Assembly: GCA_002813105.2 (NCBI GenBank)
Contig: CP017966.2
Span: 124,001-188,000, forward strand
Direction: 5' to 3'
DNA: 64,000 nt
DNA from: Methanosarcinales archaeon Met12
GTDB taxonomy: Archaea; Halobacteriota; UBA148; JAJOKI01
The notes beneath the pieces are model-generated. The model searched no databases. It saw only the letters and a program-made list of their open reading frames with translations, and was not told the origin of the DNA. The position numbers and the translations under genes were made by a program. Numbering within the stretch: position 1 is the stretch's first letter; each line of letters opens with the position of its first letter. This document shows, in pieces, positions 1 to 64,000 of this stretch.

Positions 1-275
1 AGCGAGGAATTTCTGAGGCGCATAAAAAATTATTAGAATCCATCAAAAAAGGAAAATCGCCAATCAGAACGCATCTGCGAGATACAATCATATTACCGAA
101 GATGGTGGGCATGCAATTCGAATTACATGACGGAAAACAGTTTAACCGCGTGCAGATTCAACCAGAGATGATTGGACACTATCTCGGCGAGTTTGCGCTT
201 ACTCGAAAACGGGTTATACACGGGAGTGCAGGTGTTGGTGCAACTCGATCAAGCAGATATGTGCCATTGAAGTGA
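1..275 (+). CDS. rps19: Ribosomal protein S19, C-terminal part (5' end outside window)
   Basis: The open frame is already running at base 3 and stops with TGA at 273-275. The translation holds the S19 core: a THLRD segment, a PKMVG segment, an IGHYLGEF motif, and a C-terminal run [14 protein letters not shown] typical of archaeal S19. S19 sits in the small-subunit head beside S13. It is followed directly by L22 and S3, the normal S10-operon order, which supports the call although the N-terminus is missing. Confidence 0.93.
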
Positions 276-287
276 GAGGTTATTCAA

Positions 288-749
288 GTGTCAAGAATCA
301 AGTATTCAAAAGATGGATTGCCTGAAACAACGGCTAAGGCCATGTGTTATGAGGTGCACATATCTCCAAAACACGCAGTGGAGATATGCCGTGAGATAAA
401 GGGGATGAGCGTATCCAGAGCCAAAGAGTATATGGGAGAGGTCGTCGCCCTGAAAAAAGCAGTTCCATTCAGGAGATACAAGAGGAACGTCGGGCACAAG
501 AAAGGTCTGCATAAATGGGATGCTGGACGCTATCCCAAGAAAGCTGCCTCTGAAATTCTGCTGCTCATCGCCAGTGCAGAAAAGAATGCCGAGTATAAAG
601 GTCTCGATACAAAACGGATGAGGATTTGGCATATAGCTGCCAAGAGAGGACGTGTGATAAAGGGGAATATGCCCAGGGCGATGGGAAGGGCAACTCCAAA
701 GAATACCGAAACGGTCACAATTGAGCTTGTCTTAGAAGGGGTGCAGTAA
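288..749 (+). CDS. rpl22: Ribosomal protein L22
   Basis: This 153-residue protein is the length of archaeal/eukaryotic L22 (L17e) and lines the polypeptide exit tunnel. A conserved N-terminal helix region ([15 protein letters not shown]) and a C-terminal beta-hairpin with the RAMGRATP loop, which reaches into the tunnel, are both visible. The start is GTG at 288, 12 nt after the S19 stop and preceded by a purine-rich GTGAGAGG. It lies between S19 and S3 as in other archaea and is presumably co-transcribed. Confidence 0.95.
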
Positions 750-750
750 T

Positions 751-1617
751 TTGGCTATCGAAAGGAAGTTCGTCCAAGATGGACTTAAAAAAGTAAGAAT
801 AAACGAATACTTCATACAACAGCTGGATAGGGCAGGCTATAGCGGGATGAAAATCAACAGAACCCCAATGGGGACGCAGATTACCATTTACGCAGAGAAA
901 CCGGGGATGGTTATAGGAAAAGCCGGGAAGACCGTACGTATCTTCACTAAAAAATTAGATGAGGAATTTCAGTTAGATAATCCACAAATCGACGTACAGG
1001 AGGTTGTAAAACCAGAACTGAATGCGCAGATGATGGCAAACATGCTCGCAAACGCACTGGAGCGCGGATGGTATTTTAGAAAAGCAGGACACTCAACGCT
1101 ACAACGCATAATGAATGCTGGCGCGCTTGGCTGTGAAATCATAATATCTGGAAAGCTAACTGGTCCCCGAAAACGCAGAGAGAAATTTTTGGCCGGACGT
1201 ATCAAACACACAGGGATTCCTGCTGAAGAACTTGTGGACAAGGGATTCGCGAAAGCAATCAAGAAACTTGGCGTCCTCGGTGTCCAGGTTAGAATTGTTC
1301 AACCCGATGTCGTGATGCCGGATAACTTCACCATACTTAGTGGAGAGATGCCTGCAGAAGTAATCGAAGAGGAAGTCAAAGAAGAAGGTAAAGACGATAC
1401 AAGTGAGACAGGGACAAAAACACAATCTGTTGAAGAGCCTAAAACGAAGGTTGAGAAATCCACAGCAAAAGTTAAAGAAACACCTGATGAAAAATCAGCA
1501 GATATCAAACCAATAGATAAGAGTGAAACATACAAAGAAGAGATAAAATCTAAATCTCCTAAAAAGCCTAAAACGAAGGAAATTAAAGACGGAGAATCTA
1601 CAAAAGGGGATGAATAA
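751..1617 (+). CDS. rps3: Ribosomal protein S3 with long charged C-terminal tail
   Basis: The first ~205 residues are a normal archaeal S3: an N-terminal KH domain with [10 protein letters not shown] (around residues 50-60) and a C-terminal S3 domain ([27 protein letters not shown]). S3 lines the mRNA entry channel. The start is a TTG at 751, one base after the L22 stop. Residues ~205-288 form a lysine/glutamate-rich tail that looks disordered and makes the protein longer than usual. The stop overlaps the L29 start (TAATG), implying translational coupling. Confidence 0.95.
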
Positions 1618-1823
1618 TGGCGGTCTTGAAGCCAGAAGAAATTAGAAAAATGACGTCTGATGAACAGATGGAACAACTAGCCAAACTTACCAGCGAGCTC
1701 ATCAGAGAAAGGGCTATCGCATCTGCAGGTGGTGCGCCTGAAAATCCTGGTAGAATCGGGGGATTGCGGCGGACCATCGCCAGAATCAAGACCATCCAAC
1801 GCGAGCAAGGTGGTGCCGTATAA
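1617..1823 (+). CDS. rpl29: Ribosomal protein L29
   Basis: A 68-residue protein of two predicted helices, with the L29 pattern LKPEEIRKM near the N-terminus and [16 protein letters not shown] at the C-terminus. It binds 23S rRNA near the tunnel exit. It overlaps S3 by one base and its stop overlaps the start of the following RNase P gene, so three reading frames are tightly coupled here. Confidence 0.94.
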
Positions 1824-2095
1824 TGGATATCACTCCTAAAAATTTAATCCATCACGAATTAATTGGACTCACCACCAAGATTGTCGCGAGTACAGCTCCA
1901 AATCAGATAGGACTTAAAGGAAAAATCGTAGATGAGACGCGAAATATGTTCATGATTGAAAAAGAAGACCATCGGATAAAAAAGACTGCAAAAGAGGGAG
2001 TAACATTCGTGTTTATGCTTTCAGATGCCAAAGTTAAAGTAAATGGTAAATTGCTACTCGCACGACCCGAAAATAGGGTTCAAAAAAGAAGATGA
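1823..2095 (+). CDS. rnp1: Ribonuclease P protein component 1 (Rpp29/Pop4 homologue)
   Basis: A 90-residue protein with the Rpp29 signature: an N-terminal helix ending in HHELIGL, then a small beta-barrel containing GLKGKIVDETRNMFMIE. Rpp29 pairs with Rpp21 in archaeal RNase P, which makes tRNA 5' ends. Its place between L29 and S17 is the conserved archaeal location. This is relevant because several tRNAs in this window are embedded in protein-coding operons and need RNase P for release. Confidence 0.93.
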   Translation: MDITPKNLIHHELIGLTTKIVASTAPNQIGLKGKIVDETRNMFMIEKEDHRIKKTAKEGVTFVFMLSDAKVKVNGKLLLARPENRVQKRR

Positions 2096-2107
2096 GAGGA
2101 TCAGATA

Positions 2108-2434
2108 ATGGCAAAGGATATCGGACTGAATGTAGTTGCACCCGAAAAAGAGTGTGAAGACCCCGCCTGTCCATTTCACGGCGTGCTCCCCGTACGAGGA
2201 CAAGTATTAGAGGGGACTGTCGTAAGCTCCAAGATGAAAAAAATCGCAGTTATCCAGCGAGAATATGTCAAACGAGTTCCGAAGTACGAGAGATACGAAA
2301 AAAGGCGATCAAAGATCCATGCGCACAACCCGCCATGTATAGATGCAAAGAGCGGAGACGCCGTTAAAATCGCCGAATGCCGTCCATTAAGCAAGACCAA
2401 GAAGTTTGTGATAATCCAGGTGATGCCAAAATGA
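2108..2434 (+). CDS. rps17: Ribosomal protein S17
   Basis: 108 residues, matching archaeal S17 (S11e type). An N-terminal segment with two cysteines ([10 protein letters not shown]) is followed by an OB-fold with the S17 motif [17 protein letters not shown] and the conserved KIHAHNPPC and [11 protein letters not shown] blocks. The Cys/His content of the N-terminus may bind a metal (inference). The stop overlaps the L14 start (ATGA at 2431-2434). Confidence 0.95.
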
Positions 2435-2829
2435 GAGGGCATACCTCCCGAATTCCGCGTTCTATAAACACTGGCACTCTGCTCGAATGTGCTGATAATA
2501 CCGGCGCAAGGGTTTTACAGGTCATCTCGGTTAAAGGATATAGAGGCGTAAAACGACGGCAGCCAAAAGCAGGCATTGGTGATATAGTCATCGTTTCGGT
2601 AAAAAAGGGAACGCCTGAGATGAGAAAACAGATACTACATGCCGTCGTTATCAGGCAGAAGAAAGAGTTCACGAGGCCTGAGCGGATGAGGGTGAAATTT
2701 GATGACAACGCCGCCGTGATAACCGATGAAAAAGGAGAGCCCAAGGGCACCGAAATTAAAGGACCCGTAGCCAGAGAATCTGCAGAGCGGTTTGCAAAAA
2801 TCGCTTCAGCTGCTACTATGATAGTATAA
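2431..2829 (+). CDS. rpl14: Ribosomal protein L14
   Basis: Starting at the ATG at 2431 gives 132 residues, the archaeal L14 (L23e) length. An upstream frame is open but would overlap S17 heavily. The L14 signature [20 protein letters not shown] lies near the N-terminus. L14 contributes to an intersubunit bridge. The four-base ATGA overlap with S17 indicates coupled translation. Confidence 0.95.
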
Positions 2830-2853
2830 GGGAAAAAGAAAGGGAGTATTGTC

Positions 2854-3210
2854 ATGACATCGATACAGCCAAGAAAACAGAGAAGGGAAAGGATAAAAGC
2901 GCCACTACATAAACGACAGGGGTTCATGGGGGCAGCACTGGACGATGAGCTGCGTAAAAAATACTCCAGACGTACGGCACGAGTTGTCGAAGGCGATGTG
3001 GTTAAAATGATGAGAGGAGACCACGCAGGTACAAAAGGAAAGGTTCAAACCGTCGACCTTAGACGTGAGAGGGTGACGATTGATGGCGTCACTGTCAAGA
3101 AGGCAGATGGTTCCGAAGTCGCACGTCCGATTCATCCATCCAATATCCAAATAACCAAACTAAATCTCAAAGATAAACGCCGTGAGGAGATATTAAGGAG
3201 GCAGCGATAA
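2854..3210 (+). CDS. rpl24: Ribosomal protein L24
   Basis: 118 residues, the archaeal L24 (L26e) type. An N-terminal extension (QPRKQRRERIKAPLHKRQ) precedes a KOW motif with GDVVKMMRGDHAGTKGKV around residues 48-65. It assembles early on 23S rRNA. It follows L14 after a short gap with a purine-rich GGGAAAAAGAAAGGGAG leader. Confidence 0.95.
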   Translation: MTSIQPRKQRRERIKAPLHKRQGFMGAALDDELRKKYSRRTARVVEGDVVKMMRGDHAGTKGKVQTVDLRRERVTIDGVTVKKADGSEVARPIHPSNIQITKLNLKDKRREEILRRQR

Positions 3211-3214
3211 GTCT

Positions 3215-3916
3215 ATGGCAGGTCATCAAAAGAGAATATCAGCTCCGACTAGCTGGGCGATAACCAGAAAAACGCACAAATGGGCCGTTAAACCAGTTCC
3301 TGGTCCACACTCCAAAAAACGATGCGTACCACTTGCCATAGTGTTACGCGACATGCTGAAGCTTGGAGACAATATCAAGGAAATCCGATACATGTTAGAT
3401 AGTAAACAGATTATCGTAGATGGGAAGGTTATACGAGACCATAAATTTCCAATTGGAATATTCGACGTAGTTTCAATTTCTGCCATTAAGACGCATTACA
3501 GAGTATTACTCGATCCAAGAGGTAGATTCACCCTCCATAAAATTAAGGATTCGAACGTCAAGCTGTGTCGAATCAACAACAAGACCGTGGTCAGGGGGGG
3601 AATGGTGCAGCTTAACTTGCATGATGGCTCAAATATCATCGGCTCGAACGAATATCGTTCTGGCGACTCTGTGGTGCTCAAACTACCAGAACGAAAGATA
3701 GTGAAACGACTGGAATATAAACCAGGAAATCTGGTAATGGTCGTTGGTGGAAGGCATTCAGGAGAAATCGGTACGATCAAAGAATTGATAGAAGTTCGCA
3801 GCTCACGACCAAACATGGTGACCGTGAAAAGTGACAAAGAATTTGAGACCACAAAAGATTATGTCTTCGTCATCGGCACCGAGAAGCCCGATATCGACCT
3901 GGAGGTGCGCAAATGA
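3215..3916 (+). CDS. rps4e: Ribosomal protein S4e
   Basis: 233 residues, the full archaeal S4e length. An N-terminal domain is followed by an S4-like RNA-binding segment (ILVDGKVIRDHKFPIGIFDVVSI-like, residues ~65-85) and a C-terminal KOW domain (GNLVMVVGGRHSGEIGTIKE). S4e has no bacterial counterpart. The gene lies between L24 and L5 as in other archaea and ends overlapping the L5 start (ATGATG). Confidence 0.95.
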   Translation: MAGHQKRISAPTSWAITRKTHKWAVKPVPGPHSKKRCVPLAIVLRDMLKLGDNIKEIRYMLDSKQIIVDGKVIRDHKFPIGIFDVVSISAIKTHYRVLLDPRGRFTLHKIKDSNVKLCRINNKTVVRGGMVQLNLHDGSNIIGSNEYRSGDSVVLKLPERKIVKRLEYKPGNLVMVVGGRHSGEIGTIKELIEVRSSRPNMVTVKSDKEFETTKDYVFVIGTEKPDIDLEVRK

Positions 3917-4422
3917 TGAATCCTATGAAAACCCCAAAGATACACAAGGTCACGATCAATATAAGTTTGGGAGAAGGTGGACAAAAGCTGCTCAATGCCG
4001 AGCAGATTCTCACAAAAATAAGCGGGCAGACGCCAGTCAGGACTGTCGCAAAGAAAACTATGCCGACATTCGGCATCAAGAGGGGGGGACCCGTTGGATG
4101 CGTTGTAACGCTCAGGAAAGAAGCGGCGGAGAAGTTTTTACGGTCTGCCCTGGCGATAAAAGATGGTCAACTTAACCTATCACAGTTTGACGAAAACGGC
4201 AATTTCTCATTTGGCATTGAAGAGCATACCGATTTTCCCGACATGCGATATGACCCTGAAATCGGGATATTTGGTATGGATGTATCTGTCGCATTGGAGC
4301 GTCCAGGTTACAGAGTTCGTCGTAGATGGGCGAAACAACATAAGATTCCATCCGCCCATAGATTGAATAAAGAGGATGCAACTGCCTTCATCAAAGATAA
4401 ATTCGGCGCGGTGGTAACATGA
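3913..4422 (+). CDS. rpl5: Ribosomal protein L5
   Basis: 169 residues. L5 blocks are recognisable: [13 protein letters not shown] at the N-terminus, [23 protein letters not shown] in the middle and [24 protein letters not shown] near residues 95-120. L5 binds 5S rRNA with L18. An ATG at 3913 overlaps the S4e stop; the next codon is also ATG, so the true start may be three bases later. The stop overlaps the S14 start (ATGA). Confidence 0.95.
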
Positions 4423-4574
4423 CAAAACCACAAAATGTAAAATTTGGATATTGGGCAAACCAGTGTAAGCGGTGTGGGAGAAACCGAGGACTGGTCCGAA
4501 AATACGATATATATTTATGTCGACAATGTTTTAGAGAAGTCGCATATGATATGGGATTTAGAAAGTACAGCTAA
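4419..4574 (+). CDS. rps14: Ribosomal protein S14, zinc-binding type
   Basis: A 51-residue protein read directly from the sequence. It starts [11 protein letters not shown] and contains CKRCG and CRQCF, the four cysteines of the zinc-binding S14 (S29e) form. The C-terminus [10 protein letters not shown] is typical of archaeal S14. The ATG overlaps the L5 stop. S14 sits in the small-subunit head. Confidence 0.94.
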
Positions 4575-4590
4575 AATGGTGATCGTTTAA

Positions 4591-4983
4591 ATGACATTAG
4601 TAGATCCTCTTGCAAATATATTGTCCTCAATCAAGAATGCAAGCGATACCGGAAAACTAGAATGTACGGTAGCACCTGCATCGAAACTTGCCCGTAATAT
4701 CCTAAAAATCATGCAGGAGCAGGAATATATCGGTAAGTTCGAGTTAATAGATGATAAAAAGTCAGGTAAATTTAAGGTGGAGTTACGCGGCAGGATCAAT
4801 AAATGTGGAGTAGTAAAACCTCGATTTTCGGTCAAGAAGACGGAATTTGAAAAATGGGAGAAGAGATATTTGCCCGCCCAGAATTTTGGGACATTGATAC
4901 TTGCAACGCCTCATGGTGTTATATCTCATTACGACGCCAGAGAAAAGGGAACTGGCGGAATATTATTGGCATATGTATATTAG
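4591..4983 (+). CDS. rps8: Ribosomal protein S8
   Basis: 130 residues, as in other archaea. The N-terminal [18 protein letters not shown] block and the C-terminal [24 protein letters not shown] block are characteristic of S8, which binds helix 21 of 16S rRNA. The start is the ATG at 4591, 16 nt after S14. Confidence 0.95.
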
Positions 4984-4993
4984 GGGGACATAG

Positions 4994-5524
4994 ATGAGAG
5001 AAACCAAAGAGGTCATATCGATTCCAAAAGATGTGAACGTTCAAATCGAGGGAAATTGTATCAAAATCTCTGGTGCCAACGGCGAGTTGCAACGCGAGTT
5101 GTGGTATCCTAACATCACCATTACCAAAGAAGATTCAGAAATTATAGTCAAGGCTAAAAGCCCCGGAAAAGAAGGGAGGGCGATGATGGGCACATTTGCC
5201 TCGCACATCCAAAATATGATAATCGGTGTGACCGAGGGATTTGAACGTAAACTAAAAATAGTCTATGCTCACTTTCCAATCCAAGTCAAAGTAGAGGGAA
5301 ATGCCACACTCATCAGCAACTTCTTGGGAGAGCGAAAATCAAGAAGGGCAAAAATAGTCAGAAATTCCAGGGTTCAAATCGGCCGCGATGAAATAATTGT
5401 CACGGGAATTGACAAAGAAGGAGTATGTCAAACTGCCGCAAATATAGAGCAGGCAACCAGAATCCGTAGATATGACCCAAGGGTATTTCAAGACGGCATC
5501 TACGTAATCGGGTGGTCACGGTGA
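4994..5524 (+). CDS. rpl6: Ribosomal protein L6
   Basis: 176 residues of two tandem alpha/beta L6 domains. The first contains NCIKISGANGELQREL and the second the VRNSRVQIGRDEIIVTGIDKEGV block seen in archaeal L6 (L9e). It binds near the sarcin-ricin loop region. Its TGA stop is embedded in the GTG start of L32e (GTGA at 5521). Confidence 0.95.
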   Translation: MRETKEVISIPKDVNVQIEGNCIKISGANGELQRELWYPNITITKEDSEIIVKAKSPGKEGRAMMGTFASHIQNMIIGVTEGFERKLKIVYAHFPIQVKVEGNATLISNFLGERKSRRAKIVRNSRVQIGRDEIIVTGIDKEGVCQTAANIEQATRIRRYDPRVFQDGIYVIGWSR

Positions 5525-6162
5525 CTGAGATTATTAGGGGGCTGCCCAAGATAAAAGGACTCGGCAAGGCGAAGACCAATGCACTGGTTCAGGCTGGATT
5601 CAGCTCAGTGGGGGATATACAAAAAGCATCATTAGAAGATATTACCGCAGTGGATGGCATCAGTCCCACTCTTGCAGAGGATGTAAAAAAGGCAGTCCAG
5701 AGGCTGGAAACCAGAAAACCTGCGAAGAAAAAGAAAAAACTGGCCGCGGCCGAAAAACCTGTCAAAATGGGCTTTAGTGGTAACAGAGAGCGGCTTCTAA
5801 GAGTGAGAAGGCAGCAAAAAAGCAAAAAACCCTCGTTCAGGCGCCACGATTCTCATAAGAAGAAGCGTGTGGGTGCAAGTTGGAGGTTCCCGAGTGGCAT
5901 TCACAACAAACAACGCAGTGGAATCGTCGCAAAAGGGGCAATGGTCCAGATAGGCTATGGCAGTCCAAAAGAGGTAAGAGGATTCCATCCATCGGGCTAC
6001 GAAGAAGTACTGGTGCACAATCTTAACGAGGTGGATATGGTAGATACGTCGATACAGGTAATCCGAATCGGCAGTACGGTAGGTCTCAAAAAGCGATTGG
6101 ACATAGAGGAAAAGGCAGAAGAACTCGGTCTTAAAATATTAAATCCTGTGAAGAGGGAATAA
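5521..6162 (+). CDS. rpl32e: Ribosomal protein L32e with N-terminal helix-hairpin-helix extension
   Basis: I chose the GTG at 5521 because it overlaps the L6 stop; another GTG at 5512 would add three residues. The last ~125 residues are a standard L32e (FRRHDSHKKKRVGASWRFPSGIHNK; GYGSPKEVRGFHPSGYEEVLV). The first ~65 residues form two helix-hairpin-helix repeats (LPKIKGLGKAKTNALVQAG; ITAVDGISPTLAEDV), joined to the core by a lysine-rich linker. Similar N-terminal extensions are known in haloarchaeal and methanosarcinal L32e. It has no bacterial homologue. Confidence 0.93.
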   Translation: MTEIIRGLPKIKGLGKAKTNALVQAGFSSVGDIQKASLEDITAVDGISPTLAEDVKKAVQRLETRKPAKKKKKLAAAEKPVKMGFSGNRERLLRVRRQQKSKKPSFRRHDSHKKKRVGASWRFPSGIHNKQRSGIVAKGAMVQIGYGSPKEVRGFHPSGYEEVLVHNLNEVDMVDTSIQVIRIGSTVGLKKRLDIEEKAEELGLKILNPVKRE

Positions 6163-6603
6163 ATGGCCAACTTATCAAATCAAAGAAGAATGGCAGCAAG
6201 CATAATGAAAGTCGGTGAAACACGGGTATGGATGACCTCTGAGAGACTGGAAGATATAGCTGCAGCCATCACCAGGGAGGACATTCGCACGCTGGTCAGC
6301 GAGGGTGTCATTACATCGAAACCTCAAAAGGGTATCAGCCGCGGGAGGGCTCGTGCAAAAAAAGTGAAACGCACATATGGGCATCGAAAAGGGCACGGTA
6401 GCCGAAGGGGGGCAAAGGGTGCCAGAGCCCCGAGAAAAGAACAGTGGATGAAAAAGATAAGAGCTTTGAGACGCAGACTCCGAACGCTAAGAGAGGAGGA
6501 AACCATAGACACTAACACGTATCGCAAATTTTACAATAAAGCAAGAGGTGGAGAATTCCGAAGCGTCGCCCACTTAAATTCACATCTTGAGTCCAAGCAA
6601 TAA
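6163..6603 (+). CDS. rpl19e: Ribosomal protein L19e
   Basis: 146 residues, the archaeal L19e length. It begins [24 protein letters not shown] and contains the very basic [29 protein letters not shown] segment that threads into rRNA, followed by a long helix. It starts immediately after the L32e stop. Confidence 0.95.
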
Positions 6604-6615
6604 GAGGATGATTAA

Positions 6616-7170
6616 ATGGTATTCAGACGAAGAAGGGAGGGAAAAACAGATTATCGAAAGAGACTTAAGTTGCTCCTGTCGCAAAAACCGAGGGTTGTGG
6701 TGCGAAAGAGTTTGAAGCATGTGGGGGTTCAACTCGTAGTACCGCGTAAACAGGGAGATGCCATTTTATCCTCCGCGAGTTCGTGTGAACTCTCAAAGTT
6801 TGGATACAAAGGTGCAACAGGAAACACCCCAGCGACATATTTGACTGGATTGTTGTTTGGACTCAGGACATTGAAAGAAGGGCACAAAGAGGGAGTGTTG
6901 GATATAGGGTTGCAAACATCGTCAAAAGGTTCTAAAGTCTATGCAGCGCTAAAGGGCATGGTCGACGCGGGGATGGACATCCCCCATGACCCTTCAATAT
7001 TCCCGGATGATGGACGAATCCGCGGTGAGCATATAGCCAATTACGCTAATAAACGGAAAGATGCCTATCCTAAATACGCCAAACGTGGTCTGAAGGCGAC
7101 GGATTTGGCCGACCATTTCAATCAGACCAAAGAAATTATATTGAATGAACTTGCCAAAGGTGAGATATGA
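6616..7170 (+). CDS. rpl18: Ribosomal protein L18
   Basis: 184 residues, the archaeal L18 (L5e) length. The N-terminus [29 protein letters not shown] and the [17 protein letters not shown] block match the 5S rRNA-binding family. Its stop overlaps the start of S5 by four bases (ATGA), indicating coupled translation. Confidence 0.95.
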
Positions 7171-7781
7171 AACTCGATGATGGAGGGGAATGGATACCCA
7201 AGACGCGACTTGGGTGGCTGGTGCAGGAAGGAGAAATTACATCAATAGAGGCGGCGCTCGCATCCGGTCTCTCGATAAAAGAAGCGGAAATCATAGATAC
7301 ACTGATGCCAGACCTACAGGATGAGGTGTTGGACGTCAATATGGTCCAGCGAATGACCGACTCCGGGCGGCGGGTGAAATTCAGGGCGACTGTCGCGGTT
7401 GGAAATGGTGGCGGATATATGGGGCTGGCAGAAGGCAAAGACGTACAGGTTGGACCTGCCATCAAAAAGGCCATCGATATGGCAAAACGGAATATCATAC
7501 AGGTCAAAATGGGTTGTGGCTCATGGGAGTGTGGTTGTGGACTGGCTCACACCGTCCCGTTTGAAGTAAAGGGGAAGGCGGGCAGTGTTACAATAGTACT
7601 CAAACCAGCTCCAAGGGGGCTTGGAATAGCATCCGGTGGAGCTGCCAAAAAAGTACTGGAATTGGCAGGCATTAAAGATGTCTGGACCAGATCTGAAGGC
7701 GATACGAGAACTACTATAAACTTCGCAAAGGCCACATATAACGCATTAAAACGGACTATTACTATGCGAACAATAAAATGA
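7167..7781 (+). CDS. rps5: Ribosomal protein S5
   Basis: 204 residues of archaeal S5 (S2e). The N-terminal double-stranded RNA-binding-like domain contains [25 protein letters not shown]. The C-terminal domain contains [10 protein letters not shown] and [31 protein letters not shown]. The ATG overlaps the L18 stop. S5 helps control mRNA entry and decoding fidelity. Confidence 0.95.
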
Positions 7782-7799
7782 AAAGGAGAGGAGTAAAAC

Positions 7800-8261
7800 A
7801 TGTATGCAGTAATCAGATTGCGGAGCAGCGTCCACACCAGGCCAGATATAAAAGATACTCTGAAAATGATGCGCCTGAATCGAATTAACCATTGTGCTGT
7901 GCTTGCCGAAACTCCCAACAACAAAGGCATGATTCAAAAAGTGAAGGACTATGTAGCCTGGGGCATCATCGATGTAGACTCTCTCGATTTAATCCTGCAT
8001 AAAAGAGGCGAATTAGAAGGAGGGACACCACTCACTGACAAATATGTGAAAGATGCTGCCAAATATAAATCCATCAAGGAGTTCGCCAAGGCGGTGTGTG
8101 ATGGAGATGCATCCCTCAAAGATATTCCAAAGCTCACACCGGTGTTCAGACTCCATCCTCCTCGCAAAGGACATAGAGGTATCAAAAAGACGTTCCAACA
8201 AGGTGGAGCGCTGGGATTTTATGGCGAGGAAATTAACGCACTTATTAAGCAAATGCGGTGA
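7800..8261 (+). CDS. rpl30: Ribosomal protein L30
   Basis: 153 residues, the long archaeal L30 (L7e) form. The N-terminal YAVIRLRSSVHTRPDIKDTLKMMRLNRINHC block is diagnostic, and the C-terminal basic HPPRKGHRGIKKTFQQGGALG block follows. The gene sits between S5 and L15 as expected. An AAAAGGAGAGGAG purine stretch just upstream is a strong ribosome-binding site. Confidence 0.95.
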   Translation: MYAVIRLRSSVHTRPDIKDTLKMMRLNRINHCAVLAETPNNKGMIQKVKDYVAWGIIDVDSLDLILHKRGELEGGTPLTDKYVKDAAKYKSIKEFAKAVCDGDASLKDIPKLTPVFRLHPPRKGHRGIKKTFQQGGALGFYGEEINALIKQMR

Positions 8262-8265
8262 TGAA

Positions 8266-8709
8266 ATGAGCAAATCGAAGACGAAGAAATACAGAGGGTC
8301 CAGAACCTTTGGTGCCGGTACACACAAAAACCGCCGAGGTGGCGGAAGTAGAGGTGGGAGAGGGCATGCTGGCGGATGTAAACATCACTTTGTCAGGGCG
8401 CTGCAGGAAGGGCGAGCCTATGGCAAACATGGCTTCAAACGACCACCCAAGGTAGTCACGAAATATGCATCCATCAACGTGGGCGAACTGGACCAGATTT
8501 CAGAAATTTTGTTATCGAAGGGCATGGCAAAAGAACTGGACGGGACAATTCAAATCAGTTTGACCGATATAAATGTCGACAAGGTGCTCGGCAGTGGACA
8601 GATGACAAAAAAGCTGACCATAACTGCAAGCAAGTTTTCCGAAACTGCCAAGGCGAAAATAGAAAAACTGGGGGGCAAATGTATATTTCTGAATAGGTGC
8701 AACATATGA
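8266..8709 (+). CDS. rpl15: Ribosomal protein L15
   Basis: The ATG at 8266 gives 147 residues, the normal archaeal L15 (L27ae) length; the longer open frame upstream lies within L30. The N-terminal KTKKYRGSRTFGAGTHKNRR and the glycine-rich RGGGSRGGRGHAGG stretch are diagnostic. Its stop overlaps the secY start at 8706. Confidence 0.94.
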   Translation: MSKSKTKKYRGSRTFGAGTHKNRRGGGSRGGRGHAGGCKHHFVRALQEGRAYGKHGFKRPPKVVTKYASINVGELDQISEILLSKGMAKELDGTIQISLTDINVDKVLGSGQMTKKLTITASKFSETAKAKIEKLGGKCIFLNRCNI

Positions 8710-10199
8710 GCGAAGCGAGCATTAAAGACCGACTGGAACCATTTCTTAATCGTCTGCCAGCAGTGGCAAAACCAAAAGGGCACGTACATTTCAAAACTAA
8801 ATTGATGTGGACTATTGCCATTCTACTACTATATTTCGTACTCACCAATGTTCCATTATTTGGACTCCATCCAGATTCCCGTGACTTGTTTGCGATGTAT
8901 CGAACGATCATGGCAGGAGAGTTTGGTTCGATCGTGCAGTTAGGTATCGGTCCCATAGTTACGGCATCGATTATACTGCAGCTACTCGTCGGTGCGGATA
9001 TCATCAAACTGGACCTGAGTGATCCGAAAGACCAGTCGATATTCCAGGGCGCTCAGAAACTACTCGTATTAGTCATGATTACGATGACCGCTGCTCTTCA
9101 GCTATTAGGGAGATTTCTGCTACCCAATTATGAACTGGCAGGCACATTGGGTGTGAGTGTATCTGCAGTCATATGGATACTATTCATACAAGTGGCAATT
9201 GGGGGTATTTTGATCTTGTTCATGGATGAAATTGTCTCGAAATGGGGCATTGGCTCCGGTGTAGGATTATTTATAGTTGCCAGCATATCACAGGCGATGG
9301 TTGTAGGGTTATTTAGTTGGGAGCCAGATCCCTTTGCGATTCATCCGTTTACTGGTGCAGCACTTCCAGTTGGATTGATCCCAAAATGGCATGAGATATT
9401 TACTACGATAGATATGGGGTGGTTACTCGGTGGAGACGGGCTGTTCTTCTTTTTGTTGAGCGGCGGATTGATGGCTTTGCTCGGCACGATCTTGATATTT
9501 ATCATTGTAGTGTATGTCGAGAGTATGAGAGTCGAGATTCCACTTGCTCACTCTGCAGTGCGTGGTGCACGAGGAAAATTTCCTGTTAAGCTGATCTATG
9601 CAAGCGTTCTACCGATAATCCTGGTGATGGCGCTGGTGGCAAATATCCAGATGGGAGGGATGTTGCTATGGGAAAGCGATGTCCCTATCTTAGGTAATAA
9701 TCCAATGATCGGAGAGTTCATAGATGGCGTGGCCGTATCGGGGCTGATGTATTATCTTGCGCCAATTGCCGGTCCACATGAGCTGATACCGGGGGTACAT
9801 GAGCCGGGGCAGATACTTCTTCGTGTGATCATATATTTAGCGGTCATGATCATTGGATCCATAGTTTTTGCGCTGTTTTGGATCGAAACCACTGGCATGG
9901 GGCCAAAAAAGGTGGCAGAACGAATTCAACGCTCTGGCATGCAAATTCCAGGGTACAGGAGAGATATTGGAGTCGTTGAAAATATCATGAAACGATATAT
10001 TCCAAACATCACCATAATCGGGGGCGCATTCATCGGCGCGTTAGCTGCATTGGCGAGCTTTACTGGTATCATTGGACATGCCGGTGGAACAGGGCTCTTA
10101 CTGACCGTTAGCATCATTTACAAGATGTACGAGCAAATAGCGAAAGAGCAGATGAGTGAAATGCATCCGATGATGCGAACACTCCTCGGAGGCGAGTGA
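8706..10199 (+). CDS. secY: Protein translocase subunit SecY
   Basis: The ATG at 8706 overlaps the L15 stop (ATGA), so I prefer it to the GTG nine bases upstream. The ~497-residue protein has about ten hydrophobic segments and the archaeal SecY/Sec61-alpha pattern: an early membrane segment after KTKLMWTIAILLLYF, the plug region, and the cytoplasmic loop VYVESMRVEIPLAHSAVRGARGKFPVKLIY. It forms the membrane channel for secreted and membrane proteins. Placement after L15 is conserved in both Bacteria and Archaea. Confidence 0.95.
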   Translation: MSEASIKDRLEPFLNRLPAVAKPKGHVHFKTKLMWTIAILLLYFVLTNVPLFGLHPDSRDLFAMYRTIMAGEFGSIVQLGIGPIVTASIILQLLVGADIIKLDLSDPKDQSIFQGAQKLLVLVMITMTAALQLLGRFLLPNYELAGTLGVSVSAVIWILFIQVAIGGILILFMDEIVSKWGIGSGVGLFIVASISQAMVVGLFSWEPDPFAIHPFTGAALPVGLIPKWHEIFTTIDMGWLLGGDGLFFFLLSGGLMALLGTILIFIIVVYVESMRVEIPLAHSAVRGARGKFPVKLIYASVLPIILVMALVANIQMGGMLLWESDVPILGNNPMIGEFIDGVAVSGLMYYLAPIAGPHELIPGVHEPGQILLRVIIYLAVMIIGSIVFALFWIETTGMGPKKVAERIQRSGMQIPGYRRDIGVVENIMKRYIPNITIIGGAFIGALAALASFTGIIGHAGGTGLLLTVSIIYKMYEQIAKEQMSEMHPMMRTLLGGE

Positions 10200-10202
10200 A
10201 AA

Positions 10203-10859
10203 ATGAGATATGTATTTCTTGGTCCGCCCGGTGCTGGCAAGGGTACCCAAGCAGAGATGATATCCCGGAAGTATGATATACCGCACATATCCTCGGGAGA
10301 GATGTTACGAAAAAACGTGATGGATGAAACAAAACTGGGAAAGAAGGCAAAGTCCTATATGAATAGGGGCGAACTGGTACCGGATCAAATAATCATAAGA
10401 CTTGTAAAAGATAAACTCTCATCTCCAGATTGTTCAAAAGGGTTTATTTTAGACGGTTTTCCCAGGACAGTCGTACAGGCAGAGGCACTGGTGAGCATTT
10501 TACACCAGTTGGCGCTAAAACTCGATGCAGTCATTTATTTTGACGTGTCTTTTGAAGAGTTAATTACGCGATTATCTGGCAGAAGGACGTGTAGATCGTG
10601 CGGCATTGATTATCATATAAACTTCAAACCCCCAAAGGATGAGAACCTATGTGATAAATGTGAGGGCGCACTATATCAAAGAGATGATGATAAAAAGGAG
10701 ACGATTCAGAATCGACTGAATGAATATCAACGTCGAACGAAACCACTCATAGATTATTACAGAAAAGATGGCCTGCTGATTACAGTAGATGGGGGGAGGA
10801 AGATACCCGAGATATTTGAAGAGTTGTGCAGGATTTTTGAGGGGGCGCGATATGAATGA
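10203..10859 (+). CDS. adk: Adenylate kinase (zinc-LID type)
   Basis: 218 residues. The P-loop GPPGAGKGTQ is at residues ~7-16, followed by the NMP-binding region (HISSGEMLRKNV) and DGFPRTVVQAE. The LID carries a CRSC...CDKC cluster, the structural zinc site of the long bacterial-type adenylate kinase, rather than the short archaeal AdkA form. It converts AMP plus ATP to two ADP. It starts three bases after secY and overlaps the next gene by eight bases. Confidence 0.94.
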   Translation: MRYVFLGPPGAGKGTQAEMISRKYDIPHISSGEMLRKNVMDETKLGKKAKSYMNRGELVPDQIIIRLVKDKLSSPDCSKGFILDGFPRTVVQAEALVSILHQLALKLDAVIYFDVSFEELITRLSGRRTCRSCGIDYHINFKPPKDENLCDKCEGALYQRDDDKKETIQNRLNEYQRRTKPLIDYYRKDGLLITVDGGRKIPEIFEELCRIFEGARYE

Positions 10860-11457
10860 AAAATTGAAAGAATCGCTGGACAAAATTGCATTGATAATCG
10901 GGTTTGTCCTCATGCTCGGGTTTATGGATGAGGGGTTTCGTATATTTTTGGGAGAGACCACGAATCACTTATTTGGGCCATTAACGATACTGCCGCTCCA
11001 TATGGTGATATTCGTCCTATCTCTGATAACCGGTTTATTTACATCAGTCATTCAGAAGTATACCATCGATTGGGAAAAGAATAAGGGGGCGATGGAGCAG
11101 ATGAAGTTATTCCAAAAAGAGCTCAGAGAGGCGCAGTTATCAAAAAACAAGCACAAGTTGAAGAAGCTGGATAAACAGAAGGACGAAATAATGAGGGCAC
11201 AAGCCGAAATGATGAAACAACAACTCAAGCCGATGGCATATATCATGCTGATATCACTGCCGATATTCGGCTGGTTGTATCATCTGATGTTCACCCTATC
11301 TCTGAATGCCACCATCATATTGCCATTCTATGGCGAGTTGTACCTGGCTACCGACACGGTGCTCCGATTTATACCCGTGTGGATATTCTGGTATATGCTC
11401 TGTTCCATATCGATGGGGCAGGTGATACGGAAGGCACTGAATATGGGAGGAATGTAG
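10852..11457 (+). CDS. DUF106 / EMC3-like (YidC-Oxa1 superfamily) membrane protein
   Basis: The ATG at 10852 gives ~201 residues with an N-terminal hydrophobic segment, a second around GPLTILPLHMVIFVLSLITGLFTSVI, then a long charged coiled-coil (residues ~75-125) and two C-terminal membrane segments. This layout is that of archaeal DUF106 proteins, related to YidC/Oxa1 insertases and eukaryotic EMC3/TMCO1. The position next to secY fits a role in membrane protein insertion. The role is known from the family, not proven here. Confidence 0.85.
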   Translation: MNEKLKESLDKIALIIGFVLMLGFMDEGFRIFLGETTNHLFGPLTILPLHMVIFVLSLITGLFTSVIQKYTIDWEKNKGAMEQMKLFQKELREAQLSKNKHKLKKLDKQKDEIMRAQAEMMKQQLKPMAYIMLISLPIFGWLYHLMFTLSLNATIILPFYGELYLATDTVLRFIPVWIFWYMLCSISMGQVIRKALNMGGM

Positions 11458-11460
11458 ACA

Positions 11461-11993
11461 TGATTATAACGTTAAGCGGGTTGCCAGGGACAGGAAAGAC
11501 GACGGTGGGGCGTGCCATCGGAGACCGTTTTAAACTCCAATTGATATCCATAGGAGAGATGTTCAGAATGATGGCCAAGGAACGCGGCATGACACTTTCT
11601 GAATTCGGAAAACTGGCAGAATCTAACGCGGAGATAGATAAAAAAATCGATCGAGAACAGAGCAGAATCGCCGAGGGAGGATGTGATGTCTTGATAGAGG
11701 GGCGGTTATCAGGGTGGATGGTAAAGAATGCAGACCTCAAAATATGGCTCAAGGCTCCAATAGAATCCCGCTGCGAACGAATTGCAAAGCGTGATGGCAT
11801 GTCCATCGAACAGGCATCGAAGGAAGTAAAGGAGCGGGAACGTTGCGAATCCAAACGATATATGGACTCTTATGAAATCGATATCGAGGACCTATCACCC
11901 TATGACCTCGTCATCAATTCCTCAAAATGGGATAAAAAGGGAGTTATAGAAATCATATCTTCTTCGATAGACGGGGTGTTTTGCAGTAAATGA
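11461..11993 (+). CDS. cmk: Cytidylate kinase
   Basis: Starting at the ATG at 11461, three bases after DUF106, gives 177 residues. The P-loop SGLPGTGKTTVGRAIGD is at the N-terminus, followed by SIGEMFRMMAKERGM and VLIEGRLSGWM, matching archaeal Cmk. It phosphorylates CMP/dCMP. The usual neighbours L34e and L14e, which flank cmk in many archaea, are not present. The stop overlaps the next start (ATGA). Confidence 0.92.
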
Positions 11994-13039
11994 ATCAATT
12001 TGGTGAAAAAGGGGTACGGATGCTCATAAAGGCATCAGATACTACCAATCCCGAGTACGGATGCGATCCAGAAAAACGCAGAATCGATGAGCATATCAAT
12101 AAAGGAGTAATAAACATAGACAAGCCAGCAGGCCCAACCTCACACGAAGTGGTCGCATGGATAAAGAAAATATTGGACCTCGATAAAGCAGGCCACAGCG
12201 GTACCTTAGACCCAAAAGTGACGGGCGTACTCCCAGTAATGCTTGGAGGAGCGACCAAAGCCGTTGGCGCCCTATTGACGGCAAGGAAGAAGTACGTATG
12301 TGTTATGAGACTGCACAGGACCGTTCCTGAAGAGAGAATTAGAGATGTTTGCAGGGAATTTACGGGAGACATATATCAGAGGCCTCCCCTGAAATCCGCA
12401 GTTAAGCGACAGATACGCAAACGGAAGATTCATCATTTAAAAATACAGGAAATCAAAGATAACGAAGTGCTGTTCGAAGTTGAGTGTGAAGCAGGAACAT
12501 ATATACGTAAACTCTGCCATGATATGGGAGAAGCGTTAGGAGTCGGCGCACATATGGCCGAACTGCGCAGGACCATGTCTGGCCCATTTACCGAAGACGC
12601 GCATATTGCAACATTACAAGACCTCAAAGACGCTCATGTCTTTTGGAAAGAGGATGGTACCGAACAGTTTCTTCGAGAAATTGTCATGCCAATGGAATAT
12701 GGGGTGACCCATCTTCCGAAGGTAATCATAAGAGATACCGCAGTGGATGCAATCTGCCATGGCGCAGACCTGGCCGTACCTGGCGTGCTTAGCGTTCAGA
12801 GTGAAATCGAGATGGGGTGCCAGGTAGCCGTATTCACGCTAAAGGGAGAGTGTGTATGTCTCGGCACGGCAAAAATGAACGCAACCTATATATTAGGTGC
12901 CAAAAATGGTATTGCAGTCGACACCGATAGAGTTTTAATGGCGCCTGGCATATACCCAAAGATGTGGCGTGGAAGTCCCACTCTCATACGTGGTGCGTCT
13001 TCGATCTGGGGGGATTCTCCCTGTCGCGTGCCGAGGTAG
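11990..13039 (+). CDS. cbf5: rRNA/tRNA pseudouridine synthase Cbf5 (H/ACA RNP catalytic subunit)
   Basis: 349 residues. The TruB-type catalytic block KAGHSGTLDPKVTGVLPV carries the catalytic aspartate. It is followed by a KYVCVMRLHR segment, GTYIRKLCHDMGEALG, and a C-terminal PUA domain ending near GIYPKMW. The enzyme works with guide RNAs, Nop10, Gar1 and L7Ae. After the PUA domain there is an unusual ~23-residue tail ending CRVPR. Its last codons and stop (13030-13039) lie inside the 5' acceptor stem of the tRNA-Ser gene. Confidence 0.93.
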   Translation: MNQFGEKGVRMLIKASDTTNPEYGCDPEKRRIDEHINKGVINIDKPAGPTSHEVVAWIKKILDLDKAGHSGTLDPKVTGVLPVMLGGATKAVGALLTARKKYVCVMRLHRTVPEERIRDVCREFTGDIYQRPPLKSAVKRQIRKRKIHHLKIQEIKDNEVLFEVECEAGTYIRKLCHDMGEALGVGAHMAELRRTMSGPFTEDAHIATLQDLKDAHVFWKEDGTEQFLREIVMPMEYGVTHLPKVIIRDTAVDAICHGADLAVPGVLSVQSEIEMGCQVAVFTLKGECVCLGTAKMNATYILGAKNGIAVDTDRVLMAPGIYPKMWRGSPTLIRGASSIWGDSPCRVPR

Positions 13040-13159
13040 CCAAGTCCGGTCAACAACCTTTTTGAAGGTCGGCTGAAGGCGCAAGCCTGGAATGGGGAAA
13101 TCAACTTAGTAAGCTTGTGGGACGCAAGTCCCCCAAGGGTTCAAATCCCTTCCTCGGCG
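13030..13159 (+). tRNA. tRNA-Ser(GGA) with two introns (D-loop and 37/38)
   Basis: Acceptor strands GCCGAGG (13030-13036) and CCTCGGC (13152-13158) pair, with discriminator G13159. The anticodon stem CAAGC/GCTTG holds anticodon GGA (13089-13091). A long variable arm (GGGAC GCAA GTCCC) marks a class II serine tRNA. The T-arm is AAGGG/CCCTT with loop TTCAAAT. Intron 1 (about 13054-13076, 23 nt) interrupts the D-loop; intron 2 (about 13093-13111, 19 nt) is at the canonical 37/38 site. Both obey a 3-nt bulge/4-bp helix/3-nt bulge rule: GGTC with GGCT, and CTGG with TTAG. The mature RNA would be 88 nt with a normal D-arm. Confidence 0.88.
13054..13076 (+). other. Predicted D-loop intron of tRNA-Ser(GGA)
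   Basis: The exon tetramer GGTC (13048-13051) pairs with GGCT (13071-13074) through two G-U and two G-C pairs. Three-nucleotide bulges AAC (13052-13054) and GAA (13075-13077) flank this helix, and ACCTT/AAGGT forms the inner stem. Cutting after the second bulge base in each case restores the D-arm GCCAAGTCCGGTCAAAGGC. The exact bases at the joint are ambiguous by one or two because of repeated A residues. Confidence 0.8.
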
Positions 13160-13187
13160 TCGCATAAACAAGAACTAAGGTGAATAA

Positions 13188-13664
13188 ATGGCCAAAGATG
13201 AAAAAATCAGGCATATAATAAGGATTTGTAATACTGACCTAGACGGAAAAAAGAGCGTATGCTACGCACTTACTGGCATCAAGGGCATTTCCGTGAGGTC
13301 TGCCGGGATAATAGCCCATAACGCAAAAACAGATCGTAAAGCCATCATGGGGTATCTGTCAGATGAAGACGTCGATAGACTGAAGAAGGCGGTTGATGAA
13401 TTTGGAGAAAACGTCCCTGAATGGGTGGTCAATCGACGGAGAGAGATCCTAACCAGCAAAAATATGCATCTAATGGGTTCTGAACTCACGATGGAGTGCA
13501 AAGAGGATATAGACCTGATGAAGAAGACGAGGAGTTACAGAGGCATCAGACATGAAAGAGGGCATAAAGTGAGAGGGCAAAGAACAAAATCGACAGGACG
13601 AAAAGGAGCTACAGTAGGAGTTATAAGGAAAAAGGTTGTCAGACAAGAAGAAGAGAAAAAATAA
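13188..13664 (+). CDS. rps13: Ribosomal protein S13
   Basis: 158 residues, the archaeal S13 (S18e) length. It has the helix-hairpin-helix-like LTGIKGISVRSAGIIAHNA block near residues 25-45 and a basic C-terminus RSYRGIRHERGHKVRGQRTKSTGRKG that reaches the tRNAs. It follows tRNA-Ser by 28 nt and begins the S13-S4-S11-RpoD (alpha-type) cluster. Confidence 0.95.
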   Translation: MAKDEKIRHIIRICNTDLDGKKSVCYALTGIKGISVRSAGIIAHNAKTDRKAIMGYLSDEDVDRLKKAVDEFGENVPEWVVNRRREILTSKNMHLMGSELTMECKEDIDLMKKTRSYRGIRHERGHKVRGQRTKSTGRKGATVGVIRKKVVRQEEEKK

Positions 13665-13676
13665 TGGTGATAATTG

Positions 13677-14195
13677 ATGGGATATCCAGGAAAAAATCGT
13701 AAAACATATGAGTCTCCGAACCACCCATGGCAAGCGACGAGAATGAGTGATGAGGTGGCCCTCGTTAAAGAATATGGGCTGAGAAACAAGCGAGAGCTCT
13801 GGAAAGCTCATAGTGTTTTAAGAAGATATCGGCGGGGTACACGAAAATTACGCGCAGAATTAACCGATGTAGGGAAGAAGGGAGAATCGGCCAAATCCAT
13901 ATCGAAGGAACTATTGGAAAAATTAAGTAAAATGAAATTATCAAAAAAGGGCGCAGAATTGGATGAAATCCTTAGCATTAAAATTGAAGATATATTGGAA
14001 CGACGATTGCAAACGCTTGTATATCGACAGGGGCTCGCAAATTCCACAAAACACGCCAGACAGCTTATCACCCATGGACATGTCGCGATCGCCGGGAGAA
14101 AGGTCACCATCCCAGGTTATGTAGTTCTGGAGGAGGAGGAATCACAAATCGAATATTATGTGGGCTCTCCAATAAAAAGGACTGAGATATTATGA
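13677..14195 (+). CDS. rps4: Ribosomal protein S4
   Basis: The start is the ATG at 13677 ([18 protein letters not shown]), the conserved archaeal S4 N-terminus; a TTG three bases upstream is also open. The 172-residue protein carries an S4 RNA-binding domain around residues 105-165 ([30 protein letters not shown]). S4 starts small-subunit assembly. The stop overlaps the S11 start (ATGA-type). Confidence 0.95.
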
Positions 14196-14581
14196 CGGAC
14201 GAAAAATGGGGAATCGCACATATTTATGCATCATTCAACAACACGATAATCACTATAACTGATTTGACTGGAGCTGAAACGATTTCCAAATCATCTGGTG
14301 GGAGAGTGGTCAAAGCAGATCGAGACGAAAGTTCACCTTATGCAGCTATGCAAATGGCGATGAACGTCGCAGAACAGGCAAAGGACAGGGGGATTGTAGG
14401 CGTTCACATATATGTTAGAGCTCCTGGAGGGAATAAACAGCGCAGCCCCGGTCCAGGTGCACAGGCTGCAATACGAGCATTGGCTAGAGCAGGTTTACGA
14501 ATCGGGCGAATCGAAGACGTGACTCCTATACCGCATGATGGAACAAAACCGGCTGGTGGAAGGCGTGGCAGGAGGGTTTAA
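14192..14581 (+). CDS. rps11: Ribosomal protein S11
   Basis: 129 residues. The N-terminal [24 protein letters not shown] and the C-terminal [23 protein letters not shown] are diagnostic of archaeal S11 (S14e). S11 lies on the small-subunit platform near the mRNA exit. It overlaps S4 by four bases and is followed three bases later by rpoD. Confidence 0.96.
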
Positions 14582-14584
14582 ATA

Positions 14585-15364
14585 ATGGATGTTGATATTA
14601 TTGAGCTGTCTGACCGAAAGATAAAATTTGTATTATCGGGCGTTTCACCTGCTTTCGCTAACAGTTTAAGGCGCAGCATGATCGCAGAAGTACCATCGTT
14701 AGCGATAGATGACGTCAATATATATGAGAATACATCTGTGCTGTTCGATGAAATGCTCGCTTTACGTTTGGGGCTGATTCCATTAAAATCGGATTTAGAG
14801 TTATATGTATCCCGCTCCGAGTGTGATTGTGAAGGGGGATGTCCCCGATGTCAGGTATCCATAATGCTTAGCGTTGAAGGGCCAAAAATAGTCTATTCCA
14901 ATGAGTTGAAATCTGCTGACCCGAAAGTCGCTCCAGTGGACGACAATACACCGATCATCGAGCTCAAGGAGGGGCAAAAAGTAGTGTTAGAGGCTGTTGC
15001 CAGGTTGGGCAGGGGTAAAACGCATGCAAAGTGGCAATCTGCAATCGCCTGTAGTTATAAAAATATGCCGACCATCACAATCTCGAAGTGCGACAGGTGT
15101 GGTGCATGCGTAGAGGTCTGCCCGAGAGGTATACTCGCACTCGATAAAACGGTGACGGTCAAAAACAGCGCCGAATGTTCGTTGTGTCGCCTTTGTGAGG
15201 ATGCATGCGAACTTGGAGCGATAACCATCGACAGTGATTCAACATCATTCATATTCGGCCTCGAATCAGATGGGTCAATTCCTGCGGCAGAGTTGGTCCA
15301 AAGAGCTGCAGATGCCGTAAAGAAAAAAGCCAAGATATTGGTTAAAAGTCTCGAAGTGACATGA
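14585..15364 (+). CDS. rpoD: RNA polymerase subunit D with two iron-sulfur cluster motifs
   Basis: 259 residues homologous to bacterial alpha N-terminal domain and eukaryotic Rpb3. The dimerisation part contains SGVSPAFANSLRRSMIAEVPSLAIDDV. A cysteine-rich CDCEGGCPRC lies near residue 80. A ferredoxin-like insertion carries CDRCGACVEVCP (from about residue 169) and CSLCRLCEDAC (from about residue 198), so both C-x2-C-x2-C-x3-C motifs are complete and two [4Fe-4S] clusters are predicted. Such dual-cluster D subunits are known in Methanosarcina and may tie polymerase assembly to redox state. Confidence 0.94.
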   Translation: MDVDIIELSDRKIKFVLSGVSPAFANSLRRSMIAEVPSLAIDDVNIYENTSVLFDEMLALRLGLIPLKSDLELYVSRSECDCEGGCPRCQVSIMLSVEGPKIVYSNELKSADPKVAPVDDNTPIIELKEGQKVVLEAVARLGRGKTHAKWQSAIACSYKNMPTITISKCDRCGACVEVCPRGILALDKTVTVKNSAECSLCRLCEDACELGAITIDSDSTSFIFGLESDGSIPAAELVQRAADAVKKKAKILVKSLEVT

Positions 15365-15381
15365 CATAAAATTTGCAGTTG

Positions 15382-15682
15382 GCGGGGGTTGCCAAGTCAG
15401 GTCAATAACCTTTTTAACAAAAAGGTCGTTTCTGCTTTGGCAGAAACACCTTCACTCTGCGTAGCAGAGGTAAAGGTTGATCAAAAATGTCCTACATTCG
15501 CCCTTCGGGCTCAGTAGGACTAAACACAGAAAGATATGACCTGCCGAGTATAACGAGGCAGGTCATTCTGATGATCAACCTGTCTGCAGGTTGACGATCA
15601 ACCCTTTTGAGGGTTGGCTAAAGGCGCAAGGTTGAGGGCCTTGTCTCGTAGGAGTTCGTGAGTTCAAATCTCACTCCCCGCA
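15382..15682 (+). tRNA. tRNA-Leu(GAG) with 216-nt intron in the D-loop
   Basis: Acceptor strands GCGGGGG (15382-15388) and TCCCCGC (15675-15681) pair, with discriminator A15682. The anticodon stem CAAGG/CCTTG (15627-15631, 15639-15643) has loop TTGAGGG and anticodon GAG at 15634-15636. The T-arm is GTGAG TTCAAAT CTCAC. Between the conserved D-loop GG and the 3' D-stem strand lies a 216-nt insertion. Removing it yields an 85-nt class II tRNA with D-arm GCCAAGTCAGGTCAAAGGC, typical of archaeal leucine tRNAs. The gene sits between rpoD and L18e. Confidence 0.88.
15406..15621 (+). other. Predicted D-loop intron of tRNA-Leu(GAG), multi-hairpin
   Basis: The exon GGTC (15400-15403) pairs with GGCT (15616-15619), with 3-nt bulges AAT and AAA and an inner AACC/GGTT stem: a complete bulge-helix-bulge. 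The interior is packed with hairpins: 15408-15426 (8 bp), 15428-15447 (8 bp), 15448-15477, 15489-15520, 15536-15566 (10 bp), 15577-15592 and 15600-15615. A 9-bp stem GGTTGATCA/TGATCAACC (15475-15483 with 15572-15580) can enclose two of them. No open frame or clear C/D-box pattern was found inside. Confidence 0.75.
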
Positions 15683-15698
15683 TAAAAAGGTGCAAGGC

Positions 15699-16052
15699 AT
15701 GACAAAAACAAATCCAAGACTGATAAAACTGATAGAAAATCTCAAGGCAAAATCACGTGAAGAGGACGTCATGATATGGAAAGATATCGCCAAAAGATTG
15801 GAGCGCCCTACTAGGAACTATTCGAAAGTGAACCTCGGCCAGATCAATAGAAACACAAAAAAGAACGAAACAGTACTCGTACCAGGGAAAGTCATAAGCG
15901 CTGGTATTTTAGACCATCCTGTGACAATAGCAGGTCTAGGATTCAGCAAAGTTGCTGTCGATAAAATAAAAAGCGTCAAAGGGAAAAGCATAATGATAGA
16001 GCAACTAATAAAAGATAACCCAAAGGGAGCTGGAGTTCGAATAATCCAATGA
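15699..16052 (+). CDS. rpl18e: Ribosomal protein L18e
   Basis: The ATG at 15699 gives 117 residues, the usual archaeal L18e length. L18e shares the L15 fold; the blocks NPRLIKLIENLKAKS, VNLGQINRNTKKNETVLVPGKVIS and VTIAGLGFSKVAVDKI are visible. It starts 16 nt after tRNA-Leu, with AAAAGGTGCAAGG before the start codon. Confidence 0.94.
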   Translation: MTKTNPRLIKLIENLKAKSREEDVMIWKDIAKRLERPTRNYSKVNLGQINRNTKKNETVLVPGKVISAGILDHPVTIAGLGFSKVAVDKIKSVKGKSIMIEQLIKDNPKGAGVRIIQ

Positions 16053-16062
16053 GGTATGATAA

Positions 16063-16482
16063 ATGGTCATCATCAATGCAGATGGACTTATATTAGGACG
16101 TTTGGCGAGCAATATTTCAAAACGCCTGTTAGAAGGCGATGAAGATATCGCAATTGTAAACGCAGAAAAAGCGATAATTTCTGGGTCAAAAGTGCAGATC
16201 TTCAAGGAATATGATGTCCAGGTGAAAAAGGGCACCAGAGAAAAAGGGCCTTACTACCCAAAGAGAGCCGACCAAATATTGAAGAGGACTATCAGAGGGA
16301 TGCTCCCGTATAAGCGAAAACGCGGACGAGATGCATATTCGCGGTTAAAAGTATATATCGGGACGCCTATTGAAATACAAAGTGAGCCTCTGGAAACCAT
16401 CGAAAATGCTAAGATGTCGCGATTGAGTACGATAAAGTATATACGGCTTGGTAACCTGAGTAAAAAGCTCGGTGCCAATTAA
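16063..16482 (+). CDS. rpl13: Ribosomal protein L13
   Basis: 139 residues matching archaeal L13 (L13a). The N-terminus [26 protein letters not shown] and the [31 protein letters not shown] block are characteristic. It forms part of the L18e-L13-S9-RpoN-RpoK cluster. Confidence 0.95.
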
Positions 16483-16498
16483 GTTTGGAGTTTATCAT

Positions 16499-16900
16499 AT
16501 GGTGAAAATAGTCAATGAAAGCGGTAAGAGAAAAACTGCAATAGCCAGAGTTGTGATCAAGAAGGGCTCAGGACAGGTAAGGATAAACAAGAAACTTCTA
16601 GAGAATATAGAGCCCAAATTGGCACGTCTCAAAATCACTGAGCCGCTGACCATTGCAAGCGACCTTGTCAATGAGATAGACGTCGAGGTCAATGCAAGGG
16701 GAGGAGGAGTCATAGGGCAGGCAGATGCGGTGCGAACTGCAATAGCCAGAGGTCTAGTAAAATGGACAGATAGCTCTTCACTTAGAGATGCGTTTCTTAA
16801 ATACGACAGGAACCTTCTGGTAAGTGATGCTAGACAAAAAGAGCGTAAAAAGTTTGGAGGACGTGGAGCGAGAGCCAGACAACAAAAATCATATAGATGA
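16499..16900 (+). CDS. rps9: Ribosomal protein S9
   Basis: The ATG at 16499 gives 133 residues starting [18 protein letters not shown], the conserved archaeal S9 (S16e) opening. The C-terminus [24 protein letters not shown] ends in the basic KSYR tail that touches P-site tRNA. The longer upstream frame overlaps L13 and is unlikely. Confidence 0.95.
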
Positions 16901-16921
16901 GGTTGGAGAGAAGGTGACAAT

Positions 16922-17134
16922 ATGATCCCTGTTAGGTGTTTTACGTGTGGAAAAGTAATATCAAATGTGTGGGACATGTACAAGAAACGAGTAGAGGACA
17001 GAAAAGAGGAATCGGGAACAAATGATATCAAAGTGGGAGACATATTGGATGATCTGGGTATCGAAAGATATTGCTGTCGACGAATGTTGTTAACGCACGT
17101 GGATATAATAGACATGCTATCCCCATATCAATAG
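16922..17134 (+). CDS. rpoN: RNA polymerase subunit N
   Basis: 70 residues, homologous to eukaryotic Rpb10. The zinc site is formed by [13 protein letters not shown] at the N-terminus and YCCRRMLL near residue 45, as in all archaeal RpoN proteins. It binds subunits D and L during polymerase assembly. The gene lies eight bases before tRNA-Pro. Confidence 0.95.
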
Positions 17135-17142
17135 GGAAGAGG

Positions 17143-17217
17143 GGGGTTGTAGGGTAGGCTGGACCATCCTATGGCGTTCGGGGCGCTGTGACCTGAGTTC
17201 GAATCTCAGCAACCCCA
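17143..17217 (+). tRNA. tRNA-Pro(CGG), no intron
   Basis: 75 nt. Acceptor strands GGGGTTG (17143-17149) and CAACCCC (17210-17216) pair, with discriminator A17217. The anticodon loop reads TTCGGGG with anticodon CGG, and the T-arm is CTGAG TTCGAAT CTCAG. It is embedded between rpoN and rpoK, so it must be cut from a polycistronic transcript unless it has its own promoter. Confidence 0.9.
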
Positions 17218-17251
17218 ATTTTAGAGGACATTTCTTAAAGGAGTTGTTAAC

Positions 17252-17458
17252 GTGGACCAAAAATATACAAGATATGAACGAGCTAGAATAATAGGGGCAC
17301 GCGCCTTACAGATTTCTGCAGGGGCACCGATTCTGATACGTAACCTAGGAGAAAAAGACCCCATTAGCATCGCAATGCAGGAATTTGACGAGGGCATAAT
17401 CCCAATAACGGTAAATAGGGCGAATAAAGACCAACATGAAAAAAGTAAAATATCATGA
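17252..17458 (+). CDS. rpoK: RNA polymerase subunit K
   Basis: 68 residues starting at a GTG. The Rpb6/omega signature [24 protein letters not shown] is complete, and the C-terminal [10 protein letters not shown] follows. It helps assemble and stabilise the polymerase clamp. AAAGGAG lies upstream at a good distance. The stop overlaps the enolase start (ATGA). Confidence 0.94.
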
Positions 17459-18660
17459 CGGTAATCAAGAACATAATCGTTAGGAAAATATCAGACAGCC
17501 GTGGGGACGAGACGGTGGAGGTCGATGTGCACACCTCCAATGGTTTTGGAAGGGCTGCAGTGCCATCGGGGGCGAGTAAAGGTGCATTTGAAGCCAAATC
17601 GATCCCAGTCGCCGATGCGATATCAAAGGCAAAAAGTGTTGTCATCCCTCGGCTGATCGGCTTAGATGTTGGCGAGCAGAAGAATATAGACAACACTTTG
17701 CATGAAATAGACGGTACGAAAGACTTCTCAAACATCGGTGGCAATCTGAGCATCGGCATCTCCATGGCAGTTGCCAAGGCAGCCGCATCATCTTCTGGAG
17801 TTCCGCTATGCCAATATATTAACGTTTCCTCTAACTCTTTACCCTTTCCCCTGGGCAATGTGATCGGTGGCGGTGTGCACGCAAAAGGATCAATAGATAT
17901 CCAAGAGATTCTCGTAATCCCCACGGGTGCAAGGAATATCGAAGACGCGATATTTGCCAATGCAGAGGCATACAAGCAGGTCAAGAAATTGCTAAACAAG
18001 AGAGAGATAGTGTGTGGCAAGGGCGATGAGGGAGCATGGGCGCCCTCTATCAGCAACGAAGAAGCGCTCACGATCGCATCCGAAGCAACCGAAGATGTGT
18101 CCGATTCAGTTGGATTTGATATGCGCGTCGCTATTGACATAGCGGCAACAGAATTGTGGAAAGATGGCAGATATGTATATTCAGATGTGAAACTGAGCAC
18201 AGAGGAGCAGATACAATATGTATCTGAACTAATAGACAGATATAACCTCTATTATGTAGAAGACCCCCTGGAGGAAAACGATTTTGAGGGCTTTGCCGAA
18301 CTGACGAAGCAGGTGAGATGTATGATCTGCGGCGATGATCTGTTCGCCACAAATCCCACGAGAATCCAACAAGGAATAGATACTGGTGCCGTAAATACAG
18401 TTTTAATCAAGCCAAACCAGATAGGAACTGTAACCGGCACCTATGAAGCCGTAAAGCTGGCAAATGACAATGGATACCATTGTGTTATGTCTCATCGATC
18501 TGGTGAGACGACCGATGATACCATTGCACACCTGGCGGTCGCACTGGACATTCCAATCATCAAAACAGGAATAACTGGCGGCGAACGAATTGCAAAACTT
18601 AATGAGTTGATAAGGATAGAAGGAGACCTTAAGGACCCAAGAATGGCCATAATTAAATGA
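17455..18660 (+). CDS. eno: Enolase
   Basis: 401 residues. Enolase interconverts 2-phosphoglycerate and phosphoenolpyruvate. Visible motifs are [11 protein letters not shown], the [10 protein letters not shown] loop, [21 protein letters not shown], the metal ligand regions [15 protein letters not shown] and [15 protein letters not shown], the catalytic [13 protein letters not shown], and [19 protein letters not shown]. It is slightly shorter than bacterial enolase, as is common in archaea. Its location between rpoK and S2 is conserved in archaea. Confidence 0.95.
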
Positions 18661-18669
18661 GAGGTTGTG

Positions 18670-19281
18670 ATGATGAAACAAGATACTAAAAAAGACCTAG
18701 CTTATGAATCCCTGATACCAGTTGACGAATATCTAACAGCAGGCGTTCATATTGGAACACAGCAGAAGACGAAGGATATGGAGAAGTTCATATATTTGGT
18801 AAGAACAGACGGATTATACATCTTAGACGTACAGGCGACAGACCAGCGCATCAGGGCTGCAGCCAAATTCATATCGAGATATGAGCCGTCGAAGATATTG
18901 GTGGTGTCAGCACGACAGTATGGACAACGACCAACGGAAATGTTTGCCAAGGCGCTCGGTGCGAGGGCGATCTTAGGGCGATTTATCCCAGGTACGCTTA
19001 CCAACCCTGCTTATCAAAATTATACTGAATCCGATGCTCTAATCGTAATCGACCCTATCGGAGATGCACAAGCAGTCACAGAGGCGATGAGCGTAGGCAC
19101 CCCGATCGTCGGAATGTGCGATACGAACAACATGACCGCAAACATAGATCTGATAATTCCAACGAATAACAAAGGTAGAAAGGCGCTGGCCATAGTGTAC
19201 TGGTTGCTTGCCAAGGAAACTCTCAAGGAAAAAGGCGTGCCGTTCGACTATTCTGTAGAGGATTTCGAGGCAGAATTGTGA
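18670..19281 (+). CDS. rps2: Ribosomal protein S2
   Basis: About 203 residues. Archaeal S2 (Sa) motifs are present: [43 protein letters not shown] and [25 protein letters not shown]. Two ATG codons at 18670 and 18673 follow GAGGT; the first is 5 nt and the second 8 nt from it, so the start is uncertain by one codon. The stop overlaps the next gene. Confidence 0.94.
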
Positions 19282-20078
19282 GGCGTCCAATGAGAAGGGC
19301 CGTCGTTGCGGGACAATTTTACGAGGGTGAGGCCAAAGCCCTGAGGAGACGGATTGAAGGTTACATAGCTACTGCTGAAGTGGAGATATTTGAGGAGATG
19401 ACAGGGGCTGTGGTCCCACATGCAGGCTATGTTTACTCCGGTCAAGTGGCTGCGCATGTCTATGCTGCACTTCCCTCTGCCGAGACATACGTCATCCTTG
19501 GCCCCAATCATCGGGGAGCGGGCTCTATGGTCGCGGTGTCCACTGATACCTGGAGTACTCCGTTGGGAGAGGTGGAAATAGATGAAGGCATCGTGAATAT
19601 GCTCCCGGACCGCATCGACCGTGACGAAGTTGCACACCGATATGAACATTCAATAGAGGTTCAACTGCCATTTCTCCAGTACAGGTTTAAGGATTTTAAG
19701 ATCGTTCCGATATGTATGGGTTTGCAGGACGAAGAAACTGCTAAAAAGCTCGGTGCCGAGTTAGGAAACGTTCTAAAGGACGAGGACGTGGTCATACTGG
19801 CGTCCTCTGATTTCACGCATTATGAACCCAACCAAGTAGCAAGGAAAAACGACCATAGGATAATCAAATCAATCTTGGAATTGGACGTATCGACTTTCTA
19901 TTCACACATTTATAGTCTGCAGGCATCGGTTTGTGGTCATGGCCCTATCGCAACGATGATGGAAACGACAAGAGCTATGGGTGCGAAGAAAGGAGCGTTA
20001 TTGAAATACGCCACAAGTGGGGATGTGACCGGGGACTACTCGAGCGTGGTCGGTTATGCTGGAATTGTTATTGACTAA
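19278..20078 (+). CDS. MEMO-family protein (AmmeMemoRadiSam system B-like)
   Basis: 266 residues with MEMO blocks [33 protein letters not shown], the [15 protein letters not shown] region, [14 protein letters not shown] and [12 protein letters not shown]. The conserved histidines and cysteine at positions expected for metal binding are retained. Human MEMO1 binds copper or iron; the archaeal function is not settled. Archaeal genomes often have this gene between S2 and mevalonate kinase, as here. The start is GTG 19278 (overlapping S2) or ATG 19290. Confidence 0.88.
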
Positions 20079-20115
20079 AAGGATTATACCATATCCGGGA
20101 TATATAAGGAATTAA

Positions 20116-21018
20116 ATGACCATCTGTTCCGCACCAGGAAAGATATTCTTATGCGGTGAACACGCCGTAGTTTATGGCGAGCCTGCCATCGCATGCGCAA
20201 TCGATCTACGGACACGCGTCAGCATCCAAGAGAGTTTAGATACCTCCATCACCTCCAAACTTGGCAGGGGAATCGATAGGCATCCATACGTCCTCAAGGC
20301 GATTGAGAGGATGAAGATGCTTACCGAATTCGATGGCGTGAAGGTCAAAATCGATTCCGAAATCCCTCCTGAGTCGGGATTGGGGTCTTCTGCCGCTGTT
20401 ACGATTGCGACGCTGTCCGCGATAAACATGGAGTTCGATGTAGGATTGTCTGACGAAGAGATAGCAGAACTGGGGCACTCGATAGAAGTGGAAATACAGG
20501 GTGCAGCGAGTCCCACTGATACGTTTATCTCTACGATGGGCGGCGTCGTGCTGATGCCTTCGCGCAGGCGACTGAAAAATCTGGACTACGGTTTCGTGGT
20601 AGGGGATACGGGCAAGACGTCTTCGACTAAAGAACTCGTTGGAAGGGTGTCATTGCTTAGAGAAAGATATCCTGACGTAGTCCAGATGATATTTAATGCA
20701 ATAGGGGCCATAGCAAAAAGGGGCGAACATTTGATAGAGGAGGGCGATTGTAGTGCCATTGGCGAGCTGATGAACATAAATCAGGGCCTGCTTGAATCTC
20801 TGGGTGTGGGATGTCCTGAGCTATCGGCGCAGATTTATGCTGCAAGAGATGCCGGTGCATTTGGAGCGAAGATAACCGGCGCCGGTGGCGGGGGATGTAT
20901 GGTTGCGCTGGTATCCCATGATCATGCGGAGAAAGTTGCCAAAGCCATCGAAGAGGCTGGCGGGCGTGCGATTAAGGCCAGAGTGACAGAAGTGGGGGTG
21001 GCGACAGAGGATGAGTGA
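20116..21018 (+). CDS. mvk: Mevalonate kinase
   Basis: 300 residues of the GHMP kinase family. Motif 1 APGKIFLCGEHAVVYGEPAIA is at the N-terminus, the ATP-binding PPESGLGSSAAVTIA near residue 90, and the C-terminal GAFGAKITGAGGGGCMVAL. It phosphorylates mevalonate for archaeal isoprenoid lipid synthesis. It is followed, with an eight-base overlap, by isopentenyl phosphate kinase and then isomerase, so the cluster encodes the lower archaeal mevalonate pathway. Confidence 0.94.
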   Translation: MTICSAPGKIFLCGEHAVVYGEPAIACAIDLRTRVSIQESLDTSITSKLGRGIDRHPYVLKAIERMKMLTEFDGVKVKIDSEIPPESGLGSSAAVTIATLSAINMEFDVGLSDEEIAELGHSIEVEIQGAASPTDTFISTMGGVVLMPSRRRLKNLDYGFVVGDTGKTSSTKELVGRVSLLRERYPDVVQMIFNAIGAIAKRGEHLIEEGDCSAIGELMNINQGLLESLGVGCPELSAQIYAARDAGAFGAKITGAGGGGCMVALVSHDHAEKVAKAIEEAGGRAIKARVTEVGVATEDE

Positions 21019-21796
21019 CCGCATAATATTGAAGGTCGGCGGAAGTGTCTTGACCGATAAAACCAGAGAGAAATGCCTGAACGTCAATGAGATTGACCGG
21101 GTAGCAGGGGAAATTGCCTCTGCCAACGTGAGGGGCTTGATTATAGTCCATGGCGCCGGCTCATTTGGGCATCCCCAAGCGAAAAAATTCGGATTGGATG
21201 TGTCCGGAAAGCGCAATTTTATAGAAGTCGCATTAACACATGAAATAGTAAAGGAGCTTAATAGAGCGTTAATCGAAAGATTGGTTGAAAACGGCGTTGC
21301 CGCTGTACCCGTGCATCCGCTGAGCTGCACAATATCGCATAGCAGCAGATTGAGCGAGATGATGATACGCCAGATCGAACTGATGCTCGAAAATGGAACT
21401 ATACCGGTACTTCATGGCGACGTCGTGATGGATACTGCATGGGGCGTCTCGATACTGTCAGGCGATCAGATAGTCGTTCACCTGGCACGCCACTTGGGCG
21501 TTGGAAAAGTAGGAGTTGGAACCGATGTCGATGGAGTAATGGGCGGCAACAAGGTAATAGCCACAATTACTCCAAAAACATTTAATGATGTAAAGGCATT
21601 ATTAAGTGGGTCATCTGGTATTGACGTCACCGGGGGAATGTTAGGAAAGGTAAATGAATTGATAAAACTGGCGGATGATGGCATCTCTTCTCATATATTC
21701 AATGCATCAAAAACGGGAAATATAGCTAATTTCTTAAATGGCAAGGAGAATTTTGGAACGATTATCAGGAGCGAACGACATGAGACAAACCTCTAA
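21011..21796 (+). CDS. ipk: Isopentenyl phosphate kinase
   Basis: 261 residues of the amino acid kinase fold. The N-terminal ILKVGGSVLTDK, IIVHGAGSFGHPQAKKFGL (with the histidine that typifies IPK), VLHGDVVMDTAWGVSILSGDQI and GTDVDGVMGG match archaeal IPK. It converts isopentenyl phosphate to the diphosphate in the modified mevalonate route. The gene overlaps both neighbours (mvk and idi), supporting one operon. Confidence 0.93.
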   Translation: MSDRIILKVGGSVLTDKTREKCLNVNEIDRVAGEIASANVRGLIIVHGAGSFGHPQAKKFGLDVSGKRNFIEVALTHEIVKELNRALIERLVENGVAAVPVHPLSCTISHSSRLSEMMIRQIELMLENGTIPVLHGDVVMDTAWGVSILSGDQIVVHLARHLGVGKVGVGTDVDGVMGGNKVIATITPKTFNDVKALLSGSSGIDVTGGMLGKVNELIKLADDGISSHIFNASKTGNIANFLNGKENFGTIIRSERHETNL

Positions 21797-22871
21797 AAGA
21801 AAAATCGAACACCTACGGCTATGCACCGAAGAGGATGTGGAATCAAAAGGAGGCGGATTCGAGGATATCACATTGATCCATAAAGCGTTGCCTGAGATCG
21901 ACAAAAATAAGATTGACTTGAGCATCAATTTTCTCGGTAAGCAGTTGAATGCACCGATTTTGATAGCATCCATGACAGGAGGGCATCCCGATACCAAAAA
22001 CATAAACGCTGCGCTGGCTAGTGCTGCCGAAGAGCTTGGAATCGGAATGGGCGTCGGCAGTCAAAGAGCCGCAGTTGAAGATTCGAAACAAGAGGATTCG
22101 TTTCGCATCGTCAGAGATGTCGCGCCCAGCGCCTTTATATATGCAAATGTCGGTGCCCCCCAATTAAAGGAGTATGGAATTGAGGGTATCGAGAAAATGA
22201 TCGAAATGATCGATGCAGACGCCGTGGCGATTCATCTGAACTTCCTGCAAGAGGCAATCCAACCAGAGGGAGACACGGATGCATACGGCTGTTTAGATAC
22301 AATCAAAGAGATATGTGCCCAATCAAGTGTTCCCGTGATGGTAAAGGAAACTGGCGCCGGAATATCACATGAGGTGGCAGTTGCCCTCAAAAAGGCAGGA
22401 GTTTCTGCAATAGACGTCGGTGGACGTGGAGGGACGAGTTTTGCCGCGGTGGAAGTATACAGGGCAAGAGCAGAAGGCGATGAATTGTTAGAACATCTGG
22501 GCAAGGTGTTCTGGGATTGGGGCATTCCCACCACGATAAGCATCGTCGAGTCGTCCGTAGGCATCCCTATCATCGCCACGGGCGGTGTGCGCACTGGAAT
22601 AGATATGGCAAAGTGTCTGGCATTGGGTGCATCACTGTGCAGCATTGCGCTGCCATTGGTAATACCTGCCAGAAAGGGGAAACAAGAGATAATAAATAGA
22701 TTAAACATCATGACCGAAGAGCTGAGGACCGCGATGTTTCTGACAGGATGTCGCTCGGTTACCGATATTGGAAGCGCCCAGATCGTGATAACCGGAAAGA
22801 CCAGAGAAATCCTGGAGCAACGCGGATTTAACATAAGACAATTTTCAAAATACAATGGAGGAATTAAATGA
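21780..22871 (+). CDS. fni: Type 2 isopentenyl-diphosphate isomerase (FMN-dependent)
   Basis: The ATG at 21780 overlaps the end of ipk and gives 363 residues. The motifs TSKRKIEHLRLC, APILIASMTGGHPDT, GVGSQRAAVED, HLNFLQEAIQPEGD, VKETGAGISHEVA, DVGGRGGTSFAAVE and IIATGGVRTGIDMAKCLALGA define the flavin-dependent type 2 isomerase. It makes dimethylallyl diphosphate from isopentenyl diphosphate. Confidence 0.94.
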   Translation: MRQTSKRKIEHLRLCTEEDVESKGGGFEDITLIHKALPEIDKNKIDLSINFLGKQLNAPILIASMTGGHPDTKNINAALASAAEELGIGMGVGSQRAAVEDSKQEDSFRIVRDVAPSAFIYANVGAPQLKEYGIEGIEKMIEMIDADAVAIHLNFLQEAIQPEGDTDAYGCLDTIKEICAQSSVPVMVKETGAGISHEVAVALKKAGVSAIDVGGRGGTSFAAVEVYRARAEGDELLEHLGKVFWDWGIPTTISIVESSVGIPIIATGGVRTGIDMAKCLALGASLCSIALPLVIPARKGKQEIINRLNIMTEELRTAMFLTGCRSVTDIGSAQIVITGKTREILEQRGFNIRQFSKYNGGIK

Positions 22872-24208
22872 AAAATATAGGAGTGATCGCGGTTGGAGGA
22901 TATGACGAAGTAGGAAGAAACATGACTGCAATACGCGTTGGAACTGATATCGTAATAATGGATATGGGACTTAGATTGGATCGGGTGCAGATTCACGAAG
23001 ATGTGGAAACGGAAAAAATGCATTCGTTAGACCTTATCAAGATAGGCGCCATCCCGGATGACACAATAATGAGCAACGTGAAGGGTGACGTCAGGGCAAT
23101 CGTATGTACACATGGCCATCTAGATCACATAGGTGCCATATCAAAATTAGCACATCGATACAACGCCCCAATTATAGGCACGCCATTTACAATCGAACTG
23201 ATATCAAAGCTTACAAAATCAGAACGAAAATTTGGCACAAAGAATAAACTATGTACTCTGATGGCTGGTGACACATTTCAGATTACGCCTGATTTGGCAG
23301 TGGAATTTATCAGGGTTCAACACAGCATGATAGACTGTGTGTTCGCCGCACTTCATACGCCAGAGGGGATAGTGCTTTACGCAAACGACTTTAAATTAGA
23401 CAGAACGCCCACCCTCGGGGAATTGCCTGACTTCAAGCGATTGAAAAGATTGAGCAAAGAGGACGTGATAGCCATGATAGTCGAGAGCACCAATGTCCAG
23501 AGATCTGGGAAAACCCCATCAGAGCAGGTCGCACGTGAACTGGTCAGAGACGTGCTGCTCGGCACCGAGGAGACCAAATCCGGCGTTCTAATTACTACGT
23601 TCTCGTCGCATATCGCACGTATTAAAATAATCGCCGACGCCGCGATCGAAATGGGTCGACGTCCACTTCTGTTGGGTAGGTCAATGAAAGCGTATTCTAT
23701 GTCCGCACAACGAATGAGATATGTAGACTTTCCTGCTGAACTTGGGATGTTTGGAGATAGAAAGTCCGTCGATAAGATACTCAATCGTGTGATGGCTGAC
23801 GGCAAGGACAAATATCTGCCAATAGTTACCGGTCACCAAGGCGAGCCAAATGCAATACTCACAAGAATCTCCAACGGCTCGACACCCTACACTGTCGAAG
23901 ATGGTGATAAAGTAATATTCTCAGCCAATACAATACCAAACCCACCCAATATAGCAAACCGATACGCCGTTGAGACGAAATTGCAGATGAAGGGCGCCAG
24001 AATATATGATAACGTGCACGTCTCCGGACATGCCTCTAAAGAAGACCACTGGGAACTACTCAGAATGATCAACCCGAGACACGTCATACCAACACACGGC
24101 AACCTCGAGATGACCAGTGCCTATGGAGAGCTGGCTGAAAAAGTTGGGTATGTGCTGGGCGATACCGTGCACATCCTGCGAAACGGACAGGAACTTACCC
24201 TTGAATAG
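22868..24208 (+). CDS. RNase J-type beta-CASP ribonuclease (aRNase J)
   Basis: 446 residues of metallo-beta-lactamase/beta-CASP ribonuclease. The N-terminal AVGGYDEVGRNMTAIRVG and the metal site THGHLDHIGAI (motif HxHxDH) are clear. HSMIDCVFAALHTPEGIVLYANDFK, GHQGEPNAILTRI and SGHASKEDHWELLRMINPRHVIPTHG follow. Euryarchaeal RNase J homologues are 5'-3' exonucleases in RNA decay. The gene sits between idi-2 and ggpps and overlaps idi-2 by four bases, an arrangement known in euryarchaea. Confidence 0.92.
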   Translation: MKNIGVIAVGGYDEVGRNMTAIRVGTDIVIMDMGLRLDRVQIHEDVETEKMHSLDLIKIGAIPDDTIMSNVKGDVRAIVCTHGHLDHIGAISKLAHRYNAPIIGTPFTIELISKLTKSERKFGTKNKLCTLMAGDTFQITPDLAVEFIRVQHSMIDCVFAALHTPEGIVLYANDFKLDRTPTLGELPDFKRLKRLSKEDVIAMIVESTNVQRSGKTPSEQVARELVRDVLLGTEETKSGVLITTFSSHIARIKIIADAAIEMGRRPLLLGRSMKAYSMSAQRMRYVDFPAELGMFGDRKSVDKILNRVMADGKDKYLPIVTGHQGEPNAILTRISNGSTPYTVEDGDKVIFSANTIPNPPNIANRYAVETKLQMKGARIYDNVHVSGHASKEDHWELLRMINPRHVIPTHGNLEMTSAYGELAEKVGYVLGDTVHILRNGQELTLE

Positions 24209-24218
24209 AGGTTATGCG

Positions 24219-25181
24219 ATGCATACGATCGATGAAATCCAGAAAAGAGGGCAGATGATCGATAAGATGATCGATCAATTACTGCCAATTACGCGACCAA
24301 AGGAGTTGTATCTCGCCTCCAGGCACTTGGTGAATGCAGGAGGAAAACGACTTCGTCCTGCTATGCTAATCCTCGCGGCTGAGTCGGTCAATGGCGATAT
24401 AAAAAAAGTATTGCCTGCTGCATTTTCCATCGAATTGGTCCACAATTTCACGCTCATCCACGATGACATCATGGACCAGGATACCCTACGACGGGGCGCC
24501 CCTACAGTTCATGTGAAATGGGGATTGCCAGCAGCGATACTCGCAGGGGATACGCTCTATTCAAAGGCATTTGAAATCCTCGCAAGCGTTGATGCTGATT
24601 CCGATCGTATCGTGCAATGTCTGAAAGTTCTTGCGAATATCTGTGCAGATATCTGTGAGGGGCAGTGGATGGATATGACGTTCGTGGGGTCTGCCGAAGT
24701 CTCCGAAGCGGATTATATGGAAATGGTCGAGAAAAAGACCGCTGTACTGTTTGCGGCATCCACTTTGATAGGGGGGATACTCAGTGGTTGCACTGAAGAG
24801 GAGGCAGATGCGTTCTGGGAGATAGGTAGAACGACTGGGCTCGGATTTCAGATACGCGACGACGTCCTTGATCTCATCACCCCAAAGGAGCGGCTTGGAA
24901 AGAATAGGGGCAGTGACCTCATAGAGGGTAAAAAGACGTTGATTGCAATACACGCACTCAAAAAGGGAGTTGAATTAGAGCATCTCACGAGAGGGGCGTC
25001 CGAGGAAGAAATAGATGCAGTAGTACAAAAGCTCCACGAGTCCGGATCGATAGACTACGCGATGAAAAAGGCGCATCAACTGGTTGAGAAGGGAAAAGCT
25101 AAACTGGATGTGTTGCCAGATTCCAGAGCAAAAGAGCTTCTAAAAGAGCTGGCAGAGTATATGGTGACCCGCACATACTAA
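24219..25181 (+). CDS. idsA: Polyprenyl (geranylgeranyl) diphosphate synthase
   Basis: The ATG at 24219 gives about 320 residues; the open frame upstream overlaps RNase J. The first aspartate-rich motif is LIHDDIMDQD and the second FQIRDDVLDLI, with GGKRLRPAMLILAAE near the N-terminus and GDTLYSKAFEIL between. It condenses isopentenyl units into the C20 (possibly also C15) chain of archaeal lipids. Exact chain length cannot be read from sequence alone. Confidence 0.92.
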   Translation: MHTIDEIQKRGQMIDKMIDQLLPITRPKELYLASRHLVNAGGKRLRPAMLILAAESVNGDIKKVLPAAFSIELVHNFTLIHDDIMDQDTLRRGAPTVHVKWGLPAAILAGDTLYSKAFEILASVDADSDRIVQCLKVLANICADICEGQWMDMTFVGSAEVSEADYMEMVEKKTAVLFAASTLIGGILSGCTEEEADAFWEIGRTTGLGFQIRDDVLDLITPKERLGKNRGSDLIEGKKTLIAIHALKKGVELEHLTRGASEEEIDAVVQKLHESGSIDYAMKKAHQLVEKGKAKLDVLPDSRAKELLKELAEYMVTRTY

Positions 25182-25232
25182 ATCGTTTCTACAGCAAATC
25201 ATTATTGTGGTGCCAGAACATATGAGGATTAG

Positions 25233-26918
25233 ATGAAGAAATCGGAGATTAAGAGCCTTATACAAAAATATGCGTTGCAGAACGCGATCAAATATGACTC
25301 CACTCCAAATGCAAGTTCGGTAATGGGAAAGGTGATAGGGGCACACCCCGAACTCCGCCAGAGCGCACGCGGAATCATGCCATTAATACGGGCAGTACTC
25401 GACGACGTTGACAAAATGAGCGCAGAAGTGCGCCTGTCCAAACTCCGACAGATCGCACCCGAATTAATAGAAGAGTTGCATGAAAAAAAAGTGAAGGAGC
25501 AGAAACTTCCAGCATTGGACGTAGATGGGGAGGTGGTGATGCGAATTGCCCCTAATCCCAATGGACCCCCTACATTAGGAAACGCACGCGGAATCATCGT
25601 GAATCATGAGTATGCCAGGATGTACAACGGCAAGTTTATCCTCAGGTTCGACGACACCGACCCCAAGGTCAAAAAACCGATGCTGGAGGCATATGGTTGG
25701 TATCTCGAAGATTGCGAGTGGCTGGGTGCCAAACCAGATCAAGTCGTGATAGCATCGGACAGGATTGACAGATATTACGTGTATGCTGAACAATTGATAA
25801 AGATGGACAAGGCATATGTCTGTTTCTGCAGTCAAAGCGAATTCAAGCAGCTTAAAGATAATAAAGAGACGTGTCCACACAGAGAACAGGGTGTCAAAAC
25901 TAACATTGGGCATTGGAGGGCAATGCTGAGCGGAAAGTATGATGAAAAAGAGGCAGTTTTGCGGATTAAAACCGATGTCAAACACAAGGACTCTGCCCTG
26001 CGCGACTGGGTTGCCTTCAGAATCGTCAAGGAGAGACATCCTCGCGTCGGCGACAAATACGCTGTCTGGCCGATGCTGGATTTTGAGTCGGCGATAGAAG
26101 ACCACCTGTTGGGAATAACGCACATAATGAGGGGAAAAGACCTGATAGACAGCGAGAAAAGGCAAAAGTTCATCTATGGATATTTAGGGTGGGAATATCC
26201 AAAAACATCACACTGGGGACGCATTAAAATCCACGAGATTGGCAAATTCAGCACCAGCGAGATAAAAAAAGGTATCCAGAATGGGATATATGCGCAATGG
26301 GACGATCCAAGATTGCCGACGGTGCGCGCCCTGAGAAGACGCGGTATCCAGGCAGAAGCAATCAGAAATTTCATGATAAAGATGAGTGTAACCGAGACCG
26401 ATATCGCAATCAGCATGGATACGCTATATGCCGAGAACAGAAAGATCATTGACTCCTCGACAAATCGATATTTCTTCGTCCATACTCCAGTCCATTTAAC
26501 GATTGAAAGTGCACCATCGACCGTGGCAAAGGCGCCACTGCACCCGAACATAGACAGGGGTTTCAGGGAGATTTTAGTCGATGGAGAGGTTTTGATATGT
26601 CAGGATGATGCTACTGCATTATCAGCAGGTGACCGAATACGACTCAAGGAGTTATACAACATCCAGATTATGGACTTGAAACCCCTGAAGGCAAGATACA
26701 TTGGAGATGACCTTGCCAAAAAAGGTGCTGATATCATCCATTGGGCGCCCATCGACGGTGTCAAGATAAAGGTCTTCGCTCCGGACGGCGTGTACGAGGG
26801 CGTTGGCGAAAAAGGCATCAAATCGGAGTTGAACAATGTCGTCCAGTTCGAGCGATTCGGGTTTGTGAGGATTGATTCTGTGAATGAGGTCGTCGTGGCA
26901 TATTTTGCGCATAAATGA
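25233..26918 (+). CDS. gltX: Glutamyl-tRNA synthetase, archaeal type
   Basis: 561 residues. An archaeal N-terminal helical domain (residues ~1-95) precedes the Rossmann fold with RIAPNPNGPPTLGNARG (HIGH-equivalent) and FRFDDTDPK-like FILRFDDTDPKVKKP. LLGITHIMRGKDLIDSEKRQKF and the KMSKS-equivalent region KFSTSEIKKGI follow, then the beta-barrel anticodon domain typical of class GlxRS of archaea and eukaryotes. It likely charges both tRNA-Glu and tRNA-Gln, since archaea make Gln-tRNA indirectly. Confidence 0.94.
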   Translation: MKKSEIKSLIQKYALQNAIKYDSTPNASSVMGKVIGAHPELRQSARGIMPLIRAVLDDVDKMSAEVRLSKLRQIAPELIEELHEKKVKEQKLPALDVDGEVVMRIAPNPNGPPTLGNARGIIVNHEYARMYNGKFILRFDDTDPKVKKPMLEAYGWYLEDCEWLGAKPDQVVIASDRIDRYYVYAEQLIKMDKAYVCFCSQSEFKQLKDNKETCPHREQGVKTNIGHWRAMLSGKYDEKEAVLRIKTDVKHKDSALRDWVAFRIVKERHPRVGDKYAVWPMLDFESAIEDHLLGITHIMRGKDLIDSEKRQKFIYGYLGWEYPKTSHWGRIKIHEIGKFSTSEIKKGIQNGIYAQWDDPRLPTVRALRRRGIQAEAIRNFMIKMSVTETDIAISMDTLYAENRKIIDSSTNRYFFVHTPVHLTIESAPSTVAKAPLHPNIDRGFREILVDGEVLICQDDATALSAGDRIRLKELYNIQIMDLKPLKARYIGDDLAKKGADIIHWAPIDGVKIKVFAPDGVYEGVGEKGIKSELNNVVQFERFGFVRIDSVNEVVVAYFAHK

Positions 26919-26930
26919 ACGAGATGATGG

Positions 26931-26949
26931 TGGCAGTTTGAATCTGCCA
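26931..26949 (+). terminator. Small hairpin after gltX
   Basis: TGGCAG and CTGCCA form a perfect 6-bp stem around TTTGAAT, 13 nt after the gltX stop. There is no long T tract, so this may be a 3'-end stabiliser rather than a true terminator. The remaining stretch to 27077 holds no recognisable gene. Confidence 0.3.
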
Positions 26950-27077
26950 ACTTAAGGAAAATATAGACTCCCTTTGGTCGAATTGATATAATGAAAATTT
27001 AACTTCTTCGTTACGCTTGGCTTCACTACGACCACGCCTTGCAGGCTCTCACAACGGAAGCCAAAAGGTTTATAATC

Positions 27078-27106
27078 ATAAAACATTATTATTTATAATA
27101 AAACAT
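27078..27106 (+). promoter_or_regulatory. Two direct repeats flanking a TATA box before a toxin-antitoxin pair
   Basis: ATAAAACAT occurs at 27078-27086 and again at 27098-27106, spaced exactly 20 nt, two helical turns. Between them lies ATTTATAATA, a plausible archaeal TATA element about 25 nt before the ATG at 27120, which suggests a leaderless transcript. Ribbon-helix-helix antitoxins commonly bind such repeats to repress their own promoter. Confidence 0.5.
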
Positions 27107-27119
27107 AATGGGTGATTAG

Positions 27120-27353
27120 ATGGTTCAGGCGATTGTAACTTTAAACGAGCACGAGGATAGAGTTTTAAATATAGTTAAAGGTAAGTTTGGTCTGAAAAAT
27201 AAATCTGAGGTGATTAATTTAATAATAAGTGAGTATGAAAAAGAATTCTTGGAACCTGAGCTTAGGCCCGAATTTATCGGAAAGATGAAAAGGCGAGAGA
27301 AGGGGCCCACCATCAAAGTGAAAGATTTTAGAAAACACTTTGGATTGAAGTAG
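27120..27353 (+). CDS. Antitoxin-like protein (DUF2683-type, ribbon-helix-helix)
   Basis: 77 residues. An N-terminal strand (QAIVTLNEHEDRVLNIVKGK) and the helix FGLKNKSEVINLIISEYEKEFL fit the ribbon-helix-helix antitoxin pattern of the small archaeal DUF2683 family. A charged C-terminal tail should wrap the toxin. The stop is one base before the start of a RelE-like toxin gene, the usual order in type II modules. Confidence 0.7.
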   Translation: MVQAIVTLNEHEDRVLNIVKGKFGLKNKSEVINLIISEYEKEFLEPELRPEFIGKMKRREKGPTIKVKDFRKHFGLK

Positions 27354-27354
27354 A

Positions 27355-27621
27355 ATGTATGATTATGAACTGAGAAAATCTGTAGAAAAGATTTTCTTTA
27401 AACTTGCAAAGAAGGGCCCAAAACAATTAGAAATAATCTATAGCAAGATTGAAAAGATAAGATTAAATCCACATCATTATAAGAATCTAAGGCGTCCTCT
27501 TCAACATTTAAGAAGGGTTCATATCGACAAAAGTTTTGTATTAGTATTTTCTATCGAAGAATCTAAAAAATTAGTTATTATTGAAGATTATGACCATCAC
27601 GATAAAATATATAAAACGTAA
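27355..27621 (+). CDS. RelE/ParE-superfamily toxin
   Basis: 88 residues. The protein has the helical hairpin (RKSVEKIFFKLAKKGPKQLEIIYSKIEKIRLNPHHYKNL), followed by strands LRRVHIDKSFVLVFSIEESKKLVIIEDYDHHDKIY. This ends in the histidine-rich DYDHHD signature seen in archaeal RelE-type mRNA interferases. The ATG lies one base after the antitoxin stop. Confidence 0.75.
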   Translation: MYDYELRKSVEKIFFKLAKKGPKQLEIIYSKIEKIRLNPHHYKNLRRPLQHLRRVHIDKSFVLVFSIEESKKLVIIEDYDHHDKIYKT

Positions 27622-27671
27622 GCAAACAAATCGCAACTCAAGATTCCTTGGATGGCATCATAGAAGCGAAT

Positions 27672-27695
27672 TTCGTATATAAGAAGTTATACAAA
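27672..27695 (+). repeat. 24-nt palindromic motif, copy 1
   Basis: TTCGTATA-TAAGAAGT-TATACAAA. It matches a second copy at 55193-55216 at 22 of 24 positions; copy 2 is a perfect inverted repeat. It lies between a toxin gene and a transposase remnant. It could be the end of a small mobile element or a shared regulator site. Confidence 0.5.
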
Positions 27696-27782
27696 ATATT
27701 ACTTGGGCACTCTTTTTATTAGTTTAATATATGGCGGGTGAAGATAATATCAAAGAGAGGGTCAATCATGAAAAAGAAAAAA

Positions 27783-28110
27783 TCAGGCTTTGTAGAAAAG
27801 CTTTTGGATGATAGCCTGAATATTTAGGACCAAACTTTTTATCGCTCTCTCTATGTTGTACACGATGCACTTTCCGATGATCTCTCGGAACTGATGATGG
27901 CATTTTCTGCTTCTCACATGGTCTCCGTATCTTCTTTTGATGACAGAGTTAGCCGTCTCTGCCATGTTCCTCTGGCCGTATAGCTCTTTGTCCATTCTGG
28001 CATTGGCAGCCCTATCATACGGCTTGAATTCTCTGTGTTTGATGAGGGGGCGAACTCCTCTCCCCCTCAGCATATCTCGAAGCTTTTGGTCATCGTAGCC
28101 GCGACGAACA
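27783..28110 (-). pseudogene. IS5-type transposase remnant (C-terminal part)
   Basis: The minus-strand frame encodes [20 protein letters not shown] and then [36 protein letters not shown] and RYGDHVRSRKCHHQFREI. This is the C-terminal region of IS5-group DDE transposases, including the final acidic residue in the MAETANSVIKR helix. The N-terminal half, with the first catalytic aspartates, is absent. Upstream the frame runs into antisense of an ATPase remnant. No intact copy or clear terminal inverted repeat is visible. Confidence 0.7.
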
Positions 28111-28454
28111 GACCTGATTTGATCGACTCTGCTCTGCTTCGCCCTGGAAGGTTCGACCGATTGATCTGCATCCCACCACCAGGAGAAAGGGAGCGTAAGC
28201 AGATCTTCCAGATTCATCTGAGAGACAAGCCATTGGCAGATGATGTTGACATCGGTGTACTTGCAAAACAGACAGAGGGATGCGTTGGAGCAGACATCGA
28301 GGCAATATGCCGAGAGGCAGCGATGCTCGCCCTGAGAGAGTTCATCAGGCCGGATATGGATAGAGAGAAAGTGAAAAAAGATGTGAAGCATAAAAAGATC
28401 AATAAAAGGCATCTTGATATGGCAATCAAGGAACGTGAGAGCGAATCTGTGTAG
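28078..28454 (+). pseudogene. Cdc48/VAT-type AAA+ ATPase remnant (C-terminal end of an ATPase domain)
   Basis: From about 28078 the frame reads [22 protein letters not shown] then [20 protein letters not shown] and [20 protein letters not shown], the sensor 1, arginine-finger and sensor 2/C-terminal part of a second AAA domain in Cdc48. The Walker A, Walker B and all N-terminal parts are missing; the break coincides with the transposase remnant. The remaining ~125 residues could not form an active ATPase. A nominal ATG at 28035 lies in transposase sequence and is not meaningful. Confidence 0.75.
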
Positions 28455-28592
28455 GTTATCTACTCCTTTGAGGGGGTGCCTTTCTGGATAAGCACAACCT
28501 TTAAACATATTGATGGAATATTACAGTGTCACTTACAAATTTACAGACGATGATTGATGAAGGGCTTATATGCCCAGAAGGAGGAAAATAAG

Positions 28593-28961
28593 ATGACTGC
28601 AATATATGTCAAATTCGAGGTTCCAGCCGAGTTGGGAAATAAAGCGTTGGAAGCGTTGGAACTGGCAAGAGATACGGGAAAGATAAAAAAGGGAACGAAT
28701 GAGGTCACGAAGGCAATTGAGCGTGGCGTTGCATTGCTTGTTTTAATCGGAGAAGACGTTCAACCAGAAGAGATAGTCGCACATATCCCGCCCCTCAGCG
28801 AGGAAAAGAAGATTCCCTATCTCTACATCAAAAAACAGGATGAAATCGGGGCAGCGTCTGGTCTGAGCGTGGGCTGCGCCGCATCGGCAATCATAGAAGC
28901 TGGCAAGGCTGAAGAGCTCGTAGAAGAGATAGTCAAGAAAGTAAAGGCACTGAAAAAGTGA
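28593..28961 (+). CDS. rpl7ae: Ribosomal protein L7Ae (also box C/D, H/ACA and RNase P component)
   Basis: The ATG at 28593, preceded by GGAGGAAAAT, gives 122 residues. The core reads [35 protein letters not shown], the kink-turn-binding signature, and ends [12 protein letters not shown]. Besides the ribosome, L7Ae binds C/D and H/ACA guide RNAs. A TATA-like TTTAAACATA lies near 28499. It begins the L7Ae-S28e-L24e-ndk cluster. Confidence 0.95.
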
Positions 28962-28973
28962 AAGGTGAATCCA

Positions 28974-29183
28974 ATGACAGATGAAAGTGTCCCTGCAGAA
29001 ATCATCGAGATACTCGGAAGAACTGGAATGCATGGAGAGGCTACTCAGATTAAATGCTGCATTCTCGAGGGGAGCAACAAAGGCAGAATAATAACCCGCA
29101 ACTGCATTGGACCAGTACGTATAGGTGATATTCTTATGCTGTTGGAGACCTCACGAGAGGCCAAGAAACTAATGACGCGGTAA
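28974..29183 (+). CDS. rps28e: Ribosomal protein S28e
   Basis: The ATG at 28974 gives 69 residues, [28 protein letters not shown], with the S28e ending [16 protein letters not shown]. The in-frame GTG at 28965 is less likely. It is part of the conserved archaeal L7Ae operon. Confidence 0.95.
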
Positions 29184-29203
29184 TAGGAAATAGGGGAGGC
29201 CTC

Positions 29204-29371
29204 ATGGAAACAAAGAAGTGTTCATTCTGCAGAAATCCAATCGAAATAGGAACTGGCAAAATGTTCGTAAAAAGAGATGGAAGCGTTTACTATTTTTGCT
29301 CATCTAAATGCGAGAATAATATGAGCCTGGGGAGAGCCCCAAGAAAGACTAAATGGACCAAATCAAAGTGA
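29204..29371 (+). CDS. rpl24e: Ribosomal protein L24e
   Basis: A 55-residue protein read directly from the sequence: [19 protein letters not shown], then FCSSKCENN. The two CxxC-type pairs form the L24e zinc finger, and the [10 protein letters not shown] tail is typical. GGGGAGG precedes the ATG at 29204. It was too short for many gene callers but matches family length and operon position between S28e and ndk. Confidence 0.94.
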
Positions 29372-29381
29372 GAAATATCAT

Positions 29382-29813
29382 ATGGAGCGCACGTTTTTAA
29401 TGATCAAACCAGACGGAATTCAGCGTGGCTTAGCTGGAGAGGTCATCTCTCGCATTGAACGACGTGGTCTGAATATCATCGCACTGAAGATGGTTCAGGT
29501 GGAGCATAAAACTGCAAAACGACATTATGCCGAACATGCGGATAAACCGTTCTTCGGTTCACTGGTCGATTTTATCATGTCAGGGCCGAGCATTGCAATG
29601 GTCATTGAGGGCAGGAATGCCATATCTGTGACGCGAAACATGGTGGGTGCGACAGACCCTTCAAAAGCCGCCGCAGGCACAATTCGTGGCGATTTTGCAC
29701 TCGACATTACACAAAACATAATCCATGCATCCGACTCTCCCGAGTCGGCAGATAGAGAAATAGCCATCTATTTTGATGATGAGATTGTAAGCAAGTCTTT
29801 AAATTCACCATAA
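29382..29813 (+). CDS. ndk: Nucleoside diphosphate kinase
   Basis: 143 residues. It begins [30 protein letters not shown], with the NxxH-containing catalytic block near the C-terminus, [27 protein letters not shown], where the histidine of NIIHASDS is the phosphorylated residue. It equalises NTP pools. In many archaea ndk is directly followed by infB; here a toxin-antitoxin pair intervenes. Confidence 0.95.
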
Positions 29814-29937
29814 TATGAGTGTGGCGTCTGGATTGAGTGGGACGTTTTCGGTGTTTGTGAAGTTCGCCGAAGGTGAATTTATGCCAAGGTGCGAAGCAAT
29901 CCGAAGAAGTTTCATCGTGTCAATTTTGGCATGTAAC

Positions 29938-30198
29938 TTAATATTCTTTCTCTCTTTTGAACGCTTCTTCAACGAGTATTTCTCTTTCTTTTACGACATA
30001 CACAAATCTATGATTTCCAACGCGTAGTCTATAAAAAGGCTTTTTCCCTGCCATTTTTCGTATGTCGCAACCTGATCTTGGTTTGAATGGATCTTCGGGC
30101 AATCTTTTCAGAGATTGATAACATCTTTTTCTCTCCCTTTCAGAGAGCGAATCCATGTATCTCTCTACATCCGGATGCAGGAAAACAGAATAACTCAT
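29938..30198 (-). CDS. RelE/ParE-superfamily toxin
   Basis: About 86 residues starting at the ATG at 30198, which overlaps the antitoxin stop (ATGA). The pattern is SVFLHPDVERYMDSLSERERKRCYQSLKRLPEDPF, then YRLRVGNHRFVYVVKEREILVEEAF, the RelE fold with the central R-x-R-x-G-x-x-R-x-x-Y strand pair intact. It is the second gene of a minus-strand type II module between ndk and infB. Confidence 0.8.
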   Translation of the reverse strand: MSYSVFLHPDVERYMDSLSERERKRCYQSLKRLPEDPFKPRSGCDIRKMAGKKPFYRLRVGNHRFVYVVKEREILVEEAFKREKEY

Positions 30199-30422
30199 TC
30201 TAAGCATCGACTCTTGCCGTATTCTTCAAGGGAGGTGTGCTTTTCTCGGTCCTTTTCTGCTTTTTTATGGAGGTATATAGAGAAGGCGTCAAATTTCTCT
30301 CGTAAAAGTTCTCTTATAATCTCGGCTTTAGAAGTATATTCTCCCCTATACACGAGTTCCTCTAACTCATCATATTGGCCTTCTGTGATTCTCACATTAA
30401 GAGTCTTGGTTTTTGTTGACAT
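30195..30422 (-). CDS. Ribbon-helix-helix antitoxin
   Basis: 75 residues. MSTKTKTLNVRITEGQYDELEELVYRGEYTSKAEIIRELLREKFD is a classic CopG/ribbon-helix-helix DNA-binding domain, followed by a charged tail for toxin contact. The four-base overlap with the toxin start suggests coupled synthesis. It faces away from infB, sharing the 147-nt intergenic region. Confidence 0.82.
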   Translation of the reverse strand: MSTKTKTLNVRITEGQYDELEELVYRGEYTSKAEIIRELLREKFDAFSIYLHKKAEKDREKHTSLEEYGKSRCLE

Positions 30423-30530
30423 AGAAATCCATTGTATTACGTATGCAACACATGACTATATGATTTTCGGTCTCTTGCATGAAAATCGAATGCCAAAAAT
30501 GAATCAGTAATCACACTTCACAACATATCC

Positions 30531-30545
30531 CTTATATATATTCCC
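30531..30545 (+). promoter_or_regulatory. TATA element of infB
   Basis: TTATATATATTCC begins about 39 nt before the infB ATG (30570). It would give a transcript with a very short leader. The need for a separate promoter fits the insertion of the toxin-antitoxin pair between ndk and infB. Confidence 0.4.
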
Positions 30546-30569
30546 AAGACACTTTTATACCGACCAGAG

Positions 30570-32348
30570 ATGATGAAAAGCCGAAAAGAATTGCGGACGC
30601 CCATCGTGTGCGTGATGGGGCATGTAGACCATGGCAAGACATCATTACTTGACAAGATACGTGGGACGTCACTAGCAGAACTTGAGGCAGGCGCCATTAC
30701 CCAACACATCGGGGCTACTGAGGTACCACTGAGTTATATAAAAAAGATATGCGGTCCCATTAAGGAAGGTGATTTTAAAGTTCCAGGACTGCTTTTTATC
30801 GATACTCCTGGACATCATGCATTTACAACGCTACGAAGCAGGGGTGGAGCACTTGCAGATATAGCAGTAGTAGTTGTCGATGTTAACGAGGGTTTTCTGC
30901 CACAAACAATAGAGGCGCTGAAAATCCTGCGTCAATTCAAAACTCCTTTTGTGCTTGCAGCCAACAAGATCGATCGAATTCATGGGTGGTATCCACATAA
31001 AAACGAGCCTTTTATGGACACATACAAACGGCAAAGCGAGCGAGCGACGCAGATGCTCGACGTGGTCATCTATAGGTTAATCGAGCAGTTACACAAAGAA
31101 GGATTTAGCTCAGACAGGTACGACAGGATCCGTGATTTTAGAACAAACGTCGGGGTGATTCCGATTAGTGCCAAGACAGGGGAGGGGCTTCCTGACCTCC
31201 TGACGCTCTTAATCGGTCTTGCACAGCGATTTCTCGAGAACGACTTGCAACTTCGGCGCCATGATGCAGGTGTCGGAACGGTATTAGAAGTCAAGGAGGA
31301 AAAGGGATTGGGCACAACCCTTGATGCCATATTGTACGATGGCGAGTTAAAGATAGGAGACACAATCATAATCGGTAGTAAAGAGAAGCCGATTGTGACA
31401 AGGGTGCGTGCATTATTGAGACCGCGCCCCCTTAGCGAGATACGTTCAGAAGAACGGTTCCTCCGTGTCACCAATGTGACAGCTGCCTCAGGAATAAAGA
31501 TAACTGCACCTGACCTCGAAAAGGCACTTGCCGGCTCACCGCTTTATGTAGCCAAGGACGAAAAAGACATACCACGTATTATGAACGAGGTCCAATCCGA
31601 GTTGGATAGAGTGACGATCCAAACCGATGAAGTCGGCGTGATTCTCAAAGCAGATACGATTGGATCACTGGAAGCCATGATAAATGAACTAAGAAACAAC
31701 AAAATCCCAATACATAAGGCCAAAATAGGGAACATATCCAAACGAGATATCATTGGGGCGGCTACCACAAATGACCCCTATTTAGCAGTTGTAATCGGAT
31801 TCTGTGTTGGTATATTATCAGATGCAAAAGAGGAAGCATCAAAAACCAACGTTCGAGTATTTCAAAACAACGTGATATATCAGTTGATCGAGGATTATAA
31901 CGAATGGGTTAAACATGAGCGGTCGATATATGAGAAAGAACGGCTGGAAACTATTGTCACGCCCGGCAGGTTTCGATTGCTGCCTGACTGCACATTCAGA
32001 CAGAGTAAACCAGCGGTCGTTGGTGTTAAGGTCGTTGGAGGTGTGGTCAAGCCCGGAGTCGACGTGATTAGAGAGGATGGGATACGGGTCGGCGTCGTCA
32101 AGGGAATCCAGGAGCACGGAGAGAATACTGGAGAGGTCAACATCGGAAAAGAAGCCGCTTTTTCGATTGAAGGTCCTACGGTCGGTCGACAGATTAATGA
32201 GGGAGATATGCTCTATGTAGATATCCCTGAAAAACATGCGAAGATTCTTGAACAAGAACTATGTGATACATTATCAGAAGACGAAGCTGAAACGCTAAGG
32301 GCGTTTCTGGATATAAAACGCAAAAAAGACCTGTTATGGGCTAAATAA
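30570..32348 (+). CDS. infB: Translation initiation factor aIF5B (IF2 homologue)
   Basis: 592 residues. GTPase motifs are G1 VMGHVDHGKTSLLDKIRG (residues ~13-30), G3 FIDTPGHHAF, G4 ANKID and G5 PISAKTGEG. Domains II-IV follow, with GVGTVLEVKEEKGLG, DTIGSLEAMINELRNNKIP and the C-terminal barrel GRFRLLPDCTFRQSKPAVVGV. It assists subunit joining and initiator tRNA placement. The first two codons are both ATG. No intein is present. Confidence 0.95.
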   Translation: MMKSRKELRTPIVCVMGHVDHGKTSLLDKIRGTSLAELEAGAITQHIGATEVPLSYIKKICGPIKEGDFKVPGLLFIDTPGHHAFTTLRSRGGALADIAVVVVDVNEGFLPQTIEALKILRQFKTPFVLAANKIDRIHGWYPHKNEPFMDTYKRQSERATQMLDVVIYRLIEQLHKEGFSSDRYDRIRDFRTNVGVIPISAKTGEGLPDLLTLLIGLAQRFLENDLQLRRHDAGVGTVLEVKEEKGLGTTLDAILYDGELKIGDTIIIGSKEKPIVTRVRALLRPRPLSEIRSEERFLRVTNVTAASGIKITAPDLEKALAGSPLYVAKDEKDIPRIMNEVQSELDRVTIQTDEVGVILKADTIGSLEAMINELRNNKIPIHKAKIGNISKRDIIGAATTNDPYLAVVIGFCVGILSDAKEEASKTNVRVFQNNVIYQLIEDYNEWVKHERSIYEKERLETIVTPGRFRLLPDCTFRQSKPAVVGVKVVGGVVKPGVDVIREDGIRVGVVKGIQEHGENTGEVNIGKEAAFSIEGPTVGRQINEGDMLYVDIPEKHAKILEQELCDTLSEDEAETLRAFLDIKRKKDLLWAK

Positions 32349-32365
32349 AGGTCGTGAAAGGAAAT

Positions 32366-32767
32366 ATGGTAGAATATAGAGTAGTCATATCAGATCCCAA
32401 AAGTGGGAAGGCATATCAAATAGAGATTTCTGGCGCGAGTGCAAATAAATTCATAGGCAAATCAATCGGCGATATGGTCGATGATGAAACGCTTGGGTTG
32501 CCAGGATACAAATTGCAGATTGTCGGTGGAACGGACAATGGCGGATTTGCAATGAGAAAAGATCTGCCAGGTGGACAGAGACGGAAGATTCTGATATCCG
32601 AGGGTACTGGCTGTCACCCAAAAGAAAAGGGGCAGAGAGGACGAAAAACCGTGCACGGTCGAGATATCACGGCAGATATATCTCAGATAAACGTCGTCGT
32701 CACCAAACATGGGAGCAAGCCGATAGAAGATTTGATAGGGAAAAGTAAAGGCGAAAAAGACGAATAA
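32366..32767 (+). CDS. rps6e: Ribosomal protein S6e
   Basis: The ATG at 32366, preceded by GAAAGGAAAT, gives 133 residues. MVEYRVVISDPKSGKAYQIE, FIGKSIGDMVDDETLGLPGYKLQIVGGTDNGGFAMRKDLPG and RRKILISEGTGCHPKEKGQRGRKTVHGRDI define archaeal S6e. The gene follows infB closely, as in other euryarchaea. Confidence 0.95.
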   Translation: MVEYRVVISDPKSGKAYQIEISGASANKFIGKSIGDMVDDETLGLPGYKLQIVGGTDNGGFAMRKDLPGGQRRKILISEGTGCHPKEKGQRGRKTVHGRDITADISQINVVVTKHGSKPIEDLIGKSKGEKDE

Positions 32768-32789
32768 CTCTCACATACACTCCACAATT

Positions 32790-32816
32790 TGAACGTTTGG
32801 GCTCGTTTTTTTACAA
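32790..32816 (+). terminator. T-rich termination region after S6e
   Basis: After the S6e stop the sequence holds TTTGGGCTCGTTTTTTTAC near 32796-32814, an uninterrupted seven-T run typical of archaeal termination. Beyond it, up to 33098, the DNA is very AT-rich and I see no gene. Confidence 0.45.
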
Positions 32817-33098
32817 TTAATTTTTACACTTAATATTATCTTTAAATTTTTATACATAGCAAATATATAATTAAGTTCTTATGATACTATAAGATATATA
32901 TCATAATAGTGCTATTAAACAATATATATTAAAATATCATAAAATCGACATAAGATTATAATATTTATATTTTTATTTGTAGTTGATTATATAATGATAA
33001 ATGTCCATTAACTGGGGGAGGGGATTAGCACACATAAGGGAGAATAATGAAAACATGAAAAACCATCAAAATCACGCTTATACCTAATAAATATAAGA
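32817..33098. other. AT-rich stretch without a recognisable gene
   Basis: This stretch is dominated by A and T, with runs such as TTTTTACACTTAATATTATC and only one G-rich island (GGGGGAGGGG near 33015). I see no open frame of credible composition, no tRNA-like fold and no Cdc6-type origin repeats. The composition differs strongly from the ribosomal genes on its left. Confidence 0.5.
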
Positions 33099-33452
33099 AT
33101 GAAAAAAATGATGTCGAAAATGGATCGATTTTATCAATTTAATTATTCCAATACATGTATGAATATACACATTGCCATGTGTAAAACCCTCCTTAACTAC
33201 CAAAAAACTATCAAAAATGACAAACTGAATATTTTGTGGAATGTATTCTTATATCATATAGAATACGTCAATGTTGAATTTCTGAAGGAAATACAACTCT
33301 CACAAAGAGAGGTCGCAGATAAAACATCTGTGAGTGTCCATCTAAATCTGTTGGGATTTAGTCGGTATTCCATCTATGACAAAGCGAAATGGGAGGTTCA
33401 CTCACGCCTGAGACCCATATCTTGTTGCACAGTTCTCTCAAATTACGCTTGA
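33099..33452 (+). CDS. Uncertain ORF, hypothetical or decayed
   Basis: An open frame of 117 codons in AT-rich DNA. The translation (MKKMMSKMDRFYQFNYSNTC at the start, later LNLLGFSRYSIYDKAKWEVH) matches nothing I recognise. The middle (NILWNVFLYHIEYVNVEFLKEIQLSQ) looks amphipathic. No good ribosome-binding site precedes it. It may be a fragment of an older mobile gene. I give it low weight. Confidence 0.25.
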   Translation: MKKMMSKMDRFYQFNYSNTCMNIHIAMCKTLLNYQKTIKNDKLNILWNVFLYHIEYVNVEFLKEIQLSQREVADKTSVSVHLNLLGFSRYSIYDKAKWEVHSRLRPISCCTVLSNYA

Positions 33453-33781
33453 AACGGGTAATATTAGAAATATCCCCATAGCATCCTTGGTGATGGTACG
33501 TTTTACCCATCCTAAAATAGACGATTTAAGAACTGTCTGAGATGAAAACAGCTCTGAAAATACGCTAATTAAGGATATAAGCTCTAATTTTTGAAATATT
33601 TAGATAACATAAAATATATCTGAGATGCATCTGAGATAATATTTTTCATCTAAAAATTAAAAAACTTTAAAATTAAAAATAAAATAAATTAATTTTTAAA
33701 AATTAAATAGTTTAGATAAAAAATAAAAGTGAGAGTTCGAGTAGAGAAGATATATATTTGTACAAATTAATTAAATAAACG
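33453..33781. other. AT-rich intergenic stretch with low-complexity runs
   Basis: It contains a tandem ATCTGAGATGC-ATCTGAGAT motif near 33620 and a long stretch of A/T runs with partly complementary TTAAAAATTAAA-type segments (33650-33720). AGATATATATTTG near 33750 is a TATA candidate for the gene starting at 33782. No gene is visible. Confidence 0.4.
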
Positions 33782-34183
33782 ATGACCAGAATAAAAGATG
33801 CTCCCCGAACAGCTACTACGCTGGTAGTGAGATCGTATACTGCGGCGAGGATAACGCAATCTCGGGATCCTTATCTTGAGCTGATGCGTCGCCTGTTCAA
33901 GGGAGAGGTCACCGCAATGCGGGCTAAACGTTTTCTTGAGATGGTCGAAAAAAGAAAAAAAGAGGGCAAACCAATATCAATTGACGAATGGGAAAACTTG
34001 ATCAAAGAGCTAAATGTTAGCAGGTCATCTTTTTATGCCATGCGAAACAAGTTGCTGGGCGCTGGTGTACTCGAAGTGAGGAAAGGAGAATATCACACAT
34101 CCGGGCAGTTCAGCAAGGATTTGGCAGATATGGCGCGATGGTGGTGGACCGTAATCTTAGGAAACTCGCCAGAGACGCTATAG
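33782..34183 (+). CDS. Hypothetical protein with helix-turn-helix-like region
   Basis: 133 residues, soluble, no signal peptide. A basic N-terminus ([20 protein letters not shown]) is followed by helical segments. The stretch [39 protein letters not shown] has the spacing of a winged helix, with a recognition helix [13 protein letters not shown]. The C-terminus holds [12 protein letters not shown] do not know the family; a DNA-binding regulator is the likeliest reading. It converges on the next gene with a few bases of overlap. Confidence 0.6.
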
Positions 34184-34735
34184 ATTTGTGAGACTTTTTC
34201 TAAGTTCCATTAATTCGTCCATCCGTTTTTTGATATTTTCAAAATCTTTTTGAAGTGAGGGGGCATTGGCGACCAGATTCTCGATTTTGCTGATTTCTCT
34301 GCAGTATGGGCCAAGTCTGCGGCTTATCCGCGTCGCCTCCCCCATAGAAAGCGATCTTTTGTCGGCAAACTCTTCCTCGTAAATCGCATCTATTTTTGAA
34401 TAAATTGATTTAATTTTTCCCGAAAGTTCGGTCATATCTTTCGTCTGCAGAGCGGGCTTGGTGCCATCAAAAGCGCTTATCAGCCCTTCTAATGCCCTTA
34501 CAATCGTCCAACCCGCGGAAGTCAATTCGATGTACTTGGTCCTCCCATCACGAGAAAATGTGAGCAATCCGTATCGCTCCATTGTGGAGAGTGTATTTGT
34601 TGTGTGCGCATACGTGCTATCCACTTCTTTGGCGATAAGGGAGATGTACGGCATTTCATGTGCTGCAACTGCCTGCAGAATGCTGGCGGGTTTTTCCTGC
34701 AAGAACAGTTTTTTTGGACCTTTCATATAATCCAA
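34178..34735 (-). CDS. Winged-helix transcriptional regulator (MarR-like)
   Basis: 185 residues. Residues ~18-90 form a winged helix: [55 protein letters not shown]. The C-terminal ~90 residues are predicted coiled-coil ([36 protein letters not shown]), likely for dimerisation. It is transcribed in the same direction as, and downstream of its own promoter from, the tpiA end side; its target is unknown. Confidence 0.7.
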
Positions 34736-34799
34736 CTACATCATATAACTATTAATAGAATTTGGACATACTATGGCGTAGTGACCAAAGCCATGGAAA

Positions 34800-35471
<672 letters not shown>

Positions 35472-35492
35472 TCACCAGTGACCAGAAATACG

Positions 35493-36689
35493 TTAGAAAT
35501 CCGTCATCACCCTGAACTGGTCGACCTCTTCTATTCCCATCTTCTGAAGGAATGCCCTCGCAGCACCGGTCACGTCCTTCGCAGATGTAATAGCCCTTCC
35601 AACCACCAGGATATCAGCACCTGATTTCAAGGCATCTTCCACTTTGTCTGCCCTTATCCCTCCAGCTACTGCAACCAAGACTTTGTTGTTACATGCCTTT
35701 TTGATTTCCTTAATGTTCCCCCACTGGGCCTCTTCCACTCGCTCAACATCTATCGCCCTGTGGAGCTCCACGATATCTGGCTTTTCCTTCAATTTTTTAA
35801 GGACCGCTACTGGGTCGGACACGTTGAGGGTGTCCATGAGAGACAGGGCTCCAACCTTCTTGCACTCCGCTATGAACTTCTCCATGGTTTTCAATGGAGC
35901 GAGACCTGAGAATCCTATCACGTCAGCGGTGGCGTCTCCAGCCATCCTCGCCTCCAGATTTCCCGTGTCCAGGGTCTTCAAGTCAGCGACGACAACGGAT
36001 TCTGGCCTTAGCTGGTGTATCTTCTGCACAACCTCTACGCCGTATCTTTTTATCAACGGCGTCCCTGCCTCAATTATTATGGCGTCGGTCCTCGGTAGGG
36101 CTCTAATGATGCCCTCAACCCTCCTCCAATCCGGTATGTCGAAGGCAACCTCCAAATAGGGAGGGTTCTTCAAGTTATTTATCCTAAATCCTATCATTGC
36201 ATGCATAGCTTTATCCTTCTCCTCTAAAACTTTATCTATATCCGGGAACTTTTCTATAGCACGTCTTATCGCAAGCTTAGTGGCCCCATAGTTATATCTA
36301 TAAATCCTCTGGTAGTCCTTTCCCCTGGGGTGGATGAACACAGAGACTATAATCGCTATTTCTTCAACTGCTTCCTTGGGTATGATTCCCTCCTCTACCG
36401 CGTCGGCAACTGCTTTTGCTATAGCGCTCTGGGCTGGCCCAAACGTCTTCTCGGCGTCTTCCAGATTTCTTATGGTTACCTTAGGCACTATTAGCGTCGC
36501 TGGTTTGACAGGCAGATTGGGCCTTATCACCGCCAGAATAGGCGTGTGCCCCTGTCTGGGCTGGGCCAATGAATTGGCAAACGCCTGACCCATTGCACCA
36601 TTTTTGCTGCCAATCATTAGGTCTATATGAGCGATTTCTGGCTCCTCTCCAACAAGAGCCTCTCCCACTAGAAATCCGTTGTCAGTCAT
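35493..36689 (-). CDS. fae-hps: Bifunctional formaldehyde-activating enzyme / 3-hexulose-6-phosphate synthase (Fae-Hps)
   Basis: 398 residues in two domains. The Fae domain (residues ~1-160) has GEALVGEEPEIAHIDLMIGSK, AFANSLAQPRQGHTPILAVIRPNLPVKPATLIVPKVTI and VFIHPRGKDYQRIYRYNYGATKLAI. The Hps domain (~165-398) has RIIEAGTPLIKRYG-like IIIEAGTPLIKRYGVEVV, VVADLKTLDTGNLEARMAGDATAD and VAGGIRADKVEDALKSGADILVVGRAI. Together they handle formaldehyde with tetrahydromethanopterin and make pentose phosphates in archaea lacking the oxidative pentose pathway. It overlaps the upstream small gene by eight bases. Confidence 0.95.
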   Translation of the reverse strand: MTDNGFLVGEALVGEEPEIAHIDLMIGSKNGAMGQAFANSLAQPRQGHTPILAVIRPNLPVKPATLIVPKVTIRNLEDAEKTFGPAQSAIAKAVADAVEEGIIPKEAVEEIAIIVSVFIHPRGKDYQRIYRYNYGATKLAIRRAIEKFPDIDKVLEEKDKAMHAMIGFRINNLKNPPYLEVAFDIPDWRRVEGIIRALPRTDAIIIEAGTPLIKRYGVEVVQKIHQLRPESVVVADLKTLDTGNLEARMAGDATADVIGFSGLAPLKTMEKFIAECKKVGALSLMDTLNVSDPVAVLKKLKEKPDIVELHRAIDVERVEEAQWGNIKEIKKACNNKVLVAVAGGIRADKVEDALKSGADILVVGRAITSAKDVTGAARAFLQKMGIEEVDQFRVMTDF

Positions 36690-37008
36690 AGTGTTCTACT
36701 CTGTGCTCGTAATTCCTGTTTATTGCAAATTCGACAAGCTCGCTTTTCTCGTGCCATATCCTTATATGGATAAATCCAGCTCTATCATCCAAGCCCATGA
36801 TTTCCCTTACAAAAGTAGGAAAGTCAGGCGGGATGGTTTTGTTATTTTTGATAAGATAATCCAGATAATCCTTGAGGAACGTTATCCTGCCCTCTTTACC
36901 CCCCTCCTTCAATTTTAATTTCAGTTTTTTATGAAATACGCTTTCCTGTTCGTCAAGCTCAGCACTCTTGTCCAAATTAATCACCAAATTCAACCATTGT
37001 CGGTTCAC
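36682..37008 (-). CDS. Hypothetical protein translationally coupled to fae-hps
   Basis: 108 residues, soluble and charged: KSAELDEQESVFHKKLKLKL, FLKDYLDYLIKNNKTIPPDF, GFIHIRIWHEKSELVEFAINR. I do not recognise the family. Its stop lies eight bases inside the fae-hps start, so the two are surely co-expressed. It may be a regulator or accessory subunit of the C1/pentose enzyme; that is inference from position only. Confidence 0.65.
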   Translation of the reverse strand: MNRQWLNLVINLDKSAELDEQESVFHKKLKLKLKEGGKEGRITFLKDYLDYLIKNNKTIPPDFPTFVREIMGLDDRAGFIHIRIWHEKSELVEFAINRNYEHRVEHYD

Positions 37009-37081
37009 TATAAGACTTTTCGCATAGATATAATTATATGACTAATAATTTACATGAATCAATGATTAGGGGGACGCTACT

Positions 37082-37690
37082 ATGACGGCAACTAAAAGAA
37101 CATACGAGCGACTGGCCATTCTGTATGACCTTGATGATGCGATGTGTTTTGGACTGAAACAAATGTGGCGCAAGAAAATCATAAATGACTTAAACGTCGA
37201 AAAAGGGCAATTCATCCTGGACATCGCAACAGGAACGGGCAGGGCAGCGAAAATACTTTCAAAGCGAGCAGAACATGCACAGATAGTCGCCATCGATTTC
37301 TCCAAAAACATGCTGAGTATTGCGCGGATCCGAAACAGGAACAGAGACAATATCACCTTTATATTATGTGATGCGGCCCATCTACCGTTCAAGGATGAGA
37401 TATTCGATGTAGCGAGCTGTATGTGCGGAATGGATACGGTCGACGACCCGGAGGGCGTGATGTCAGAGGCAACGCGAGTTTTGAAGAAGAGGAAACGATT
37501 CGGGATGATGTATTTTAGAGAACCCAAAGGACGGGTCAAACACCTATTTGCGCCCCTTATGAAGTTTTACGATTTGGTCTGGAAGACAGGATACGTTGAC
37601 TTATCAACGATTATTGCAGACCAGCCCTTGACGATAGTTAAAAACCGTGACTTAATACTGGCTGATGCACTGGTAGTAGAGAAGTGTTGA
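37082..37690 (+). CDS. Class I SAM-dependent methyltransferase (UbiE/Coq5-like)
   Basis: 202 residues. The SAM-binding motif I is FILDIATGTGRAAKILSKR (residues ~40-58), motif II is VAIDFSKNMLSIARIR, and post-motif DAAHLPFKDEIFDVASCMCGMDTVDDPEGVMSEATRVLKK. This matches small-molecule C- or N-methyltransferases of the UbiE type. AGGGGGACG precedes the ATG. The substrate cannot be inferred; a methanogen cofactor or a quinone-like compound are options. Confidence 0.85.
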   Translation: MTATKRTYERLAILYDLDDAMCFGLKQMWRKKIINDLNVEKGQFILDIATGTGRAAKILSKRAEHAQIVAIDFSKNMLSIARIRNRNRDNITFILCDAAHLPFKDEIFDVASCMCGMDTVDDPEGVMSEATRVLKKRKRFGMMYFREPKGRVKHLFAPLMKFYDLVWKTGYVDLSTIIADQPLTIVKNRDLILADALVVEKC

Positions 37691-37698
37691 AATGACGA

Positions 37699-37811
37699 TG
37701 CCGGGAGCGCGATTCGAACGCGCGGTCTTCAGATCTCTCACTTTTCCGTCAACGCTTTAGCGGAAAGGGTTGTTATGAGTCTGACGCCTTAACCAACTAG
37801 GCCACCCCGGC
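37699..37811 (-). tRNA. tRNA-Met(CAT) with canonical 37/38 intron
   Basis: On the minus strand, GCCGGGG (37811-37805) pairs with TCCCGGC (37706-37700), with discriminator A at 37699. The anticodon stem TCAGA/TCTGA encloses loop CTCATA plus A, anticodon CAT. The 39-nt intron (37735-37773) has a perfect bulge-helix-bulge: exon CTCA with intron TGAG, and 3-nt bulges. TTTCCG/CGGAAA forms the intron hairpin. Elongator methionine is the best reading; a CAT-reading isoleucine tRNA cannot be fully excluded. Confidence 0.85.
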
Positions 37812-37933
37812 TCCATCGATTAATCCACTCGAACTACATAATGATTATGATATAATAATATATTTCCGAAAGATTTATAGAATCTGAGATATAAAAATCC
37901 TATGATTAGGCAGGGCAGGCAGGAGTGAGATAG

Positions 37934-38329
37934 GTGAGAGAATTAATTGTGCCAGGGTTAGATGAAAAAGATGAGGAGTTTGCCAACATTTTGATAGACA
38001 CAGGATTGAAGAGAAATGTCGCAAAGACGTTAGTATATCTGGCAAACGTAGACGAGGCGACGTCCAGACATATAGAGATGGGCGCGGACCTTAGGCAACC
38101 TGAAGTGAGCATCGCGATGCGAAAACTCATGGAAGAGAATTGGGTGGATGTGCGCGATATCAAGAAGAAGGGCAAAGGTAGACCTCTGAAATGTTACAAA
38201 TTGGCCTTTTCGATTCAGGATATCATCTCGAATATAGAGAATCTGAAACAGATGCAGGCAGAGAACGACCTGAAAAACATCCGTAAACTTCAAGAGTTAA
38301 GTGTTCGGTTTACCCAGAATAAACCATAG
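37934..38329 (+). CDS. Predicted winged-helix transcriptional regulator
   Basis: 131 residues starting at a GTG after GATAGGTGAGA. Helical segments RNVAKTLVYLANVDEATSRHIEMGADLRQPEVSIAMRKLMEENWVDVRDIKKKGKGRPLKCYKL form a winged helix with a basic wing (KKKGKGRP). A C-terminal coiled coil follows (IISNIENLKQMQAENDLKNI). This looks like the small archaeal ArsR/TrmB-like predicted regulators. Its targets are unknown. It converges with rpiA. Confidence 0.75.
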   Translation: MRELIVPGLDEKDEEFANILIDTGLKRNVAKTLVYLANVDEATSRHIEMGADLRQPEVSIAMRKLMEENWVDVRDIKKKGKGRPLKCYKLAFSIQDIISNIENLKQMQAENDLKNIRKLQELSVRFTQNKP

Positions 38330-38349
38330 AAGCCACCTCAAAAATCGCA

Positions 38350-39024
38350 TCATCGCTTCAGGATACGCAGTCCGCCCTTCCCTCCGACATGAACTTCATC
38401 TGCATTTGTGAAAATGCCATGCTCGACAATGCCTGGAATGAATGAGAGCACTTCGTCCAATCTTTGAGGATCCGATATTTCTCCAAAATCTGCATCGATT
38501 ATGAAATTACCATTATCGGTAATTATCGGCCCATCTTTTTTCTGTGCCAACCGCAAGCTATGAGTTCCACCCAATTTTGTCACTTGAATTTCTACTAATT
38601 TTCGTGCGTACGGCAACACTTCCAGCGGAACGGGACAATTCAATACGTCCACGATTTTCCCCTCGTCGACTGCTATCACAAATCTTGTTGCAGAATATGC
38701 CACTATCTTTTCGCGCGTATGTGCGGCGCCCCTGCCCTTAATTAAATTCAGCTCTGGGTCGACCTGGTCTGCCCCATCTATCGCGATATCAAGTGACGTG
38801 TGCACCCATAAAGAGGTAAGCGGGATTCCTGCCCGTATCACCAGCATTTCAGTTTGATATGATGTAGGAACTGCGACGATGTTCAAGCCACCCTTGACCA
38901 ATTCGCCCAATCGTTGAATCACATGGGCAACAGTCGAACCTGTGCCCAGCCCTATTGCCATGCCGTCTTTAACCAGTTCCGCCGCGGATTTTCCTGCTAT
39001 TTTTTTCCCGTCATCCACTTTCAT
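38350..39024 (-). CDS. rpiA: Ribose-5-phosphate isomerase A
   Basis: The internal ATG at 39024 (MKVDDGKKIAGKSAAELVKDG) gives 224 residues, the RpiA length; the longer frame adds an unlikely hydrophobic leader. Motifs are IGLGTGSTVAHVI, VDGADQVDPELNLIKGRGAAHTREK with catalytic residues, and the C-terminal GIVEHGIFTNADEVHVGGKGG. It interconverts ribose and ribulose 5-phosphate, complementing Fae-Hps in pentose synthesis. Confidence 0.94.
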   Translation of the reverse strand: MKVDDGKKIAGKSAAELVKDGMAIGLGTGSTVAHVIQRLGELVKGGLNIVAVPTSYQTEMLVIRAGIPLTSLWVHTSLDIAIDGADQVDPELNLIKGRGAAHTREKIVAYSATRFVIAVDEGKIVDVLNCPVPLEVLPYARKLVEIQVTKLGGTHSLRLAQKKDGPIITDNGNFIIDADFGEISDPQRLDEVLSFIPGIVEHGIFTNADEVHVGGKGGLRILKR

Positions 39025-39109
39025 AATAACCAAATTATCCCAATCGATGAAAAAACTTACCATGACAAAAGATTTTAATGGTGCGGTAGAAGATATTGTG
39101 GAGATAATC

Positions 39110-39613
39110 ATGACCAAAGTACTCGTGACGTATTATTCGAAGAGCGGAAGCACCAAAAAACTCGCAATGGCAGTGTCGGATGGCGTTAAGGATGCAGGAG
39201 GGACAGTAACGCTGAAGAGCGTGAACGAAGTAGATGTCGCAGAACTGCCAACATATGACGGAATCATCATCGGCTCTCCTGTCTATTTCGGCACCATGGC
39301 GGCAGAGGTAAAGAAATTGATAGACGAATCCATCAGCATCCGCAGGAAACTCGAAGGCAAAGTCGGGGCGGCGTTCGTCACATCAAGGCACCGAACAGGG
39401 GGCAAGGAGACAACGCTGCTGTCCATCTTGGAGGCTATGCTGGTGCATGGAATGATCGTCATCGGCGACCCCATAGAAACCGGAGGGCATTACGGTGCAG
39501 CTGGAGATGGAAAAGAAGTAGATGAACAGGCACAAAAAGAGGCGCGTGGCCTCGGAAGGCGAGTTGTAAACATCGCAGAGAAGCTATCGAATAACCTTTT
39601 AAAAAAAGGTTAA
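39110..39613 (+). CDS. Flavodoxin-like / WrbA-type flavoprotein
   Basis: The ATG at 39110 gives 167 residues. The FMN phosphate loop is YYSKSGSTKKLAMAVSDGV (residues ~6-24), followed by YDGIIIGSPVYFGTMAAEVKKLID and KVGAAFVTSRHRTGGKETTLLSILEAMLVHGMIVIG, the WrbA/flavodoxin pattern. It may be an NAD(P)H:quinone oxidoreductase or electron carrier. It is divergent from rpiA and ends 16 nt before mfnD. Confidence 0.88.
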   Translation: MTKVLVTYYSKSGSTKKLAMAVSDGVKDAGGTVTLKSVNEVDVAELPTYDGIIIGSPVYFGTMAAEVKKLIDESISIRRKLEGKVGAAFVTSRHRTGGKETTLLSILEAMLVHGMIVIGDPIETGGHYGAAGDGKEVDEQAQKEARGLGRRVVNIAEKLSNNLLKKG

Positions 39614-39629
39614 TCAAAAACGTTCCACA

Positions 39630-40484
39630 ATGAGAATATTAGTCGCAGAATTTGCAGTGGGCACGGGGCTGACGGGACCCATTTTCTTCGAGGGTCGTGC
39701 CATGCTGAACACTCTGGTGAGAAGTTTCAGGCGCATTGGCCATGAAGTTGTATCAACTGAAGGTGACTTCAGGCAAAGCATCGAAGACCTCTCAAAGGAC
39801 TGTGATGCAGGGCTCGTCATCGCGCCAGACGACATCCTCCATGAATTTACCCGCATCATCGAAGATAACACGGTTAACCTTGGATGTTCGTCCAGCGTTG
39901 TGAGATTGTGTGCTGATAAGTTGAGGACATCGGAAAAATTATCGCGCGCCGGTATTTCGGTTCCCAGAATCGATTCCGATGACTGCCCCAGATACGTGAT
40001 AAAGCCAAGATACGGTTGCGCATCCGAAGACGTCTTCGTGGTCTCGGATTTCGTGCAAAAAGAGGGTTGCATTACCACTGAATATATAGATGGTGAACAT
40101 CTGAGCGTCAGTCTCATCATCGGCAGTTCCGCGCTTCCATTGACCGTTAACAAACAATTGGTCGAAATTGACCATAGGATTCAATACATGGGAGGAATCG
40201 TTCCTCATTATGTCCCCCAATGGAAAGAAGTCATAAATGCTGCAGTAAAAAGCGCTCAAATATTGAGCTGTACTGGGTATGTGGGGGTGGACATCGTCCT
40301 GGATGACAAACCATATGTCGTAGATGTGAACCCAAGGGCGACCACATCAATTATCGGTGTTAGCAGGGTCATCGACCGTGAAATCGCAGATCTGATACTG
40401 AGAGCGCGGTTCGGCAAGCTGCCAGATGACGTCCAGATTAGCGGCTCATATTCGTTTACAAAAAGAGAGCTGGAGGCATTATGA
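39630..40484 (+). CDS. mfnD: ATP-grasp ligase, probable tyramine-glutamate ligase MfnD
   Basis: 284 residues. The N-terminus RILVAEFAVGTGLTGPIFFEGRAMLNTLVRSF and the ATP-grasp core CADKLRTSEKLSRAGISVPRI, YVIKPRYGCASEDVF, YVGVDIVLDDKPYVVDVNPRATTS are the pattern of the MfnD family, which joins glutamate to tyramine in methanofuran synthesis. The next gene is MfnF-like, and the pairing of the two genes strengthens the call. The ATG follows a T-rich spacer; the stop overlaps mfnF (ATGA). Confidence 0.85.
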   Translation: MRILVAEFAVGTGLTGPIFFEGRAMLNTLVRSFRRIGHEVVSTEGDFRQSIEDLSKDCDAGLVIAPDDILHEFTRIIEDNTVNLGCSSSVVRLCADKLRTSEKLSRAGISVPRIDSDDCPRYVIKPRYGCASEDVFVVSDFVQKEGCITTEYIDGEHLSVSLIIGSSALPLTVNKQLVEIDHRIQYMGGIVPHYVPQWKEVINAAVKSAQILSCTGYVGVDIVLDDKPYVVDVNPRATTSIIGVSRVIDREIADLILRARFGKLPDDVQISGSYSFTKRELEAL

Positions 40485-41488
40485 TCATAGGCATTGACGT
40501 CGGCGGAGCCAACACAAAAATATCCTCGGCAGATGGTTCAATCGCGGAGTCTTATTACCTGCCCCTCTGGAAAAATAAGGATATTAAGTCCCTGCTCGAA
40601 GGCGGTCTTCGACCCAAGTACACTGGTGCAGACGCTGTCGGCGTGGTGATGACAGGTGAACTCGCTGATTGTTTTGCGTCCAAGGGCAACGGAGTTCGAT
40701 TTATCGCAGATGCCATTCTCTCCGTGTTCGATGATGTCCATTTTCTCGATGCAAACGGCACTTTTGTATCCGACGTCTCAGAAGCGATAGCATCGACAAA
40801 TTGGGTAGCATCCGCCAATTTAATCAGTACCGAGTTCCCCGACGCTTTATTTATGGACATAGGAAGCACTACAAGTGATATAATACCGATAATGGATGGC
40901 GTTCCAATGGCGGCCAAGACCGATTTCGAACGGCTGAAACGAAATGAGCTGGTGTACTCAGGCATTCTAAGGACGAATGTCGCCACCATATTGGACCGGG
41001 TAATGCTGGATGTGCCGTGTAGAATATCCTCTGAACTATTCGCAATAACTGCAGATGTGTATTCGGTGCTGGGCGAGATATCAGAAGACGATTATACCTG
41101 TGAGACGGCTGACGGCGCTGGCAAGGACGCCGAATCTGCGATGCGCAGACTTGCTAGAGTCGTTTGTTGTGACATGAAGGAGATATCGCCACAGGAACTA
41201 AGACAAATCGCAAAGCAGATAAAAGAGCATCAGGTGCAGAGTCTGGTAGATGCCGTCCTCAATGTATGCGGAAGATTTGATTGCGGAGTCGTCATCGCCG
41301 GAGGTTTGGGAGAATTTCTCGCAGAGGATGTTGCACGACGAGTGGGTCTGAAATATATCAGCCTATCAAATCGATACGGAAAGAAGGTTTCTTCGATTTT
41401 TCCAGCATATGCTGTAGCCAGACTGTTGGAAACGTCTCGAAGAGTTAATCCGTCAACATGCCATGACCTCAACATGGGTAAATCTTAA
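40481..41488 (+). CDS. mfnF: Hydantoinase/oxoprolinase-like protein, probable MfnF
   Basis: 335 residues of the ASKHA fold. IIGIDVGGANTKISSADG at the N-terminus, LFMDIGSTTSDIIPIMDGVPMA in the middle and CGVVIAGGLGEFLAEDVARR at the C-terminus are the phosphate and adenosine sites. MfnF couples the glutamyl-tyramine part to the aminomethylfuran unit of methanofuran. The family was formerly named an H4MPT-linked C1 transfer protein. It overlaps mfnD by four bases. Confidence 0.83.
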   Translation: MIIGIDVGGANTKISSADGSIAESYYLPLWKNKDIKSLLEGGLRPKYTGADAVGVVMTGELADCFASKGNGVRFIADAILSVFDDVHFLDANGTFVSDVSEAIASTNWVASANLISTEFPDALFMDIGSTTSDIIPIMDGVPMAAKTDFERLKRNELVYSGILRTNVATILDRVMLDVPCRISSELFAITADVYSVLGEISEDDYTCETADGAGKDAESAMRRLARVVCCDMKEISPQELRQIAKQIKEHQVQSLVDAVLNVCGRFDCGVVIAGGLGEFLAEDVARRVGLKYISLSNRYGKKVSSIFPAYAVARLLETSRRVNPSTCHDLNMGKS

Positions 41489-41512
41489 ATATAAGTTAAG
41501 TAGATTACAGAT

Positions 41513-41578
41513 GGGAGTTGGATCTAGGTGTCCCATCCCCTCAGATATGCCCTAGATTCGCTCCTCATTCTATTTTGA
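41513..41578 (+). ncRNA. Candidate small structured RNA
   Basis: CTTAAATATAAG (41484-41495) is a good archaeal TATA element; about 25 nt downstream begins GGGAGTTGGATCTAGG. ATCTAGG pairs with CCTAGAT (41522-41528 with 41550-41556) and GGAG with CTCC further out (41515-41518 with 41561-41564). CATTCTATTTT follows as a T-rich end. No open frame is present. The remaining sequence to 41660 carries TTTTTTATATTATAAG, a TATA element for the next gene. It could instead be a leader or terminator of neighbouring genes. Confidence 0.4.
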
Positions 41579-41660
41579 AGCGCTCGTTTGGAGGGGAATA
41601 ATTAAGGCACCCCGTCTTTTTTATATTATAAGAGCCATAAGCATGGAAGGGGAATAAATT

Positions 41661-41831
41661 ATGGTATCAACAAAAGCAGAGAATTGCATATCATGTGCGG
41701 TGAAATTAACGGGCACTGGCTTTACTAGATTTCCATGTCCAGATTGTGGGGAAGCAATCGGCAGGTGTGCAAAGTGTCGAGGACAGAGCAATCCATACAA
41801 ATGTCCAACGTGCGGATTTACCGGACCGTGA
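41661..41831 (+). CDS. Small zinc-finger protein (HVO_2753-like)
   Basis: 56 residues read from the sequence: MVSTKAENCISCAVKLTGTG, then FPCPDCGEAIGRCAKCRGQS, then KCPTCGFTGP. Four CxxC pairs give two zinc sites, matching the small archaeal zinc-ribbon family exemplified by HVO_2753. It is always found before aEF1-beta in many euryarchaea, as here. AAGGGGAATAAATT precedes the ATG. The function is not firmly known. Confidence 0.88.
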   Translation: MVSTKAENCISCAVKLTGTGFTRFPCPDCGEAIGRCAKCRGQSNPYKCPTCGFTGP

Positions 41832-41847
41832 GAGGTGGCACAATAAT

Positions 41848-42114
41848 ATGGGAGAAGTAGCAGCAAAAATCAAGATAATGCCTCAAGGTATAGAAACCGA
41901 CCATGAAAGACTTAAGGGAGATATCAAAGCCGCCATGCCAGACGGTGCAAAGTTATACGGAATCACCGAGGAGGCGATAGCATTTGGGCTCAAGGCACTA
42001 ATAGCAACGGTGATCATAGATGATGTAGAAGGGGGAACTGAAAGGATAGAGGAGATGTTTGCCAAATTGGATGGTGTAAAAAGCATACAGGTCATAGGCC
42101 TGGGTTTAATTTGA
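41848..42114 (+). CDS. ef1b: Translation elongation factor aEF1-beta
   Basis: The ATG at 41848 gives 88 residues, the archaeal length. GEVAAKIKIMPQGIETDHERLKGDI and YGITEEAIAFGLKALIATVIIDD define the nucleotide exchange factor for aEF1A; the C-terminal IQVIGLGLI is typical. It starts 16 nt after the zinc-finger gene, in the same operon. Confidence 0.94.
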   Translation: MGEVAAKIKIMPQGIETDHERLKGDIKAAMPDGAKLYGITEEAIAFGLKALIATVIIDDVEGGTERIEEMFAKLDGVKSIQVIGLGLI

Positions 42115-42143
42115 TATCGGAAATATCCTATGAAATATTTTTG

Positions 42144-42215
42144 GGGCTCGTAGATCAGGGGTAGATCGTTACGTTCGCAACGTAAAGGCCGCGAGTTCGA
42201 ATCCCGCCGAGTCCA
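42144..42215 (+). tRNA. tRNA-Ala(CGC), no intron
   Basis: 72 nt. GGGCTCG (42144-42150) pairs with CGAGTCC (42208-42214), discriminator A42215. The anticodon arm TTACG TTCGCAA CGTAA gives anticodon CGC. The T-arm contains TTCGAAT. It is immediately followed by the start of a membrane transporter gene. Confidence 0.9.
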
Positions 42216-42219
42216 TAAT

Positions 42220-43131
42220 ATGAAAAGAGTCCTCAAGAACTCGAATTTTGTATTTTTATCTGCCACCATATTCGCGCTAATCTACCCAGATTTTGCAGAA
42301 CGCCTAACGTGGTATATCATACCTGCGCTAATCATACCCACTACGGTTTCCCTTTGTGACATTAAATTACGAAAGCTTGACATGAAAAAGAACCTCAAGC
42401 CAATTCTCGTAGCATTAATGTTGAATTATGTTCTTCTGTCTGGCATAGTTCTAATCATGAGCGTTTTGCTCATAGAAGATGACGCCCTCTTTAAAGGATT
42501 CATCGTGATGGTTGCGACACCACCGGCCATAGGGGTCATAGCTTATAGTTCGCTTTTGAAGGGGAATACGCATTTGGCATTGATGGCAAACGCATTTATC
42601 TACGTATTATCCATATTCTTAATGCCGGTAATTCTCCTCCTATTGCTGGGGATAGAGGTGGTGAATCCTTTTGAAGTATTGAAAATTTTATTGATACTGA
42701 TACTCTTGCCGCTAATCCTCTCGAGGATAATAATTCGAATTCCATACTACGAACAGCATAAAGAGGACAAGGACATTCTCATCAATCTGGGTTTTTTCTT
42801 GGTAATCTATGTGGTCATCGGACTAAATCAGGATATTTTGTTGAGTGGTGATTATGGCCTATTGTTGCCAATATTCATAATAGGAGCTATGAGGACCTTT
42901 TTTTCGGGCACACTGGTGTTCAAGATTGGCAGAATGCTCAACATTCCATATGATGAACTGGTCACCTACACGCTGTTCAGCTCATATAAGAATCTTGGCC
43001 TTACTGCAACAACCTCTTTAATCCTATTCGGCACCAAGGCGGCAGTTCCTGCGGCGATTTGCATATTATTGGAGGTTCTGATGTTCATCTATTATTCCGT
43101 CTTGATGAATCCAATAAACCAAAAGGATTAA
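42220..43131 (+). CDS. Bile acid:sodium symporter (BASS/ACR3-like) family membrane protein
   Basis: 303 residues with about nine to ten hydrophobic segments, no signal peptide. MVATPPAIGVIAYSSLLKGNTHLALMANAFIYVLSI and the C-terminal FSSYKNLGLTATTSLILFGTKAAVPAAI match the two crossing-helix regions of the BASS superfamily. Substrate might be an organic anion or arsenite; nothing in the sequence decides this. The ATG lies five bases after tRNA-Ala. Confidence 0.8.
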   Translation: MKRVLKNSNFVFLSATIFALIYPDFAERLTWYIIPALIIPTTVSLCDIKLRKLDMKKNLKPILVALMLNYVLLSGIVLIMSVLLIEDDALFKGFIVMVATPPAIGVIAYSSLLKGNTHLALMANAFIYVLSIFLMPVILLLLLGIEVVNPFEVLKILLILILLPLILSRIIIRIPYYEQHKEDKDILINLGFFLVIYVVIGLNQDILLSGDYGLLLPIFIIGAMRTFFSGTLVFKIGRMLNIPYDELVTYTLFSSYKNLGLTATTSLILFGTKAAVPAAICILLEVLMFIYYSVLMNPINQKD

Positions 43132-43227
43132 GTTAAATTCGTAAGTTTTATGGTTATAACTGCTATTTATTTCTAGATACTGTGTATACAGTATATAGAA
43201 TCACATAACAAAAATAGAAGGGAACAT

Positions 43228-43785
43228 ATGTCAATATTAGAATCACCAGTCAAGATTGAAAATGTAGTAGCATCTATGCATCTCGCTGACGGATTTGATC
43301 TGAAGCAGATTGGCACAAAACTGAATAATGCCGAATATGATAAGAAAAAATTCCCTGGGCTTGTATATCGGGTTAAAAACCCCAAGGCGGCCTTTTTAAT
43401 ATTCAAGTCAGGGAAGGTAAACTGTACTGGCGCACGAAGAGTGGAAGATGTGAAAAAAGCGACCGAGGGGCTTACTGCAGAGTTGCGCAATATAGGGCTT
43501 ACGATCAGAGGTGACCCGGAAATCGTGGTTCAAAATATCGTAGCATCTGCTGATCTTGGCACGGAACTGAACCTCAACGCGATCGCCATCGGACTCGGTT
43601 TGGAGAATATCGAATATGAACCCGAGGTATTTCCAGGATTGGTTTATCGAGTCTCCGATCCCAAACTCGTCGTGTTGATATTCGGCTCTGGAAAATTGGT
43701 GATAACCGGATGCAAAACGCCAGAGGACTGTGAGATGGGCGTAGAAGTGGTGCGGCGTCAATTAGAAGCTCTAAACCTATTGTAA
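43228..43785 (+). CDS. tbp: TATA-box binding protein (TBP)
   Basis: 185 residues: two imperfect direct repeats, as in all TBPs. Repeat 1 has [61 protein letters not shown]; repeat 2 has [61 protein letters not shown]. The FPGLVYR motif occurs in each. It has an AAGGGAACAT leader and no acidic C-terminal tail. It recruits TFB and polymerase. Confidence 0.96.
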
Positions 43786-43795
43786 CTGTCTCAGA

Positions 43796-43853
43796 TCGGA
43801 GACTGACTAATCAAAGCCATACGACTAAATCGAAGAGTTAGTTGGAGTCCGCA
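43796..43853 (+). other. Structured region after tbp
   Basis: GACTGACTAA (43800-43809) can pair with TTAGTTGGAGTC: ACTAA with TTAGT, and GACT with AGTC, separated by small bulges and a 28-nt loop. It begins just after the tbp stop. It may be a 3' UTR structure or a small RNA. Up to 43985 I see nothing else. Confidence 0.3.
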
Positions 43854-43987
43854 AATCTTTGAGTTGTGACATTTAGACGGACTGTTCCATCTCACAGATG
43901 CGACAAAGACCATCTTCGCCAGAAGGGACTTCAACACCCATTATCTATAACACCAATTAGACTTAATAAACTTGTCAGGACTGTTTT

Positions 43988-44002
43988 ATGACCTGTGGTC
44001 AT
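43988..44002 (+). promoter_or_regulatory. Perfect palindrome and TATA box ahead of the lipid operon
   Basis: ATGACC-TGT-GGTCAT is a 6-bp perfect inverted repeat. TTTATAT (44009-44015) lies just downstream, about 25 nt before the ATG at 44039, so the transcript should be leaderless. A regulator bound here would sit on or beside the BRE/TATA. The first gene of the operon is a helix-turn-helix protein, the obvious candidate ligand. Confidence 0.55.
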
Positions 44003-44038
44003 GTAATATTTATATGTTATAATGCTTATTTATAACGT

Positions 44039-44416
44039 ATGAGACAGGGAAAAGTAATGCGGAATGTGGTGTTAGCATTAGAAGAAGGTGCTAATACAAT
44101 CAACGGCATCGCAAGACGTATTTACGGAGAGAGTGCCTTCTGCAGCGATGGCAGGTTATTGGATGGTAAAAAGCAGGCGACGATAAGTCGAGCACTGGCA
44201 ACATTACAACGCCATAAAATCGTCATAAAAATACGTAAACAGTTCTATGTATGGGACACATCGATTAAAGACTATATAGAGCAGCATATAGCAAATTTAA
44301 GGCAATCGGCATATCGCCTTGATAAACAATTAGCGAAGACAAACGAAGATATCAAACGGTTTGAGCATGTCTTGCTGAAGTTGAAGTCTCAAAAAGACGA
44401 TGAGGTTAGAGAGTGA
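44039..44416 (+). CDS. Winged-helix regulator with C-terminal coiled coil
   Basis: 125 residues. VVLALEEGANTINGIARRIYGESAF, then KKQATISRALATLQRHKIVIKIRKQFYVWD, form a winged helix with recognition helix ATISRALATLQRHK. Residues ~85-120 (IANLRQSAYRLDKQLAKTNEDIKRFEHVLLKLKSQ) are a coiled coil. It is the first gene of a three-gene operon, stopping four bases before the radical SAM gene. It probably regulates that operon through the palindrome upstream; this is inference. Confidence 0.75.
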   Translation: MRQGKVMRNVVLALEEGANTINGIARRIYGESAFCSDGRLLDGKKQATISRALATLQRHKIVIKIRKQFYVWDTSIKDYIEQHIANLRQSAYRLDKQLAKTNEDIKRFEHVLLKLKSQKDDEVRE

Positions 44417-44420
44417 ATAT

Positions 44421-45923
44421 ATGAAGAAGACAAAATCACTCTGTCCAGAATGCATGAAGGTCATAGATGCCTCCATATTTGAAGAAGACGGCAAAATTAT
44501 AATCGAAAAGAATTGTAAAGACCATGGAGAATTTAAGGATATATGCTGGTCCAATTCTGATTTTTATAAAAAATTCGAAAGGGTTGGAAACTGTGGTGAA
44601 TTCCCTGAAAATTCAAACACCAGAAAACACATCGCCTCTCAAGAGAAGCTCGGAGATAAAAAGGGATGCCCCTATGATTGCGGGCTGTGCTCCAATCACA
44701 AGACGATGACACTGCTCGCGAATATGGATGTGACAAACAGATGCAACCAAAGCTGTCGTGTCTGCTTTGCAAATGCGGCTGTTAGTGGACACATCTACGA
44801 GCCGTCGATGAATCAAATTAAGAAGATGATGGCTGTTCTCAGAAATGATAAACCCATTCCATGTCTGGCAATACAATTCGCTGGCGGTGAGCCAACTATG
44901 CGAGAGGATTTTCCAGAAATAGTAGCTATGGCAAAGGATTTTGGCTTCTCCCAGATACAGGTGGCGACAAATGGCATAAAACTTGCCAACAACGTAGAAT
45001 ACTGCAGAAGATTGCAGGAAGCCGGATTAAATACAGTTTATCTACAATTTGATGGTGTGAATAGTGCATCTTATATGCACGCCCGCGGCTATAACGCACT
45101 TCCGGCCAAATTAGGCGCCATTGAGAATTGTAGAAGGGCGGGTCTGACCAGCATTGTACTGGTTCCGACACTGATTAAAGGAGTAAATGACGACCAGATA
45201 GGGGAGATATTACGATTCGCCTCTAAAAATCTGGATGTTATCAGGGGCGTGAACATACAGCCCGTTTCTTTTGTGGGGAGAATCACCAAGGAAGAACGCG
45301 AAAAACAGAGGATTACAATACCAGACTTCTTTAAACTCATAGAAGAACAGACAAATGGCGAAATAACTGGAGACGATTTTTATCCTGTGCCGTTTGTATT
45401 GCCAATATCTCATTTTGTAGAGGCGTGGCGTAGACGTCAACAGGTAGAATTTACCGTCCATCCACACTGTGGTGCTGCAACCTACATTTTCGTTAAAAAC
45501 GGTCATTTTGTACCCATAACCAGATTCATAGATGTAGAAAGATTGATGGAGTTCTTAGATAGTTCGGCAAAGGAAGTCAACCAATCGAAGGTCAGTAGGC
45601 TGATGACCGTGGAAAAAATACTCAGAGAAGTTCCAAAGTTCGTGGATAAAAGTAAGGTGCCAACCGGAATAAACATCACAAAAATGCTGATAGATGTCCT
45701 CAGAAAGGGGTCTATCGGTGCCACTTCCGAGTTCCATAGAAATACGCTTTTCTTAGGAGTCATGCATTTTCAGGACCCATACAACATAGACCTGGAAAGG
45801 GTCCAGCGATGCGGCATTCACTATGCGGTGCCTGATGGGAGGGTGATTCCATTTTGCGCCTACAACACGATATATCGGCCGCATATCGAAAGAGAATATT
45901 GCAAAGAGGGAGGGGCGATATGA
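44421..45923 (+). CDS. tes: Radical SAM protein, probable tetraether lipid synthase (Tes/MJ0619 family)
   Basis: 500 residues. An N-terminal zinc-like CPECMKVIDASIFEEDGKII region and CPYDCGLCSNHKTMTLLANMDVTNRCNQSCRVCFANA are the hallmark of this family; CNQSCRVC is the radical SAM CxxxCxxC site and CPYDCGLC a second cluster site. IQFAGGEPTMREDFPEIVA (GGE motif) follows, and a C-terminal cysteine region ends CAYNTIYRPHIEREYC. Tes joins archaeol tails into tetraethers. The paralogous pterin or other lipid enzymes are possible alternatives. Confidence 0.83.
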   Translation: MKKTKSLCPECMKVIDASIFEEDGKIIIEKNCKDHGEFKDICWSNSDFYKKFERVGNCGEFPENSNTRKHIASQEKLGDKKGCPYDCGLCSNHKTMTLLANMDVTNRCNQSCRVCFANAAVSGHIYEPSMNQIKKMMAVLRNDKPIPCLAIQFAGGEPTMREDFPEIVAMAKDFGFSQIQVATNGIKLANNVEYCRRLQEAGLNTVYLQFDGVNSASYMHARGYNALPAKLGAIENCRRAGLTSIVLVPTLIKGVNDDQIGEILRFASKNLDVIRGVNIQPVSFVGRITKEEREKQRITIPDFFKLIEEQTNGEITGDDFYPVPFVLPISHFVEAWRRRQQVEFTVHPHCGAATYIFVKNGHFVPITRFIDVERLMEFLDSSAKEVNQSKVSRLMTVEKILREVPKFVDKSKVPTGINITKMLIDVLRKGSIGATSEFHRNTLFLGVMHFQDPYNIDLERVQRCGIHYAVPDGRVIPFCAYNTIYRPHIEREYCKEGGAI

Positions 45924-47263
45924 AAAAATACGATGCCATAATCGTGGGGGCTGGGATCAGTGGACTGCTTACTGCACTCGCAATCTCAAAGTCGAATGGT
46001 GGAAAAAACGTTTTGATGCTCGAAAAAGAAGATTACATCGGCGGAGCCTGCAGGTCATATAACGTGGATGGCTATACGGTCGATACAGGACCGCACATCA
46101 TCACGCAACTTAACGATGGTCCCCTGAGAGAACTTATGACAAGATATTTCGACGTCGTCCCGGTGTTTAAGCCACATGGAAAATATTACGTTAAAATAAA
46201 CGGTTCGACAAAAGAGTTTCCATGGACTGTTACCGACTGGATCCAGTTCGACGTGCTTCCATTGAGAGATAGAATACTGATCATCCAAGCGTTATTTTCA
46301 GCCCTAAATGCATCCTTGATAACACCAAAAAAGCTTGCAGGAGTCTCGGTGTACGACTATATTAAAAACTATAATTTCTCGGAGAGCACGCTTAGATTCA
46401 TCGATACCATGGCGCACTTTTTGACGGGCACATCGATGTATGAAACATCGGTCTTCAGGATTTTCGACTGGAGCGACACGAAGGGTATGCAGAAAAAAGT
46501 GACAGGTCTGGTAAACTTCTTGTTCAAGGAGGGGGCAAGGGATCAGGCATATCCGATTGGCGGAATAGGAAGCATTATCGATGCAATTGTCAGTTCATTT
46601 CCAGATGGCAGGGTCGATATCAAGAAGAATGTCGAGGTGAAAAGAATAATCATAGAAAACGATTCGGTAAAGGGAGTTTCAGATGGCGAAAATGAATATT
46701 ATTCCGACCTGGTGGTTTACTCTGGCTTCGTGTCCGAATTCCCCAAGATACTCGATGACGGTGCGATAGCAACTGAATACGCAGATAAACTCAGCAATAT
46801 TACAAATGTCCTGGCTCTAACGATCTGGCTTGGGCTAAAGAAAAAATATCTTAAAAATGTCGGGTCCGAAATTTTAGTAGGCAATTCAAGCTGTACAGGC
46901 GCTTGGGCAATTTCGGTAACCAATTATGACAAAAATCTTGCTCCGCCAGAAGGGCAACTTATTGGATTCTTGTTTAAGATCGGTGATAAAGATATTGAAT
47001 CCACTAAAAAACGTGCAATGGAGTTTATCTGCAAGTACTACCCATCCATCGAAAAGGATATAGAGATGATTCACTACCAGGTCATGATTCCAGAGAAATC
47101 AGTAAACAAAACCAATCAAATTGTCCCATCGCACAGAACTCCCATTCGTGGACTCTATTTGGTAGGGACCGATACATCCAAAAAAAGCATGGGCATCACC
47201 AGGGCATCATATTCTGTGGTGGAGTGTCTCACTGTTTTAGAAGATGATGGTTTGTTATGTTGA
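45920..47263 (+). CDS. FAD-dependent phytoene-desaturase-like oxidoreductase
   Basis: 447 residues. The FAD-binding motif is DAIIVGAGISGLLTALAISK, followed by EKEDYIGGACRSYNVDGYTVDTGPHIITQ, typical of phytoene desaturase/retinol saturase relatives. The C-terminal GLYLVGTDTSKKSMGITRASYSVVECL is the second flavin contact. It overlaps the Tes gene by four bases (ATGA). Acting on isoprenoid chains (saturation, desaturation or dehydrogenation) is the most natural reading given its neighbour; this is inference. Geranylgeranyl reductase has a different motif pattern. Confidence 0.82.
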   Translation: MKKYDAIIVGAGISGLLTALAISKSNGGKNVLMLEKEDYIGGACRSYNVDGYTVDTGPHIITQLNDGPLRELMTRYFDVVPVFKPHGKYYVKINGSTKEFPWTVTDWIQFDVLPLRDRILIIQALFSALNASLITPKKLAGVSVYDYIKNYNFSESTLRFIDTMAHFLTGTSMYETSVFRIFDWSDTKGMQKKVTGLVNFLFKEGARDQAYPIGGIGSIIDAIVSSFPDGRVDIKKNVEVKRIIIENDSVKGVSDGENEYYSDLVVYSGFVSEFPKILDDGAIATEYADKLSNITNVLALTIWLGLKKKYLKNVGSEILVGNSSCTGAWAISVTNYDKNLAPPEGQLIGFLFKIGDKDIESTKKRAMEFICKYYPSIEKDIEMIHYQVMIPEKSVNKTNQIVPSHRTPIRGLYLVGTDTSKKSMGITRASYSVVECLTVLEDDGLLC

Positions 47264-47334
47264 ACTGGGTTGAGAGGTTTGATTGAACTAATCATGGAAG
47301 AATATCAAAAGTTTAGGGAGACAGCATATCTATC

Positions 47335-47787
47335 ATGGAAGTAATTGCCTCACTACTAATCGCATTAATCGGTGCTATTGCAGGTGTCATTGTATATATT
47401 CATGCGGTAGAAATAATAACCAAAAAGAAGCTCTTAACAGCATTAATTGAAGAACTACAGGAGAATAAAGAAATATTAAAATCTGAGGTAAATTCATTAG
47501 AATTAGAAGCAATAAGGAATGCAACAAGGAAGTTGAGAATTTCTTATTACTCTGACTCTTACATCGCTGCACGAAATGCAGGAATATTAGCAAGTTTACC
47601 TAAAGAAACACGCAATAAATTAATGGGAATATATATTGACTTACGATATCTTAATGGTATTGTTACTACAATGGATTTTGGTCTTATGAGCTTCAAAAAA
47701 GAAAAGCGAATTCAAGCGCCCGTTACATTCTTTAAGAGACATGCTGATGACACAGATGATTTGATTAAAGATTTAAAGAAATTATAA
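47335..47787 (+). CDS. Hypothetical membrane-anchored protein
   Basis: 150 residues: an N-terminal membrane segment (IASLLIALIGAIAGVIVYIHAVEII) followed by a helical, mostly charged soluble part (KKKLLTALIEELQENKEILKSEVNSLELEA). The codon use is AT-rich. I do not recognise a family. The ATG at 47335 has a weak upstream GGGAGA. It looks like the N-anchored helical proteins often seen near mobile regions; function unknown. Confidence 0.55.
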   Translation: MEVIASLLIALIGAIAGVIVYIHAVEIITKKKLLTALIEELQENKEILKSEVNSLELEAIRNATRKLRISYYSDSYIAARNAGILASLPKETRNKLMGIYIDLRYLNGIVTTMDFGLMSFKKEKRIQAPVTFFKRHADDTDDLIKDLKKL

Positions 47788-47941
47788 GGTTCCGTGTTCT
47801 TGTTCGTTGAATACTGTAGAAATTTCAGTTAATCATAATCATCAACCGATTTCTTTACACCTTTTAAGATTCTATAGAACCTCTCGTTTAAGATAGCTCT
47901 TGGAGGTTTATATCTGAACATCTTTCAATCGAGGGGAAGTC

Positions 47942-48967
47942 TCATACAAACTCTGCATCGCTGTCTATCACCTCTGTCAGGATATGACCATCATGCGCAT
48001 TGAGTTTGATAGACCCGGTCTTTCCCCTGATATTCCATATTGGAATGTGAATTAAATCCAGTTCAATGCTAATATCCTTCTGGCGCGGCTTAAAGGATTT
48101 ATTTTCGAAAATGATCGCTTCGCCGACCATTTCATTAATCCGAAGTCGCTTTGTGTGCTTTTTAATGATCGCTTGAATGGCGATATCCTGTGCCTCCTCT
48201 TGAGATATCGCCAGACTCTCTATCCTGTAATTCTCATCAGGGACGCTTACCCGATCGCGCGCCCGCTCATATTGCACGAATTTGTTTTCACCAACTAAAG
48301 CGTTGACGACGCCTGTGCCATCTCCGGATAAATCCACGGTCCTCGACTTGTATTGCTTTACCAGACTGATTTTATAATGGTACTGCCAGAATGGTGTAAA
48401 CACGATAATCGCGCTTTCTGTCTGCCCCACCCGACTGTTGGCTATGGAGACGGCGTTTTGTCTCGTGATATGGACCGAAAGAGAGCGTAATTGTATGTCA
48501 ATTTTCTGTGTTGGAATCCCGTAGGAAATACAACTCTCATCGGATAGTGGCAATTGCGGGATATAATTGCCCTGCTCGGCATCCAATCCAAAAAAATTTG
48601 ATACGGAGTCCTGCAATGCAAAACCATCTTTTCCACATATATTGGCAAGTGCGGCCTTTCCAATTTGTTTCTCCAGTTCACCCCGATCCCAGAGAAGTAT
48701 GTTGTTTTGCTCAGCAAATAGGCAGGCATCGAGGGCAAACGACCCGATGGTTACCAGCAGACCTCTGCCTCCCTGATCTCTGGCGACCCCAATCAGGCGC
48801 TCTACATCGTAATAATCGCCATTCTGGCTGTGCATAACCAAAAGTCTGTCGTCATCCTTTTCAGCGACTAGTATGTTATTTTTCAATTCGAACGGATGCA
48901 CGCCAACGTGATAGTGATATGTGGTGAAGACATCTTTGAGGATTTTATAAATCGCATCGTAATTCAT
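47942..48967 (-). CDS. Restriction-endonuclease-like (Mrr-type) domain protein
   Basis: About 341 residues from the ATG at 48967 (another ATG lies three codons upstream). The N-terminal ~110 residues, with RLIGVARDQGGRGLLVTIGSFALDACLFAEQNNILLWDRGELEKQIG, resemble the core of Mrr-like endonuclease folds. A middle barrel-like region follows. The C-terminus (IHIPIWNIRGKTGSIKLNAHDGHILTEV) resembles a PepSY-like fold. The catalytic residues are not all recognisable, so enzymatic activity is uncertain. It is next to a RecJ-like gene. Confidence 0.55.
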   Translation of the reverse strand: MNYDAIYKILKDVFTTYHYHVGVHPFELKNNILVAEKDDDRLLVMHSQNGDYYDVERLIGVARDQGGRGLLVTIGSFALDACLFAEQNNILLWDRGELEKQIGKAALANICGKDGFALQDSVSNFFGLDAEQGNYIPQLPLSDESCISYGIPTQKIDIQLRSLSVHITRQNAVSIANSRVGQTESAIIVFTPFWQYHYKISLVKQYKSRTVDLSGDGTGVVNALVGENKFVQYERARDRVSVPDENYRIESLAISQEEAQDIAIQAIIKKHTKRLRINEMVGEAIIFENKSFKPRQKDISIELDLIHIPIWNIRGKTGSIKLNAHDGHILTEVIDSDAEFV

Positions 48968-49020
48968 GGTAATCACATGAGATTACACATTAAAATAAAA
49001 ATACCTTATGATTATCCCAA

Positions 49021-50394
49021 TTATTTTAATTGCATCCCAATTCTGGTATCAAGGATTGCTAAAAACCGTTCTTCTTCCCCCTTTGGAATCGTCGCACCTG
49101 CCGCTATGTCATGCCCGCCTCCAGTACCACCTACCTGTTCAGCAGATTCGCGAAGTGCAACAGCTAGATTCAATCCCTGCCTGATTAAATCCTGTGTCCC
49201 CCTAGATGATACTTTGATTCCATCTTCCGCATCGGCAAGCGCTATTATTGGCATCCTCCTGTCGACACTTTCCGTGCTAGCGCTCATCCCGGCAACGATT
49301 CCGATGATCGTATCCTGGATGTTATATCCCGCATGGAAATATTGCAGATGCTTCATTGTGGTCACTCCAGTTTCCTTGACAAAATGTAATCCATCCACCA
49401 GATTGCGCCTGTGCTGTGCCAGTAGATTATGAGCGAATGTGTAGGATTCATCTCTGTCTCCCAGACATACATTGAGACCAATGTCTGCATGGCCATATCG
49501 GGCCGTGGCATTTAACAATGTGGAATATTCGGTTGCATCCCTCAGTTCTGTGCCCTCCTGTTCTCTCTGCAGGGTGTACACCTCGCCCACAATACGTTCG
49601 ACCTTGTAAGGCGGTATCCCTGATTCCATACACAACCGCATCAACTTGGAGACGATTCGCTGTTTTTCATCCCTGTTCAGATGTATCCAGTGACGCCACC
49701 CAAAGTCTTTTAATGGTATATCCAACTCGCGCAGGAATTCGATGCATCCTGCTTCGTTGGCGCTGATGCCAGGGATATATGGGTCCGAGCAATATTCCAG
49801 TAATTTGTAAACAGGTCTCGTCTGCCTACCAAATAGACGGATATCGGTCTCAACAGAGATGACGCCAGCATCAACGCCATCCTGCATGTTGTGTCGGTTC
49901 ATCCCGATAAGCCGTCCAGTCTTCGCATCCTGCATGTCGCCAACAGCGCCTACAACTGCCAGTCCTGCCAGATCCATATTGGACCCTATCTCCTTGGCGA
50001 ACAGGTATGCCGTCCCAGAACCACTCAGCTCGTCGGTGCCGTTGATGCCGAAAAGATGGGGGTTAAGATGATGTTCAAGCGTGACTCCAACAGGCTGATG
50101 ATGGTCGGAGATTATGACGTTCAAATTTAGGGCATCGATCTCTTTCTGCATGGTAGATCCGAGGTCGGTAAAAATGACAAGTTCCCTGCCGATATCCGCG
50201 ATTTCGTTGAGCGCTGTCGTGTCCAGCTTCTTCAAGAATTTCGTCGTGTAATCTATGCCCTCTCGCTCCAGTGCCATGCACATGATGCCAGCAGCGGTCA
50301 GGCCGTCTGCATCTATATGTGACACGATGATCGCTTCCTCGCACTTCTTGAGCGTCTCGGCACATTCTGCGGCTTTTTTTAACATCTGGTCCAT
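49021..50394 (-). CDS. RecJ-like DHH-family phosphoesterase/exonuclease
   Basis: 457 residues from the ATG at 50394, which follows AGGAAAG at the right distance. DHH motifs are clear: IIVSHIDADGLTAAGIMC (I), FTDLGS (II), ISDHHQPVG (III, DHH), VVGAVGDMQDAKTGRLIG (IV), and the DHHA1 end VGGTGGGHDIAAGATIP. Archaeal RecJ-like proteins act as single-strand exonucleases or GINS partners (GAN). Which applies here is not decided. Confidence 0.87.
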   Translation of the reverse strand: MDQMLKKAAECAETLKKCEEAIIVSHIDADGLTAAGIMCMALEREGIDYTTKFLKKLDTTALNEIADIGRELVIFTDLGSTMQKEIDALNLNVIISDHHQPVGVTLEHHLNPHLFGINGTDELSGSGTAYLFAKEIGSNMDLAGLAVVGAVGDMQDAKTGRLIGMNRHNMQDGVDAGVISVETDIRLFGRQTRPVYKLLEYCSDPYIPGISANEAGCIEFLRELDIPLKDFGWRHWIHLNRDEKQRIVSKLMRLCMESGIPPYKVERIVGEVYTLQREQEGTELRDATEYSTLLNATARYGHADIGLNVCLGDRDESYTFAHNLLAQHRRNLVDGLHFVKETGVTTMKHLQYFHAGYNIQDTIIGIVAGMSASTESVDRRMPIIALADAEDGIKVSSRGTQDLIRQGLNLAVALRESAEQVGGTGGGHDIAAGATIPKGEEERFLAILDTRIGMQLK

Positions 50395-50489
50395 CGTAAT
50401 ACTTTCCTGCACAATACAATTGGTGCAAATCACAATAAGGTTTTCTTCAACGAAACATCTTTTATATCCCTAATGCAGTAGTAATACAC

Positions 50490-51497
50490 ATGAAAGTTGG
50501 AATCATTGGAGGGTCGGGGTACGTAGGCGGAGAACTGCTCCGACTGTTGGCGAATCGCCCTGATGTGGAAATAGTAACGGTGACCTCGCGCACTTTCAAA
50601 AACCAGCCCGTCAATGTGATACACGCCCACCTTTTGAAGACATTGGACCTATATTTTGAAGACATACCCTCAAAGGAAGTGGCAAAGCGTTCGGACGTCG
50701 TATTCACGGCAGTTCCGCACAAAGCTGCGATGACACAGGTCCCAGAGCTATTGACAAATGGTGCCAAGGTTATCGATTTGAGTGCAGATTATAGATTGAA
50801 GCCCAATATCTATGAGAAGATATATGGAACATCCCACAGCGACCGTGAGAGGAAGGCAACATACGGCCTTCCTGAATTGCACAGGGCAGATATCAGGCAT
50901 TCTGACCTGGTCGCAAATCCAGGCTGTTTCCCGACGGGAGCCATACTGGCTGCCGCCCCCCTTGTTAAAGCTGGCATTGTAGAGCGAATAGTCTTCGACT
51001 CAAAGACTGGCATATCTGGCGCGGGCATGAACCCATCGGAGGTCACGCATTATCCGAATGTTGCCGAAAACATATTGCCGTATAATGTAACCACGCACCG
51101 CCATAATCCAGAGATCGAACAGGAGCTGGCGCTTTTGGGCAGGTGTAAGGTCCACTTTACGCCCCATATAATCCCTGCAGTAAGGGGCATTCTGACCACG
51201 GCGCATATATTTGTAAAGAAGGCAGTATCCAAGAAAGATGTCATGGATTTATATTGGAAGATGTACGCAGACGAGGTTTTCGTGCGAATTGTAGAGGGAG
51301 TGCCGTCGCTTGGCGCCGTTAGAGGCTCTAATTTCTGCGATATCGGTTGTTTTGACGTAGAAGGAGATAGAATCGTGGTAATCTCGGCAATCGACAACAT
51401 GGTAAAGGGTGCATCCGGCCAGGCAATTCAGAACATGAACATCATGTTCGGCCTGGATGAAAAGGCTGGGCTATGGATGCCTGGTATTGCTCCATAG
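50490..51497 (+). CDS. argC: N-acetyl-gamma-glutamyl-phosphate reductase
   Basis: 335 residues. The NADP motif VGIIGGSGYVGGELLRLL is at the N-terminus and the catalytic cysteine is in ANPGCFPTGAILAAAPLV (about residue 146). DSKTGISGAGMNP and NILPYNVTTHRHNPEIEQEL follow. It is the third step of arginine synthesis. ArgJ follows a CBS-domain gene downstream. Confidence 0.95.
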   Translation: MKVGIIGGSGYVGGELLRLLANRPDVEIVTVTSRTFKNQPVNVIHAHLLKTLDLYFEDIPSKEVAKRSDVVFTAVPHKAAMTQVPELLTNGAKVIDLSADYRLKPNIYEKIYGTSHSDRERKATYGLPELHRADIRHSDLVANPGCFPTGAILAAAPLVKAGIVERIVFDSKTGISGAGMNPSEVTHYPNVAENILPYNVTTHRHNPEIEQELALLGRCKVHFTPHIIPAVRGILTTAHIFVKKAVSKKDVMDLYWKMYADEVFVRIVEGVPSLGAVRGSNFCDIGCFDVEGDRIVVISAIDNMVKGASGQAIQNMNIMFGLDEKAGLWMPGIAP

Positions 51498-51505
51498 GTG
51501 GAAAC

Positions 51506-51976
51506 ATGAAAGTTAAAGACATAATGAACAAGAAAGTTGTCACATGCGTCCCAGGCGATGTCGTCAGCGACGTGGTAAAGAAGTTGAAAAAGCATAACAT
51601 AAGCGGCATGCCCGTGGTAGAAGGTGGAAAAGTAGTGGGCGTCATAACCGAAAGAGATATTCTCGGACTCTTGCGCACTCCTGAATATTCAAAAGACTTG
51701 TGGCTGCCGAGTCCGCTGGAGCTCATAGAGGTGCCAATACGTGAGCTGGTAGATTGGACTAAAACGAAAAAGGCGCTGGAAGATATGGGTGACAGACCGG
51801 TCGCCAGGGTAATGTCGCGTTGCTTATATGTCATCTCGCCAGAGGAGGGTATCGAAAAAGCAGCGGAGATGATGACCAAACATCGTGTCAACAGGCTTCC
51901 TGTTACAGAAGATGACAGACTGGTTGGAATCGTCACCAGGGGAGATATCATAGCTGGACTTGGGGGCAAAAAATGA
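51506..51976 (+). CDS. CBS-domain protein
   Basis: 156 residues from the ATG at 51506. Two CBS domains are visible: MKVKDIMNKKVVTCVPGDVVSDVVKKLKKHNISGMPVVEGGKVVGVITERDIL and PVARVMSRCLYVISPEEGIEKAAEMMTKHRVNRLPVTEDDRLVGIVTRGDII. Such modules bind adenosine nucleotides or SAM. It lies between argC and argJ and overlaps the argJ start (ATGA), so it may sense energy state for arginine synthesis; the partner is unknown. Confidence 0.9.
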   Translation: MKVKDIMNKKVVTCVPGDVVSDVVKKLKKHNISGMPVVEGGKVVGVITERDILGLLRTPEYSKDLWLPSPLELIEVPIRELVDWTKTKKALEDMGDRPVARVMSRCLYVISPEEGIEKAAEMMTKHRVNRLPVTEDDRLVGIVTRGDIIAGLGGKK

Positions 51977-53133
51977 AGCTTCTGAGCGGAGGGATATGCG
52001 CCGTTCGTGGCGTCAAAGCATACGGCATAAAAGAGGGCAAAAAAGGTCTTGCGATTATAGTAGGAAAAGGTAACGCTGCTGGGGTTTTCACCCAGAATAA
52101 AATAAAAGCTGCTCCGGTCATCGTCATGAACGAGCGCTTGCCATGTGTTATGAATGCGATTATCGCCAACAGCGGATGTGCAAACGCCTTTACAGGTGAA
52201 AGAGGTCTCGAAGATGCAAAAAGAATGAGTCAGTTGGTTGCGGACGAACTGGATGTCAATTCAAAATCCGTAGGCGTCGCGTCCACTGGCATCATCGGCC
52301 ATCATGTCGATATGGACTGGATCGAGAGGCACGTAAAAGATGTGATGAATGGATTGACATCAAAGTCAGGCGGAAGTGAAGCTGCTGCAAGGGCGATCAT
52401 GACCACCGATACCATACTGAAGCAGGTTGCTGTTGAGGTTGATGGTGTCCGCATTGGTGGGATAGCCAAGGGCTCAGGCATGATTGAGCCAAATATGAAC
52501 ACGGTGCTGGTGTTCATCTACACCGATGCTGATTTTTCATATGATGTGTTGTATAAATGCTTGAGAACAGCGGTAGACGATAGTTTCAACATGGTCGTCG
52601 TGGACGGCGATGCCAGCACCAACGATATGGTCCTGCTAACGGCGACGGGTAAAAAGCACATAAGCGATCACCACTTTCAAGAAGGTCTGAATTTTGTGTG
52701 CACCGAACTGGCGAAGATGATCGCAAGGGATGGCGAGGGTGCAACCAAATTCATCGAGGTCGATATCTCAGGCGCAATATCAAAAGATGATGCAAGAAAG
52801 GCGGCAAAAGCCGTTGTGCGATCGCCACTGGTCAAGACAGCAGTTTATGGAGAAAGTCCAAACTGGGGAAGGATTGTCTCAGCCATAGGTCGTTCTGGCG
52901 CAGATGTCGAAGCTGATAAAATCACGCTGGAGCTCTCAGATGGCGCTAATGTCGTGACATTGGTCAAAGAGGGGAGTATCGTCGAGGGGGTGCTTGATCA
53001 AGCGAGGGCGCTCATGGTAAGGGATATCATCGTCATCAAAGCAGATTTGGGGCTTGGAAACGGGGGGGCGAGGGCGTGGGGCTGTGACCTCACCTGTGAT
53101 TACGTCAGGATTAATGCCAAATATATGACGTGA
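51973..53133 (+). CDS. argJ: Bifunctional glutamate N-acetyltransferase / ornithine acetyltransferase
   Basis: 386 residues. AKGSGMIEPNMNTVLVFIYTDAD holds the self-cleavage site with the threonine nucleophile (NMNTVL). ANSGCANAFTGERG, VASTGIIG, GDASTNDMVLLTA, KTAVYGESPNWGRIVSAIGRSG and the C-terminal WGCDLTCDYVRINAKYMT are all ArgJ signatures. It recycles acetyl from acetylornithine to glutamate. The last 47 bases of the gene are duplicated at 54425-54471. Confidence 0.95.
   Translation: MKLLSGGICAVRGVKAYGIKEGKKGLAIIVGKGNAAGVFTQNKIKAAPVIVMNERLPCVMNAIIANSGCANAFTGERGLEDAKRMSQLVADELDVNSKSVGVASTGIIGHHVDMDWIERHVKDVMNGLTSKSGGSEAAARAIMTTDTILKQVAVEVDGVRIGGIAKGSGMIEPNMNTVLVFIYTDADFSYDVLYKCLRTAVDDSFNMVVVDGDASTNDMVLLTATGKKHISDHHFQEGLNFVCTELAKMIARDGEGATKFIEVDISGAISKDDARKAAKAVVRSPLVKTAVYGESPNWGRIVSAIGRSGADVEADKITLELSDGANVVTLVKEGSIVEGVLDQARALMVRDIIVIKADLGLGNGGARAWGCDLTCDYVRINAKYMT
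53087..53133 (+). repeat. argJ 3' end, left copy of a 47-bp direct repeat
   Basis: The 3' terminal 47 bases of argJ, ending at its stop codon, recur at 54425-54471 with two mismatches. The pair brackets two toxin-antitoxin modules, as attL and attR would. Confidence 0.65.
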
Positions 53134-53187
53134 GAAGTATTCAAAGTGGCTATTAAATATAGTAAAAAGGAGGGAAGTTATCTCAGA

Positions 53188-53316
53188 ATGATTCCAAAGA
53201 AGAAAGTAGACCTGACAAAGTTTTTTGATAAAGTCGATTTGGGAATGAACATAGGAGACTGGGACGAATTTGAAAAAGAATTTAAAGGGCGAAAAGAGAG
53301 CCAAAGAAGATCATGA
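53188..53316 (+). CDS. Small antitoxin-like protein
   Basis: 42 residues from the ATG at 53188: MIPKKKVDLTKFFDKVDLGM, NIGDWDEFEKEFKGRKESQR. A GTG at 53146 in the same frame would add 14 residues (MAIKYSKKEGSYLR). GGAGG lies 14 nt before the ATG. It is charged with helix-forming tail and lies directly before a toxin-like gene, the typical place of an antitoxin. The family is not recognised. Confidence 0.5.
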   Translation: MIPKKKVDLTKFFDKVDLGMNIGDWDEFEKEFKGRKESQRRS

Positions 53317-53331
53317 AGAGGGGATAAGAAG

Positions 53332-53676
53332 GTGGCTAAGAAAAAATACAAAGCGATATTGACAGATGATTTTGTGAGTCGGTTGAATAAATTGCCGAAA
53401 GAAGATCAAGTGAAAATTTATGGTGCGATAGAGAAACTTTGCGAAGATCCTTTTGGTGTAGGAACCCGCATAATACCAAAAGACCTTGAATTAGGATTGA
53501 TGTGCTCGAAATGTGATAGTAGGAACACTTTGACTTATTTAGATGTGGGATGCGAACCATATGAAGTTCATTTCCATTGTAAAAATTGTGATGAGTATTG
53601 TTGGATGTATGAAGAGGAATATAAGGAATTCATAAAAGAACATCCAGAGAGAACTTTCCAGCAGACTGATCAGTAA
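53332..53676 (+). CDS. RelE/ParE-like N-terminus with a zinc-ribbon C-terminus
   Basis: 114 residues from a GTG. The first ~50 residues (KKYKAILTDDFVSRLNKLPKEDQVKIYGAIEKLCEDPFG) are the strand-plus-helical-hairpin of RelE/ParE toxins. The expected catalytic beta-strands are replaced by a cysteine-rich segment LMCSKCDSRNTLTYLDVGCE, then HFHCKNCDEYCW, with two CxxC pairs and extra cysteines. It may bind a metal. It is probably the toxin partner of the small upstream protein, but a non-toxin regulator is also possible. Confidence 0.6.
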   Translation: MAKKKYKAILTDDFVSRLNKLPKEDQVKIYGAIEKLCEDPFGVGTRIIPKDLELGLMCSKCDSRNTLTYLDVGCEPYEVHFHCKNCDEYCWMYEEEYKEFIKEHPERTFQQTDQ

Positions 53677-53760
53677 TATCGAAAACAGTTTTGGGAAAAT
53701 TTTGGATAATTCGCCAAAAATGTTATATGTTTTGGAATTAATATAGGGCGTGGTGGTACG

Positions 53761-54003
53761 ATGGAATATGTGGCACTGGACAAAACAGGAAAGATATACC
53801 TTCCAAAGGCAGTTAGAAGTAGAATGGATGCCAGATCGAAATATACTATATTAGTTTTGCCTGATGGAGACATCGTTCTACACAAAGCAAAGGAGTCCAA
53901 AAACCCATTAAAAGAGTTTCAGTCCATTGGGAGGATAGAAAAGCCGATTTCCGAAGTTAAAAAGGAGATTTTAAAAGAGGCTTTGATAGAGGCAGGCAGA
54001 TAA
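53761..54003 (+). CDS. AbrB/SpoVT-type antitoxin
   Basis: 80 residues. MEYVALDKTGKIYLPKAVRSRMDARSKYTILVLPDGDIVLHK is the swapped-hairpin AbrB DNA-binding domain; a charged helical tail follows (EVKKEILKEALIEAGR). It is one base before a PIN-domain toxin gene. TTGGAATTAATATAGG supplies a TATA-like element upstream. Confidence 0.82.
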   Translation: MEYVALDKTGKIYLPKAVRSRMDARSKYTILVLPDGDIVLHKAKESKNPLKEFQSIGRIEKPISEVKKEILKEALIEAGR

Positions 54004-54004
54004 G

Positions 54005-54396
54005 ATGTATGCAGAGACGGATTTCTTTCTCGCACTGTTAAAAGAGAGGGACTGGCTAAAAAAGAATGCAGAGCAAATATACAAGAAGCACAAGGGCAAG
54101 ATATGGACATCGACGCATACCTTGATGGAACTGATTTTGCTGGCATATAGGGACGGAAAAGATCCACTTGAGATGGTAGAAGGGGCATCGAACCTTGTAG
54201 AAGTGAGAGAGCCAAAGATAGGTGTCAATGGTTTTATCTATCTGCATGTTATGTGATGAAAAAATATGGAGTTACACCGTTCGATGCACTTCATGCGATA
54301 TATTGCGATGGGGATGAGATAATAAGTTCTGATAAAAAGTATAGTGAGATTGGATTAAAAAGGGTTAGATTAGAGGAGAAGCTACCAGAGTTTTGA
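54005..54396 (+). pseudogene. PIN-domain toxin (VapC-like), frameshifted
   Basis: The first frame, MYAETDFFLALLKERDWLKK to GVNGFIYLHVM, carries the first PIN aspartate (ETDFFLALL) and the THTLMELILLAYRD block, then stops at 54254. The continuation is in another frame: YVMKKYGVTPFDALHAIYC, DEIISSDKKYSEIGLKRVRL. This supplies the missing FDALHA and SSDKKYSEIG motifs. A frameshift near 54226-54245 explains this; sequencing error or programmed shift are alternatives. A full PIN protein would span both parts. Confidence 0.75.
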
Positions 54397-54424
54397 TGTG
54401 CAAAAGGTCATGGCTGGAGACATA

Positions 54425-54471
54425 ACCTCACATGCGATTACGTCAGGATTAATGCCAAATATATGACGTGA
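54425..54471 (+). repeat. argJ 3' end, right copy of the 47-bp direct repeat
   Basis: It matches 53087-53133 at 45 of 47 positions, including the stop codon. The codons in frame read LTCDYVRINAKYMT and stop. Upstream the match fades, so this is a detached gene end rather than a second gene. Confidence 0.7.
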
Positions 54472-54506
54472 CTGCAATATTTAATGCGGCGTGGACAGGT
54501 TTTATT

Positions 54507-54701
54507 TCAATCATCTTCCAAAATTCGTCCATATACCTCCAATATCTCTGCCTTTTTATTTGAATTGAGGGAAAATCTCGCTCCGTATTTGCCTGTTTTT
54601 GTTATGAGAATTCCCTCATCTAACATCTCTCTTAATATCTTTTCAAAATCTCTTTTTCTTATGCCTTTGAAATGTCTGAATAAATCACCAAAATTGATCA
54701 A
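54507..54701 (-). CDS. Small winged-helix-like protein
   Basis: A TTG at 54701 with GGAGA six bases upstream gives 64 residues: LINFGDLFRHFKGIRKRDFE, KILREMLDEGILITKTGKYG. This has the helix-turn-helix plus wing spacing. An ATG further upstream in the frame would run through DNA that belongs to the divergent gene at 54760. It may be one half of a divergent regulator pair. The family is not recognised. Confidence 0.45.
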   Translation of the reverse strand: MINFGDLFRHFKGIRKRDFEKILREMLDEGILITKTGKYGARFSLNSNKKAEILEVYGRILEDD

Positions 54702-54759
54702 CCTATTTCTCCAATATAATAAACAAAAAGTGAGTAAAATAAAACAAGAGGGAGGCAAA

Positions 54760-55110
54760 ATGAAAGAATCATATTTCATAAAGGGGTTTGGAACCAGTCC
54801 CTTTTTCAGGGTTGTGGATTTCTTCATAGATAACTATGGGTACGACTACTCTAAAACGGAAATAGCGAAGGGTTCGGGCATGTCGAGAGTTACACTAAAC
54901 ACATTTTTTGAAGGGTTGGTAGACATGGGCATCATCAAAAAAACGCGAGATATCGGCAGGGCAAAAATGTATCAGTTAAACATTGACTCGCCGATAACAA
55001 GGGGACTGATAAAAATCGATAAAATGATCACCATAAAGGAGACCATGAAAGTCTCTGATGAGAGACTTGCGGATATCATCGAGAGCCAAAAAATTGTTGC
55101 TCCTGCTTAG
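54760..55110 (+). CDS. Winged-helix regulator
   Basis: The ATG at 54760, eight bases after GGGAGG, gives 116 residues; the longer frame upstream is not supported. FFRVVDFFIDNYGYDYSKTEIAKGSGMSRVTLNTFFEGLVDMGIIKKTRDIGRAKMYQLNID is a classic winged helix. A short hydrophobic-charged tail follows. Similar small regulators accompany antitoxin or mobile clusters in archaea. Its targets are unknown. Confidence 0.7.
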   Translation: MKESYFIKGFGTSPFFRVVDFFIDNYGYDYSKTEIAKGSGMSRVTLNTFFEGLVDMGIIKKTRDIGRAKMYQLNIDSPITRGLIKIDKMITIKETMKVSDERLADIIESQKIVAPA

Positions 55111-55192
55111 AGGTCAAATCCCACCAACCAAGTCGATGATCATATAAGACAAGTTTAACTTTAAATCAGTTAAGAATCTTTTTAGGAAGGGG

Positions 55193-55216
55193 TTCGTATA
55201 TAAGGAGTTATACGAA
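55193..55216 (+). repeat. 24-nt palindromic motif, copy 2
   Basis: TTCGTATA-TAAGGAGT-TATACGAA, a perfect 8-bp inverted repeat. It matches the copy at 27672-27695 at 22 of 24 positions. It lies about 60 nt upstream of the SemiSWEET gene and near a RadC remnant. Confidence 0.55.
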
Positions 55217-55273
55217 ATAATGTCCGAAACTAAATATAAAATTATATAAACCTTATTTAATAATCTAACTTAT

Positions 55274-55528
55274 ATGGAATTAATTACCTTACTTGGATTG
55301 GCGGCAGCAACCTGTACAACCATTTCATTTTTGCCACAAGCAATAAAAATCATAAAAACCAAACATGTTAAAGGTTTATCATTAGGCATGTATACAATAT
55401 TAACAGCAGGTATTTTTCTATGGCTTTTATATGGAATTTTAATTCAGGATTTACCTATTATTCTTGCAAATGGAACAACACTAATTTTTGTTGCTACAAT
55501 ATTATTTCTAATTATTAAATATAAATAA
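55274..55528 (+). CDS. SemiSWEET-type sugar transporter
   Basis: 84 residues with three membrane segments (LITLLGLAAATCTTISFLPQ; GLSLGMYTILTAGIFLWLLYGIL; LANGTTLIFVATILFLIIKY) and the PQ-loop LPQAIKIIKTKHVKGLS, matching SemiSWEET half-transporters that dimerise. ATTATATAAACC near 55242 is a TATA candidate. The gene is AT-rich. Confidence 0.85.
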   Translation: MELITLLGLAAATCTTISFLPQAIKIIKTKHVKGLSLGMYTILTAGIFLWLLYGILIQDLPIILANGTTLIFVATILFLIIKYK

Positions 55529-55529
55529 A

Positions 55530-55712
55530 CGTCTCGACTTTCAGCAACTTATTAGACAGGTCGATGGCTGTTTCTTTGTTGGACCAAATTTTCAAGATAA
55601 TAACCACTAATTCTGCATTCTTAAGCTAAGCGCCTTTGCTCCAAACTTGATCGCTCTCTCTCTTGGTCGTTCTTCTAAGGGCAGCTCCTTTACTTTCTTA
55701 AATATACATTCC
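55530..55712 (-). pseudogene. radC: RadC-type DNA repair protein remnant
   Basis: The minus strand reads KKVKELPLEERPRERAIKFG, AKALS, then after a frameshift NAELVVIILKIWSNKETAID and LSNKLLK. RadC/JAMM proteins begin with LPxxxRPRERLLxxGAxALSDAELLAILL; the match is clear but both ends and the catalytic JAMM part are missing. No start codon. The remaining DNA from 55713 to 55892 holds nothing recognisable. Confidence 0.7.
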
Positions 55713-55892
55713 CAAAATGCCCGCCACTAGCAAGAAGAGACATTGCAGCCAAACGGATGCCCTGTACTTCTTGCATAGCTACCGCTCATCTTTAGTATGC
55801 GAGCCGATCTTAGTTTCTTATAGCAGATATACTCGTTGTGAACAAAAAACAAAACTGAGTATATAATGATATAATGAATATGCTAATATCGC

Positions 55893-56111
55893 CTAATATC
55901 GCTTTGGTCTGCGTTTCTGATAACAGTCCCTGCAATATACGGGTCTTGTGCCGTTCGGCTTGAACGGAACGTCGGTTTCAGCGCTACAATCGGCGCATGT
56001 TACCTTATGCATCTCTCTTGGTGTTTTGTTGTATCCAAAGCTTCTTTTAGCGGTCTTCGACTTCGGACCTCTTGAGCTTCTTTCAGAGTCGTAGCCTTCA
56101 TTTTCATCCAT
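55893..56111 (-). CDS. Small CxxC zinc-binding protein
   Basis: 72 residues. A variable N-terminus is followed by VTCADCSAETDVPFKPNGTRPVYCRDCYQKRRPKRY. The two CxxC pairs separated by 17 residues are seen in a family of small archaeal and bacterial proteins that probably bind zinc and nucleic acid. It is preceded by GAGGAAAAAAA. Its partner or function is unknown. Confidence 0.8.
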   Translation of the reverse strand: MDENEGYDSERSSRGPKSKTAKRSFGYNKTPREMHKVTCADCSAETDVPFKPNGTRPVYCRDCYQKRRPKRY

Positions 56112-56223
56112 TTTTTTTCCTCATCTTTTTTTGGTTCCCACTCGATGGGTATTACCCCACTTAGCAGGTAAGAAATAATCATCCTCATAGTATATGGAGT
56201 TATGGGTAAACCGAGAAGGGGCA

Positions 56224-56589
56224 TCAAGACTGCTTAATGACAAGCCAGGCATTCTCGCCTCCTTTTGGGAATCTGAGAAGCACATATGCGCCCTTTAGCT
56301 TTTTTCCATCAAGGTCGACCTTTACTTCTTTTTTATTCATCTTGAGCAGTTTATATTCGCCTTCATCCCATATAACCACCTTGCCAGCCCCATACATGCC
56401 TTCGGGGATACCCCCCTCAAATCCCATGTAGTCAACTTCATGGTCTTCGACCTGTATTGCCAATCTTCTCTCTCCCTTTCGTTCAGGCAGACCTTTTGGC
56501 ACCGCCCAGCTCCTTGCCACTCCCTCCATCTCAAGGCGAAAATCAAAGTGATGATGGGTGGCAAAATGTTCCTGCACGACAAATCTCAT
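56224..56589 (-). CDS. Stand-alone DNA ligase D 3'-phosphoesterase domain protein
   Basis: 121 residues. FVVQEHFATHHHFDFRLEMEGVARSWAVPKGLP is the catalytic HxxHxHFDFRLE motif of the LigD phosphoesterase domain, followed by IQVEDHEVDYMGFEGGIPEGMYGAGKVVIWDEGEY. Such domains trim 3' ends for ligation. No ligase or polymerase domain is fused. The stretch 56112-56223 between it and the zinc protein holds no credible gene. Confidence 0.9.
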   Translation of the reverse strand: MRFVVQEHFATHHHFDFRLEMEGVARSWAVPKGLPERKGERRLAIQVEDHEVDYMGFEGGIPEGMYGAGKVVIWDEGEYKLLKMNKKEVKVDLDGKKLKGAYVLLRFPKGGENAWLVIKQS

Positions 56590-56661
56590 ATAACTCGCCT
56601 TTATTAGTAGGGACGGTATGTTAAAAGAGTTTTTAAGTTGAAGCTATAATATATCAACCAT

Positions 56662-57546
56662 ATGAAAATCAAGCCAGAAAACGCCTTAATCGGGGCGCTC
56701 CCACATATCAAGAAATTTTATAACTCCATCATCGTGGTCAAAATTGGCGGCCATGCCATAGTCAAACCGATTATAGAAGAAATCGTCAAAGATATAGTTC
56801 TGCTTTACTACGTTGGAATGAAGCCAATCATCATCCATGGAGGCGGGCCAGAAATCACCCGTAAGATGGAGAAGGATGGAAAAAAACCCAAGTTTGTGGG
56901 CGGTTTGAGAATCACAGACGATGATACCCTGGATATCGTTAGGACGGTGCTGACCGAAGATATGAATCCCAAGATTGTCTCATTGATTAATAAACACGGC
57001 GCAAAGGGACTGGGGCTATCTGGAAGAGACGGTCAACTGATAACCGCGAAAAAAAAGGTACCTCAAAAAATAAAGGTCAACGGTGTGGAGCAGGATGTCG
57101 ACCTTGGACGGGTCGGCGAGGTTGAAACGATAAACCCGGAGGTCCTGAGGATGGCTATCGAAGAAGGGTACATACCCGTGATAGCGCCAATCGCACCCGA
57201 CGCAAAGGGTAACGACCTTAATCTGAATGCCGATACCGTTGCAGGCGACATTGCCATCGCCATCAAATCCAAAAAACTGATAGTGTTAACGGATGTGCCT
57301 GGCGTGTTAAGAAACCCATCCGACCCAGACTCGCTGATATCGAGCCTGTCCATCGAGGAGGCAAATGAGATGATTGGCAGTGGCTCGGTTCAGAAGGGGA
57401 TGCTCCCCAAGGTCAAAGCATGTATGAGGGCAATCGATGGGTCGGTTGAAAAAGCACATATCATCGACGGGAATAGACCTCATTCACTCCTGTTGGAACT
57501 TTTTACCGATGAAGGGATAGGTACGATGATGTTCGCCAAGATTTAA
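56662..57546 (+). CDS. argB: Acetylglutamate kinase
   Basis: 294 residues of the amino acid kinase family. VKIGGHAIVKPIIEEIVKDIVLL, PIIIHGGGPEITRKMEKDGKKPKFVGGLRITD, IGLGLSGRDG-like GLGLSGRDGQLI, NADTVAGDIAIAIKSKKLIVLTDVPGVL and SGSVQKGMLPKVKAC are diagnostic. It phosphorylates N-acetylglutamate. The TATA element ATAATATATC (about 56646) sits just upstream. It is followed by an ornithine cyclodeaminase gene. Confidence 0.95.
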   Translation: MKIKPENALIGALPHIKKFYNSIIVVKIGGHAIVKPIIEEIVKDIVLLYYVGMKPIIIHGGGPEITRKMEKDGKKPKFVGGLRITDDDTLDIVRTVLTEDMNPKIVSLINKHGAKGLGLSGRDGQLITAKKKVPQKIKVNGVEQDVDLGRVGEVETINPEVLRMAIEEGYIPVIAPIAPDAKGNDLNLNADTVAGDIAIAIKSKKLIVLTDVPGVLRNPSDPDSLISSLSIEEANEMIGSGSVQKGMLPKVKACMRAIDGSVEKAHIIDGNRPHSLLLELFTDEGIGTMMFAKI

Positions 57547-57582
57547 GTATAGGGCATTTATATTTTTATCAGGAGACGTTAC

Positions 57583-58794
57583 ATGAAGGCGATGCGAGAA
57601 ATTGAACTCAAAGGACATATCATCGACTCGCAAATTCTCACAAAGGTGTTCGACAGGATTATGGACATGAACGGCGAGTTCGAAGTATTGACTTTTGATA
57701 TAGGAAAACGTAAAACAGACTCCAGTTACGCCCGTCTGATGGTCGGCGGCAAAGATGATGAACACGTGGACCAAATCATAAGCGAATTGCATCGGCTTGG
57801 GGCACGGTTGCCAGAGATGGAAGACGTAGAGCTTGCACCTGCTCCTGCCGATCGGGTCATACCGAAAGGATTTTACTCCACTACCAATCATCCGACTCAC
57901 GTCAGGCATAAAAACGAGTGGTTAGGCGTGGAAAACATAGAGATGGACTGCCTGGTGGTGGTAGAGGATACAAGGGCATTATGCAAACCGCTCGCCATGA
58001 TAAAAAAGGGAGACCATGTGGCGATAGGAAAAAAGGGCATACGTGTAGTTCCGCCTGAACGACCCAGGAGCAGGTCTATTTTTGAGTTCATGGGAGGGGG
58101 GACATCCTCTGAAAGGCCTTCTGAGACGTTAATATCACAGATAGCCGAAGAGATCAAGAAGATAAAGAAAAAAGGCGGGAAGATTGCAGTAGTAGCAGGT
58201 CCTGCTATAATACATACGGGTGCAGCACCCTCTTTAGCGAAGATGGTCAAAAAAGGCTACGTGGATGTCCTGCTCGCCGGCAATGCACTGGCAGTTCATG
58301 ACATCGAGTATGACTTGTATGGCACATCCCTCGGGATGAATATCAAAAATGCCGAACTCGTATCAGAGGGGCACAAAAACCACATCTATGCGATTAGTGA
58401 GATAATCCAAGCCGGGTCTATCGCCAAAGCCGTAGAACAAAAGATAATAAAAGGCGGCATCATGTATGAATGCGTCAAGAAGAATATTCCATTTGTGCTT
58501 GCTGGCTCTATTCGAGACGATGGGCCGTTGCCCGATGTTATAACCGATGCGATGGCTGCACAAGATGCGATAAGAGTGGCGATAAAGGACGTCGACATGG
58601 TACTGATGATGGCGACGATGTTGCACTCGATAGCAACTGGCAACCGCCTGTCATCTCACGTCAAGACAATTTGTATCGACATAAATCCTGCAACGGTCAC
58701 AAAACTGATGGATCGAGGCACTGCCCAGGTAATTGGAATCGTCACAGATGTGGGGACGTTCCTGCCCATGCTGGCGGAGAAATTATTAGAGTAG
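57583..58794 (+). CDS. ocd: TIGR00300 family protein, probable ornithine cyclodeaminase
   Basis: 403 residues. The N-terminal LOR/SDH-like domain has [49 protein letters not shown]. It is followed by [21 protein letters not shown] and the NAD-binding C-terminal part with [38 protein letters not shown] homologue in Methanococcus makes proline from ornithine. The adjacency to argB fits ornithine to proline. An alternative is the arginine-dihydrolase-type activity seen in related fusions. Confidence 0.83.
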
Positions 58795-58800
58795 TTTGGT

Positions 58801-60762
58801 TTACTTTGCCTTACCTATCTCTTCAACCGCCTCGGGATTTGCAAGCGTGGATATATCTCCCACTGGCTCTCCTATCACCTTGGCTTTTATCACTCTGCGC
58901 ATTATCTTTCCGCTGCGAGTCTTCGGCACATCTGCGACAAACCATACTTCACTTGGTCTTGCTATCTTCCCTATCTCCTTCGACACGTGCTCTCTTATCT
59001 CTGCTCTCAACTCATCATCGGGTTCAATCCCTGCATTCAAAACGACAAAAGCAGTTATAGACTCGCCCTTTATCTCATGTGGCTTTCCAATAACCGCTGC
59101 CTCTGCCACCTTTGGATGGCTGACCAGAGCAGATTCCACTTCTGAATTGCCTATCCTGTGCCCTGAAACATTCAAGACATCGTCAAACCTTCCCTGTATC
59201 CAGAAATATCCATCCTCGTCCTTCCTCGCTATATCTCCTGCAAGATATGTATCAGGATACTCACTCCAATACGTTTCTACGTATCGCTCGGGGTTTTTGT
59301 ATAGCCCTCTCATCATCGATGGATACGGAGAAAGCAAGACCAGGCGCCCACCTGCCCCAGCCGGGACCGACTTGCCATCGGCATCATATATATCTGCGGT
59401 CTGACCTGGCAAAGGTCTTGTAACACTCCCTGGTTTGAGTGGTGTTGTGATCGGAAGCGGCGATATCACATGTGCCCCTGTCTCGGTCTGCCACCAGGTA
59501 TCCATTATCGGACAATGCTCCCTACCGATATGCTTCCAGTACCATATCCATGCCTCAGGATTTATCGGCTCGCCAACGCTTCCAAGCAACCTGAGGGAGC
59601 TCAGATCGTATTTAGCAGGATATTCCCCGCTAAATCTCATAAACATCCTGACGGCAGTAGGCGACGTATAAAAGACATTTACCCCATATCTCTCAACCAT
59701 CGACCATAATCTGCCGATGTCAGGATAATCAGGCGACCCCTCATACATAACAGAAGTTGCACCAAGTATCAACGGCCCATATACGATATAACTATGACCG
59801 GTCACCCATCCTATATCTGCCGCGCACCAGTATACGTCCTCCTCCTTTATGTCAAAGACCCACCTGAGAGTATGAGCAACCCCGACTGCATATCCGCCAT
59901 GAACATGTTGTATGCCCTTTGGCTTTCCAGTGGTGCCGGAGGTGTAGAGAATGTATAATAGGTCTTCTGAATCCATCACCTCGGTCTTGCATGTAGATGG
60001 TTGTCCCTCTATGAGCTCATGCCACCAGTGATCTCTTTTCTTGTTCCATGGAACATCCTCGCCAGTGCGCTTGAATATAATCACAGCTTCAACGGTTGGC
60101 GCACCTTCCAATGCCTCATCCACCTGCTTCTTGAGCGGGATGGTTTTTCCGCGCCTATAAAAACTATCGCAGGTGATGACGGCTTTTGCTTCAGCATCGT
60201 TTGTTCGGTCTCTGAGGGCAATAGCAGAGAAGCCAGAGAATACGACGGAATGAATCGCGCCGATTTTTGCACATGCCAACATGGCTATGGGCAACTCAGG
60301 AACCATTGGCAGGTAAATCATAACCCTGTCACCTTTCCCAATCCCAATGCTTTTAAGTGCATTGGCAAATTTGTTAACCTCTATATAAAGGTCATTATAT
60401 GTCAGTTTCCTGACTTCCCCGGGTTCTCCTTCCCAGATATATGCAACTTTGTTCTTTCTTTGCGTCTTCACGTGCCTATCCAGGGCGTTATGTGCGATAT
60501 TGCACTTTGCCCCAACAAACCATTTAGCATAAGGAGGAGCCCAATCCAAAATCTTCTCATAAGGAGTGTACCATTCTATCACTCCTTTTGATACCTCCTC
60601 CCAGAACCACTCTATGTCCTTCGCCCTTTCGAGTAGTTCATCATAGTCCTTTATGCCGTGCTTGTTCATCCATTTCTTGACGTTGCTGTTCTCAACAAGC
60701 TCAGCCGATGGCTCAAAGACTCTAGTTTCCTTCAATAGCGCTTTTATATCTCCATGTGTCAT
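58801..60762 (-). CDS. acs: AMP-forming acetyl-CoA synthetase
   Basis: 653 residues. Signature motifs are [22 protein letters not shown] (A3), [72 protein letters not shown] and [14 protein letters not shown] with the catalytic lysine. The tryptophan of DTWWQTE, which sizes the acyl pocket to acetate, is present. It activates acetate to acetyl-CoA. The next genes on the strand upstream are a symporter pair, which suggests acetate uptake plus activation. Confidence 0.95.
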
Positions 60763-60826
60763 TTTGAGGCTTCCTCCTCTCTCCTCCCCCCCTTTCTACT
60801 CCCTAACTCACAATACTCATCATTAA

Positions 60827-60844
60827 TTAAACCTTAGGGTTTAA
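60827..60844 (-). promoter_or_regulatory. Palindromic promoter region of acs
   Basis: TTAAACC-TTAG-GGTTTAA is a perfect 7-bp inverted repeat. On the minus strand TTTAAACC is a TATA-like element. A purine-rich leader follows (GAAAGGGGGGGAGGAGAGAG), ending with GGAGGAAGCC before the ATG. The palindrome may be a regulator site. The rest of 60763-60972 holds no gene. Confidence 0.45.
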
Positions 60845-60972
60845 AGTTTACTCCGCGTCGCTATGCAGCGTACACACTTCGTACATAAAAATAAATAAAA
60901 TAGGGGAAAGGAGGAGTTGTGATTATATATCCCACTTTTCCCTTTTTTGATTGTCCGCACTTGACCGCAAAC

Positions 60973-62427
60973 TCACTTTATATCTCTGGTTGGACTGTGC
61001 ATTTGATACATCAACTCGTCGACATCGTCGGGCACTTTGCCATCCCACTTGGAAACGAAGTATATCGCAAGGAATGCCAGCGGCACTGTTATGATTGCTG
61101 GATTCATCAGCGGGTGCATGCCAAGGAGGTTGGTGGATATTATCGCTAATGATGATATGCCACCAGCAATCATGCCCGCCAGTGCGCCCTTTTCAGTCAT
61201 ACTCCTCCACCAGATGCCCATGAACAACAGTGGGAAGAAGATGCTTGCAACAATTGCGAACGCCAGTCCAACGAGGAAGGCGACTGGATATCCTTCAAAC
61301 GCGAGACCAGCACCGATCGAGAGTATTCCAAGCACTATCGTTGTTACCTTTGCAACCTGAACTTGCTTCTTATCTGAAGCCTTCGGATTGATAATGCCCG
61401 TATATAAGTCATGGGCTATCGCGCCAGTGCAGGCAATGAGCAATGCTGCCGTTGTCGATACTATTGCCGCAAATGCACCGCCAACAATGATACCCTTCAG
61501 TGGCTCGCCGCCAAGTGCAAATCCCACCAATGGCAGAGCAGTGTTTACACCCGCAGCATCTCCTAGTATTGCTCTGGCTGCAAATCCTACGATCGGCGTC
61601 ATGAAGTAGAACGTTGCGAGAATACACAACACACCCACAGTGGCCCACCGAGCCGCTTTACCAGTTGGATTGGTATAATATTGAATCAGAATGTGGGGAA
61701 GCCCGGCAGTACCAAGGACCAGTCCAAAGAGCAATCCAAAGTTGTTTATAGGGTCTAACCACATCCCATGGTATATGTAGGGGCGACCGACATCCACAAG
61801 TATTGCGTTGTAACTCCATCCATAGTGCATCAGGACAAATATCATAGTGATGAACATCGCACCCCACAGCATCACGCACAGGAAAATCTGGTTATAGGTG
61901 GTGCCCCTCATACCCCCCACCACCACGTACAGCGTCATCAAAACAGCAGCGACCACCACCCCAGTGGAATAGTCCCAGCCCATCAATATATGGAGCAAAG
62001 CACCAGACCCTACTAACTGCGGAACGATGTAGAATATCATCGATATCAATGTAAATATAACGCACACCATTCTAACCCGTTGCGAGTGCCATCTTGCAAA
62101 TCCAAAATCCGCAACGGTGAATTTTGCAAATCTCCGGAGTGGACTGGCAATCCAGAATAACAGCACCACATATCCTCCGAAAAATCCCAATCCGTACGCA
62201 AAGCCATCATATCCGTGCAGCCATACTAACCCCACAATGCCCAAAAACGATGCAGCACTCATGTAACTGCCTCCGAGCGAAAGGGCACTCTGTAAGGCGC
62301 TTATCCCCCGGTTAGCCACATAGAATTCTGCCGCCGAACTACCAAATCGCCTTGCAAAGATTGCAATGCTCATAGTGATAAGCACCATGAATATCACGAG
62401 ACCCAATGCGGTTGGATTTTCTACCAT
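60973..62427 (-). CDS. Sodium:solute symporter (acetate/ActP-like)
   Basis: 484 residues with about thirteen hydrophobic segments. The SSS family pattern is visible: FYVANRGISALQSALSLGGSYMSAASFLGIVGLVWLHGYDGFAYGLGFFGGY at the N-terminus (substrate/sodium site region) and VGGAFAAIVSTTAALLIACTGAIAHDLY later. The adjacent small subunit and acs are the arrangement of ActP-type acetate transporters. Other monocarboxylates are possible. Confidence 0.87.
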   Translation of the reverse strand: MVENPTALGLVIFMVLITMSIAIFARRFGSSAAEFYVANRGISALQSALSLGGSYMSAASFLGIVGLVWLHGYDGFAYGLGFFGGYVVLLFWIASPLRRFAKFTVADFGFARWHSQRVRMVCVIFTLISMIFYIVPQLVGSGALLHILMGWDYSTGVVVAAVLMTLYVVVGGMRGTTYNQIFLCVMLWGAMFITMIFVLMHYGWSYNAILVDVGRPYIYHGMWLDPINNFGLLFGLVLGTAGLPHILIQYYTNPTGKAARWATVGVLCILATFYFMTPIVGFAARAILGDAAGVNTALPLVGFALGGEPLKGIIVGGAFAAIVSTTAALLIACTGAIAHDLYTGIINPKASDKKQVQVAKVTTIVLGILSIGAGLAFEGYPVAFLVGLAFAIVASIFFPLLFMGIWWRSMTEKGALAGMIAGGISSLAIISTNLLGMHPLMNPAIITVPLAFLAIYFVSKWDGKVPDDVDELMYQMHSPTRDIK

Positions 62428-62705
62428 GGTGTTTTCTCCTCCATTTCAAGTGCTCTAATTACATATATTATTGATGTGCCCAAGCTGACAAAAAATATTA
62501 AGAATATGGCATACAGAAAAGAGATTGTAAACTCTCCGAATATCTTTATTCTCATAAAGTCTGTCGCAAAGTCGTTTAACAGTGGTAGTGCATGATACAC
62601 AACCATGAACAGCACTCCAAGCGGCAGGACCATGTTCCATTGACGCAACATCAGTTGAGATATCTCTTCATGCTTTTCCTTACTTGTTTGCATATATCTT
62701 TTCAC
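62421..62705 (-). CDS. Small membrane subunit of the symporter (DUF485/DUF4212-like)
   Basis: 94 residues with two membrane segments (NMVLPLGVLFMVVYHALPLL; FTISFLYAIFLIFFVSLGTSIIYVI). Small proteins of this kind accompany SSS-type acetate transporters. Its stop overlaps the start of the symporter by seven bases, which indicates coupled synthesis. Confidence 0.83.
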   Translation of the reverse strand: MKRYMQTSKEKHEEISQLMLRQWNMVLPLGVLFMVVYHALPLLNDFATDFMRIKIFGEFTISFLYAIFLIFFVSLGTSIIYVIRALEMEEKTPW

Positions 62706-62714
62706 CCACTTATA

Positions 62715-63194
62715 TCACCTTACAACCAGCACTGGGATATGGGCGGCTTTTATAACCATCTCAGCAACGCTCCCAATTGTTATTCTATTCAACCCAGTTC
62801 GCCCTATCGTGCCCATCACTATCAAGTCCACGTTCTCCTGTTCAGCGGTCTCGACGATATGTTTTGGTGCACTTCCACGTTCCGTTATGGTTTTTACTTT
62901 AACTCCATTCTTTTCTCCATACCATTTCGCGACTGTAAGCCCCTTTTTACCATGTTCCACTGCTTCAGATACTCCAAATTCTGCCTTTTCCAAAGGCGAT
63001 AGGGCAACCGTATCGTCCACGTATATCGCCATCAACTCTGCCTTCATCAGTTTTGCCAGTGCAACTGCGTGTTTTGTAGCCTCGACGGATGGTGCTGAAC
63101 CGTCTGTAGCCAGTAGGATTTTCTTCATGTCCAAAACCACCTTTTTTACATCAGTTTTAGAGAGCCCTTCTGCTGTTTTGTTTAATGAGTTCAT
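62715..63194 (-). CDS. Universal stress protein (UspA family)
   Basis: 159 residues from the ATG at 63194, which has GGAGG six bases upstream; an internal ATG would give the bare 137-residue domain. KKILLATDGSAPSVEATKHAVALAKLM, the nucleotide-binding VIVMGTIGRTGLNRITIGSVAEMVIKAAHIPVLVV motif G-x2-G-x9-G-(S/T) are intact, so ATP binding is likely. It is ten bases upstream of the symporter small subunit in the same direction. A 22-residue N-terminal leader is unusual. Confidence 0.9.
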   Translation of the reverse strand: MNSLNKTAEGLSKTDVKKVVLDMKKILLATDGSAPSVEATKHAVALAKLMKAELMAIYVDDTVALSPLEKAEFGVSEAVEHGKKGLTVAKWYGEKNGVKVKTITERGSAPKHIVETAEQENVDLIVMGTIGRTGLNRITIGSVAEMVIKAAHIPVLVVR

Positions 63195-63286
63195 CGAAAA
63201 CCTCCAAGTATATCATCATTATTCATGATGTCTATGTTTTCAAGGAGTGTATTATTATATATATTTTGTGTTCTGTCGTAAATTCA

Positions 63287-63553
63287 TTACTGAGTGAACA
63301 TCCTAAAATGCGGTTTTCCAAACTCCTTTTCCTGCAAAAACCGCACGGCATCGCCGGCCTTGCGCTCGTCGTCAACGCGTGCATAAATCCGCATTTTAGA
63401 TACGAGCACCTTTTGTCCACAAGGGCATGCCCGCGTCTTCTGGCCTTCTTTGGCATCGAAAATATTTCTATGAAATATTTTCTTAAGAAGATATCCTTTG
63501 GATATCTTCGAAATAAATCGCCTGCAATCGCTGCACCTAATCACCAAATACAT
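63287..63553 (-). CDS. DUF1922-type zinc-ribbon protein with an inserted palindrome
   Basis: 88 residues from the ATG at 63553, which overlaps the polymerase stop by 17 bases. MYLVIRCSDCRRFI and DAKEGQKTRACPCGQKVLVS and KMRIYARVDDERKAGDAVRF are the parts of archaeal DUF1922 proteins; CSDC and CPC form the zinc site. Between them lie about 18 extra residues (SKISKGYLLKKIFHRNIF), encoded by the palindromic DNA at 63458-63509. Family length is about 70. Confidence 0.75.
   Translation of the reverse strand: MYLVIRCSDCRRFISKISKGYLLKKIFHRNIFDAKEGQKTRACPCGQKVLVSKMRIYARVDDERKAGDAVRFLQEKEFGKPHFRMFTQ
63458..63509 (-). repeat. In-frame double palindrome inside DUF1922 gene
   Basis: Two hairpins, GAAAATATTTC-TAT-GAAATATTTTC (63458-63482) and GAAGATATCC-TTT-GGATATCTTC (63487-63509), are joined by TTAA. 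Each is a perfect inverted repeat. Together with two flanking bases they account for the extra 54 nt (18 codons) in the gene. Confidence 0.7.
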
Positions 63554-64000
63554 CAAACGTTGCCTGTTTTGGCCCCCCATTCAACTCGACGTCAGAATGC
63601 CCAAAGTGGTTAAGTATCCGTGATGTAGCGGGGATCAATTGATTATTGATATAATATTCTGCATCAATCCTATCTCTCTTATCATCATCAGTATATAGAT
63701 ATCCATCTTCATATTTTTTGAATATATCGACTGGATATGCTCTATCCCCGATGCTGCCGGATCCCTTGACTACCACGTACGCTACTTTCGTCCCTACCTC
63801 TATCGGTATTTTTGCCCTTTTTGCCGCCCTTACATGCGCCTGTATCGATTCATAGCTGGATATTTTTTTAGTCAAAGTTTTGTATATCACGAGCTTTTCC
63901 AAGGGTACTTTTCCCCTCTTGACCTGCTGCACGATGCTCTGGACCAATCGTACCGCTTTAGCCGGGTCCCTTTCCCCGAGTATCACTTCGACCACCTGGG
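63537..64000 (-). CDS. polB: Family B DNA polymerase, C-terminal part (5' end outside window)
   Basis: The minus-strand frame is open to the window edge. It reads VEVILGERDPAKAVRLVQSIV, then GKVPLEKLVIYKTLTKKISSYES, VRAAKRAKIPIEVGTKVAYVVVKGSGSIGDRAYPVDIF, DAEYYINNQLIPATSRIL. This is the thumb of archaeal PolB, with the YIxNQLxPAxxRIL signature. The catalytic palm motifs are outside. The stop overlaps the DUF1922 start. Confidence 0.9.
   Translation of the reverse strand, partial: QVVEVILGERDPAKAVRLVQSIVQQVKRGKVPLEKLVIYKTLTKKISSYESIQAHVRAAKRAKIPIEVGTKVAYVVVKGSGSIGDRAYPVDIFKKYEDGYLYTDDDKRDRIDAEYYINNQLIPATSRILNHFGHSDVELNGGPKQATFDVFGD

Follow-up and report, generated by a model that had tools for sequence, protein, structure and literature searches.

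Three consecutive genes of an MCR-lacking genome appear to form a lineage-specific membrane-lipid operon that brings known enzyme families together in a new way: a tetraether synthase (Tes) is preceded by an orphan protein and followed by a FAD flavoprotein of the hydroxyarchaeol-synthase family. The probability that this unit co-expresses lipid hydration and tail-to-tail coupling, with hydroxyarchaeol and hydroxy-tetraethers as predicted products and with a predicted mode of regulation, is estimated at about 0.58. Sequence relationships further identify the Tes as a horizontally acquired replacement, a point that the earlier note on this DNA had missed.

Operon organization and conservation

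The window (the whole stretch of DNA that was analysed, 64,000 nucleotides) corresponds to positions 124001-188000 of a single, 97%-complete contig of 1.07 Mb. The operon genes and the syntenic anchors that flank them are as follows.

42220-43131, + strand: SBF-type transporter (PF01758); syntenic anchor outside the operon, also upstream of the flavoprotein in family f3
43228-43785, + strand: TATA-binding protein (TBP) gene (PF00352); syntenic anchor outside the operon, with the same surroundings in f3
44039-44416, + strand: gene 1, orphan protein of 125 aa; putative DNA-binding (HTH) regulator whose C-terminal part is a long helix
44421-45923, + strand: gene 2, tetraether synthase Tes, 500 aa
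45920-47263, + strand: gene 3, FAD flavoprotein from a basal branch of the hydroxyarchaeol-synthase family (that of probable MA0127), 447 aa
47942-48976, - strand: protein with a weak match to Mrr-type nucleases (PF04471, 22.3 bits); syntenic anchor outside the operon

Genes 1 and 2 are separated by 4 nt (ATAT), and genes 2 and 3 share a 4-nt ATGA overlap; the start codon of Tes is the ATG at the position where its homologues start. The earlier description of a compact three-gene unit with this gap and overlap agrees with the ORF coordinates. Just one further genome has been sequenced for this genus (G001), and it has the same gene order and the same ATGA overlap. Identity between the two genomes is 82-83% for Tes and 90% for the flavoprotein, and the C-terminal half of the putative regulator is located just upstream of Tes in G001 (71% identity over 52 residues). 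Because overlap and order are kept in this second species, and not because of the palindrome described below, the operon stands above chance.

The order to which the window genome belongs was sampled in three families, namely its own (f1), f2, and f3, within a set of 295 genomes of the phylum. In this set, Tes and the flavoprotein are adjacent in this genus only, and the nearest other case seen on one contig has them 53 kb apart (G172). The earlier note had suggested a search for the trio across Halobacteriota; it was found in two genomes of one genus only. The earlier note had named a lack of neighbourhood in relatives as evidence against its reading, and outside the genus Tes and the flavoprotein do lie apart.

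Directly 3′ of the operon, positions 47335-47787 encode a protein of 150 aa that is hydrophobic over an N-terminal stretch and has no Pfam or NCBIfam match.

The radical SAM protein as a tetraether synthase

Model scores and alignment identify the radical SAM protein as a genuine tetraether synthase. It scores 720.2 bits to NF045702 (equivalog cut-off 450), with residues 3-495 matching model positions 1-484, and 390 bits to the TrsS model, whose own cut-off is 490. Its alignment with 7tol from M. jannaschii covers the full length, with C8/C11, CPYDCGLC, CNQSCRVC, HCG, RCGIHY, and PFC conserved; in this alignment the iron-sulfur cluster cysteines, the rubredoxin-like iron site, and the radical SAM CxxxCxxC motif are all present. 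The gene is single copy, and the genome encodes no other Tes-class protein. The identification of this gene as Tes, already proposed in the earlier note, is thus upheld by the 720-bit match and the retained cysteines of 7tol. The M. jannaschii homologue, Tes/GDGT-MAS, couples the terminal methyl carbons of saturated diethers to give GTGT, GDGT, and macrocyclic archaeol (PMC8941075, PMC9433317).

Another reading, in which the protein is a Tes paralogue with a different lipid product, would fit two observations: it is not orthologous to the Tes found in the rest of its order, and in the nearest family, f8, some genomes encode a second Tes-like protein. It is opposed by the contrast between 720 bits to the Tes model and 390 bits to TrsS (cut-off 490), by the absence of any other Tes-class protein from the genome, by the aligned cluster cysteines of 7tol, and by the tree, in which the window protein branches within the main Tes copies from f5, f8, f16, and f11; f5 is taken to be the Methanosarcinaceae, given its named loci and the M. 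acetivorans genome. Given the NF045702 score, the 7tol alignment, and the single copy, the clustering with a non-Tes paralogue that had been proposed as a check is not seen. The paralogue reading was rejected on model scores, 7tol alignment, and tree position, and is regarded as very improbable.

The second Tes-like proteins mentioned above occur in f8 genomes G024, G042, and G056, score ~482-494 bits, and are possible paralogues with another lipid product.

Family membership of the flavoprotein

The flavoprotein is assigned by sequence comparison, with confidence, to the hydroxyarchaeol-synthase family. The activity published for one member of this family is the hydration of a geranylgeranyl chain at its 2′,3′ double bond. 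Genome G128, which we take to be M. acetivorans C2A, contains two family members, located at 153034-154401 and at 3704201-3705643 of contig C1. The copy at 153 kb is presumably MA0127, the published hydroxyarchaeol synthase, with which the position fits. The window flavoprotein is 41% identical to this copy over the whole length and 44% identical to the 3.704-Mb copy, and the next flavoprotein families follow at 27% and 25%, which leaves the family sharply delimited. It was found in all Methanosarcinaceae genomes (112/112), in parts of f8 and f30, and, among the matches listed, in Methanoperedens and ANME-2; a contig scan gave no Nitrososphaerota homologue among the matches listed.

PMC10821996 and PMC9128505 describe a phytoene-desaturase-like protein of M. 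acetivorans that makes hydroxyarchaeol. In the flavoprotein tree, the window protein lies with f3 in a basal branch, outside an 18-row Methanosarcina-type clade (support 100/99) that includes the characterised enzyme, and it is accordingly counted as a family relative and not as an ortholog. It is predicted to catalyse the same hydration as the Methanosarcina enzyme; because it lies outside the clade of the latter, its reaction may differ.

In the earlier note the third gene had been seen as a phytoene-desaturase-like partner that possibly introduces a change of saturation or a ring or bridge, a view now replaced by the hydroxyarchaeol-synthase assignment at 41% identity. A role as phytoene desaturase in carotenoid synthesis was rejected: the protein scores 63 bits to the CrtI model TIGR02734 (cut-off 238), and phytoene synthase is lacking, with no PF00494 match in G000 or in the searched genomes of its order. 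The genome encodes carS and, as separate genes elsewhere, two geranylgeranyl reductases (GGRs) over cut-off. Since GGRs are present and phytoene synthase is absent, a carotenoid role is unlikely.

A related possibility is that this basal branch has a redox function, desaturating or saturating isoprenoid chains and thereby tuning the unsaturation of tetraethers. The structural model (pLDDT 88), which has a phytoene-desaturase/3ka7 fold of the amine-oxidase type with a FAD site, is compatible with such a role, as is the position of the branch outside the clade of the characterised hydratase. Against it stand the 41-44% identity to both M. acetivorans members versus ~20% to true desaturases, the missing phytoene synthase, and the separate GGRs that cover saturation. 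A redox role is accordingly considered improbable.

Two further observations concern the family at large. In M. acetivorans, the copy at the MA0127 position is divergent and of a type found in some Methanosarcina only, and the other copy is universal in the Methanosarcinaceae; because the MA0127-like copy is so confined, the universal, uncharacterised copy may be the main hydroxyarchaeol enzyme of that family. In addition, at least four MAGs labelled as Patescibacteria encode a homologue with 42-44% identity (L073, L074, L075, near 7980-9340; and L077, 3391-4734). By eye, these genes have bacterial neighbours in common (e.g., trmD, KH-domain, rpsP, and gpmI-like genes), and the tree places them together as the sister group (100/98) of the Methanosarcina-type enzymes; the homologue looks like a real bacterial gene rather than a binning error.

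A resident flavoprotein and an acquired Tes

The histories of the two enzymes were traced through their gene neighbourhoods. In f3 (G005, G007, and G009), a flavoprotein with 73-75% identity occupies the same neighbourhood without the regulator and Tes. The f3 order is EF-1-beta-like, SBF transporter, flavoprotein, TBP, Mrr-like, DHH, ArgC, CBS, and ArgJ (in G009, ArgC to ArgJ fall beyond the contig end), and the order in the window is SBF, TBP, regulator, Tes, flavoprotein, Mrr-like, DHH, ArgC, CBS, and ArgJ. The f1 and f3 flavoproteins are grouped in the tree with support of 100/100; no flavoprotein was found in f2, nor in one 94%-complete f3 genome. The flavoprotein would thus already have been at its present locus in the ancestor shared with f3. 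The Mrr-like protein of the window (47942-48976) also has its counterpart at the same locus in f3 relatives, beside a DHH-family gene, with 47-48% identity.

Tes has a different home in related families. In f2, f3, and f12, it is located divergently beside carS (CDP-archaeol synthase, PF01864) and stands alone, without flavoprotein or regulator; in f2 and f3 glyA comes next, so that Tes lies between carS and glyA. In both genomes of the genus, carS and glyA are adjacent and divergent with no Tes between them, at a spacing of 82 bp in the window genome. The window Tes is closest to those of f8 (58-61% identity) and the Methanosarcinaceae, as against ~47% (blastp) to the Tes of its own order, and a tree constrained to hold it with the Tes of its order was rejected (log-likelihood 214 lower, p-AU 5e-59). 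One f8 genome, G015, encodes a divergent methyl/alkyl-CoM reductase. Together, the empty carS/glyA slot and the rejected constraint imply that the native Tes was lost and that a foreign Tes took over.

On these sequence grounds, Tes is horizontally acquired here, has replaced the native copy, and has landed beside the flavoprotein. The proposed course of events is that the native gene between carS and glyA was lost and that the foreign Tes, together with the regulator, came to stand immediately before the flavoprotein.

Promoter, palindrome, and candidate regulator

Two elements precede the first gene.

43988-44002, no strand: ATGACC-TGT-GGTCAT, an inverted repeat immediately 5′ of the promoter; possible operator, at chance level
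44009-44015, + strand: TATA-like TTTATAT, ~27 nt 5′ of the first ATG, located by inspection

From the spacing between the TATA-like element and the ATG, it is plausible that the operon mRNA is leaderless. The perfect palindrome pointed out in the earlier note is indeed present, and it is not significant: a 253-bp intergenic stretch is expected to hold ~0.7 inverted repeats as large as this one, and 44% of shuffles contain at least one. Elsewhere in the genome, the sequence recurs perfectly just once, within a gene for a large RNA polymerase subunit. With this chance-level frequency and this location of the other copy, the palindrome was rejected as evidence of a regulon. The G001 contig does not include the promoter region of the operon.

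The 125-aa protein has no Pfam or NCBIfam match and, among 295 genomes of the phylum, is confined to this genus. Its single-sequence AlphaFold model is reliable for the C-terminal helix only, the N-terminal half being uninformative. From its position, it is a tentative candidate for a regulator of its own promoter. With a protein of no recognisable family and a palindrome at chance level, the dedicated regulator and the "switchable" membrane remodelling of the earlier note stay conjectural.

Predicted joint function

In the proposed pathway, the flavoprotein would bind FAD and add water to the 2′,3′ double bond in a geranylgeranyl chain of an unsaturated precursor, after which a GGR encoded elsewhere would saturate the remaining bonds to give a C3-hydroxylated phytanyl chain, as suggested by family membership. 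The flavoprotein would therefore act before GGR, and Tes would act on saturated chains, joining the terminal methyl carbons of saturated diethers into GTGT, GDGT, or macrocyclic archaeol. Translation of both enzymes from one mRNA would be expected to yield hydroxyarchaeol and hydroxylated tetraethers together, and the upstream orphan protein may control its own promoter. The membrane-lipid unit proposed in the earlier note is thus kept in part: Tes stands next to an enzyme of a lipid-chain family, and the desaturation, ring, or bridge step gives way to one expected of the hydroxyarchaeol-synthase family.

According to PMC9433317, GDGT-MAS expressed in M. acetivorans mainly bound 3-hydroxyarchaetidylglycerol, and in cell extract it was fully saturated lipids that were consumed; the bound lipid described there shows that a C3 hydroxyl is compatible with Tes binding. 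Some OH-GDGTs have been reported in ANME-2c/d (PMC10635418). From the bound hydroxylipid, the ANME-2c/d OH-GDGTs, and the presence of the flavoprotein family in Methanoperedens and ANME-2, hydroxyarchaeol and OH-GDGT are predicted in this lineage.

Neither enzyme needs the other, since f2 has Tes without the flavoprotein and some Methanosarcinaceae (e.g., G047 and G113) have the flavoprotein without a full-length Tes. The two genes could accordingly be chance neighbours that share a transcript and no common pathway, the flavoprotein hydroxylating diethers as in Methanosarcina and Tes independently making unmodified tetraethers; these separate occurrences, the adjacency in just two genomes of one genus, and the f3 flavoprotein at the same locus without Tes are what such a history would leave. 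The retention of the ATGA overlap and gene order between two species with Tes proteins 82-83% identical, the disappearance of the native Tes at carS, and the use of the same lipid pool by both enzymes speak against it, and chance neighbourhood is considered rather unlikely. The shared lipid-modifying operon remains the preferred reading. Its stronger form, in which the hydratase feeds Tes and the operon serves, under its own regulation, as a module dedicated to making C3-hydroxylated tetraethers, is advanced tentatively, as a possibility well short of even odds.

OH-GDGTs (hydroxylated tetraethers) occur in sediments and archaea. No paper naming a gene for their formation was found in the literature searched. 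An operon of Tes and a hydroxyarchaeol-synthase homologue offers a concrete two-gene hypothesis for the origin of OH-GDGTs; a dedicated module, if real, would be a gene-level lead to their biosynthesis and would extend to lineages where both genes are present and unlinked (e.g., ANME-2d). Loss of the native Tes at carS and installation of a foreign Tes in a new setting show that horizontal gene transfer is able to rewire tetraether synthesis, which bears on the use of tetraethers as taxonomic markers.

Comparison with known systems

The window Tes resembles M. jannaschii Tes/GDGT-MAS (7tol) in its full-length alignment, N-terminal zinc-ribbon (CxxC), CPYDCGLC, CNxxCxxC, and C-terminal cysteines, and differs from it in being of foreign origin and in sharing its operon with an orphan putative regulator and a flavoprotein. 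With the phytoene desaturases (CrtI/PDS) and GGRs, the window flavoprotein shares an amine-oxidase-type FAD fold; however, it is only ~20% identical to them and far under their family cut-offs, and GGRs are encoded separately. The M. acetivorans hydroxyarchaeol synthase (Mori et al. 2015, as cited in PMC10821996) belongs to the same family as the window flavoprotein and has the same FAD motifs and fold. In contrast to the Methanosarcina forms, the window protein has no mid-protein insertion, stands in a basal branch with f3, and is linked to Tes, its activity being predicted.
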